Origin: an uncultured Nitrosopumilaceae archaeon
GTDB lineage: Archaea; Thermoproteota; Nitrososphaeria; Nitrososphaerales; Nitrosopumilaceae
Direction of reading: 5' to 3'
DNA: 43,140 nucleotides
Assembly (NCBI GenBank): GCA_937897875.1
Contig: CALCPD010000006.1
Location: 1-43,140, forward strand
Shown here: piece by piece, positions 1 through 43,140 of the stretch
Layout of the letters: each line of letters begins with the position of its first letter
Numbering within the stretch: the first letter of the stretch is position 1
Notes under the pieces: model-generated
The model's database searches: none
Seen by the model: only the letters and a program-made list of their open reading frames with translations
What the model was told of the DNA's origin: nothing
Made by a program: the position numbers and the translations under genes

Positions 1-266
1 TGACCTTGTTCATGTTGTAATAAGCCATCATTAAATTCAGACATTCTAATCCAAGATAAAAGTGGGTTAAATTCTACACTTAGTTGTATATTCTCAACAG
101 AGAAAACAACTTGATCATCCAATTGTTCAGAGTTTACAACCCAAGTAAATCCATATTTTATAACACTGTGAGAATCTTCAAAAATACCCGGATTAGGTTC
201 AGCCATAAAATTAGACACATTTAGTTGAATATCATTAGACCAATGAATTACCTCTTTTTCAATCAT
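1..266 (-). CDS. Partial CDS (C-terminus outside window), DUF922-like protein with HEQG motif
   Basis: Manual translation of minus strand from CAT at 264-266: MIEKEVIHWSNDIQLNVSNFMAEPNPGIFEDSHSVIKYGFTWVVNSEQLDDQVVFSVENIQLSVEFNPLLSWIRMSEFNDGLLQHEQG..., open to the window edge; HEQG resembles the HEQGH(F) motif of DUF922. Confidence 0.6.
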   Translation of the reverse strand, partial: MIEKEVIHWSNDIQLNVSNFMAEPNPGIFEDSHSVIKYGFTWVVNSEQLDDQVVFSVENIQLSVEFNPLLSWIRMSEFNDGLLQHEQG

Positions 267-542
267 ATTACAAACTAATCACATATACAATAAATTATTT
301 GATTTGAAAAATTAACAAATTATGCCTGAATTAAAAAAGGATAATTTTTTCAACCCATTTTGAGCAAATAACACGACACATTTTATTTTATGAATTTGTT
401 GAAATCAAAGTCAATAGATTCAAGAGGACAGGATTTGTGCTGGTTAAATCATAATGTAACTCCCAAAGAGTCGATGATAGTGAGTTAACTTGCCTGTTTT
501 CATGATTCTAAACTATTAATTTCAGAGGATTATCAATATTGT

Positions 543-629
543 ATGAGTATAAAATTTATTAAATTTTATGTGTGTATGGGGATTTCATTAGTCGCATCTG
601 CAGTTGGATTCATCGTCTTATTTAGTTAA
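543..629 (+). CDS. Putative 28-aa single-TM microprotein MSIKFIKFYVCMGISLVASAVGFIVLFS
   Basis: Manual translation; ATG to TAA, one hydrophobic segment; below ORF-track length cut-off. Confidence 0.4.
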   Translation: MSIKFIKFYVCMGISLVASAVGFIVLFS

Positions 630-643
630 TAATACAAAAATTG

Positions 644-898
644 CTACAAAGGATGAGATTTAAACAAATAATCAGATTGTTCCTTATCAGTGTACAAAAA
701 CTTATTTTCATTTATCAATTCAAGAATGTTTTGAAATGCAGGACATTTTACATCAATTGAAAATAATTCTTCACATTTGGGACATTGAATTATGGTATGA
801 ATGCCCCAATCACATTCAACTTCAGGAATTATTTCAAAAATAACAATATTGTTACAACTACATTTTAGATAATTTTCAAATTTTTTTTCATTCAACAT
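644..898 (-). CDS. Small hypothetical protein with zinc-ribbon-like cysteines
   Basis: ORF track; C-x-C and CPKC motifs. Confidence 0.6.
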   Translation of the reverse strand: MLNEKKFENYLKCSCNNIVIFEIIPEVECDWGIHTIIQCPKCEELFSIDVKCPAFQNILELINENKFLYTDKEQSDYLFKSHPL

Positions 899-951
899 TA
901 ATTTTTAAAACAAATATTATTTATGGGTATAATTTAATTTAAAAATAGAAA

Positions 952-1158
952 ATGACAGAATGTCCAACTTGTAAGTTATCAATGGAGTCACATTCAACTT
1001 CAGAATTAATGGAATGTTGTATGAAACAAGTAGATGAAAATTTAGATGAAAATCCAAAAGGAATGTGTCCAAACTGCAAACATGAAATAAAGAAACACGA
1101 AGATAAGGAATTAGCAGAATGTACATTAGAATTTTTAAAATCAGGCCTTAACAAGTAA
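952..1158 (+). CDS. Small CxxC zinc-ribbon protein
   Basis: ORF track; CPTC ... CPNC motifs. Confidence 0.65.
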   Translation: MTECPTCKLSMESHSTSELMECCMKQVDENLDENPKGMCPNCKHEIKKHEDKELAECTLEFLKSGLNK

Positions 1159-1195
1159 AGATAAGATTAAACAGCAGAAGGTAGATGAGCAAATA

Positions 1196-1789
1196 TTGAA
1201 TCAACAAACTAAAAAAATTATTAGTGAATTTTCACCAATGTGGACGAATAAACAAGTATGGGAATTTGAACAAATTAATGAAGATTTAACATTTGATATG
1301 ATTTATGTTGAACCTGGTAAGTATGACGAAAATTTATGGAAATCAAAGTCATCCCATTTGGATTCAGATGTCAGAGATGTTACAGTTAGAACATTTGACA
1401 ATCTACTAGACGGAGATGAATTATGGGTATCAAGTAAAGGAACTAAATCATTAGACAAAAAACACACCCCATACTTAATGGCCGTAATTGCAGATACTAT
1501 GATTGAGGAAGAGGTTTGTCTCAATCTCAAAATGGATAAAAATTGTCTAGTTATATCGATAGATAGGGATGCAGATGTTATTGACTGTAAAGAATTCTTT
1601 GAAGAATTCTATCACTTGGCCACAGGTTTCAATTATGATACAGATACAGGTATTCCAGATGATGAAACTGAAGCAGAAATGTATCTAACCAGATTACAAG
1701 ATGAATTTGATGAAAAAATGAAAAATATACTAGGTGACAAATATCTTCCAGGAAACAATGATCCAGATACAATTAATGCAGAAGAATGA
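1196..1789 (+). CDS. Hypothetical acidic protein (TTG start, or internal ATG)
   Basis: 197-aa ORF, no competing ORF of quality. Confidence 0.65.
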   Translation: MNQQTKKIISEFSPMWTNKQVWEFEQINEDLTFDMIYVEPGKYDENLWKSKSSHLDSDVRDVTVRTFDNLLDGDELWVSSKGTKSLDKKHTPYLMAVIADTMIEEEVCLNLKMDKNCLVISIDRDADVIDCKEFFEEFYHLATGFNYDTDTGIPDDETEAEMYLTRLQDEFDEKMKNILGDKYLPGNNDPDTINAEE

Positions 1790-1881
1790 GTAAAAATAGA
1801 GATTAATTATGGATGAAGAAAATTTACCGGTTCAATGTCATCCAATAATAAAATCTAAAAAAAAATCAAAGGAGAAAGAAA

Positions 1882-2031
1882 TTGAAACAGTGTAAAATAT
1901 GTGGCAGTCCTTTAGGAAAAGAACCTACAACAGAGGAATTGGAAAAACATTGGAAAAAACATCATAGCTGGCATTGGGAATCTAATAAGGAGAAAACGCC
2001 CGAAGAAGCATTATTAAAAAATAAAAAATAA
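1882..2031 (+). CDS. Putative 49-aa zinc-finger microprotein (TTG start)
   Basis: Manual translation KQCKICGSPLGKEPTTEELEKHWKKHHSWHWESNKEKTPEEALLKNKK; CxxC plus His-rich segment, GGAG upstream. Confidence 0.45.
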   Translation: MKQCKICGSPLGKEPTTEELEKHWKKHHSWHWESNKEKTPEEALLKNKK

Positions 2032-2189
2032 AAATACTAATTACTTAAAGATGAAATTATTTGAATAAAAAATAAGTGATTTGTACCTAGTGCTAAAAGG
2101 TAATTCATCACAATTTAGACATTTATGTTTACAAACTAGAACAAATTATACGATTATCTTTTATATTCCTAAAATTGAATTTTATTAAA

Positions 2190-2879
2190 ATGGTTTCAAA
2201 AAACATTATTGCAATATTAGCAATTGCAGCATTAGTTGGAACATTAGGATTATCACCAGCATTTGCAGATTGGGATAAAACAAAATATCCAAGTATTGAA
2301 GGAACCATTCCAGTTGAAAACAATAAAGATTATTCAAATCTAGCTCAAATTACATTGGTAGATGCAATGACCATTGCTGAAAATAATGTAGAAGATAGTA
2401 AAAGTATGTATGCAAAACTTTCACCAATTAACGGATATCTAGTTTACAAAGTAGTTATGACAAATGATAATCATGAATATAGTAAAGTTCTAGTCGATGC
2501 AGGTACTGGAGATGTGCTTTATGTTACAGATGCAAAATCTTTTGATTCAAACAAAAAGAAAAAGCATAGTGAAAACACAAAAGATAGCAAGCACGACAAA
2601 AGAATGAAAGATTATTACAAAGATATGACTCCAGAGCAAATTGCAGAAAAGAAAAAGCAATTTAAAGAAATGGGGGAAGCATGGAAATCATTATCAATTC
2701 CAGACAAAGCTGCAATGATTGTTCACTTTATGCAAATGAAATTACAATGGGATACAATGTCTGAAGAACAAAAGGATGAACAAAAGGCAGAGATGAAAGA
2801 GAAATGGAAAGGATTACTAACATTATCACCTGAAGAAAAGAAACAAAAATTAGAAGAATTTGCTCAAACTGTAAAATAA
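2190..2879 (+). CDS. Secreted protein with PepSY-like domain and charged helical C-terminus
   Basis: ORF track 2175..2879, ATG at 2190 preferred; N-terminal signal peptide ending SPAFA; middle part resembles PepSY (VDAGTGDVLYV). Confidence 0.65.
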   Translation: MVSKNIIAILAIAALVGTLGLSPAFADWDKTKYPSIEGTIPVENNKDYSNLAQITLVDAMTIAENNVEDSKSMYAKLSPINGYLVYKVVMTNDNHEYSKVLVDAGTGDVLYVTDAKSFDSNKKKKHSENTKDSKHDKRMKDYYKDMTPEQIAEKKKQFKEMGEAWKSLSIPDKAAMIVHFMQMKLQWDTMSEEQKDEQKAEMKEKWKGLLTLSPEEKKQKLEEFAQTVK

Positions 2880-2896
2880 TAAAATATTTTTAATTA

Positions 2897-4087
2897 CTAA
2901 TTATTTTTAGCAGCATCCAAGTATTTTTGAACTTCCTCAACATCCTTGTCACCTCTACCAGATAGAGTTACAACTATAGATTCTGAAGGTTTACATTTTT
3001 TGGCAACCTTCATAGCTTCAGAAATAGCATGAGAAGATTCCAGTGCAGGAATTATTCCTTCAGTTCTTGTAAGCGTCAAAAATGCATCTAAGACTTCTTT
3101 ATCCGTGGATGAATGATATTTTACTCGTTTAGTGTCTTTATAGTATGCATGTTCAGGTCCAACTCCAGGATAATCTAATCCTGCAGAAATACTATGTGTT
3201 TCAGTAATTTGACCCTCACTATCTTGAAGTAAATAGGTCATCATTCCATGAAGTACACCTTTACTTCCTGCAGATAATGTAGCTGAATGTAATTTTGATT
3301 TTAATCCCATTCCTGCAGCTTCAACTCCAATTATTTCAGCACTAGTATCCACTAGAGGGTAAAATGTACCAATTGCATTAGAACCTCCACCAACACAAGC
3401 AATTACCACGTCAGGATCTTTATTGTTAATTTTTTTCATTTGTGATTTAATTTCAGTACCAATTACACTTTGAAAATCTCTAACCATTACAGGATAAGGA
3501 TGAGGACCAACTGCAGAACCTAACAAGTAGTAAGTAGATTCAACATTAGTAATCCAATCTCTAATGGCTTCATTAATTGCATCTTTTAGTGTCTTAGAAC
3601 CAGATTTTACTGGATGAACTTGTGAACCTAACATGTTCATACGATAAACATTTTGTTTTTGTCTGATTGTATCTTTGTATCCCATATACACTTCAGCTTT
3701 TAATCCCAATGCAGCACATGCCATTGCTGTTGCAACTCCATGTTGTCCTGCACCAGTTTCTGCAATGATTCTTTTCTTATTCATTTTTTTTGCCAATAGT
3801 GCTTGACCTAAAGTATTGTTAATTTTATGAGCGCCACCATGTAATAGATCCTCTCTTTTGAGATAAATTTTAGCGCCACCTATTTTTTCAGATAAATTTT
3901 TTGCATAGTATAATGGAGTAGGTCTTCCAGCATACACCTTAAGATAATAATCTAATTCTTGTTTGAATTTTTTATCATTTTTGAATTTTAAATAATTCTC
4001 CTCTAATTCTTCAATTGCGGGTACGAGTGTTTCTGGAATATATTGCCCACCAAATTCTCCAAATTTACCATTTTTTGGATATTTCAT
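2897..4087 (-). CDS. trpB: Tryptophan synthase beta chain
   Basis: Diagnostic TrpB1 sequence ([34 protein letters not shown]). Confidence 0.97.
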
Positions 4088-4863
4088 ATTGAGTTCACCA
4101 ATTTCTTTACTTGCTCTACAATATTATCGCTTTTCATTATACTTGAACCTATCAAAAAAGCATCAGCACCACACTTTTTTAAATATTGAATATCTTCGGG
4201 AGTACTAATACCACTTTCAGACAAAATTATCCTAGATTTATCATACCCAGATAAAACAGACTCTGTTGTTTTAAGATCAATTTCAAGAGTATCCAAATTC
4301 CTATTATTAATTCCAATAATATCAGCATCAGTCTTTAATGCATTTTGAAATTCTTCCTTAGTGTGAACCTCTAGTAAAACATTCAATCCTTGTTTATGTC
4401 CATAACCTATGAATTCATCAATATCAGTAAGAAAATTTTGATCAAATAGAGATTGAATTACCAACATATAGTCAGCACCAATTTTTTTTGCAGTATCAAT
4501 CTGTATTTTATCAATCATAATATCTTTCATCAATAATGGAACATCAACAGATTGTCTTACTTGAATAAAATAATCTGGAGAACCATTAAACAAATGAGGT
4601 TGAGTTAAAACAGATAATGCCTTTGAACCGCCTTCAATCATTTGTTTTGCGATACTACTAGGATCACCAATAGTTCTAATTTTGCCTAAAGAGGGTGATG
4701 AAAATTTTACTTCAGTAAGTAATGTTGCATGAGGATTAGAAGTAATAATTTGTTTAAAATCATATGTAGATTTTTTTAAATTTACATCAACATCATAAAC
4801 ACCATCATCAATTGCAATTTGAGAATTATTTACTAATTTTTTTAAGATATTTTCAGCCATCAA
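4084..4863 (-). CDS. trpC: Indole-3-glycerol phosphate synthase
   Basis: [24 protein letters not shown]; overlaps trpB start by 4 nt. Confidence 0.95.
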
Positions 4864-5899
4864 TAATCTCCTTTAATTTTTCAATATCCCCAGTATTAGC
4901 CACAAATTTCTCCAATAAATTCATCGCCTTACCATCAGTAATAGTAGTCATGGCAAGTTCAACCCCATCTTCAAAACTATTTACAACATTTCCAACCAAT
5001 AGTCCTCCAGCTGCATTTAATGCAGTAGTTTCAATCATAGATTGATTAGCAGTATTATTTAGAACACCTACAAATGATTCAATTGCATCCTGTTTGGTTT
5101 CAATTTGAATATCATTAAGTTTTGATTTATGTAAACCAAGGAATTCAGGATCAATAGAATTAACAGATACCACATTATTTTTTAAAACACATACACTATT
5201 TGTTGAACTAGTTGAAAATTCATCCATTCCATCATTAGACCTAACAGCCATTATATTTTCTACCCCTTTTCTTTTAAGAATTTGAGGTAAACGAGTGAGA
5301 AATTCAGTTGAAAAAACACCGACTAGTTGATTTTTTACATTAGCAGGATTTGATAAAGGTCCAAGTAAATTAAATGCAGTTCGAATTCCCAATTGCTTTC
5401 TAGCTACAGAAACATTTTTCATTGCAGGATGAAATTTTTGTGCAAACATGAAACAGATTCGATGATTCTCTAAAATATCTGCAATAACTGATGGTTCAGC
5501 ATTTAGATCATATCCAAAATATTCAAAAATATCTGCACTTCCAGAAATTCCAGAACTGGATCTATTTCCATGTTTAGCAACAACACCTCCAGCTGCTGCA
5601 ACTACAAATGATGCAGTAGTAGAAATATTGAAAGTTTGTAATTTGTCCCCACCGGTACCGCACATATCAATAACAGTACCTTGATTTTTAGGCGTAATTT
5701 TGAGAGATAGTTCTTGCATTTTATCTAGCATCCCAAGTAATTCATCATCAGTTTCTCCTTTCTTAGATAAATTAGACAAAATTTGCATATTTTGATCATC
5801 GTTAGTTTTTCCAGATAACACTTCAGACATGATTTCATTCATTTGATCATAAGTAAGATCAATTTTTTGTTCTAATTTGGAAATATATTCAGAAATCAT
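4853..5899 (-). CDS. trpD: Anthranilate phosphoribosyltransferase
   Basis: DMCGTGGD, VAKHGNRSSSG, NLLGPLSNPA. Confidence 0.96.
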   Translation of the reverse strand: MISEYISKLEQKIDLTYDQMNEIMSEVLSGKTNDDQNMQILSNLSKKGETDDELLGMLDKMQELSLKITPKNQGTVIDMCGTGGDKLQTFNISTTASFVVAAAGGVVAKHGNRSSSGISGSADIFEYFGYDLNAEPSVIADILENHRICFMFAQKFHPAMKNVSVARKQLGIRTAFNLLGPLSNPANVKNQLVGVFSTEFLTRLPQILKRKGVENIMAVRSNDGMDEFSTSSTNSVCVLKNNVVSVNSIDPEFLGLHKSKLNDIQIETKQDAIESFVGVLNNTANQSMIETTALNAAGGLLVGNVVNSFEDGVELAMTTITDGKAMNLLEKFVANTGDIEKLKEIIDG

Positions 5900-6486
5900 T
5901 TTTCTTTAACCTGTCTGATAAAATTACCAAGAATTTTTTTCCCATCTTCAGTCATAATGGATTCAGGATGAAATTGCACACCTTGAATTAAAAATTCTTT
6001 ATGTTTTATTGCCATAATTTCACCATCGTCATTTGCAGTAGCTATAACTTCCAAAACATCAGGAATTATTGTTTTATCTCCAACTAAACTATGATAACGT
6101 GTAGCACGAAAAGGATTTTTTACATCTTTGAATAATTCTGAATCAGTATGTTGAACTGGACTAGTTTTTCCATGTCTTACACATCCTGCATTAGTTACTT
6201 TACCACCAAATGCATCAATAATACCTTGATGACCTAAACAAACTCCCAAAATAGGAGTTGTGGGACCAATATCTTTAATCACATCACTACAAATTCCAAA
6301 ATATTTTTTATCCTCAGGTGTTCCAGGACCTGGAGAAATTATTATTCCATCATAATTATTTTCTTTAATTTGTGAAATTGTAATTTTGTCATTTCTAAAC
6401 ACATCACATTCAACTCCCAGCTCTCCAAGATATTGAGCAATATTGTAGACAAAGGAATCATAATTGTCTATAATTAAAAATTTCAA
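5896..6486 (-). CDS. trpG: Anthranilate synthase glutaminase component
   Basis: IIDNYDSFVYN, SPGPGTP, GVCLGHQ, QFHPES. Confidence 0.95.
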   Translation of the reverse strand: MKFLIIDNYDSFVYNIAQYLGELGVECDVFRNDKITISQIKENNYDGIIISPGPGTPEDKKYFGICSDVIKDIGPTTPILGVCLGHQGIIDAFGGKVTNAGCVRHGKTSPVQHTDSELFKDVKNPFRATRYHSLVGDKTIIPDVLEVIATANDDGEIMAIKHKEFLIQGVQFHPESIMTEDGKKILGNFIRQVKEK

Positions 6487-7832
6487 TCTGATGCCTCCTT
6501 TAATGCTTGAAGCATTGCACCTGCTTTGTGTTCAGTTTCCTTAAATTCATTTTCTGCAACTGAATCAGAAACAATACCAGCGCCTGATTGCACAAATCCT
6601 TTGTTATTTTCTATGAAGATACTTCTAATTGCAATTGCAAAATCACAACATCCATTATATGAGAAATATCCGACTGCTCCAGCGTATGGGCCTCGCTCTT
6701 CAGTCTCCAACTCATCAATTATTTGCATTGCTCTAACTTTGGGTGCACCTGAAACAGTTCCAGCAGGAAATACTGCCTGAAAGGCATCAAACATGTCATT
6801 TTTGGAGTCCAAATTACCAACTACATGACTAACAATATGTTGAACATGACTAAATCGCTTAATTTGCATCAGAGATTCAGGGTGAACTGTACCATACTTG
6901 CAAACTCTGCCAATATCGTTGCGTCCTAAATCAACAAGCATAGTATGTTCTGCTAATTCCTTTTCATCATGAATTAATTCATCAGATAATGCCTTGTTCT
7001 TTTCTTCATTATCAGTTATTTTTCTAGTTCCAGCAATTGGAAAAGTTTCAACTTTATCATCAGTAATTCTAACTAACATTTCAGGAGATGCTCCAATTAT
7101 TGTTTTTGAGTCTTGTTTCAGATGATACATGTATGGGGATGGATTTAATTTTCTTAATGTCTTGTATAATGTTAGATTGTCACCACTAGTATCAAATGCA
7201 AATTTACGAGATAAAACTACTTGAAAAATATCACCATCATGAATATACTGCTTTGCTTTATTTACAATACTTGAGAATTTTTCTTTATCCATGTTAGGAG
7301 TTACTTCACTAGAATGAAATTTATCAAATGAATCATCACTTACAATTAATTGATCATATCGATTTACATCATGGTAAAAGTAGAATAATTTTTTTTCAAC
7401 GTTGTCATATAACAAACCATCATCATAAATTCCAAATTCCATAATTGGTTGAGTTAAATTATTTTCCTCAGAAATATTTTCAACTAATCTAATTGAATCA
7501 TAATTTACAACACCAACAGCTCCACCAAGATACCTATATTTTTGATCATTTGATTTTCCTAGTAATTTTTTTAATTCGACAAAAGGATCATTAGTTTTAA
7601 TTGTAGTAGTTTCATTATTTTCAATAATTTCAACTTTATCAGAATATCCTTTAAAAATAATTTTAGGATCAAAACCCATTACAGATGTTTCAGCTAAAAC
7701 TTCAGGTCCAGATAAGGATTCAAAGAGAAACGAGTGAGAATAATTTCGAGATATTTTATTGTAAATTTGAAATTGATTTTCAGATAAATCTAGAGGTATT
7801 ATTTTTGCTTGTGCATTTCCAAAGGTGTCCAC
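6483..7832 (-). CDS. trpE: Anthranilate synthase component I
   Basis: GDIFQVVLSR, PIAGTRKI, DLGRNDIGRV, AGTVSGAPKVRAM. Confidence 0.95.
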   Translation of the reverse strand: MDTFGNAQAKIIPLDLSENQFQIYNKISRNYSHSFLFESLSGPEVLAETSVMGFDPKIIFKGYSDKVEIIENNETTTIKTNDPFVELKKLLGKSNDQKYRYLGGAVGVVNYDSIRLVENISEENNLTQPIMEFGIYDDGLLYDNVEKKLFYFYHDVNRYDQLIVSDDSFDKFHSSEVTPNMDKEKFSSIVNKAKQYIHDGDIFQVVLSRKFAFDTSGDNLTLYKTLRKLNPSPYMYHLKQDSKTIIGASPEMLVRITDDKVETFPIAGTRKITDNEEKNKALSDELIHDEKELAEHTMLVDLGRNDIGRVCKYGTVHPESLMQIKRFSHVQHIVSHVVGNLDSKNDMFDAFQAVFPAGTVSGAPKVRAMQIIDELETEERGPYAGAVGYFSYNGCCDFAIAIRSIFIENNKGFVQSGAGIVSDSVAENEFKETEHKAGAMLQALKEASD

Positions 7833-7969
7833 CCATAAACAAAATTTTCACTGTTTAATATTTAAAGATAATCTGGTGAAATTGTGCTCAGGATAAAGAT
7901 ATTTGATCTAATTTTTATAATTACGGTATAGTACGGTACCTTTATAGGATAGTTGATCGCAGTATAATC

Positions 7970-8155
7970 ATGATGAAAATGCAAAGCAGAACAATTATGC
8001 AAGATTCAAAAATGCATAATGAGATTCAGTCTTCTGTTTCAATAATGGAATGTTATGTTTGTGGAAAAGGACTATCAGATGGCCATAGTATTTCAGCTAA
8101 AACTTTATCAAATGGAATTGTTCTATTTTGTGATGTTCATTATTCAATGCAATAG
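7970..8155 (+). CDS. Small hypothetical protein with CxxC
   Basis: 61-aa ORF MECYVCGKGL...FCDVHY. Confidence 0.5.
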   Translation: MMKMQSRTIMQDSKMHNEIQSSVSIMECYVCGKGLSDGHSISAKTLSNGIVLFCDVHYSMQ

Positions 8156-8174
8156 ATTAATTTTATTTCAGACA

Positions 8175-8783
8175 TTAAATTTTTAAAAATCCAGGCTCTG
8201 TAATTTTATTATTTAAAATTCTTTGTAAAACTATTCGTTCATTTGAACCTCTAAATTTCATCAATATTTCATTTGATTCATCTAAAAATTCTTTTATTTG
8301 ATTAAGACATTGTTTTAATTCTTTTTTTAATTCTGAATTATCAGAGTTGTTAATTGTAAATAAAATAGATGAAGAGATTCCAAGCATACTTGTTATACTT
8401 TTTAAAAATAAATCATAATCTTTTACAGCAAATTTATTAAATTTATGTGCATTAAGGTCTTTAGAAATATCAATAAAGATTTTTTTACTATCTAATTTTT
8501 TTAATGTTTTTGTTATCATAGATTCATTTGTAAAAATAAGATCATTGATAAATCCAACATGATCTGATGTATCATCAAATTTCAATTGAGTATAGGTTAT
8601 TTCACTTTTGTAACCTTGTTTTTTTAAATAACCTAATTCTTCCATTTTATCTAAAACAGCAGAAAACTTACTTCTAGGGTATCTTTTTCTTTTATCATCT
8701 ACACAATTTTCCCACATGTCTGTCAGATATGCAGTTTCTCCATTCATAGAATTCAAAATAGATGAAATAGAAATATCCTTCAT
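8175..8783 (-). CDS. Hypothetical protein, possible winged-helix regulator
   Basis: N-terminal MEELGYLKKQGY-type wing-like segment; function unknown. Confidence 0.55.
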   Translation of the reverse strand: MKDISISSILNSMNGETAYLTDMWENCVDDKRKRYPRSKFSAVLDKMEELGYLKKQGYKSEITYTQLKFDDTSDHVGFINDLIFTNESMITKTLKKLDSKKIFIDISKDLNAHKFNKFAVKDYDLFLKSITSMLGISSSILFTINNSDNSELKKELKQCLNQIKEFLDESNEILMKFRGSNERIVLQRILNNKITEPGFLKI

Positions 8784-8895
8784 AATTTGTTCTCAGAATA
8801 GCCCTATTTACGGGTTAATTAGATAATTTTTAACCTCTGTGAACATCCAATAGGTTCTAAAAATTAATTAAACAATTCAATATCAATTTGAAAGT

Positions 8896-9093
8896 ATGGA
8901 TTCTCCTAAAGAAATTAATTCAGTATTTTGGGACAGTAAGAAAAAATCTTGGGAATACAAAATTGTTCAAGTAGATGAATATCATGGTTGGACTGAATGT
9001 CAATATTGTAACAAACCAATGTCACACAATATCAAAAGTGAAGGTGAATTCAAAGTTGTTTATGTAAAATGTGGTTGTACTCGTAACGATTAA
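8896..9093 (+). CDS. Small zinc-binding-type protein
   Basis: 65-aa ORF with CQYC ... CGC. Confidence 0.55.
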   Translation: MDSPKEINSVFWDSKKKSWEYKIVQVDEYHGWTECQYCNKPMSHNIKSEGEFKVVYVKCGCTRND

Positions 9094-9169
9094 CGATTAT
9101 TCTATACCTATAATTCAATTTGATAGATGTACCAATTTAATATTAATATTTAAAAATATTTTAAAATTT

Positions 9170-10300
9170 ATGAAAAAAATTGTATTTTCAATGGTTTTTA
9201 TGATTTTAATAATAATTTTAACAGAACAAAATGTATCAGGTGAAGAAATTGAAGGTGAAGAAGAAAGAAAAATAGCAGCAGAAAAAGCATCAGACGCACT
9301 TAAGAGAAATAATACGAGATCAGAACCAGAAATTACAATTGAACCTGAAAAAATAGAAGAAAAAGAAGTAAAGAAAAAACTTGGAAAATTAAAGAAACTT
9401 TTGCCAACAGAAGAAGAATTAGATGAGATCACTCTAGGGACAGTTTGGAGATATTTAGATAAACAATCACAAAAAAATGAAGAAGAAAATATCGAAGTAA
9501 TTCAAGGTGTAGTAAGAGATATTGGAAGAGTGTATGATCCTGTTGTGAATAAATTCAAAGTAGCAACTATTCAAATTGAAATAATTAAATTTGAAGATTT
9601 TAATAATTTAAAAGATTATTGGTTTAATGAAAAAAATTCAAGTTTAGCGAATTTATATGATAATGCATATCTTGTTGGAAAACCAAATGAGCATACAGAA
9701 TGCCTATTCAATTATTCAAATAATGGTGCAATAACAATTTGTAAAACTGATGAATTTGTGATACAGAGTATTATTTTTGATAAATATCAAGAACACTATA
9801 TGTATTCAAAACCACAAACAGGTTTTAAAAAATTAGAATTAAATCAAGATGAGATGACAACAAGAATTGTAGAAAAGATATTAGAAAAAATACAAAAAAA
9901 TATGGAAATAACTAGTAATGGAAATCTATACAAAATATTGGAGTCAAATAGGGAAATTAAAGAAAGAGAATACAATAAAGAACTTGATGAACAAAATAAA
10001 TTTTTAGTAGAAAAAAATAAAGAACTTGGAATTGAAAAAGGCAAGAAATATGGAATTCAAAATTTTTCTTGTTTAAAAGATGAGTTTGGTTTAATTATGA
10101 TTTCAGGTCAATATAACAATAATCAAATTAAAAAAGACAAAGTAGTTATGGAAATTTTATTTTTAGATTATGATAATGAAGTAATTTTTAAAAATAAAGC
10201 AAATCTTTTAGAAATAAACAAATTTGAAACTAAAAGGTTCTTAGGTAATTTAAAAATTGATGAAAATTTTTCAACATGTACAATTCAAATAAAAAATTAA
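9170..10300 (+). CDS. Hypothetical exported, highly charged protein
   Basis: ORF track 9071..10300; start revised to ATG 9170 giving signal-like MKKIVFSMVFMILIIILTEQNVSG. Confidence 0.6.
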   Translation: MKKIVFSMVFMILIIILTEQNVSGEEIEGEEERKIAAEKASDALKRNNTRSEPEITIEPEKIEEKEVKKKLGKLKKLLPTEEELDEITLGTVWRYLDKQSQKNEEENIEVIQGVVRDIGRVYDPVVNKFKVATIQIEIIKFEDFNNLKDYWFNEKNSSLANLYDNAYLVGKPNEHTECLFNYSNNGAITICKTDEFVIQSIIFDKYQEHYMYSKPQTGFKKLELNQDEMTTRIVEKILEKIQKNMEITSNGNLYKILESNREIKEREYNKELDEQNKFLVEKNKELGIEKGKKYGIQNFSCLKDEFGLIMISGQYNNNQIKKDKVVMEILFLDYDNEVIFKNKANLLEINKFETKRFLGNLKIDENFSTCTIQIKN

Positions 10301-11628
10301 GAAATTAATTTTCTAAAAGTTTCTAGCGAATCAATGAATTCCTTTTGTGTTGAACTATGTTTTACAAATTCAACTTGTCCACATAATTGAAGCCATTTTT
10401 GAATTTGAGGGTAGTTTGACACATCAGATTTTCTTAGATTATACATCATTTCACTCTGGGTTAAATCTAAATTAATTCCCAATTTATTAGAGTAATAATA
10501 TCTGATTGCCTGACTGAATTTTTCAAAGGCATATTTAGGCATACTATCATCAAACAAATTCTTAGAGGATTGAATCATTTCTAGTGTATTTTCAACATAA
10601 TTAACTGATGGTGTTACAGTAGCAATGGATAATTGTCGTTTAGTAATAGATTTTCTATATGACAAATATCCAAAAATTATTAGTCCCAATATAATTGGAA
10701 TTAAAATTATTAAATTATAGTCATAATTTTTAGGTAGTTCAAAAGAAGTTTGTGGTTTTTCTATAGAATCAATTACATGCTGTGTATTTTCAAATTTAGT
10801 ATTAACAAATTGAAAATCATCAAATAGATTTGAAGAAATAGGATTTTTTAAATCAGGAGATTGATTTACAGAAATATCCAATTGACGGGATGTAATTGAT
10901 TCATAGACATCAGAAGTTTCTTTAGTCAATTGTCTTATCATATCTTCTTTCATAGCTTGTGAATCAGGAGCAACATAATTTGGAAGTAATTCTCTTAAAT
11001 CAATACTTTCTTTACCCTCATTTGCCATTTGTGAAGCTTTAAGTCTAACATCATCATATTTTGTGGGAGAAAATGCATCATTAGGTATTGATTCTAAATA
11101 ATTTAAATCATAACCACGCTCAACTAAAAAATTTTCTAAATTTGAATCAACATAGTAATCACGGGATATACCAGATGAAAGATATTTTTGTTTTTTAACT
11201 GGATCAAGCAAAGCTTCTGCTAGTTCAACATAACCATCAGAATACCTATCCAGATATTTTATCATATGAAAAAAATTATCTTTATTGATTTGTCTTTGTT
11301 CATTTAGCATTTGGTTAAGAATTTGACCTTCTTCAGAATCTATAGTAATTAACCGAGTTCCAACAGTGAATCCACTTCCAGTTATGAGATCCGCAAATTC
11401 TTTGGTTTCAGTAGAGGTTCCTAGTGATTTTTTTTGAATTTTTTCATTAATTGTATTTACATCAATACCAGGAGTGTAATCAATAAAGTCTTCAGTAGTA
11501 GGATTCACGATAGTTTTAGGTTGACCTTCAATAGTCCAATCAATTTCTACATCCACAGGTTCTGCAAAAATAGGACTAATAGAAACAATCGACATAAAAA
11601 ATAATATTAAAAACCAATATGATGTCAA
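10297..11628 (-). CDS. Membrane-anchored protein with C-terminal DUF4129-like domain
   Basis: Signal peptide, TM (LIILIPIILGLIIFGYLSY), C-terminal FSQAIRYYYSNKLGINLDLTQSEMMYNL; divergent to moxR. Confidence 0.7.
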   Translation of the reverse strand: MTSYWFLILFFMSIVSISPIFAEPVDVEIDWTIEGQPKTIVNPTTEDFIDYTPGIDVNTINEKIQKKSLGTSTETKEFADLITGSGFTVGTRLITIDSEEGQILNQMLNEQRQINKDNFFHMIKYLDRYSDGYVELAEALLDPVKKQKYLSSGISRDYYVDSNLENFLVERGYDLNYLESIPNDAFSPTKYDDVRLKASQMANEGKESIDLRELLPNYVAPDSQAMKEDMIRQLTKETSDVYESITSRQLDISVNQSPDLKNPISSNLFDDFQFVNTKFENTQHVIDSIEKPQTSFELPKNYDYNLIILIPIILGLIIFGYLSYRKSITKRQLSIATVTPSVNYVENTLEMIQSSKNLFDDSMPKYAFEKFSQAIRYYYSNKLGINLDLTQSEMMYNLRKSDVSNYPQIQKWLQLCGQVEFVKHSSTQKEFIDSLETFRKLIS

Positions 11629-11740
11629 TCTCTATTTTTTCAAAACCAACAATAGTAAAATAAAAGTTGGTACAATCTTCGAATATACCAATACTATTAA
11701 TTCGAATATTTAAAAAAAGCAATAATTAGGAGAGATTGGT

Positions 11741-12748
11741 ATGAATGAAACTTTTTCAATATCAGATGAAAATATTCAAAAACTAACAAAAACCTCAACA
11801 GAATATTCAAAAATCATATCAAATGTTATAGAAGAAATTAAAAAAAATATCGTAGGTCAGGATGAAGTAATTAGAAAAATTATAATTTCAATAATTGCTG
11901 ATGGTCATGTATTATTAGAAAGTGTACCAGGATTAGCTAAAACACTAATGATAAAAACAATGGCAGATATTTTTAGTGTTAATAATGTAAGAATTCAATT
12001 TACACCAGATTTACTTCCAGCAGACATTCTAGGAACAAAAATTTATAAAAATAATTCAGAAACATTTGAAATTCAAAAGGGACCAATTTTTCATAATTTT
12101 GTACTAGCAGATGAAATAAATCGTGCACCACCAAAAGTTCAGTCAGCATTACTAGAATCAATGCAAGAAAAACAAGTTAGTATTCATGGAGAAACTTTTC
12201 AATTAGAAAAACCATTCTTAGTTCTTGCAACACAAAATCCAATTGAAAATGAAGGAACTTACAAACTACCTGAAGCTCAAATAGATAGATTTGCATTAAA
12301 AATATTAATTGACTATCCAACAAAAGAGCAAGAAATAGAAATAATTGAAAAAAATACTTCAAATTTACAAATTAAAATTAATCCAATTGTAGAATTAAAA
12401 CAAATACTAGAAATACAAAAATTTAACGAAAAAATTTATGCAGATACAATAATTTTAAAATATGTTGCAAATTTAATTGACGCAACAAGAAATCCAAAAA
12501 AATATGAATTAGATTTAGAAAATATAATTGAGTACGGGGCATCACCAAGAGCATCTATTTGGTTGATAAAAGCAGCAAAAGCAAATGCCATGATTAATGG
12601 TAGAGGTTATGTAATTCCTGATGACATCAAACAAGTTGCTCATGAAGTTTTGCGCCATAGACTAATTCTAACGTTTGAGGCCGAAGCAGAAGAAGTAAAT
12701 TCAGACAAAGTCATTGACATAATTCTTGAAAAAATTCCTTCACCATAG
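11741..12748 (+). CDS. MoxR-family AAA ATPase
   Basis: LLESVPGLAKT, FTPDLLPADILG, ADEINRAPPKVQSALLESMQE. Confidence 0.93.
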   Translation: MNETFSISDENIQKLTKTSTEYSKIISNVIEEIKKNIVGQDEVIRKIIISIIADGHVLLESVPGLAKTLMIKTMADIFSVNNVRIQFTPDLLPADILGTKIYKNNSETFEIQKGPIFHNFVLADEINRAPPKVQSALLESMQEKQVSIHGETFQLEKPFLVLATQNPIENEGTYKLPEAQIDRFALKILIDYPTKEQEIEIIEKNTSNLQIKINPIVELKQILEIQKFNEKIYADTIILKYVANLIDATRNPKKYELDLENIIEYGASPRASIWLIKAAKANAMINGRGYVIPDDIKQVAHEVLRHRLILTFEAEAEEVNSDKVIDIILEKIPSP

Positions 12749-12750
12749 AA

Positions 12751-13629
12751 ATGAGTGAAATTTCAGAATTACTAAAACAGATTAAAAATCTACACATTCA
12801 AACAAAGGATCTAGTAGAATCAATAGAATCTGGCACCTACAATTCAAAATTCAGGGGAGGGGGAATTGAATTTTCAGAAGTTAGAGAGTATATGCCAGGA
12901 GATGATGTGAAAAGAATTGATTGGAACGTATCAGCTAGGCACAACAACCTATTTGTCAAAGAGTTTGTAGAAGAAAATGAACTTAATGTTTATTTAATTT
13001 TAGATTTGTCTGCAAGTAATAATTTTGGAGTTATGAAGACAAAACTGGAATTAAGTTTTGAAGTTGCAGTGTCATTGATGGCATTAGCATTAAAAAATAA
13101 TGATAAAATTGGATTAGGCATATTTACAGATAGTTTAGAAAAATTTATTCCATCTAAAAAAGGAAAAAAGCAAGTCATACGAATTCTTAAGCAACTAATT
13201 GAACATGAACCGAAAAGTAAAGAAACAGACATAATGAAATCATTATCAACATTAAAAAATAAACTAAAAAGAAAAAGTGTAATATACATTATTTCAGATT
13301 TTATTTCAGATTCATATGAGAAACCATTAAAATTTTTAAAATTGCATCACAAAGTAATTTTAATTAATATTTCAGATATGCGAGAAAGGGAAATACCAGA
13401 AATTGGCTATGCATATCTTGAAGATGCAGAAACTGGAGAGCAAGTACTAGTAAATACATCAAATAAAAAATTTCAAACGCAATATACTGAATATATGGAT
13501 CAAAAAATAAAAACAAATCAAAAAAATATGAATCGTATCGGAATAGATATGATCAATGTAAGTAATAAAGAATCATTTGACATTACAATTAATAGATATT
13601 TTAGAAATAAATGGAAGATGCGAAACTGA
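12751..13629 (+). CDS. DUF58 domain protein
   Basis: REYMPGDDVKRIDWNVSARHNNLFVKEFVEE signature. Confidence 0.92.
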   Translation: MSEISELLKQIKNLHIQTKDLVESIESGTYNSKFRGGGIEFSEVREYMPGDDVKRIDWNVSARHNNLFVKEFVEENELNVYLILDLSASNNFGVMKTKLELSFEVAVSLMALALKNNDKIGLGIFTDSLEKFIPSKKGKKQVIRILKQLIEHEPKSKETDIMKSLSTLKNKLKRKSVIYIISDFISDSYEKPLKFLKLHHKVILINISDMREREIPEIGYAYLEDAETGEQVLVNTSNKKFQTQYTEYMDQKIKTNQKNMNRIGIDMINVSNKESFDITINRYFRNKWKMRN

Positions 13630-14573
13630 TGGAATTTGGATTCATCAATGCGTTACTTCTTTTTTTATTTATTCCGCTATTAATTTTCATTTATCATAGA
13701 TATAATTCAAGTAAAAAAGAATCAGTTTTAAAATTTAGTTCATTAAAGATAATTAAAAAAACAGATGCAACAAAAAATACAATTAGAAAACATATACCAT
13801 TTGTACTAGTAGTAATTGTTCTTTCATTGATTATTATTGCACTAGCAAATCCTCAAATAGTTTCCATAGGAGTAGAAAAAGGTATCAATTTAGCCATAGT
13901 TTTGGATGGTTCTGAGAGTATGGCTGCAACTGATTACACACCAACGCGTCTAGAGGCAGCAAAGAGTGGAGTAACCACACTAGTTACACAGATTAGTGAA
14001 AAAAATAACATTGGCGTGGTACTATTTGAAACAGGTGCAGGTACAATATCATATCTAACACCAGTAAAAGAAAAAACATTGAATTCAATTTCATCCATTA
14101 AGCAAGGTAATGGAGCAACTGCAATTGGAGATGGCTTATCATTAGGAATTGATATGGTTTCATCAATCTTAGATAAAAAACGAGTAATTGTTTTACTTAG
14201 TGATGGAATACAAAATTCAGGATTAGTTTTACCAGAACAAGCAATACAATATGCAATTAACAATAATGTACAAATTCATACAATTGGAATTGGTTCAGAA
14301 AACCCAGTTTATCTTAGAGATGATATTTACGGTGAACCACAATATGCAGAGTTAGATGAAATTACATTAAAAAATATTTCAGAGAGTACAGGTGGAAATT
14401 ATTTTAAATCCTTAGATGAGCAAACACTTAACGAAATATTATCAAACATAAGTTCAAACATGGAGTATGAAAAAGAATTATCTACAATTAGTAATTGGTT
14501 TATTGGTTCAGCGATCGTGATTCTTTTACTAGATATTTACATAATTTACGGTAGGTATAGAATTGCTGCGTGA
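13629..14573 (+). CDS. VWA-domain (BatA-like) membrane protein
   Basis: MIDAS-like DGSES; two N-terminal TM and one C-terminal TM; ATG 13629 overlaps the DUF58 stop (TGATG). Confidence 0.88.
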   Translation: MEFGFINALLLFLFIPLLIFIYHRYNSSKKESVLKFSSLKIIKKTDATKNTIRKHIPFVLVVIVLSLIIIALANPQIVSIGVEKGINLAIVLDGSESMAATDYTPTRLEAAKSGVTTLVTQISEKNNIGVVLFETGAGTISYLTPVKEKTLNSISSIKQGNGATAIGDGLSLGIDMVSSILDKKRVIVLLSDGIQNSGLVLPEQAIQYAINNNVQIHTIGIGSENPVYLRDDIYGEPQYAELDEITLKNISESTGGNYFKSLDEQTLNEILSNISSNMEYEKELSTISNWFIGSAIVILLLDIYIIYGRYRIAA

Positions 14574-14692
14574 TAAATCAAATATCTAATTCAAATAAAT
14601 AATGCGATCTTTTTAATGTGAAAAAAATAAACCAGTAAGTAATTTTTTTTAAATTTAATTTTTATCAAAAAGATAATTCTATACATATTATC

Positions 14693-14796
14693 GAGTCAGA
14701 GACATCTTACGGTGTTAGCTGGAAGAGCCCAAAGCTCACATAAACTAGTTAATACATTCACGGAGTCTCCAAGGCGATGGAGACTGACTTTTTTTT
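14693..14796 (+). ncRNA. Candidate structured ncRNA or leader with terminator-like 3' end
   Basis: GAGTCAG(14693)/CTGACTT(14784) closing helix, ACATC/GGTGT, GAGC/GCTC and TCTCC/GGAGA hairpins, then T8; no ORF. Confidence 0.5.
14764..14796 (+). terminator. Hairpin plus T8 terminator-like element
   Basis: AGTCTCC-AAGGCGAT-GGAGACT then GACTTTTTTTT. Confidence 0.55.
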
Positions 14797-14857
14797 CATA
14801 AAAAAAGAAAACATAGGCATGATAATAATAAATTAATCAACTTTCAATTATCAAAAT

Positions 14858-15274
14858 ATGCCTTTAGATAAAATTGAAAATATTGAAGAATATGTCAAAA
14901 CTCATGAATCATTAGTTTTACACATCAAAAATAATCCAGTTGGGTGTATCATAGAAGAAAATAATGAAAACAAATCAAAGTACTCACTAGTAGAAAAAAA
15001 ATCAGAGGTAAAAGCAAGCATCAGAGGTTTTCTAAACAAACACGAAGATGCAGGATTGTTAATGGGGTTTAAATTTAAAATTCAAATTAATAATGAAATA
15101 TTAGAATACACATCATATCCAAATGAAGAATTCATAGAGGCCATCATATTAAATGAGATAATTTTTGTAATAGACAATAAAATGAAACAAATGTTTTCTT
15201 GTAAAATATCAACAGATCAATTTGTTAAAACTAAATCAGAATTAAATAAATTTCAAAAAATTTTAAATAAATAA
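14858..15274 (+). CDS. Hypothetical protein
   Basis: 138-aa ORF. Confidence 0.6.
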   Translation: MPLDKIENIEEYVKTHESLVLHIKNNPVGCIIEENNENKSKYSLVEKKSEVKASIRGFLNKHEDAGLLMGFKFKIQINNEILEYTSYPNEEFIEAIILNEIIFVIDNKMKQMFSCKISTDQFVKTKSELNKFQKILNK

Positions 15275-15684
15275 AACTACACTACAATCAAATTTTTGAT
15301 ATAATTTAACCCGTATTGGTAAGTTTTACATTCCTCTTTTATGCTCATGGTAAAAGAATTAGGCGTGAGCCGAGAATATACAACAGAAGCAGAATGGCTA
15401 GAAGATATTTGGTTCTAAGAAAACCAAACTTTTCTAATTTTTAAAAAAATAGAATAACCTAGGCATTAAAACAGATAGAAAGTATTCTGATGAAGTGGGA
15501 TTGTAGTTTGAATCCTATACGAGAGAAATGATTATCAAGAGTAATTTTCATTGTAAAATATGACATGGTTAAAATCCATTGTAAAGAGTCTCAAGTCTTA
15601 CAAAGAAAAGCAATCTGCAAGAAAAGATTACATGACTGATGGGGATTAGATCATCATTATATTGTAGTCAAACCATAAAGATCA

Positions 15685-15831
15685 ATGCAAATTACTAAGT
15701 GTTGTAACAGTAATCCAAAGTATTTGATTGAATATCTATCTGGAAAAAGTATTGCAAGTTTCTTAGTATGTCAATCTTGTAGTGAAGAAGAAAAACTTCA
15801 ACAATTTATCATAAAAAAGTATGAACTCTAG
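15685..15831 (+). CDS. Putative 48-aa Cys-containing microprotein
   Basis: Manual translation MQITKCCNSNPKYLIEYLSGKSIASFLVCQSCSEEEKLQQFIIKKYEL. Confidence 0.45.
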   Translation: MQITKCCNSNPKYLIEYLSGKSIASFLVCQSCSEEEKLQQFIIKKYEL

Positions 15832-15864
15832 GCATGATTATATTTTAAAACTAACCAAAGTTGA

Positions 15865-16431
15865 CTAAATTTTAGATAAAATTTTCTTTTTCTTTTCTTG
15901 GAATTCCTTTGCAGTAATTATTTTTGCATCTTTTAATTTTGACAAATTTTCTAGTAATTCTAAATTTTCTTTTTTAGACATTTTTAAATTTTTACCAGCA
16001 TTAACAGTTTTTTGAATTTTAGATTTAGCAGTAGTTTTTATTTTTGAACTAATTTTATGACGCTTGTCAGATATTTTTTCACTGATGCGGTATCCCTTTC
16101 TTTTTGCTTGATTAATAATTTCTTGGGATTTTTTTTGTGATAAATCATCAACGGAGGTATGTTTTTTGGCCATTTTGCTAATTTCCTGAGTCTTTTTTCG
16201 AGCTAAGCGTGTTTGAAGTTTTAAATCTTTAAGAATCTCATTTTTACTTTTTTGCTCAAATCTTCTAGTGTACTCCTGAATAATTAGTACAGGAAATGGA
16301 GAGTATTCAACATCAGAATAATATTTTATTATTACATCATCAGATAATTTTTTCAAATATTCTTTAAAGGATTTTTCAGATTTGAGAGCCATATGCTGAA
16401 TTAAATTCATCATGATAAAAAGATTATACAA
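15865..16431 (-). CDS. Basic protein with C-terminal SHOCT-like motif
   Basis: ELLENLSKLKDAKIITAKEFQEKKKKILSKI matches the SHOCT pattern. Confidence 0.65.
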   Translation of the reverse strand: MYNLFIMMNLIQHMALKSEKSFKEYLKKLSDDVIIKYYSDVEYSPFPVLIIQEYTRRFEQKSKNEILKDLKLQTRLARKKTQEISKMAKKHTSVDDLSQKKSQEIINQAKRKGYRISEKISDKRHKISSKIKTTAKSKIQKTVNAGKNLKMSKKENLELLENLSKLKDAKIITAKEFQEKKKKILSKI

Positions 16432-16460
16432 AAAATAATCAGGTGTGTTTTATGTTAATT

Positions 16461-16832
16461 TTATTCATTCCAAATAGGTTGAGTCTTTAACCATTTTATT
16501 AAATCAGTATACAGACTACTTTTTTGCATGTTTAAAACACCAATTTCAAGATTAGTAGAAGATTTTACAGTTTTTGAATAATTTTCACATATAGCAAAGA
16601 CTACTTTGTCTAAAAACATCTCATTATTCATTTCTTTTTTAGCTAATTCTTCAGATTCAGTCATTGCAAAACTTGCAAACAAGACACCATCAACCCAGTA
16701 TGCATTTGCAGCCTCTAATGAGGACATCATACCGATAAGATCATCAAGACTAAGCTTGATCATATCACGAACATAGATCTTATCATAGGGTTTGTGAACA
16801 AATTCTGTCATGAAAATTCCTATTTTTTGCAA
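16461..16832 (-). CDS. Hypothetical protein
   Basis: 123-aa ORF. Confidence 0.55.
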   Translation of the reverse strand: MQKIGIFMTEFVHKPYDKIYVRDMIKLSLDDLIGMMSSLEAANAYWVDGVLFASFAMTESEELAKKEMNNEMFLDKVVFAICENYSKTVKSSTNLEIGVLNMQKSSLYTDLIKWLKTQPIWNE

Positions 16833-16885
16833 TTAATGAATATTTGGAAATCTTATAATGGTTCTTTTACCAAGTATGGTAAAAT

Positions 16886-16975
16886 ATGAAAAGATCTTTT
16901 CTTACATTAATTCTATTTTCAATTCTATTTGCCGTTGGAATTGCACTAAGTAATGTAATTACACCAAGCCCATAA
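16886..16975 (+). CDS. Putative 29-aa single-TM microprotein MKRSFLTLILFSILFAVGIALSNVITPSP
   Basis: Manual translation; resembles the N-terminus of the 39396..39659 protein. Confidence 0.45.
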   Translation: MKRSFLTLILFSILFAVGIALSNVITPSP

Positions 16976-17049
16976 AATTAACAAAAACAATTACGTGTTA
17001 TTTTAGTGTCCGAAGATTCAAATGAGTGATATGAAAAAAATGAGTAGAA

Positions 17050-17136
17050 ATGACTAAAAAATTACCTAGTGGACATAATCTTGGTGGTAGCACCAAACAG
17101 AAAAGACGTAAACAGCATAAACAAGAATCAGATTAG
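17050..17136 (+). CDS. Putative 28-aa basic microprotein MTKKLPSGHNLGGSTKQKRRKQHKQESD
   Basis: Manual translation. Confidence 0.3.
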   Translation: MTKKLPSGHNLGGSTKQKRRKQHKQESD

Positions 17137-17213
17137 AACTTTAGGCACAAATCTTATTCAACATTTATCATTTTTGACAAAATACATAATGCCATTTTTT
17201 TTAGATAAACTAC

Positions 17214-17450
17214 ATGTCAAAAGAAGAAGATAATTCATCAGAGGAGAAATTATTTGTTACAGAGTTTCCAAAGGGGGAGTTTGGCATTGTAGATTACTTA
17301 CAAGGCCGCGTACATTTTGCATTAATGGATCAGATGAAACTAATGCACAAATCAGGGATGAAACAAGAACAAATCAAAGAAGCAATAATGAAAACAGTTT
17401 CTGAAATTGTAAGTAATTTTGAGCCTAAAAAAGAATCAGAAAGTTCTTGA
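17214..17450 (+). CDS. Small hypothetical protein
   Basis: 78-aa ORF. Confidence 0.55.
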   Translation: MSKEEDNSSEEKLFVTEFPKGEFGIVDYLQGRVHFALMDQMKLMHKSGMKQEQIKEAIMKTVSEIVSNFEPKKESESS

Positions 17451-17866
17451 TTCCAGTTTACCTGATTCCATCATCAAAATTTTATGACATTTACAATAAC
17501 AGTTTGTATGAGGCATATCGTTGTCATTTCGGTATTTGCATTCTTTTGTATGCTCAACCATCAATTAGTTAACACCATCACCTAAGAATAATAAAATCCA
17601 TAAAATAAAGTTACGAGTCACAAATTTGAAGGGTTTTGGAAGGGAGTAATTTCAGAAGGATTATTCTTCTGAAATCAACCAAGATGCACCGATTGCATCT
17701 TCCCAATTGTCGGAGTTATTGTTATCATTCATAGATAGAGTAAATCAAATTTGCATTTAAAAGAGATGAACGATTGATCAGTAGGAATACTATGAACGAT
17801 TTGATAGTGATTCTTTAAATTAAATTTTGAATATTTGTGTTAATTGGCCATAAGTGATGATGGATT

Positions 17867-18358
17867 TTATTTTTTTGAATCTTCATCAGATTTTTTTTCA
17901 ATATGAGCAGTTCTTTCAAAATAATATTCTTGTCTTTTCAAATCTTTTTCAGAAATTATTCTACATTTCCTCATAGGAACAAGTCGAGATATTTGTTCAT
18001 AGGTAGTCATATCCCTAACATCTGCAGCATATGCAATCTGTAGAAGCGGAGGTTTTTCTTCAATCATTGGTTTTGCTTGCTCATAGCCCCCACTCTGAAT
18101 CATACCAGTTCTAAAAAGTCCAATATGTTGAGAACTTTTAGAGATTTGAGGATCCTCATAACAACAAATTGAAAACTCACCATTATCCTTTTCAACAATA
18201 GTCAATCTAGTGAATTTGTCACTCCATTCTTCAATTTCTTGGGCTATTGTGGTTGCTTCTTTTTTATCTTCAAACACAGTAGATACTACCAATCTATCTT
18301 TTTCATAAGCCCATGATATTCCATAAAAATTATCATGCCAATCAATTTCAAACGACAT
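17867..18358 (-). CDS. Hypothetical protein
   Basis: 163-aa ORF. Confidence 0.6.
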   Translation of the reverse strand: MSFEIDWHDNFYGISWAYEKDRLVVSTVFEDKKEATTIAQEIEEWSDKFTRLTIVEKDNGEFSICCYEDPQISKSSQHIGLFRTGMIQSGGYEQAKPMIEEKPPLLQIAYAADVRDMTTYEQISRLVPMRKCRIISEKDLKRQEYYFERTAHIEKKSDEDSKK

Positions 18359-18425
18359 AAAACAGATTAAAAAATGTCAAATTAATGCGTTACACTTGAA
18401 AATATTATGTGTATGATAAAGAAGT

Positions 18426-18499
18426 GAATAAGCCCAGAGCAAAATCCCGGTTGGTTTCCTTTAGAGCATTGCACTCAGGGGGTTAAGGTGGACTTATTC
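18426..18499 (+). ncRNA. Candidate structured small RNA
   Basis: GAATAAG(18426)/CTTATTC(18493) closing stem, CC/GG, inner AATCCC/GGGGTT; locally GC-enriched, no ORF. Confidence 0.45.
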
Positions 18500-18550
18500 C
18501 TAATGACTACTATAGAACATTATCATAATTAAGTATAATTTTTTTAATGT

Positions 18551-18606
18551 AATTATTACAGATCATAATAGAATTATTGCAGATCATAATAGAATTATTG
18601 CATCTT
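18551..18606. repeat. Tandem repeat, 21-nt unit, about 2.6 copies
   Basis: aattattacagatcataatag / aattattgcagatcataatag / aattattgcatctt. Confidence 0.85.
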
Positions 18607-18635
18607 TTCATCTGAAATCCACATATTGAAAATAA

Positions 18636-19601
18636 TTACAAAACAGAATATTCTTTTTTAGATTCGACTAGATCTAACAATAAATTTTTTGGGAATGGAT
18701 TAAACAAAGATTGTTCTAAAATAATTTTTAAGTCATAACGCAATGCCCAAGAATACAGTAGAGGAGAGATTTGTGAATGTGATATTAAATCATTTTCAAA
18801 TTCATCAATTAATGAATAATAATAAGATGTTTCAGATTCAGATAATTTAGATTTTACATAATTGAAAATATAATTAAAAGTATCAATCATAGGAGTTTTT
18901 TTTACAGGAGAAGATAGAATTTCATAGGTAATTTTTTTAAATATTTTAGAAATAATTTCAAAATCATCTTCAGTCCTAAAGATTAATCCAAGTTCAGCAG
19001 TTAATTTTTCATCATGACATAAAAATAAAAGCATGTTTTTTGAATAAAATTCAAATAATTTTTCAATAGATTGTTTTTCCAATGATTCTCTCAAATTTGC
19101 TAAAACAAAGATCCTAGTAAGAAAATGTTCTCGAATTGAGATATTATCTAATCTTTTTTCATCCTCTTTTACCATATTTGGAAATTCTGCAGCTACGGCT
19201 TCAGAAAACATTCCTGAAGTTTTTTGATATCCCGAATTACCTAGTTTGTGATATAATCTAACATTGTCAATTCCACATGTAGGGGAATCACGTTTGAAAA
19301 TGAATCCATCAAGGACATCAACAGATGTAACAAATTTTTGAGTAAAATTATGCATTTCTTCAGTTAGATTTTTTTCAGTAGAAGGCTGATAGAGATTCTT
19401 TTTTCCACCTATGTTGACTAGTCGAACTGGTTTTCTTGGGGTACCTAACCCAATTCCAACTTCAGGGCAAACAGGGACAAAATCAACATAATTTTTCATA
19501 TTTCTGACAAAATTATTATTTATTCTACCTCCATCATATCTACACATATCAAATTCAAGACATTTGCTAATGCCCATAATTGGTCGTGAGAAATCAGACA
19601 T
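18636..19601 (-). CDS. DUF523-DUF1722 fusion protein
   Basis: GISKCLEFDMCRYDGG, CPEVGIGLGTPRKPVRLV, RDSPTCGI; C-terminal DUF1722-like half. Confidence 0.85.
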   Translation of the reverse strand: MSDFSRPIMGISKCLEFDMCRYDGGRINNNFVRNMKNYVDFVPVCPEVGIGLGTPRKPVRLVNIGGKKNLYQPSTEKNLTEEMHNFTQKFVTSVDVLDGFIFKRDSPTCGIDNVRLYHKLGNSGYQKTSGMFSEAVAAEFPNMVKEDEKRLDNISIREHFLTRIFVLANLRESLEKQSIEKLFEFYSKNMLLFLCHDEKLTAELGLIFRTEDDFEIISKIFKKITYEILSSPVKKTPMIDTFNYIFNYVKSKLSESETSYYYSLIDEFENDLISHSQISPLLYSWALRYDLKIILEQSLFNPFPKNLLLDLVESKKEYSVL

Positions 19602-19738
19602 GTCTAGATTTCAAGAACATTGAATATAACTAGAAATAAATAATTTAGATAGTGCTAAAAAAGGTCATTTTAAACAGATAGAACAGAAATTAATATTCAG
19701 AATATAATTTTAATTGAATGAAATTCAAGATTTTTTGA

Positions 19739-19852
19739 ATGATTGGAGTCATAATTTCACAATGTGAAAAATGTCATAATGTGTGTACATGTAATTTAAT
19801 TAAAAATTTGAAGTTATGTAACCAATGTAAAAAGCAATATTGGAATTATTAA
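19739..19852 (+). CDS. Putative 37-aa Cys-rich microprotein
   Basis: Manual translation MIGVIISQCEKCHNVCTCNLIKNLKLCNQCKKQYWNY. Confidence 0.4.
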   Translation: MIGVIISQCEKCHNVCTCNLIKNLKLCNQCKKQYWNY

Positions 19853-19858
19853 TAATTT

Positions 19859-20065
19859 TTAATGCCTATTTTTTAATAAATCAGATTTTTTTCTAGATTT
19901 ACTATTTCGAGGATGAGTTCTCAACATATAGCCACAACAAGGACACCAAAGTCCATCCCATTTGATGAATATTTCACATGTCTGACATCGTTTTTGATTA
20001 TTTGAATACCTACCCTTTCCATTATTTTGTGCCTTATGAGAAAAGCAAATTTCCTTACAAGCCAT
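19859..20065 (-). CDS. Small zinc-ribbon protein (start revised to ATG 20065)
   Basis: MACKEICFSHKAQ...CQTC...CPCCG; start overlaps the upstream ORF stop (ATGGCTTGTAA). Confidence 0.6.
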   Translation of the reverse strand: MACKEICFSHKAQNNGKGRYSNNQKRCQTCEIFIKWDGLWCPCCGYMLRTHPRNSKSRKKSDLLKNRH

Positions 20066-20216
20066 CACATACATCACACATACCACGAACATGATTTTTT
20101 AGATCTACTATATTTTCACAACAATTACAAATCGCAGTAATACTCAAACGACATGTTGTACACAAATCAAGTTCCCGTATCTCGCAACCACAAATTCTAC
20201 ATAGTTTGTTATTCAT
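20055..20216 (-). CDS. Putative 53-aa multi-CxxC zinc-binding-type protein
   Basis: Manual translation MNNKLCRICGCEIRELDLCTTCRLSITAICNCCENIVDLKNHVRGMCDVCDGL; absent from ORF track. Confidence 0.55.
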   Translation of the reverse strand: MNNKLCRICGCEIRELDLCTTCRLSITAICNCCENIVDLKNHVRGMCDVCDGL

Positions 20217-20239
20217 TTTAGCGAAAAAATAAAAAAAGC

Positions 20240-20545
20240 CTATTTGTTAGATAGGACAGATAAGATAGGCATTGCATCCCATTCATACATGGAATAATTT
20301 AAAATTCCAGAACAAATTTTATCATATTTTTTGAAAAAATCATCTGCTTCCATTTTTGTAGCCTCAAAAACAGCCATACCTGTCACATCATCATTAAATG
20401 GACCAGACCACATAATCTTACCTGCACTTTGCCAATCATCAGTTAGACTTTGGATTTGAGGAGCAATTCTTTCAATGTCTGAGAGATTTACTTCATCTTT
20501 AAACACTGTAATAATGACCCAGGGTTTTGTTTCAATTTGACTCAT
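20240..20545 (-). CDS. Hypothetical protein
   Basis: 101-aa ORF. Confidence 0.6.
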   Translation of the reverse strand: MSQIETKPWVIITVFKDEVNLSDIERIAPQIQSLTDDWQSAGKIMWSGPFNDDVTGMAVFEATKMEADDFFKKYDKICSGILNYSMYEWDAMPILSVLSNK

Positions 20546-20636
20546 GTTACTTATTCAAAAGTATCCTTTTTAAAATTAGGTATGAATCTACGACGTTATA
20601 ATATTTTTTTAAAACAAAATTTTAAAGTAAAATAAC

Positions 20637-21227
20637 TTAATTTACAAAAGCATTAATTTGATTTTCAATTAAATCATCAGAACTATCACCAGGGGTAAAT
20701 AGAATAGTGTCAATATGAAATAATTTTGCAGCATCTAAATTTTCTTGTTTGTCATCAACAAATAATATTTTTTTTGAATCTATTTGCTCACACACATACT
20801 GGTAAATTTCAGGATTAGGTTTGGACATCCTTAAGGAGTTTGAATAAAAATGATAATCAAAATCTTTGAATTGATTTTTATCAATACACATTGAAGTTTC
20901 AGGCGTAAGATTGGACAATATTCCAATAGTATGACCATCATTCTTTAGAGATTTTGCAAAATTCAACAAATCATAATTAATACTAGACATTTTTGAAAAA
21001 GTTTTACTAATTATTTTCTTATCAATAATATTATTTTTTTCAAGAACTAAATCCCAAAACTCACTTTCATTAATTTTTGACTCAAAGAGACTACAAAGAT
21101 TTGCATTATATTTTGACTTTATTTTTTCAAAAGGCTGCTTTAATTGAGATGTAATTTCATCATAAAGCCAATCATCATTCCAATTGATAATTACGCCTCC
21201 AAGATCAAATAAAATAACATTTTGCAT
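20637..21227 (-). CDS. HAD-family hydrolase
   Basis: FDLGGVIINW, GILSNLT, KPNPEIY, FVDDKQENL. Confidence 0.88.
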   Translation of the reverse strand: MQNVILFDLGGVIINWNDDWLYDEITSQLKQPFEKIKSKYNANLCSLFESKINESEFWDLVLEKNNIIDKKIISKTFSKMSSINYDLLNFAKSLKNDGHTIGILSNLTPETSMCIDKNQFKDFDYHFYSNSLRMSKPNPEIYQYVCEQIDSKKILFVDDKQENLDAAKLFHIDTILFTPGDSSDDLIENQINAFVN

Positions 21228-21292
21228 TACAAAATATTGAAAAATATATGCAAATAAAGAATTAGTTAAAATTAATTATTTGGCACTAGCAA

Positions 21293-21796
21293 TTAACTTG
21301 ATTTATGGCTTAGTTTTTCTAAGATTTTATCAATTTCATGTATGGCAAGTTTATCTCTACCAATTACCTCAAATTTTTGAAGAATAGATTCAAACAAATC
21401 TTCTTCTTCAATCTGTTCATGTACAAACCATTCTAAGAAAAAGTTGGTTCTGTGATCATTTTCATTTTGAGCAGTATTGATTATTCTATCAATGGCTTTG
21501 CTGACTTTTCTTTCATTTTCTAATGAAGTCTTACATGCTTGTTCTAGTGACTTCATTTTTTGAGCTGGTTTTTGAATTTGGGGTATGATGGTATCAATTT
21601 TGAGATCGTTAAGATATTGAATGATTTTCATCATATGCTCCCTTTCTTCTGTAGAATGATTTTTGAAGAAGGCTGCTGCACCATCATATCCGCTTACTTT
21701 ACACCATGATGAGACATATAGATAGTAATTTGATGCATTTGCTTCAATGCCAATCTGTTCATGTAATAATTCTAATATTTTTTTTGAAATTTTCAT
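21293..21796 (-). CDS. Ferritin
   Basis: EQIGIEANASNYYLYVSSWC, EEREHMMKII, FLEWFVHEQIEEE. Confidence 0.92.
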   Translation of the reverse strand: MKISKKILELLHEQIGIEANASNYYLYVSSWCKVSGYDGAAAFFKNHSTEEREHMMKIIQYLNDLKIDTIIPQIQKPAQKMKSLEQACKTSLENERKVSKAIDRIINTAQNENDHRTNFFLEWFVHEQIEEEDLFESILQKFEVIGRDKLAIHEIDKILEKLSHKSS

Positions 21797-21871
21797 ACAG
21801 TATGTTGAATTTTATTAAATTTAAGGAATTCTGAATAAAAATAAAAAAGACAATCAATTTCTAATACAAGT

Positions 21872-21964
21872 ATGGAGTTAATGGAAATAGTTATTCCTGC
21901 GCTAATTATTTCAGCAGTAGGAATTATGGTAGGTACAAGAATTTGGATAATGTTTAGAAAATAA
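21872..21964 (+). CDS. Putative 30-aa single-TM microprotein MELMEIVIPALIISAVGIMVGTRIWIMFRK
   Basis: Manual translation. Confidence 0.4.
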   Translation: MELMEIVIPALIISAVGIMVGTRIWIMFRK

Positions 21965-22052
21965 CTAAAATAGAAATATTTAGAAATTACCACCATGGCT
22001 TATTAAGAAAAATAAGTAAAATACAAGGAAAATTCACGTTTGTTGATGTTAA

Positions 22053-22133
22053 TTGGATAATGCAAAAATTGCGTTGATAGCAGGATTTGTTACAGTTGTA
22101 ACACTGTCTGTAGCATTACTTTTTGTAAGATAA
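22053..22133 (+). CDS. Putative 26-aa single-TM microprotein (TTG start) MDNAKIALIAGFVTVVTLSVALLFVR
   Basis: Manual translation. Confidence 0.35.
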   Translation: MDNAKIALIAGFVTVVTLSVALLFVR

Positions 22134-22194
22134 TTTCTGAAATCAAGATACAGATTTCCAGTACATTTGTTTAGTAGTAATTATTGAGAACAAT

Positions 22195-22515
22195 ATGAGA
22201 AAAACATTAGGGGATTACAATATTGAAAAATCATCATCATCAGATCTAAATAATATTAGCTGGTCACAAAAAAAACTCAACGAGGATAAAAAACCAAGAA
22301 AAAAGAAAATTGTCAAAGAAGGTCAAATGCCATCAGGTACAAATATCATTTACAAAAAAAATGAAGATAAAGAAATTCCTACTAAAAAATTATTTAAAAT
22401 AGATAATGAACAAAAAGGAGAAAAATCCAAAGAAGAGATAGGTAAAAGGCATGAAAATGTAGCCTCATCATTAGGTCAAGTAAAAGAAAAATCCTACAAA
22501 AGACCTGCAAGGTAA
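22195..22515 (+). CDS. Lysine-rich, probably disordered hypothetical protein
   Basis: 106-aa ORF. Confidence 0.55.
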   Translation: MRKTLGDYNIEKSSSSDLNNISWSQKKLNEDKKPRKKKIVKEGQMPSGTNIIYKKNEDKEIPTKKLFKIDNEQKGEKSKEEIGKRHENVASSLGQVKEKSYKRPAR

Positions 22516-22586
22516 ATATTTCAAAAAATCAACAAAGAGTTGAAACAGTTTTTATAAATAAAAAAATCAGATACAATCAAGTAAAA

Positions 22587-23390
22587 ATGTCCAGAATTAA
22601 GGAAAAATTTGATGAATTAGAAAAAAGAAATGAAAAAGCACTGATATCATACATCATGTTAGGATTTCCCAACGAAAAAGCTACAATGTCAACTGTAAGA
22701 GGATTGGTAAATGGAGGAGCAGATATCATAGAGTTAGGATTTCCATTTTCAGATCCTTTAGCTGATGGTCCAGTTATTCAAAACGCAAGTACCATTTCAC
22801 TTGAAAAAGGTACCAATGTTTCAAAATTTTTCAACATTGTAAAAAAGATTAGAAAAGAAACAGAAATTCCACTTGTACTTATGACATATACGAATATTTT
22901 ACATCGTATGGGCTATGAGAAATTTATCAAAGATGCAAAAAAAGCAGGAGTAGACGGATTCATACTTCCAGACATGTCAATTGAGGAATCAAAGGATTAT
23001 CTTCAAGCTGCAAAAAATAATGCAGATACAATATTTTTAATTTCACCAAATACGACTAAAACAAGAATAGAAAAAATTGCTAAAGCATCAACAGGATTTT
23101 TGTATCTTGTGGCAGTATTTGGCACTACAGGAGTAAAAACAGGTATCAAAAATTACACACTAAAAGCTATCAAAAATGTGAAAAAACAAACTAAGGGTAA
23201 AATTCCAGTGGGAATTGGTTTTGGAGTATCAACTCCAGAAGATGTTAAAAAGTATATCAAAGCAGGGGCTGATGCAGTAATTGTGGGTAGTGCATATTTG
23301 AAATTAATTGAAAAAACAAAACCAGTTGAACTTGAATCAAAGATTGCATCATTTACAAAAAGTCTAAAGAAACAAACAATTTCTCAATAG
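22587..23390 (+). CDS. trpA: Tryptophan synthase alpha chain
   Basis: ELGFPFSDPLADGPVIQNAS, TGVKTG, VGIGFGVSTPEDV. Confidence 0.95.
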   Translation: MSRIKEKFDELEKRNEKALISYIMLGFPNEKATMSTVRGLVNGGADIIELGFPFSDPLADGPVIQNASTISLEKGTNVSKFFNIVKKIRKETEIPLVLMTYTNILHRMGYEKFIKDAKKAGVDGFILPDMSIEESKDYLQAAKNNADTIFLISPNTTKTRIEKIAKASTGFLYLVAVFGTTGVKTGIKNYTLKAIKNVKKQTKGKIPVGIGFGVSTPEDVKKYIKAGADAVIVGSAYLKLIEKTKPVELESKIASFTKSLKKQTISQ

Positions 23391-23447
23391 TCAGCAAGTT
23401 ATCACACTAGTCAAAACATACAAAAACTAGATGTTTATTACAATAAT

Positions 23448-25049
23448 GTGCAGACGAAGTTTATTTTTGTCACAGGCGGAGTAATGTCCGGACTTGGAAA
23501 AGGAGTCACAACATCATCAATTGCAAAACTATTACAATTATCAGATCAAAAAGTATCTTGTATCAAAATAGATCCATATCTAAATTATGATGCAGGAACA
23601 ATGAATCCAATAGCCCATGGCGAAGTCTTCGTTACAGATGATGGAGGTGAATGTGATATGGATATTGGAAATTATGAGAGATTTCTTAATCAAGATATAT
23701 CAAAAGATCACAACATAACAACAGCCCAAGTCTATTCCTCAGTTATAGATGCAGAACGAAAAGGGGAATATTTAGGAGCATGTGTGCAAATAATCCCACA
23801 TGTAACAGATGAAATTAAAAATAGAATCAGAAAGGTTGCTGAAGATGAAAAATTAGATTTTCTAATTGTCGAATGTGGTGGAACAGTAGGAGATATTGAA
23901 TCACTTCCATTTTTAGAGGCATTAAGGCAAATGAGAGTAGAAGAAGGCCCACAAGGGGTGATTTTTGTACATGTTACACTAGCACCATCACTTGATGTAG
24001 TAGGAGAACAGAAAACTAAACCTACACAACACAGCGTACAAGAATTAAGAAGAATAGGAATTCAAGCAGATTATTTGGCAGTTAGATGTACAATGCCATT
24101 AGAAGAAAAAACAAAACAAAAAATTGCAATGTTTACCAATGTAACTCCAAATGATGTATTATCATGTCATGATGCAAAATCCATTTTTGAAGTTCCTCAG
24201 ATGTTATATGATCAAGGAATTATGGACTCAATATTTACTAAATTTGGAATTGTTGGAATGGTTAATGCGTCAGCTAATTGGGACAAATGGAATAAAATTG
24301 CTAAAAACATGGTAACCCACGATGATCAGAAAATAAAAATTGCAATGGTAGGAAAATATGTTACACTTGCAGATAGTTATGTCAGTGTTAATCATGCATT
24401 AAAACATGCAGGAGCAGAAATTGGAAAAGCAATTGACATTGATTGGATTGACTCAGAATCAATAACAGATTATAATCAACTAGGAAATTATGATGGAATT
24501 TTAGTTCCAGGAGGATTTGGAACTAGAGGATCGGAGGGAATTATTCAAACTGCAAATTATGCAAGAGAGAAAAACATACCATATCTTGGAATATGTTTTG
24601 GATTCCAATTAGCAGCAATTGCATTTGGAAGAAGTGTAATGAATTTGAATGATGCAAATTCTACAGAAATTAATGCAGAGACAACAAATCCAATAGTAGA
24701 CTTACTTCCAGAACAAAAAGATGTTTCAGATATGGGCGGATCACTTAGGCTAGGTGCAAACGAAGTAATAATTCAATCAAATTCAATTGCTGAAAAAATA
24801 TACCATAGTACAAAAATTAGCAAAAGACACAGACACAGATATGAAATCAATAAAGAATACATTCCAGAATTTGAAAAAAATGGATTAGTCTTTACTGCAG
24901 ATAGTGATGATGGAAAAAGAATGGAAATGTTAGAAATTCCTAGTCATAAATTCTACTTAGGAGTGCAATTTCACCCAGAATTCAACAGTAGACCAGGATT
25001 TCCCGAAGAAGCATTTTCGGCATTTATCAAAGCATCATCTGAAAAATAA
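23448..25049 (+). CDS. pyrG: CTP synthase (GTG start)
   Basis: [43 protein letters not shown]. Confidence 0.97.
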
Positions 25050-25056
25050 TTAAAAA

Positions 25057-26055
25057 TTATTCAATTTTAGAAATTTCATAGATTTTTTGTCTTGCATCTC
25101 TAATGGAGACTTTCTTTTTGACATATCCCTTTTTTAACAAATGGCTCAATGCCAATCTAACTGTTCTATCAGGGAGTAATGTTTTGTTTGCCAAATCTTT
25201 TTGGGTTAACTCTCCCTCATACTCTAATGTTTTTAGCAATAATTTAGAACTTGGAGGCATACTAAGTAAATCTTCAGCAAGATGAACTTTTTTTGCTAAT
25301 GCAGAAATTCCAGTTGTATCTTTTTTTAGACGAATAATTTTTGCAGGCGGAATAAATTTAGAACACTCTACAGTCTTTTTGACTTTGTATCTGTCCAATC
25401 CATCCAATACAACCTCACAATGTAATCTAGCAGAAATATCATCAATTTCAATAAAACTGGAATTTGAAACAATTATTGGTCTTCGAGTTACATCAAGAGA
25501 ATTTACAGAAATTATTTCAAATACAGAAGAATCCTGAAACAATACAGGTCCTCCAACAGACATTGAATATGCTGAAGAACCAATAGGAGTAGAAACAATT
25601 ATCCCATCTCCATTATCATGCCATACTTCATCACCATTAACACGCAATGTGTGCTCCATCAACATGGCACTTTTTGATGAAAAAACAGCTACGTCATTTA
25701 AAACAGGATAAACATTTTTTCCATCAATTTTAACACCCAGTCTAGGAACTTCCTCAACACTGTAGTTTTGTTTTTTTAAAATATCAACATATGAAGAAAA
25801 CTCTCTTAATTCAATTTGAGCCAAGAACCCACTTGATTCACCTTCATTAATTCCCAATACAGGAGAAGTGGAATCAAAAGTTCTATGAAAATAATTTCTA
25901 ACTCCCTTATCTCCGCCTAAAACAATAATGCAATCAGCAGATTTATTTTTAGATTTTGTAATAGTAAAGGAATCAATATCAGCACTACTTAGTATTTTTT
26001 TGATAGTTTTAGAAGCAGATTCTGAAGTTCCAGAACCATAGATACCAATTTGCAT
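25057..26055 (-). CDS. nadK: NAD kinase with C-terminal helix-turn-helix-like extension
   Basis: VLGGDKGVRNY, GDGIIVSTPIGSSAYSMSVGGPV; C-terminal LLLKTLEYEGELTQKDLANKTLLPDRTVRLALSHLLKKGYV. Confidence 0.85.
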   Translation of the reverse strand: MQIGIYGSGTSESASKTIKKILSSADIDSFTITKSKNKSADCIIVLGGDKGVRNYFHRTFDSTSPVLGINEGESSGFLAQIELREFSSYVDILKKQNYSVEEVPRLGVKIDGKNVYPVLNDVAVFSSKSAMLMEHTLRVNGDEVWHDNGDGIIVSTPIGSSAYSMSVGGPVLFQDSSVFEIISVNSLDVTRRPIIVSNSSFIEIDDISARLHCEVVLDGLDRYKVKKTVECSKFIPPAKIIRLKKDTTGISALAKKVHLAEDLLSMPPSSKLLLKTLEYEGELTQKDLANKTLLPDRTVRLALSHLLKKGYVKKKVSIRDARQKIYEISKIE

Positions 26056-26095
26056 TAGTGTACAATCCCTAATTGAGGAATAAAAGAATAATGCA

Positions 26096-26968
26096 TCATA
26101 AATCTCGAAAATCTATTAAATTATAAAAATAAGAACCATTATTTTCTATATCACCTTTTTTAGGAATTTTTTGCAATCCGACATTATTTGATTCAAGTGC
26201 AGCCTGTGCAGAGCCTGCAGCAAAACAAAATGCCCATAGAAAGTCTTTCTCCTTTATCATAGTACAAGTGAAAGTAGAACAAAAAATATCTCCAATTCCA
26301 GTAGTATCATGAACGTGTTTATTTGGTAATTTTAAAGAGTAAACTCTATTTTTTACTAAAATTGAAACATCAGTTTTGTTAGTTAGTATCACATGCTCAA
26401 TTCCTTTTTTTTGTAATGCTAGCATCATTTCATCATGAGTACCTTCTACAATATTTTGACCTTCTTCAGGGTTAATTTTAATTGCATTTACATTTGTTAA
26501 ATCAAGATCAGTTTTTTGAAGAAAAATATTATTTTCAGAATCCTTTTGTCTCAAAAACCCTTGAGGATCTAAAAATACAAAATCAGAATTTTGTTTAATT
26601 TTTTTAAAAACATCTTGAGAAATTTCATGAAATATAGGACTAACAATATGTGCATCTGCATTAACATCAGAGTATTCTATTGGCTCACATTCATTTGCAA
26701 TTTTTAGAGTTCTATCACTACCAGTGATTGAAATTGAAAATTTAGTAGTATTTTTGCTCGAATCAGGATTGATTAAATTAATTTTATTGTCATTCAAGTA
26801 TTGTTTTGGGAAGTCTGCACCATATTTTGTAAAAAGATCAACATCAAATTTTAACTCACGTGCCATTAGTCCACAGTAACATGCAGCACCACCAATTTGT
26901 TCATAAGAATTCTCTGCAATTGAAATAGTATCTAGTGCACAATGTGAATAAATTGCTATTTTTTTCAT
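26096..26968 (-). CDS. PfkB-family carbohydrate kinase (start revised to MKKIAIYSH)
   Basis: IGGAACYCGLMA, HDTTGIGDIFCSTF. Confidence 0.85.
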   Translation of the reverse strand: MKKIAIYSHCALDTISIAENSYEQIGGAACYCGLMARELKFDVDLFTKYGADFPKQYLNDNKINLINPDSSKNTTKFSISITGSDRTLKIANECEPIEYSDVNADAHIVSPIFHEISQDVFKKIKQNSDFVFLDPQGFLRQKDSENNIFLQKTDLDLTNVNAIKINPEEGQNIVEGTHDEMMLALQKKGIEHVILTNKTDVSILVKNRVYSLKLPNKHVHDTTGIGDIFCSTFTCTMIKEKDFLWAFCFAAGSAQAALESNNVGLQKIPKKGDIENNGSYFYNLIDFRDL

Positions 26969-26994
26969 TTCTTTAGTTTTTAGACATAGTAGAT

Positions 26995-27111
26995 TTAGTT
27001 TTTTGCATTTTCTTTCTTCTGACATTCATCACATAGTATCACTCCTTTAGAAAGATGCAATTTTACACCAGAACTGAAACAAATATGGCATAATCCCTCC
27101 AATTTCACCAT
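26995..27111 (-). CDS. Putative 38-aa CxxC microprotein
   Basis: Manual translation MVKLEGLCHICFSSGVKLHLSKGVILCDECQKKENAKN. Confidence 0.5.
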   Translation of the reverse strand: MVKLEGLCHICFSSGVKLHLSKGVILCDECQKKENAKN

Positions 27112-27228
27112 TAGCTATTAGGCAAACTAGGATTAAAAGATGAAGTAAATTTTATCAAAATTTAGGCATAAATACATGATTTTTAGTAAATTCTACAAGA
27201 TTATAAGTAGGCAAAATGGCTCAAATTT

Positions 27229-27516
27229 ATGCCACTTAAACGTGCAAGTAGAGGCCGTACAAAAGGAGGAAAAGGATCATCAGGAACAGTACAATGTACA
27301 AACTGTGGTCAAACAGTTCCAAAAGACAAAGCTAAGAAGGTTACTTCAAAATTGAATTTAGTTGAACATACATTAGCAAAGGAATTACGTGCACAAGGCG
27401 CATACATCGCATCACCAACAGTTTTGAAACACTATTGTATTTCATGTGCAGTTCATTTCAAAATTATCAAAGTTAGATCAGAAGATAGTAGAAGAAAACG
27501 CGGAAAACTACGATAG
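27229..27516 (+). CDS. rps26e: Ribosomal protein S26e
   Basis: KRASRGRTKGGKG, VQCTNCGQTVPKDKA, HYCISCAVHFKIIKVR. Confidence 0.92.
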   Translation: MPLKRASRGRTKGGKGSSGTVQCTNCGQTVPKDKAKKVTSKLNLVEHTLAKELRAQGAYIASPTVLKHYCISCAVHFKIIKVRSEDSRRKRGKLR

Positions 27517-27518
27517 TA

Positions 27519-28112
27519 TTATTCTTTAATATTTTTTGCAGTGTAAATCATTCTTTGTATTAATGTAATTCCAGCTATTATCACTACGATAACAACTGCA
27601 TAATCCATAAAACCAATTATGCCAATTATTGCAATTACCAAAAGTCTTTCAGCCCTTTCACCAATCCCAATTCCTTGAAGTTTTATGTTAATTAAATCAG
27701 ATTTTGCCCTAGCATAACTAACTAACAAAGACAAAGTGATTGCAAGCAATACAAGATATGGTTCGGCATATCCACCAACTAAAATTCCTAAAAAGATTGC
27801 AACTTCAGAAATTTTATCAAACATTGAATCAAGGTATTCACCTTTTTTGGAAGTCTTGCCAGTTACTCGTGCCACCTGACCGTCAACCATATCAAAAAAT
27901 CCTGAAACAAGTAACAAAATACCTCCAATAATTAATCCAAATTCCATACCCATACCATAAACAACAGCAGAAGCTAATGCAATGATGAGACCTACAACAG
28001 TCCAAAAGTTTGGAGATAATCCAGTTGCAGCAAATCCTTTTCCAACCTTTTCAAGTGCAGGACGAAGAGATTCACGTAAATTATTTAACACAAAATACAC
28101 CCAAAATACCAT
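27519..28112 (-). CDS. CDP-alcohol phosphatidyltransferase family protein
   Basis: DMVDGQVARVTGKTSKKGEYLDSMFDKISE (DGxxAR...G...D...D motif), multi-TM. Confidence 0.9.
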   Translation of the reverse strand: MVFWVYFVLNNLRESLRPALEKVGKGFAATGLSPNFWTVVGLIIALASAVVYGMGMEFGLIIGGILLLVSGFFDMVDGQVARVTGKTSKKGEYLDSMFDKISEVAIFLGILVGGYAEPYLVLLAITLSLLVSYARAKSDLINIKLQGIGIGERAERLLVIAIIGIIGFMDYAVVIVVIIAGITLIQRMIYTAKNIKE

Positions 28113-28213
28113 CTAATAAAGTAGATTGTAACAAACGAACCCGTCTAATGACCAAATTAAGCAGAAAGTTTTAGAAATTATTTTTATGACTATTCTTCAT
28201 TACTCGTCAATTT

Positions 28214-28858
28214 TTATTTTTTCTTTCCTTGTTTATCAAAACCATCTTTGTTGAATCCATCTTTTTTGAAACCATCTTTGTTGAATCCAGCAGTGTTAAA
28301 CAAAGTATGAGTTACAAAGTGAGTACCATCTTTATCAAAACTATTTTTATCATACCCATATTTGTTGAATCCATCTTTATCATATCCTAGTTTGTCAAAA
28401 CCACCTTTATCAAATCCTTCTTCATTGAATTTTGTTCCAGTTGTTTCATAATTTCCATCTTTGTTTAATCCAGCAGTGTTAACTAAAGTACCAGTTGCTA
28501 TGTGAATACCACTTTTATCATATCCATCTTTATCATATCCATTTTTGTTAAATCCATCTGCATAATACCCATTTTTATTAAAACCATCTTTGTCAAATCC
28601 TTCTTCATTGAATTTTGTGTCAGTTGCTTTGTGATATCCATCTTTGTTGAATGGTGTTCCAGTTGCTTCATAATTTCCATCTTTGTTTAATCCAGAAGTA
28701 TTAACCAAAGTACCAGTTGCTATGTGAATGCCATCTTTATCATATCCATTTTCATCATATCCATTTCTACTGAATCCATCTTGATCATATCCTAGTTTGT
28801 TGAATTTTGTTCCAGTTGCTTTGTGATATCCATCTTTGTTGAATCCATCTTTACTCAT
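28214..28858 (-). CDS. Low-complexity F/Y-[DN]-K-[DN]-G repeat protein
   Basis: Many degenerate 5-aa repeats such as GFNKDGYDKDG within longer units ending IATGTLVNTxGLNKDGNYEATGT; no obvious signal peptide. Confidence 0.85.
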   Translation of the reverse strand: MSKDGFNKDGYHKATGTKFNKLGYDQDGFSRNGYDENGYDKDGIHIATGTLVNTSGLNKDGNYEATGTPFNKDGYHKATDTKFNEEGFDKDGFNKNGYYADGFNKNGYDKDGYDKSGIHIATGTLVNTAGLNKDGNYETTGTKFNEEGFDKGGFDKLGYDKDGFNKYGYDKNSFDKDGTHFVTHTLFNTAGFNKDGFKKDGFNKDGFDKQGKKK

Positions 28859-28880
28859 AACAGAATTTCATGAATGGGAT

Positions 28881-28897
28881 TTAGTTAAGGTAACTAA
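28881..28897. promoter_or_regulatory. Perfect inverted repeat TTAGTTA-AGG-TAACTAA upstream of the repeat-protein gene
   Basis: 7-bp arms, 3-bp spacer, about 23-39 bp upstream of the start codon. Confidence 0.5.
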
Positions 28898-28936
28898 TTA
28901 CAAAATAACACGAGAATGCCCAAGTCAGACAGATAA

Positions 28937-29184
28937 TAGGCAACTGACATCTGAAAATAAGCAAAAATTAAGCAGCTAATAAGCACCTAACATCTCAATT
29001 AAGTAAAAAATAAGCAAAAATTAAGCAGCTAATAAGCACTTCATAAGCAAAATTAAGTACTTAATTTACTCAGGCACGTATCACAGTTTTGCTTAATAAG
29101 CACCTAATAAGCAAAATTAAGCAGCTAATAAGCAACAGGTATCTCAATTAAGCAAAATTAAGTACTTAATATCTCAATTAGGCA
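28937..29184. repeat. Helically phased array of TAAGCA/TAAGTA/TAGGCA and (C/T)ATCTCA-type motifs (about 10.5-bp period)
   Basis: TAAGCA-like hexamers at 28937, 28958, 28969, 28980, 29000, 29011, 29022, 29033, 29044, 29054, 29097, 29108, 29118, 29129, 29149, 29159, 29179. Confidence 0.9.
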
Positions 29185-29201
29185 ATTTTGTAAAGAAAAT
29201 A

Positions 29202-30074
29202 TTATTTTTGAGATAAATTCATTGCAATCATAGTAGAAATAATTTTTGCAGCTAATGATGCAGTAGCACCATTATCATGATATGGGTTTAATTCCACAAT
29301 ATCTATTCCAGTTACTTTTGTTTCTTCAAAAGAATGAATCATGTCAAATAGTTCCCTAGATGTTATTCCAACGGCTTCAGGATTTCCAACACCTGGGGCA
29401 TATGCAGGATCTAAAACATCAAGATCAAAACTAGAGTACACAGTGTCAAAAGTAGATACATGATCCTTAACTAATTGTGGCCCTTTACCATCTCTAACTT
29501 CCCTATCAGAAATTGTTTTAATTTTATTTTCAGTAAGAAATTCAAGTTCTTCTTGAACAAATGCTCTGGCACCAACATGTAAAATATTTTCAGCACCTCT
29601 TTCTTCAACAATTCTTCTCAAATAGGATGCATGGCTTAATTTGATATCTGCAAATTCATCACGTAAATCATAATGTGCATCAAAAACAACATACCCAGTA
29701 TTTTTTGGAAAACTAGTATACGTTCCATATGTAATGGAATGCTCTCCACCCAAAATGAAAAGTTGGCGCTGTTTTGCAACAAGTTCAGTAGTAATTTTTT
29801 TGAGCATGTCAATCATTTCTGATGCCACTACAGTATGGCGAGTATTTCCTAAATCTTCAATGTTTACAGACTCTAAATCAATTCCAAGGTCAGGATGAAA
29901 TATTTCAATATTGTTAAAAGAATCTCGAATTGCATCAGCTCCAAACCTACAACCAGGTTTGTATGAATGGGTAGCATCAAAAGGCACTCCAAAAATGGTA
30001 GCAATAGGCTCACCGCCCTCATCAGAACCAGTGATTAACGGATTTTTATTCATATACAAATCAAGAAAACTCAT
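29202..30074 (-). CDS. Agmatinase/arginase-family ureohydrolase
   Basis: GGEHSITYG, DAHYDLR, SFDLDVLDPAYAPGVGNPE. Confidence 0.92.
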   Translation of the reverse strand: MSFLDLYMNKNPLITGSDEGGEPIATIFGVPFDATHSYKPGCRFGADAIRDSFNNIEIFHPDLGIDLESVNIEDLGNTRHTVVASEMIDMLKKITTELVAKQRQLFILGGEHSITYGTYTSFPKNTGYVVFDAHYDLRDEFADIKLSHASYLRRIVEERGAENILHVGARAFVQEELEFLTENKIKTISDREVRDGKGPQLVKDHVSTFDTVYSSFDLDVLDPAYAPGVGNPEAVGITSRELFDMIHSFEETKVTGIDIVELNPYHDNGATASLAAKIISTMIAMNLSQK

Positions 30075-30081
30075 AGATTCA

Positions 30082-31950
30082 TCACACCATTAAATTTGGA
30101 CGTTTTGAGATATATTTTGGGAAGTTCAAACCAGTGAATGGTTTGTCTTTTGTTTGTTCTTTAATTTCATTTACAAAATCATCAAAAGATAATTCTCTAA
30201 CTTTGCCAGTTTGTCTATCACGGATACTGAGGTTTTCAGAGTTTGCCTCCTTTTCACCAATTACAAGAATATACTGAATCCATTCTTTTTCAGCTTCACG
30301 AATTCTTTTTCCGATACTTTCATTTCTGTCATCGATGTCTACACGAACTGAATTAGCAGAAATTTTTTCTTCTAATTTATCACAAAAGTCATTGAATTCT
30401 TCTTTTAGTGGAATAATTCTAACTTGTGTTGGAGATAACCATAATGGGAATTGAGGTTTTCTTCCTTCGTGAGAATCAGTTGCAGCCTTTTCTAATAAGG
30501 CATAGATAATTCTTTCAATAGCACCACTAGGAGAATTGTGTAGAATTATTGGATGTTGTTTCTCATTATTTTCATCTACAAATTCAATTCCGTATCTATC
30601 TCCATTTTCAACATCAATTTGATCAGTTGAAAGAGCAGATGCTTTTCCAAGATTATCAATAAAATTGAATTCCCATTTTAAAACAAAATAAAAGAATTTT
30701 TCAGTCCACATTTCAACTAATACTGGCTTTCCATTCTTTTTTACCAATTCTTCAATTGCAGATTTATTTTCATTGTAAAAGTCTTCAGTGAATCTAATTG
30801 CCATGTCATAGTCAGATTTTTCAATTCCAAGATTACTCAAAACACTTTGAGATAAATCAAATCTAACCTTAATTTCATCAATTGCCTGATTCATGTTACC
30901 ACAAAAGGCATGACAATCAGGCATGGTAAATGCTCGAAGTCGTCTTAGACCTACTAATTCACCAGATTGTTCTCGTCTAAAGCTGTATCTTGTTAACTCA
31001 TAAAGTTTGTAAGGCAAATTCTTGAATGACATTTGGAAATGATTTGCCATGAGGAATTGTCCAAAACAGGCTGCAAATCTTAAAAATAATTTTTTGCCAT
31101 CAGAATCAATATTGTATTGCCTTGCAGGAAATCTATTGAAATAACTGACCATACTAGGATGTTCAGAATCATACATGATTGGAGTTTCAACTTCATAACC
31201 TCCATACTCTTTTACTCTATCAGTAACATATCTCTCAATAAGAGATTTGATCAAACGACCGTTTGGGAAAAATCTCATATTACCAGAATCAGATGCAGTT
31301 TCATAATCAGCAATACCCATTTTTTTCATTAATGCAACATGTGGTGGTGGTTTGTCAACATGACGTTGTTTTGCTACCTCGTATTTTGCTAAAATTTCTA
31401 ATTTTGGATATTTTGCAAAATTAAAATCTGCAATATTAGACATGGTTCCATCAGGAGACATTATTTTCCAAACAGATCTAATTTTGGATTCACCTTCTAA
31501 TGCATCAGATGTTAGTTTAGAATCATTTTCCAAATTTGGAGAATCTTTTGTTACTACTTTAGAACTTTCAGCTAATGGATGTCCTTTAACTTGTAGTTTG
31601 TAAGATTTGGTCCAACCAAAAGGAGAATGAGATACTTCTAATTCAGATGCAGATAATTCCATTTCTTTTAGTAATGCAATTGCAACAGAAGGTTTTGCTA
31701 AATTAGAACTAAGATGAGCATAAGGGTATAACAATAATTTTTTACATCCAATTTTTTCCATAGAATTTTTAATTTGAGATATTGCATTTTGAGCTACACT
31801 AGAATCATCACCATCCTCCATTGCAACAAAAACAACCACTAACTCTTCTAATTTTTGAGTTTGAGGATCATCAATATCTTCTGCACTTTTGATCTCCTTT
31901 TTGGTTGGAGTGTATTCAATACTATCACAATGCAGTTGTAAAATTCTCAT
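30082..31950 (-). CDS. thrS: Threonyl-tRNA synthetase, archaeal type with N-terminal editing domain
   Basis: MRILQLHCDSIEYTPTKKEIKSAE N-terminus; class II core RYSFRREQSGELVGLRRLRAFTMPDCHAF. Confidence 0.95.
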   Translation of the reverse strand: MRILQLHCDSIEYTPTKKEIKSAEDIDDPQTQKLEELVVVFVAMEDGDDSSVAQNAISQIKNSMEKIGCKKLLLYPYAHLSSNLAKPSVAIALLKEMELSASELEVSHSPFGWTKSYKLQVKGHPLAESSKVVTKDSPNLENDSKLTSDALEGESKIRSVWKIMSPDGTMSNIADFNFAKYPKLEILAKYEVAKQRHVDKPPPHVALMKKMGIADYETASDSGNMRFFPNGRLIKSLIERYVTDRVKEYGGYEVETPIMYDSEHPSMVSYFNRFPARQYNIDSDGKKLFLRFAACFGQFLMANHFQMSFKNLPYKLYELTRYSFRREQSGELVGLRRLRAFTMPDCHAFCGNMNQAIDEIKVRFDLSQSVLSNLGIEKSDYDMAIRFTEDFYNENKSAIEELVKKNGKPVLVEMWTEKFFYFVLKWEFNFIDNLGKASALSTDQIDVENGDRYGIEFVDENNEKQHPIILHNSPSGAIERIIYALLEKAATDSHEGRKPQFPLWLSPTQVRIIPLKEEFNDFCDKLEEKISANSVRVDIDDRNESIGKRIREAEKEWIQYILVIGEKEANSENLSIRDRQTGKVRELSFDDFVNEIKEQTKDKPFTGLNFPKYISKRPNLMV

Positions 31951-32019
31951 GACTGAGATCCAACATAGTTAGTTTAAAATCCTTAGTATTGACTTAAAAT
32001 TGAAAATTATATGCTCAAA

Positions 32020-32622
32020 TTAAACAAATTGGAAATTTTTTACTCCTCGCCAAATGTACCATGTTCCAATGGTCCTATAAGGAATCCAACTATTTGTAAT
32101 TTCAAGTATTTCATCAGTGGAAGGATTTTCTAATTCATACAATTTTTTGATACCATTAATCAAACCCAAATCACCCAAAGGAAAAATATCCATCCTACCT
32201 AAAGCAAAAATCAAATACATTTCAGCAGTCCACCTACCAATTCCACGAATTTTTGTTAATTCAGAAATAACATCTTCATTTGACATTTTTTTAAAAATTT
32301 TAAAATCCAATTTTTTATTAACAATCATTTGAGATATATCAAAAATATATTCAGCTTTCATTCTAGATAACCCTACAGATTTAATTTGTTCTATAGTTAA
32401 TTTAGCAACATCAGAAGGAGTAGGATATTTTTTTCCAAACAAATTTTTAAATTTTAATGAAATAGACTTACCGGCACTATCAGATATTTGTTGAGTAATA
32501 ATTGCTTCAACTAATGCTTCAAAAGGATTAGAAATTGTTCGAATGTTACATTCACCAACAGATGAAATTATTTTTTTTAATTTTTTATCTTTATTCAATA
32601 CTAATAATGCATCATCATACAT
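32020..32622 (-). CDS. DNA-3-methyladenine glycosylase, AlkA/HhH-GPD family
   Basis: EALVEAIITQQISDSAGKSI, LTKIRGIGRWTAEMYLIFALGRMDIFPLGDLGL. Confidence 0.9.
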   Translation of the reverse strand: MYDDALLVLNKDKKLKKIISSVGECNIRTISNPFEALVEAIITQQISDSAGKSISLKFKNLFGKKYPTPSDVAKLTIEQIKSVGLSRMKAEYIFDISQMIVNKKLDFKIFKKMSNEDVISELTKIRGIGRWTAEMYLIFALGRMDIFPLGDLGLINGIKKLYELENPSTDEILEITNSWIPYRTIGTWYIWRGVKNFQFV

Positions 32623-32665
32623 GGATAATCTAAATTATTATCATATTTGAGGCATTATGAAAAAA

Positions 32666-33046
32666 TCAATTAGGTGTTTTTCCACGAATTGAAATAACTG
32701 ATCTTAAAACTAACGCAGATAATCCTAAATTGGTTGTTAGAAATTCGTAAGCACGTGATAATGCGTCAGATCCAAGAAAGCCCTCATCATATGTCATTTC
32801 TATTGTTCCTTGATTAGTTTTAACAAATGAAGTGATCAAGGAGTAAGGTCCTAATTTCTCATCTATTTTTTCTTGATAAAATCTTAATTCAATTTGGGAA
32901 ATGGTAAATTCATCTTGAACAAAGTTCCCCTTATCAAGTAGAATTTTAACATCGTCAGGACTTCGATTTACTCTACTAGGATCATGTAAATCAATTATAT
33001 CCATATCATTATTCAAATAATTATTCCTAGATAAGTAATATTTCAT
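32666..33046 (-). CDS. Hypothetical protein
   Basis: 126-aa ORF. Confidence 0.6.
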   Translation of the reverse strand: MKYYLSRNNYLNNDMDIIDLHDPSRVNRSPDDVKILLDKGNFVQDEFTISQIELRFYQEKIDEKLGPYSLITSFVKTNQGTIEMTYDEGFLGSDALSRAYEFLTTNLGLSALVLRSVISIRGKTPN

Positions 33047-33117
33047 TTAGAATCAAGTAAAAAATGTAATACATTTCTGCCACAAGTATTATTTACAGTC
33101 AATAAAACTTAGTAAAA

Positions 33118-34188
33118 ATGGATCCACATCAATTTCATGGAAAGGATATTCCACACATAAAATTAGATCCAACGATGAATATTGAAGATCTTGTAGAAGT
33201 ATTTGCTAATTCAGGATTTAATGGTAGACAATTAGGTGAAGCAGCGAAACTGTATGCAAAAATGATTGAAGAAGATGCAACCATTTGTCTTACAGTATCA
33301 GGTGCAATGACGCCAGTGGGTTTTGGAGGAATTATCAAAACATTGATTGAAAGAGGATTTGTAGATTGGATTGTCACCACCGGTGCAAATGTGTACCATG
33401 AAGATCATTTTGCATTAGGATTACCAGTAAAACAAGGTAGTTTTGATGTTGACGATATGAAATTATATGAAAATGAAATTGTGAGAATTAGAGACGTCTA
33501 CATTAAGTTTGAAGAAACATTAGAAGCAGAAGATCAAACAATTCAAAAAATGTTTGAAAATGATTTTCAAGACAAATCTTTTACAACAGCAGAGTTTTGT
33601 AATCTGCTAGGTAAAAGAAGTAAAGCAATTGCAAAACATCCAGAAAAAAGTTTTATCACAACAGCATATGATTATGATGTTCCAGTGTACATCTCCACAA
33701 TAAAGGATTCATCATTAGCACTAAATTTAGCAGTCCATAGATTAGAGAATAAAAAATATGATTTAGATTTTGTTCGAGAAATTATAGAACAGGCTGCAAT
33801 TGTATATGATTCAAAAAAATCAGCAATTCTAGAATTAGGTGGAGGAGTACCAAAAAATACAGCACAACAAACAGGTCCACTATTAGATCAGATTTTGAAA
33901 AGAAATGATGGGGGTCAAGAATACATCATTCAGATAACAGATGCACGACCAGATACAGGAGGGTTATCAGGTGCAACATTGCAAGAGGGAAAAAGTTGGG
34001 GTAAAATTCAAGATTCACATGAGGGCATAATCACAGTTTATGCTGATGCAACAATAGCATTTCCAATTCTAGCATTATACGTTCTAAGTAATCAAAAATC
34101 TCGAGAACCAAAAAGACTCTATAAAAAAATAGGTGAAATGTATAATAAATTAAGTAAAGATTATTTCAAAAACCCAGACAACAATTAA
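33118..34188 (+). CDS. dys: Deoxyhypusine synthase
   Basis: SGAMTPVGFGGIIKTLIERGFVDWIVTTGANVYHE, LGGGVPKN, ITDARPDTGGLSGA. Confidence 0.93.
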   Translation: MDPHQFHGKDIPHIKLDPTMNIEDLVEVFANSGFNGRQLGEAAKLYAKMIEEDATICLTVSGAMTPVGFGGIIKTLIERGFVDWIVTTGANVYHEDHFALGLPVKQGSFDVDDMKLYENEIVRIRDVYIKFEETLEAEDQTIQKMFENDFQDKSFTTAEFCNLLGKRSKAIAKHPEKSFITTAYDYDVPVYISTIKDSSLALNLAVHRLENKKYDLDFVREIIEQAAIVYDSKKSAILELGGGVPKNTAQQTGPLLDQILKRNDGGQEYIIQITDARPDTGGLSGATLQEGKSWGKIQDSHEGIITVYADATIAFPILALYVLSNQKSREPKRLYKKIGEMYNKLSKDYFKNPDNN

Positions 34189-34397
34189 AATTTATTAAAT
34201 CTGGCACGTTCAAGATCTCTATCATCTTTAGATTCTTTTTTCCATTCTTTATAATGATCCTTGCAAAGAATTGTTTTTTTGCCCTTAGAATTTACTCTTA
34301 ACCCAGCGTTTTCCACTTTGGCAGTATTTAGTGAACGTGCGCCATCCTGGTCACATCCATCCACATTACATGGTGCTCCTTTAGAAACAATGCCCAT
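34185..34397 (-). CDS. Small hypothetical protein with C/H motif
   Basis: 70-aa ORF, APCNVDGCDQDG...LCKDHYKEW. Confidence 0.6.
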   Translation of the reverse strand: MGIVSKGAPCNVDGCDQDGARSLNTAKVENAGLRVNSKGKKTILCKDHYKEWKKESKDDRDLERARFNKF

Positions 34398-34518
34398 AAG
34401 ATATCATGATCAATATGTTATTTATATTTGAGAAAATCTCAAGTATTTTTAGATTTTTATAAAAAATATCCAAAAAATATGTTATTCGTTTATAATAGGA
34501 ATATTTTTTTCTACGTTT

Positions 34519-34806
34519 ATGGCTGGAGCAAACAAACCAAGTGGTTCTAAAGATTCAAAGAAAAGTAAAAAAGATAAAGGCGAAGGTGGAGTCAGAAAAG
34601 CCGAGATTACAGTTATGCTAAATGAACAACAAGCTATGAAAGTAATTCAAAACTCTAAAGTCATCACAGTACAAGATCTTGCAAGACAGACAGGAGTTAA
34701 AATTTCTGCAGCAAATGCATTCTTGAAAGAATCAACATCAAAAGGAACTGTAAAAAGAGTTGGTGGATATTCAGGACATCACTTGTATCAAGTAGTCTCC
34801 TCATAG
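34519..34806 (+). CDS. rps25e: Ribosomal protein S25e
   Basis: Lys-rich N-terminus followed by winged-helix ITVQDLARQTGVKISAANAFLKESTSKGTVKRVGGYSGHHLYQ. Confidence 0.88.
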   Translation: MAGANKPSGSKDSKKSKKDKGEGGVRKAEITVMLNEQQAMKVIQNSKVITVQDLARQTGVKISAANAFLKESTSKGTVKRVGGYSGHHLYQVVSS

Positions 34807-35174
34807 AGACGCAATACATTACCAGGTTTAACATTCTTTAATTCATCATTATCATCCTTAAATTTTCCAATAGGAGTCATAGTTTTTGCAGATTCAACAT
34901 TTCCAACAAAAAAACAAAAACTACCAGTTGAAGGTAAAAATGCAACATCACCTTTCTTAAATTCAGATCTAGCTCGTTCAATTCCCGAGTCAACACTAGT
35001 TTCAAAATAAACAATACTCTTACCGAGTAAATGGGAATTACCCTCTAAAGGTAATGATCTCATAATAGTACCAACAGTTCTCGGAGATAGATGTCGTTTC
35101 AAATCACAAGATAATTTTATCTTTCCATCAATTTCTAAAATTAATTGCTTTCTGGAGACTGATTCATTAGACAA
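34788..35174 (-). CDS. Cyclophilin-like (DUF369-type) protein; start revised to TTG 35174
   Basis: KGDVAFLPSTGSFCFFVG, MTPIGKF; the N-terminal part of the tracked ORF is antisense to rpo6. Confidence 0.65.
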   Translation of the reverse strand: MSNESVSRKQLILEIDGKIKLSCDLKRHLSPRTVGTIMRSLPLEGNSHLLGKSIVYFETSVDSGIERARSEFKKGDVAFLPSTGSFCFFVGNVESAKTMTPIGKFKDDNDELKNVKPGNVLRLYEETT

Positions 35175-35187
35175 TTTTAATTTAAAA

Positions 35188-35718
35188 ATGATTAGATTAT
35201 ATAACGTTTTAAGAGAATTTTTGTACTTGTCCAATCCTGAAGAACCAAAATTAGTTACACCAGAATCTGAAACATTAGAAACTGAAGCAGATCCAAACTT
35301 AGGATTAAACAAAGCATTAGATACTTATCGAAAATTAATTGAAAAAAATGTAACTAATCCAACAGAACCATTAACAGATAAAGAGCAATCAAATCTTGAA
35401 AATAGAATTAAAGAAATTGAAAGTAGAGAAGTAGTAGAAAAAGTTGAAGAACATGAAGCAGTTGAAATTCCTTGTGAAAAAGGTAAAATCACAATTGGTC
35501 CACCAACACTAACAAGATTTGAAAAAGCAAGAATTATGGGTGCCAGAGCATTACAATTATCATTAGGAGCTCCACCATTCATTGAAATTCCAAAAGATGC
35601 AAGAATTTCTTTAGACATATCAATGGAAGAATTAGAAAAAAAAGTGATCCCAATTACAATTAGAAGAGTATTACCAAATGGTGATTATCAAAATATCCCA
35701 ATCGACTATTTCCAATAA
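35188..35718 (+). CDS. rpo6: RNA polymerase subunit Rpo6 (RpoK/omega-like) with long N-terminal extension
   Basis: C-terminal TLTRFEKARIMGARALQLSLGAPPFIEIP. Confidence 0.87.
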   Translation: MIRLYNVLREFLYLSNPEEPKLVTPESETLETEADPNLGLNKALDTYRKLIEKNVTNPTEPLTDKEQSNLENRIKEIESREVVEKVEEHEAVEIPCEKGKITIGPPTLTRFEKARIMGARALQLSLGAPPFIEIPKDARISLDISMEELEKKVIPITIRRVLPNGDYQNIPIDYFQ

Positions 35719-35772
35719 AGAACCAATCGTCGATAAAACTTAAAAGAACAGAAAATTTCTGAATGTTGTATA

Positions 35773-36069
35773 ATGCTCATGGAAGAAGTAAATGAACCGA
35801 AAGGTCAAGAGCAGACCGAAATAAACATTGGAAACGATCCAGTAATGCTCACTGCTGTTGATGTAGTATCAAAGCTAATGAATCAAGATAAAGTAATTTT
35901 GAAGGCAAGAGGAAATTCTATTCCAAATGCAGTTGCAGTTGCAAACATAATTACAGAAAAAATGTTAGTAGGAAGTACTAAAGTAGAAAAAATTAAACTA
36001 GACACATTGGAAGAAGCAGGGATAGGTAGTATGACATCAACTGTACAAATTATTATTAAAAAATATTAG
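35773..36069 (+). CDS. albA: Alba DNA/RNA-binding protein
   Basis: VILKARGNSIPNAVAVANIITEKM. Confidence 0.9.
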   Translation: MLMEEVNEPKGQEQTEINIGNDPVMLTAVDVVSKLMNQDKVILKARGNSIPNAVAVANIITEKMLVGSTKVEKIKLDTLEEAGIGSMTSTVQIIIKKY

Positions 36070-36482
36070 TAAACGCTGCCAGGGCCTTTAAGAAGCATAT
36101 TTTCACATTCTTTACAAATTTTTTCATCAATATTAGTTTCTAAATTATGATGTATCTCACAAATCAATAAACTAGATTTAATGTAATTACACAATCCAAT
36201 AAATTTAGAAAGACTTGAAGGAGTATAGGCTAAATCAGAAGAAAGGTGATCACATAATTCATCAATTAATTGTGAAACTTGTTTTTCTGCCAATAATTTT
36301 GCTATTAATGAAGGATCACCACGGGTTCCACGAATGTAATTACTAATTGCAGCTTGTGTAACTCCAAGCATTTTAGAAATTTCATCTTCTCGAATATCAT
36401 GTTCTTCAGCTAATTTTTTTGCCAAGATTGCTCTTAATGCAGGAATTAATGTTTTAGATTCAATCTCTGCAGGCAGTAACAT
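36066..36482 (-). CDS. HTH transcriptional regulator with C-terminal Cys motifs
   Basis: IREDEISKMLGVTQAAISNYIRGTRGDPS HTH; ATG 36482 preceded by GGAG. Confidence 0.8.
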   Translation of the reverse strand: MLLPAEIESKTLIPALRAILAKKLAEEHDIREDEISKMLGVTQAAISNYIRGTRGDPSLIAKLLAEKQVSQLIDELCDHLSSDLAYTPSSLSKFIGLCNYIKSSLLICEIHHNLETNIDEKICKECENMLLKGPGSVY

Positions 36483-36588
36483 AATTTCTCCTGAGTGAAA
36501 GTATGAATTTAAAGTTTGCAATAAACAAGATAAAGTAAAAAATAATGTTAGGCATAGCTATTTTAATTTCAAAACAACCTGAGTATCA

Positions 36589-37533
36589 TTGGAAGAAATT
36601 ACTAAAAAATTATATCAAATTTTAGAAGAATCTTGTAATTTATGTGAATCAGAATTAATTGCATTATCTGGGGGATTAGACAGTTCAATAATATCCCATT
36701 TTCTTAGGGGAAAGAAAGTTGAAGGAATTGCAATAATTTCAGAAGATTTTGTGTCAACTGATCTAACATATTGTCAAAGAATTTCAAAAGAAACAGGCAT
36801 TCCATTAACAATATACAATTCAACAACATCAGAAATACTGGAAGCAGTAGAAAATACAATAAAAATATTAAAAAATTTTAACGATATTGAAATTCGTAAT
36901 AACGTTGTAATGTATTTGGCAATAAAATGGGCAAAAGACAATAATAAAAAATCAGTAATTACAGGAGACGGAGCAGACGAATTATTTGCAGGATATAATT
37001 TTTTAGTCAATAAACCCGAAAAAGAACTAGAATCAGAAATCAAAAGAGTATGCTCAATAATGCATTTTCCAACACAAGAAATTGGAAAGCATTTAGGAAT
37101 CAAAATAGAATCCCCATTTCTTAATCAAAAAATAGTTGAAATAGCAAATCAAATACCAGTGAATCTCAAAGTTAAAGAAGAAAATGGTACAAGGTATGGG
37201 AAATGGATTCTTCGTAAAACAATTGAAAAATATATACCAGAACAAATAGTATGGAGAAAAAAATCACCTATGCAAGAGGGAGCAGGAACAGTAGGGTTAA
37301 CCAACTTATTTGAATCAATAATTAATGAAGAAAAATATGTTGAGAAAAAACTAACAATTGAGAAAAATGATCAAGTAATAATTAGAAGTAGAGAATCAAT
37401 GTATTACTATGAAATTTTTAGAAAATTGTACGGGACACCTGTAGAAGAGAATGTAGTATCTAAATGTCCATATTGTAAACATGGAATTAATAATTCGAAA
37501 TTTTGTAGAATGTGTGGGGCATTTCCAATCTAA
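36589..37533 (+). CDS. Stand-alone asparagine synthetase-like ATP-PPi domain with C-terminal zinc ribbon (TTG start)
   Basis: LSGGLDSSIISH, TGDGADELFAGYNFL, RKKSPMQEGAG; CPYCKHGINNSKFCRMCGAFPI; no N-terminal Ntn glutaminase. Confidence 0.85.
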   Translation: MEEITKKLYQILEESCNLCESELIALSGGLDSSIISHFLRGKKVEGIAIISEDFVSTDLTYCQRISKETGIPLTIYNSTTSEILEAVENTIKILKNFNDIEIRNNVVMYLAIKWAKDNNKKSVITGDGADELFAGYNFLVNKPEKELESEIKRVCSIMHFPTQEIGKHLGIKIESPFLNQKIVEIANQIPVNLKVKEENGTRYGKWILRKTIEKYIPEQIVWRKKSPMQEGAGTVGLTNLFESIINEEKYVEKKLTIEKNDQVIIRSRESMYYYEIFRKLYGTPVEENVVSKCPYCKHGINNSKFCRMCGAFPI

Positions 37534-37676
37534 ACATTATTTTTATATTTTCGTGGTTTCTTTATGAAAATTTTTCTGCAGCCATTACAGCAAAAATAGA
37601 AATTTTTTCCATTATGGTCATGAATTAAGGCAATATCCTCATCAAGTTCAATTCCACAAACAGGATCAACTGGCAC
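37530..37676 (-). CDS. Putative 48-aa YHS-domain protein (GTG start)
   Basis: Manual translation MPVDPVCGIELDEDIALIHDHNGKNFYFCCNGCRKIFIKKPRKYKNNV; DPVCG...FCCNGC signature; missed by ORF track. Confidence 0.7.
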   Translation of the reverse strand: MPVDPVCGIELDEDIALIHDHNGKNFYFCCNGCRKIFIKKPRKYKNNV

Positions 37677-37801
37677 AAATTTTTTTGTTTTAATTTCTAT
37701 TTATAGATTCAGTAATGTATAATGACCAATTTTTGAAATGCAAGTATCAAATTAATGAAAATTATTGATTTAAAATTTTAATCACAGAATAGAAAACTAT
37801 C

Positions 37802-38902
37802 TTACGTAGTTAATTTTTTTACTAATTGAAGAAAGTCTTCATTAGACATTGGAGGAATATTCATAATTTCTAAATTTTCGGAAACATGTTCAGATAATTT
37901 TTGGCCAACAAGAGGAGCAAGTACACCAGGAGACGAACGAATAAACTGTAATGCACGTAATGATGGTTTCAAATCATTAAAATCAGGCATAACACCAGGG
38001 GATAAAAGACGTCCTTGCATAAATGGAACACTAGTAAATACACCAATTCCCAATGTAACTGCAGATTCCAAAATTGAAACAGGCTTATTTTGAATTAATT
38101 GATTTTTGCCAAGTAAAGCTTGATCATAATTCATGTTATAGGGTAATTGTATGAATTTAAATCCATGATTTTCACCACCAACATTTTTTGCCATTTCAAC
38201 AATATCTTCTAGTAATAGAAATTGAGAATTATCTCCCATAACTCTAAAACATTCCCAAGTTGCCATTCCATAAAATTTAATTTTTCCTTCATCACGTTTT
38301 TGTTCATACAGTTCAAAAACAGATTTTAAATTTTCTAAAAATTGTTCTTTAGACACATCTTTGATTTGTCCTTCAATAGAATTATGAAGATACATTAAAT
38401 CAAGACATTCTAAATCTAGATTTTTTAGACTTCTATCTAATTGATCAGACAAAAACGAAGTAGTCATACAATGATAACCAGATGTGATATCTCCCTCCTT
38501 TACAATACCTGGTTTTCCAAGTTCACGCATCACATATTGCATAAAATCTTCTTGAATATCTGCATCATTTGTGACATATCCATTTTTACTACTTACAAAG
38601 ATCTGATCACGAGAAATCTTTCCACCTTCAATTAATTCAGATATTGCTTTACCAACAGAACGTTCAGCCTTTTGAGCACGATAATTAATTGCAGTATCAA
38701 TTACATTTACACCAGATAATACAGACTGTTTTACCGCATTTTTTACTAATTCATCAGTACGAGTATCAGGTTCACCAAGATAGGTTCCAATTCCAACATT
38801 GGATAGGTGGAGATTTTCAAAGTCATTAAAATTAAGAGAATTTACGCTCGAATTTTGTTTAAAAGTTTCAGTTCCTTGAGGTGTTGCAAATCCTGAAATC
38901 AT
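37802..38902 (-). CDS. Aldo/keto reductase family protein
   Basis: GIGTYLGEPDTRTDELV, NVIDTAINYR, DLMYLHNS. Confidence 0.88.
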   Translation of the reverse strand: MISGFATPQGTETFKQNSSVNSLNFNDFENLHLSNVGIGTYLGEPDTRTDELVKNAVKQSVLSGVNVIDTAINYRAQKAERSVGKAISELIEGGKISRDQIFVSSKNGYVTNDADIQEDFMQYVMRELGKPGIVKEGDITSGYHCMTTSFLSDQLDRSLKNLDLECLDLMYLHNSIEGQIKDVSKEQFLENLKSVFELYEQKRDEGKIKFYGMATWECFRVMGDNSQFLLLEDIVEMAKNVGGENHGFKFIQLPYNMNYDQALLGKNQLIQNKPVSILESAVTLGIGVFTSVPFMQGRLLSPGVMPDFNDLKPSLRALQFIRSSPGVLAPLVGQKLSEHVSENLEIMNIPPMSNEDFLQLVKKLTT

Positions 38903-39011
38903 AAAGGAATCACATTTTTACTAAATTTATGTCTGTGGTAGGAATACCTTAACGAATCAACTAAAAGTCACAGTGAGAAATCAATATGAAGAGTAAGTTA
39001 TTAGATAAATT

Positions 39012-39224
39012 ATGAAAATCATAATAAAAAATGGGGAATCAGTTGAAACATATCATAATGCTGGTGATGTAGTTGTGCTTCCAAAAAGCAAACTAGTAAG
39101 AAGATTTAGTGAGTATGGTTCTTTAATTGAAGAATACAAACTGGTGGATAAAAAAATCACATTAGAAGATGACCTAGAGAATGATCAAACAGAAATTGTT
39201 GTTACTTTACTTGTTGAAAAATAA
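39012..39224 (+). CDS. Small hypothetical protein
   Basis: 70-aa ORF. Confidence 0.5.
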   Translation: MKIIIKNGESVETYHNAGDVVVLPKSKLVRRFSEYGSLIEEYKLVDKKITLEDDLENDQTEIVVTLLVEK

Positions 39225-39259
39225 TAATTGCAAACAACAAAGGATCTTAAAAAATAAAT

Positions 39260-39321
39260 GAGAAGAGTCCCAACGACGAAACTCTCTCACCTAACAACAC
39301 CCGTGTTGTGTTCAAGAGGTG
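39260..39321 (+). ncRNA. Candidate two-hairpin RNA or 5' leader element
   Basis: GAGAaGAGT...ACTCTCTC and CACCT(AACAACACccGTGTTGT...)AGGTG stems; no ORF, upstream of 39396 CDS. Confidence 0.45.
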
Positions 39322-39395
39322 TATGATAAAGATAATAGATAGGATACTAAAATAACCTGAGAAAATCATATCAAGAACAACGTACTTGATAAATC

Positions 39396-39659
39396 ATGAA
39401 TCCAAAAAAAATAATCATATTTCCAGTAATCATATTTTTAATTCTCTTTACTGTTGGAATGTTACTAAGTAATGTGATACAAGTAGAGAATTCAAAATCC
39501 ACCCTGCCTGATATTGGACTTCAAAGCTGTTTGGTGTGGTATGACGGATGTAACACATGTACGATTATGACAAATACAGACGGTATCAAAGATTTTGCAT
39601 GTACAAAGATGGCATGCTCTGAGTATGAAAAACCAATGTGTTTAGAACCAACACCCTAA
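39396..39659 (+). CDS. Exported Cys-rich small protein
   Basis: N-terminal TM/signal segment; five Cys in the C-terminal part (C44, C52, C55, C69, C74, C82 region). Confidence 0.65.
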   Translation: MNPKKIIIFPVIIFLILFTVGMLLSNVIQVENSKSTLPDIGLQSCLVWYDGCNTCTIMTNTDGIKDFACTKMACSEYEKPMCLEPTP

Positions 39660-39752
39660 TGAAAATATCACCTCACATCATCTAACCGATAATTTTAACT
39701 CTCAAAATTAAATAATTTAGTAAGTGAATTGTCACACTATCTATACATCTGC

Positions 39753-40646
39753 TCAGAGAGGGATTAAGAAACTAATAACAAATAAAATTCCAGTAAGACG
39801 ACTGAATTTTAAAGTTGAACTCATGTAAGGAACTAAATTTTCAACAGAGTCATAATTTTTTTGCAAGCCAATTCCAGATTTAATAATTAATGGAAAACTC
39901 ATCAAACTAATCAAAGTGAAAACAGGTAAATAATTTAACACAACTCCAATCACAATAACACCATAAGCAAATAATGGGAAAATCCAAAATAATTTTCGTG
40001 CTTTTTCTTTTCCAACGGTAATCACTAATGTTTTTCTACCTTTTGATTTATCAGCATCATGATCAGGAAATGATGCAATAAACAAAACTAATGATGACAA
40101 AGTTCCAATGACAATTCCAGCTAAGATGGATTCAATATTGACTTCACCAGATTGAATGTAGAAGGTTCCAATGACAATCATTGATCCCTTTACAGCAACA
40201 AAAAATTCACCTAAACCAGAATCGACAATCTTAGTAGAGTAAAAATAAATTGAAAGAATTGCAAAACCCAAAATTATTGCAATTAAAATTCCATATGTGA
40301 TAACAAAGTAACTACCAATCAATGCACCAAGTACTAAGAAAAATACACCAGCACGATAAACAGAAGAAGGTTTGAGTAATCCTTCAGGCAACACACCTGT
40401 TCCGCCACTCATTTTGGTTCTAGTAGTTTTAGTATCAATTCCTCGTTTGAAATCCCAGTAATCATTAAGCAAATCAACACTTGCATGTAATGCCATTACA
40501 CCTGCAAATGTCAAGAAAGCATCAAAGAATTCTATAGAACCATTTTGCGACCAGTTTAATGCCAAGCCTACAAGTACGGCAATTACAGATGCTAACAAAA
40601 AACGAACTCGAATTACACGCAGCCAAACTGAAATCATTAGTAACAA
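39753..40646 (-). CDS. UbiA-family prenyltransferase (MenA-like)
   Basis: LLNDYWDFKRGID, FPDHDADKSKGRKTL, multi-TM. Confidence 0.88.
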   Translation of the reverse strand: MLLMISVWLRVIRVRFLLASVIAVLVGLALNWSQNGSIEFFDAFLTFAGVMALHASVDLLNDYWDFKRGIDTKTTRTKMSGGTGVLPEGLLKPSSVYRAGVFFLVLGALIGSYFVITYGILIAIILGFAILSIYFYSTKIVDSGLGEFFVAVKGSMIVIGTFYIQSGEVNIESILAGIVIGTLSSLVLFIASFPDHDADKSKGRKTLVITVGKEKARKLFWIFPLFAYGVIVIGVVLNYLPVFTLISLMSFPLIIKSGIGLQKNYDSVENLVPYMSSTLKFSRLTGILFVISFLIPL

Positions 40647-40722
40647 TACTAATTTTTACTATAAAATTCGTTAGTTTTGATTTTAATCAAATTTTATATG
40701 AAAATAATCTAAAATCATAGTC

Positions 40723-40929
40723 ATGAGATTTGGGAAAATTGAAGAAAATGAGGAAATTATTAAATTTAATTTAGAATTACAATGTGTTAATTGTAATAAA
40801 AAAGTTCCAGGAGGAATGAAGACAGGTGGGAAATATTTTGAAACAGAAGAATACAATATAGAAATAGAGAAATTTAAAAAAACATATCTTTGCGGTGTCT
40901 GCAGAGATAAAAAAAGAATGTCAGATTAA
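40723..40929 (+). CDS. Small CxxC protein
   Basis: 68-aa ORF, CVNC...CGVC. Confidence 0.55.
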   Translation: MRFGKIEENEEIIKFNLELQCVNCNKKVPGGMKTGGKYFETEEYNIEIEKFKKTYLCGVCRDKKRMSD

Positions 40930-41322
40930 AGTTTCATCACTAACTTCGATAGGTTTTCTTCCCATAAACCCAGAATCTTTGGCATGCCAAAATTTAATTT
41001 CAGTTTCACCATGTTTCCAACAAAGACACACTTCTTCATCAAATCTTTTAGAAGGAAAATCAAGCAATCCTTGCTCTATACTTTTAATCATCACACCAGT
41101 ATTTTCTAAAATTTCAACAGATTCATAAAATTTAGTAATTGCAGAATTCAATTGTTTTTTTAATTCCATATATTTTTCAAATGAGTCAGTAGTTGAAAGA
41201 ATCATTTGTAATTCTTTTTCTATTTTTGTAATATCACTTTTTTTAGCCAAAGCATATTCAAATTTTTTAATTACATTAGGTAATGCTTCATTTGCTTGTT
41301 TTGCAGTAAAAAAGGAAAACAT
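40921..41322 (-). CDS. DUF2203 family protein
   Basis: FTAKQANEALPNV..., GLLDFPSKR, EVCLCWKHGETEIKFWH. Confidence 0.8.
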   Translation of the reverse strand: MFSFFTAKQANEALPNVIKKFEYALAKKSDITKIEKELQMILSTTDSFEKYMELKKQLNSAITKFYESVEILENTGVMIKSIEQGLLDFPSKRFDEEVCLCWKHGETEIKFWHAKDSGFMGRKPIEVSDETLI

Positions 41323-41384
41323 GCCTACATTCAGAAAGCCTCAATTAAATATCTTAGCGGATAAATCTGACTAAAATTAACAAT

Positions 41385-41528
41385 CTAGTATTTTTTTGGT
41401 TTTGGTCCATGTTTCTTATCCTGCTGTTTCTTTTTATAGCGTTTAACTCGTTGTTGTTGTTCTGCTTTTTTTTGGCCTTTTTGCTTTCGTCCATCTTTTT
41501 TACCATCATTTTTCATTTTAAACCCCAT
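41385..41528 (-). CDS. Putative 47-aa highly basic protein
   Basis: Manual translation MGFKMKNDGKKDGRKQKGQKKAEQQQRVKRYKKKQQDKKHGPKPKKY. Confidence 0.4.
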   Translation of the reverse strand: MGFKMKNDGKKDGRKQKGQKKAEQQQRVKRYKKKQQDKKHGPKPKKY

Positions 41529-41615
41529 TCAATTAGCATGAATTTAGATTCTCATAAGTATTGTTTTTAAAAAACAAAAAGAAATATGCAAATTTATTAA
41601 GAATGGTTTCCAAAA

Positions 41616-41903
41616 ATGCTTATGAGCGAAGATCCATTAGAAGCAATAATTTTACAAACAATTAATGGTGCAATAGCCACAATTCCAGGCTACATGGAGG
41701 AAATTAAACAAAATAAAGAGACCTTAAAAGTGGAAAATGCTCAAGAATTTGTCTATGGAATAGTAATGGGAATGGCATTAGGAATGAGCGGAGCAATACT
41801 CAGTGCACAAGATAAACCTCCAACAAACGAAGATCAGATGAGAGTTAGAGACATAATTTACAAGCACATCCCAGACATACGAGAAAGAATTTTCAATTCA
41901 TAA
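41616..41903 (+). CDS. Small hypothetical protein
   Basis: 95-aa ORF. Confidence 0.55.
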   Translation: MLMSEDPLEAIILQTINGAIATIPGYMEEIKQNKETLKVENAQEFVYGIVMGMALGMSGAILSAQDKPPTNEDQMRVRDIIYKHIPDIRERIFNS

Positions 41904-41930
41904 AATTCTAAATGAAGCATACAACAAATA

Positions 41931-42998
41931 TTATTTTATTTGATATCTTAAAATTGCTAAAACAGAATCATCTAATTCAAGTTTTTTAATTATTTGTGGA
42001 GATGTAGCAAATTCAATTTTACATGAGGTCTTTTTGGCAATTTCCAACATTTTCAGGATATTTTTAAATTGAGAATTGGTATGATAGTTTGCAGAAACAA
42101 TTAATGTTTCGACACTACCTCTTTCTAAGGCACGATAAATAACATTATTTCTCTTGGCGGTTAATCCATCTTTTACTAATTTTTCATATTTTTGAATTAA
42201 TTCTTTCATGTGTTTTTTTCTATATTCATACAAATGATGAATCAATATTTTATGAATATCATTTTTTGCAGTAGTGAAGGATAGACCTTCAACAAATCTA
42301 CATTTAGAAGATAAATCAGAATTTAATTCGTCATAAAATTCTGTTTTGCCAGGACCGTTTCCGCCCAAAAGTATTAACTCACTATTAACATCCATCAATC
42401 TAACTTTGTTTGCAACTTTTTTGAAAAATACATGAATTTTTGTTTGTCTTGCACGTAAAAATCGACCTTGGCTTTGTCCTCCTTTTTTGTGTCTACCTTG
42501 TAAATCAATTCTCAATTTGGATTCTTGAGTAATTTGATTGCCATGGAATTTTTGTATCCGTGCAGTTTTTTGATCAACAGTTATTAGTAAAACATCATAA
42601 TTTGTTTTTAAAATATCAGAAAAAGGTTTTACATATGGTTTTTTATTTACCATGTATACATATGGTAATTTTTTAGAAGTTCCAATTACTTTGATGTGAA
42701 TTTTCTCATTTTTGACCCAACCAAATACACATAATGTTTTAGTAAATTTTCCAACAGAAACAGGGTTCTTTTTAAGTTCCAATATTTTCTGTTCTATTTT
42801 CTGTTCGATTTTCTTTAATGATTCTGAACGAGTTGTTTCTTGCAATAATTGAATGGTGTCTTTGCCCTTACCATAGGGATAGTAAACTGAAATACATTGA
42901 GAATTAATTTCTTTTAATTCTTGTACAAATTGATTCAATGATAACCATTCAGAAGGATTAATTTCAGATAATACAGAAGATTCAGTCATAAAATTCAA
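41931..42998 (-). CDS. aRF1/eRF1-like protein with GGQ motif but no recognisable NIKS motif
   Basis: QGRHKKGGQSQGRF corresponds to the aRF1 GGQ loop; ISVYYPYGKG N-terminus; ETTRSESLKK where NIKS would be expected. Confidence 0.75.
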   Translation of the reverse strand: MNFMTESSVLSEINPSEWLSLNQFVQELKEINSQCISVYYPYGKGKDTIQLLQETTRSESLKKIEQKIEQKILELKKNPVSVGKFTKTLCVFGWVKNEKIHIKVIGTSKKLPYVYMVNKKPYVKPFSDILKTNYDVLLITVDQKTARIQKFHGNQITQESKLRIDLQGRHKKGGQSQGRFLRARQTKIHVFFKKVANKVRLMDVNSELILLGGNGPGKTEFYDELNSDLSSKCRFVEGLSFTTAKNDIHKILIHHLYEYRKKHMKELIQKYEKLVKDGLTAKRNNVIYRALERGSVETLIVSANYHTNSQFKNILKMLEIAKKTSCKIEFATSPQIIKKLELDDSVLAILRYQIK

Positions 42999-43140
42999 TT
43001 AATTCACTTTTGTAATAAGATTTGGGAAAAAGTAAAGAGAATATGGAAAATCACATCCAATAAAGTATCAAAAGAACGATCAATATGGCATAATTTTATC
43101 AAAAAAAAGGCTTTTTTTACAAAAATTTGAAATAGCTTAT

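Follow-up and report, generated by a model that had tools for sequence, protein, structure and literature searches.

In the archaeal contig analysed here, the region between a repeat-protein gene and an arginase-family gene carries short hexamers that recur at about the pitch of the DNA helix. What is this array, how did it come to lie at this locus, and what do its regular spacing and its conservation mean? The DNA examined, referred to below as the window, is one whole contig of 43,140 nucleotides (G000:C6) from a marine, ammonia-oxidising archaeon of Nitrosopumilus type; the genome comprises 1.22 Mb, split over 94 contigs.

The hexamer counts given in an earlier note on this DNA were reproduced exactly: TAAGCA occurs 12 times, TAAGTA three times and TAGGCA twice, all on the + strand. 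The exact TAAGCA copies span positions 28958-29154, with TAAGTA at 29000, 29054 and 29159 and TAGGCA at 28937 and 29179. Copies of a second motif, YATCTSA, start at 28948, 28991, 29140 and 29170. When hexamers and YATCTSA motifs are counted together, 21 of 24 slots of ~10.5 bp are occupied, as the note had stated. The three vacant slots form a single-copy core at about 29060-29096, which contains CTCAGGCACGTAT and an inverted TGCTTA at 29090. The proposed helical phasing also held, with the refinement that individual steps usually measure 11 or 10 bp, a few falling within 9-12 bp, and that 10.5 bp is their average. The best-fit period of the array is 10.60 bp, with a phase coherence R of 0.90. 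One chain takes in all 17 hexamers at successive distances of one to four helical turns; the chain never exceeded 3 hexamers (mean 1.6) in 2000 dinucleotide shuffles of the region, and it reached at most 2 when the whole window was shuffled 100 times. No other hexamer of the contig is as clustered as TAAGCA, and higher-order structure is present inside the array in the form of a 53-bp unit at 28958/29011. The array is a real and unusual structure. It is intergenic and non-coding, as had been claimed; a coding reading was rejected, since the step does not correspond to whole codons and TAA and TAG occur within the recurring words.

Table 1. Features of the window around the phased array, and the aligned copies of the array.
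Feature	Contig	Positions	Strand	Description
Phased array	G000:C6	28937-29184	+	17 TA[A/G]G[C/T]A hexamers and 4 YATCTSA motifs
Left end module	G000:C6	28937-28955	+	TAGGCAACTGACATCTGAA; common to the TAGGCA-type copy in G045:C39
Left block	G000:C6	28958-29059	+	TAAGCA/TAAGTA units with the 53-bp higher-order repeat
Core	G000:C6	29060-29096	+	contains TTTACTCAGGCACGTATCACAGTTTTGCTTAA
Right block	G000:C6	29097-29164	+	TAAGCA/TAAGTA units
Right end module	G000:C6	29170-29184	+	TATCTCAATTAGGCA
Exchange tract (probable, recent)	G000:C6	28764-29222		contains the array; only 5 differences from another species, G039 (NIOZ-UU110)
Repeat-protein gene	G000:C6	28214-28858	-	214 aa, DKDGFNKDGY type, no Pfam family; downstream of the array
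Arginase/agmatinase family gene	G000:C6	29202-30074	-	PF00491; upstream of the array
Array copy	G000 window			arginase/repeat-protein gene locus
Array copy	G039:C77			same place as the window copy, 99% identical
Array copy	G039:C175			upstream of purC
Array copy, TAAGCA-type	G045:C34			arginase locus
Array copy, TAGGCA-type	G045:C39			arginase locus on a second contig
Array copy, short	G045:C54			beside leuS
Array copy, TAGGCA-type	G088:C45			junction of two truncated genes

The location directly upstream of the repeat-protein gene was likewise correct. The array begins 79 bp before the start codon of that gene, and 18 bp separate its other end from the arginase stop codon. The repeat-protein gene is itself built from 15-bp and 183-bp coding repeats, and several relatives that lack the array also have this gene. 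Further neighbours encode threonyl-tRNA synthetase, a CDP-alcohol phosphatidyltransferase, ribosomal protein S26e, a pfkB kinase and NAD kinase; from this gene content, the array is chromosomal. The seven nearby genes that were tested are all housekeeping genes or without a family, with no replication, partition or transposition gene among them. A plasmid iteron or a parS-type centromere was rejected because no replication or partition gene adjoins the array among these seven. A CRISPR array was also rejected, since the repeated words of the array are 6 bp long, follow one another at 10-11 bp and are separated by spacers that recur, whereas CRISPR arrays have identical repeats of ~23-50 bp and unique spacers.

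DNA and pattern searches found members of the array family in 4 of 252 Nitrosopumilaceae genomes, a sample that consists mostly of fragmented MAGs or partial genomes. Seven copies of about 75-250 bp were aligned (Table 1; the gene names purC and leuS were assigned by reading translated ORFs), and each genome holds only one to three of them. A triple TARGCA pattern matched 3 of the 96 genomes of the genus, and reversed patterns, used as controls, scored near zero. With a looser triple pattern, the only additions were some scattered single matches and unrelated 10-bp minisatellites; the one in G113:C61 (L316), from another genus of Nitrosopumilaceae, is a perfect run of about ten copies of TAGGCGTGGC. 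The core pattern CAGGCACGTAT was discarded as a probe on its own, most of its matches in the genus being chance occurrences outside arrays. Pattern scans of viral contigs returned unrelated matches only: L155, L157, L160, L163 and L164 contain phased AAGCA-rich runs that look like coding repeats, and L165 has a palindromic TAAGCATGCTT array at the contig end. In open-access papers, text searches retrieved no account of a similar Nitrosopumilus repeat family. In G045, two versions of the arginase locus were found, each with a different array (L264, L265), which suggests that this assembly is a mixture of strains.

The copies share a common anatomy. The left module aligns as YATYTGRAA. The internal units are near-palindromic TTARGCNNCTAA units of 10-11 bp (TTAGGCGCCTAA / TTAAGTACTTAA), accompanied by YATCTSA units. 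The right module is CTCAAWTAGG, followed by GAAAATA in several copies. As an exact pattern, the wider right module CTCAAWTAGG..RRGAAAATA occurs in only two of the 252 family genomes, G045 and G088, with zero matches in the controls; the right module of the window departs from it by one spacer base. Five of the seven copies (the window, both G039 copies, G045:C34 and G088:C45) contain the core CTCAGGCACGTAT, and in the same five an inverted unit (TGCTTA or TGCCTA) comes after it. The switch from TAGGC to TAAGC type affects the whole array, including this inverted core unit (TGCCTA to TGCTTA), and the window copy retains TAGGCA at both outer edges. Between G045 and the window, an identical T-to-A change precedes TAAG in four units, which we read as a sign of concerted change among the units. 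Periods of 10.36-10.60 bp, with R of 0.80-0.96, were found in five copies of differing make-up.

Shared end modules with a variable number of internal units, together with occurrence at four unrelated loci in four genomes, are features of BOX/BIME-like repeats. The array is probably a copy of a small, lineage-restricted Nitrosopumilus family of non-coding interspersed modular repeats of this kind, spread by recombination. Each copy would consist of TTARGCNNCTAA and YATCTSA units between a left and a right end module, with a short core in most copies. The number of units may grow or shrink by slippage or by unequal exchange of units. New species would be reached by recombination, of which we see one probable exchange tract, and recombination may also be the route to new loci. 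It is very unlikely that the array is instead an ordinary local minisatellite, produced by slippage without dispersal. Such an origin would fit the tandem higher-order repeats in the array, and unrelated 10-bp minisatellites do exist in the Nitrosopumilaceae, for example the (TAGGCGTGGC)n of G113; however, it is contradicted by the one single-copy core and by end modules that recur at unrelated loci.

Comparison of insertion sites showed that the array is missing from its locus in close relatives (L023, L026, L027, L029 and L030) in which the repeat-protein gene is present. Conversely, the window genome has an empty purC site: where G039 has ~345 bp with the array, there is only a 15-bp gap. 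The G045:C54 array sits where relatives have a gene for a 140-aa membrane-type protein. No convincing end-to-end inverted match was found in the copies, so that they lack the terminal inverted repeats of MITEs. A target-site duplication was not identifiable at the empty purC site, where the flanks are too diverged for a call. A transposition mechanism is therefore unsupported, which counts against our preferred explanation, as do the low copy number, the fragmented or partial state of most genomes and the two versions of the arginase locus in G045. Two further observations concern the insertion sites. A contig of G043 (C5; L254, L260) starts ~30 bases beyond the point at which the purC array of G039 ends and is 98% identical to G039 there, as if the assembly had been interrupted by an array; G043 also has, on a different contig, a purC locus without an array. 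The sequence GATGATANNNACATGA adjoins arrays at three loci, and elsewhere in the 1.14 Mb of fetched sequence it occurs only at a gene end in L179. It was set aside as an array-linked motif, because at one locus a relative that lacks the array has it too, as the end of an intact gene.

The window copy and its G039 counterpart differ at 3 of 248 bases (98.8% identity) without indels. This identity extends over a tract of 459 bp whose edges, at 28763 and 29223, are sharp and lie inside both flanking coding sequences. Outside the tract, the flanking genes are 82-90% identical, and base-by-base differences jump at once to 10-18%. The arginase gene is 86% identical overall and 60% identical at fourfold sites, and within the array spacers and hexamers are conserved to the same degree. 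If selection acted on the array alone, the synonymous sites of both neighbours would be left unprotected; a short tract was therefore probably exchanged recently between the lineages by recombination. The main caveat is that an assembly chimera could imitate such a tract. We also considered whether strong purifying selection might explain the 98.8% identity, and set this aside in view of the sharp edges in both coding sequences and the equal conservation of spacers. Given this probable exchange, the high identity is no evidence of function. The earlier note had also proposed a nucleoid, segregation or regulatory scaffold. A fixed chromosomal scaffold for segregation or regulation is unlikely because the array is a copy of a dispersed repeat and is missing from the same place in close relatives, and because its near-identity to the G039 copy falls within an exchange-like tract. 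A phased repeat that was apparently exchanged between species in a short tract provides a concrete way to mark recombination in this abundant marine lineage.

All copies have the helical phase in common. It may be inherited from the 10-11-bp unit, or kept for a dimeric DNA-binding protein along one face of the helix; of the two, we slightly favour passive inheritance. It is possible, though not probable, that the array acts as a set of multiple operators or as an array for a nucleoid protein, such that a dimeric protein reads the near-palindromic units on one face, spreads cooperatively and controls a neighbouring promoter. The period is maintained in copies of differing make-up (R 0.80-0.96), the TAGGC-to-TAAGC change of the near-palindromic unit includes the inverted core unit, and the array precedes the repeat-protein gene, as another copy does purC in G039. 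However, the neighbouring genes make up no common regulon, the orientation of the array to them varies, the same promoters exist in relatives without the array, and the uniform identity across the exchange tract is not motif-specific conservation.

Intrinsic bending, another proposal of the earlier note, was not borne out by a curvature model: predicted curvature is not exceptional and 12% of contig windows are equally curved. Another idea is that the array is a natural histone-positioning sequence, one that would nucleate a hypernucleosome and in which A/T steps and G/C steps recur in antiphase with a 10.5-bp period. DNA in which A/T and G/C motifs alternate is favoured by archaeal histones (PMC10151503). 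At 10.52 bp, the array has a higher spectral power of TA and of GC than every other contig window; in four copies, A/T steps are offset from G/C steps by about half a turn; and the genome of the window has one histone-fold gene. We nevertheless regard histone positioning as unlikely, since repeating TAAGCA alone creates the A/T-G/C alternation, predicted curvature is ordinary, and the array is only 30% G+C while the reported preference of histones is for G+C-rich DNA (PMC10151503). Equally doubtful is the broader proposal that the array is a natural, mobile chromatin-organising sequence of archaea, whose 24 face-phased turns would offer a platform to a histone or a sequence-specific nucleoid protein and which would be passed between species as a unit. 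If true, such a platform could re-set chromatin at any promoter beside which it inserts. According to a recent study, no genome has yet yielded a sequence highly similar to Clone20 or 601 (PMC10151503); the array is a naturally occurring candidate for a histone-positioning sequence.

A structured or regulatory RNA is extremely unlikely. Folding z-scores of -2.3 to -3.1 were obtained in two TAGGCA-type copies only, whereas the window copy and the purC copy gave values from -0.03 to -1.9. There was also no Rfam match of note, and it is not obvious what a 10.5-bp phase would mean for an RNA.

The array is best filed as a low-copy, helically phased form of interspersed modular intergenic repeats. 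BOX elements have a modular structure and stable RNA stems, and the REP/BIME elements of enterobacteria are built from longer hairpin-forming REP units, usually in hundreds of copies. Like REP/BIME elements, the array is an intergenic mosaic of palindromic units and other motifs, but its dyads are about 11 bp long and without a loop. Like the BOX elements of Streptococcus pneumoniae (PMC3049150), it is intergenic and interspersed. It also has their modular build, in which end modules enclose internal units that vary in number. The likeness is one of organisation, and there are differences: the array is archaeal, has helically phased 10-11-bp units and a very low copy number, and stable RNA stems are not consistently seen in its copies. 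MITE-like repeats such as the enterobacterial RU elements are also short, non-coding, dispersed and patchy among relatives (PMC2759123), whereas the array is without terminal inverted repeats or a clear target duplication. With Clone20 and 601 (PMC10151503), the array shares A/T and G/C steps that alternate in helix phase; those sequences are artificial, whereas the array is natural, A+T-rich and dispersed, with histone binding as a candidate property only.
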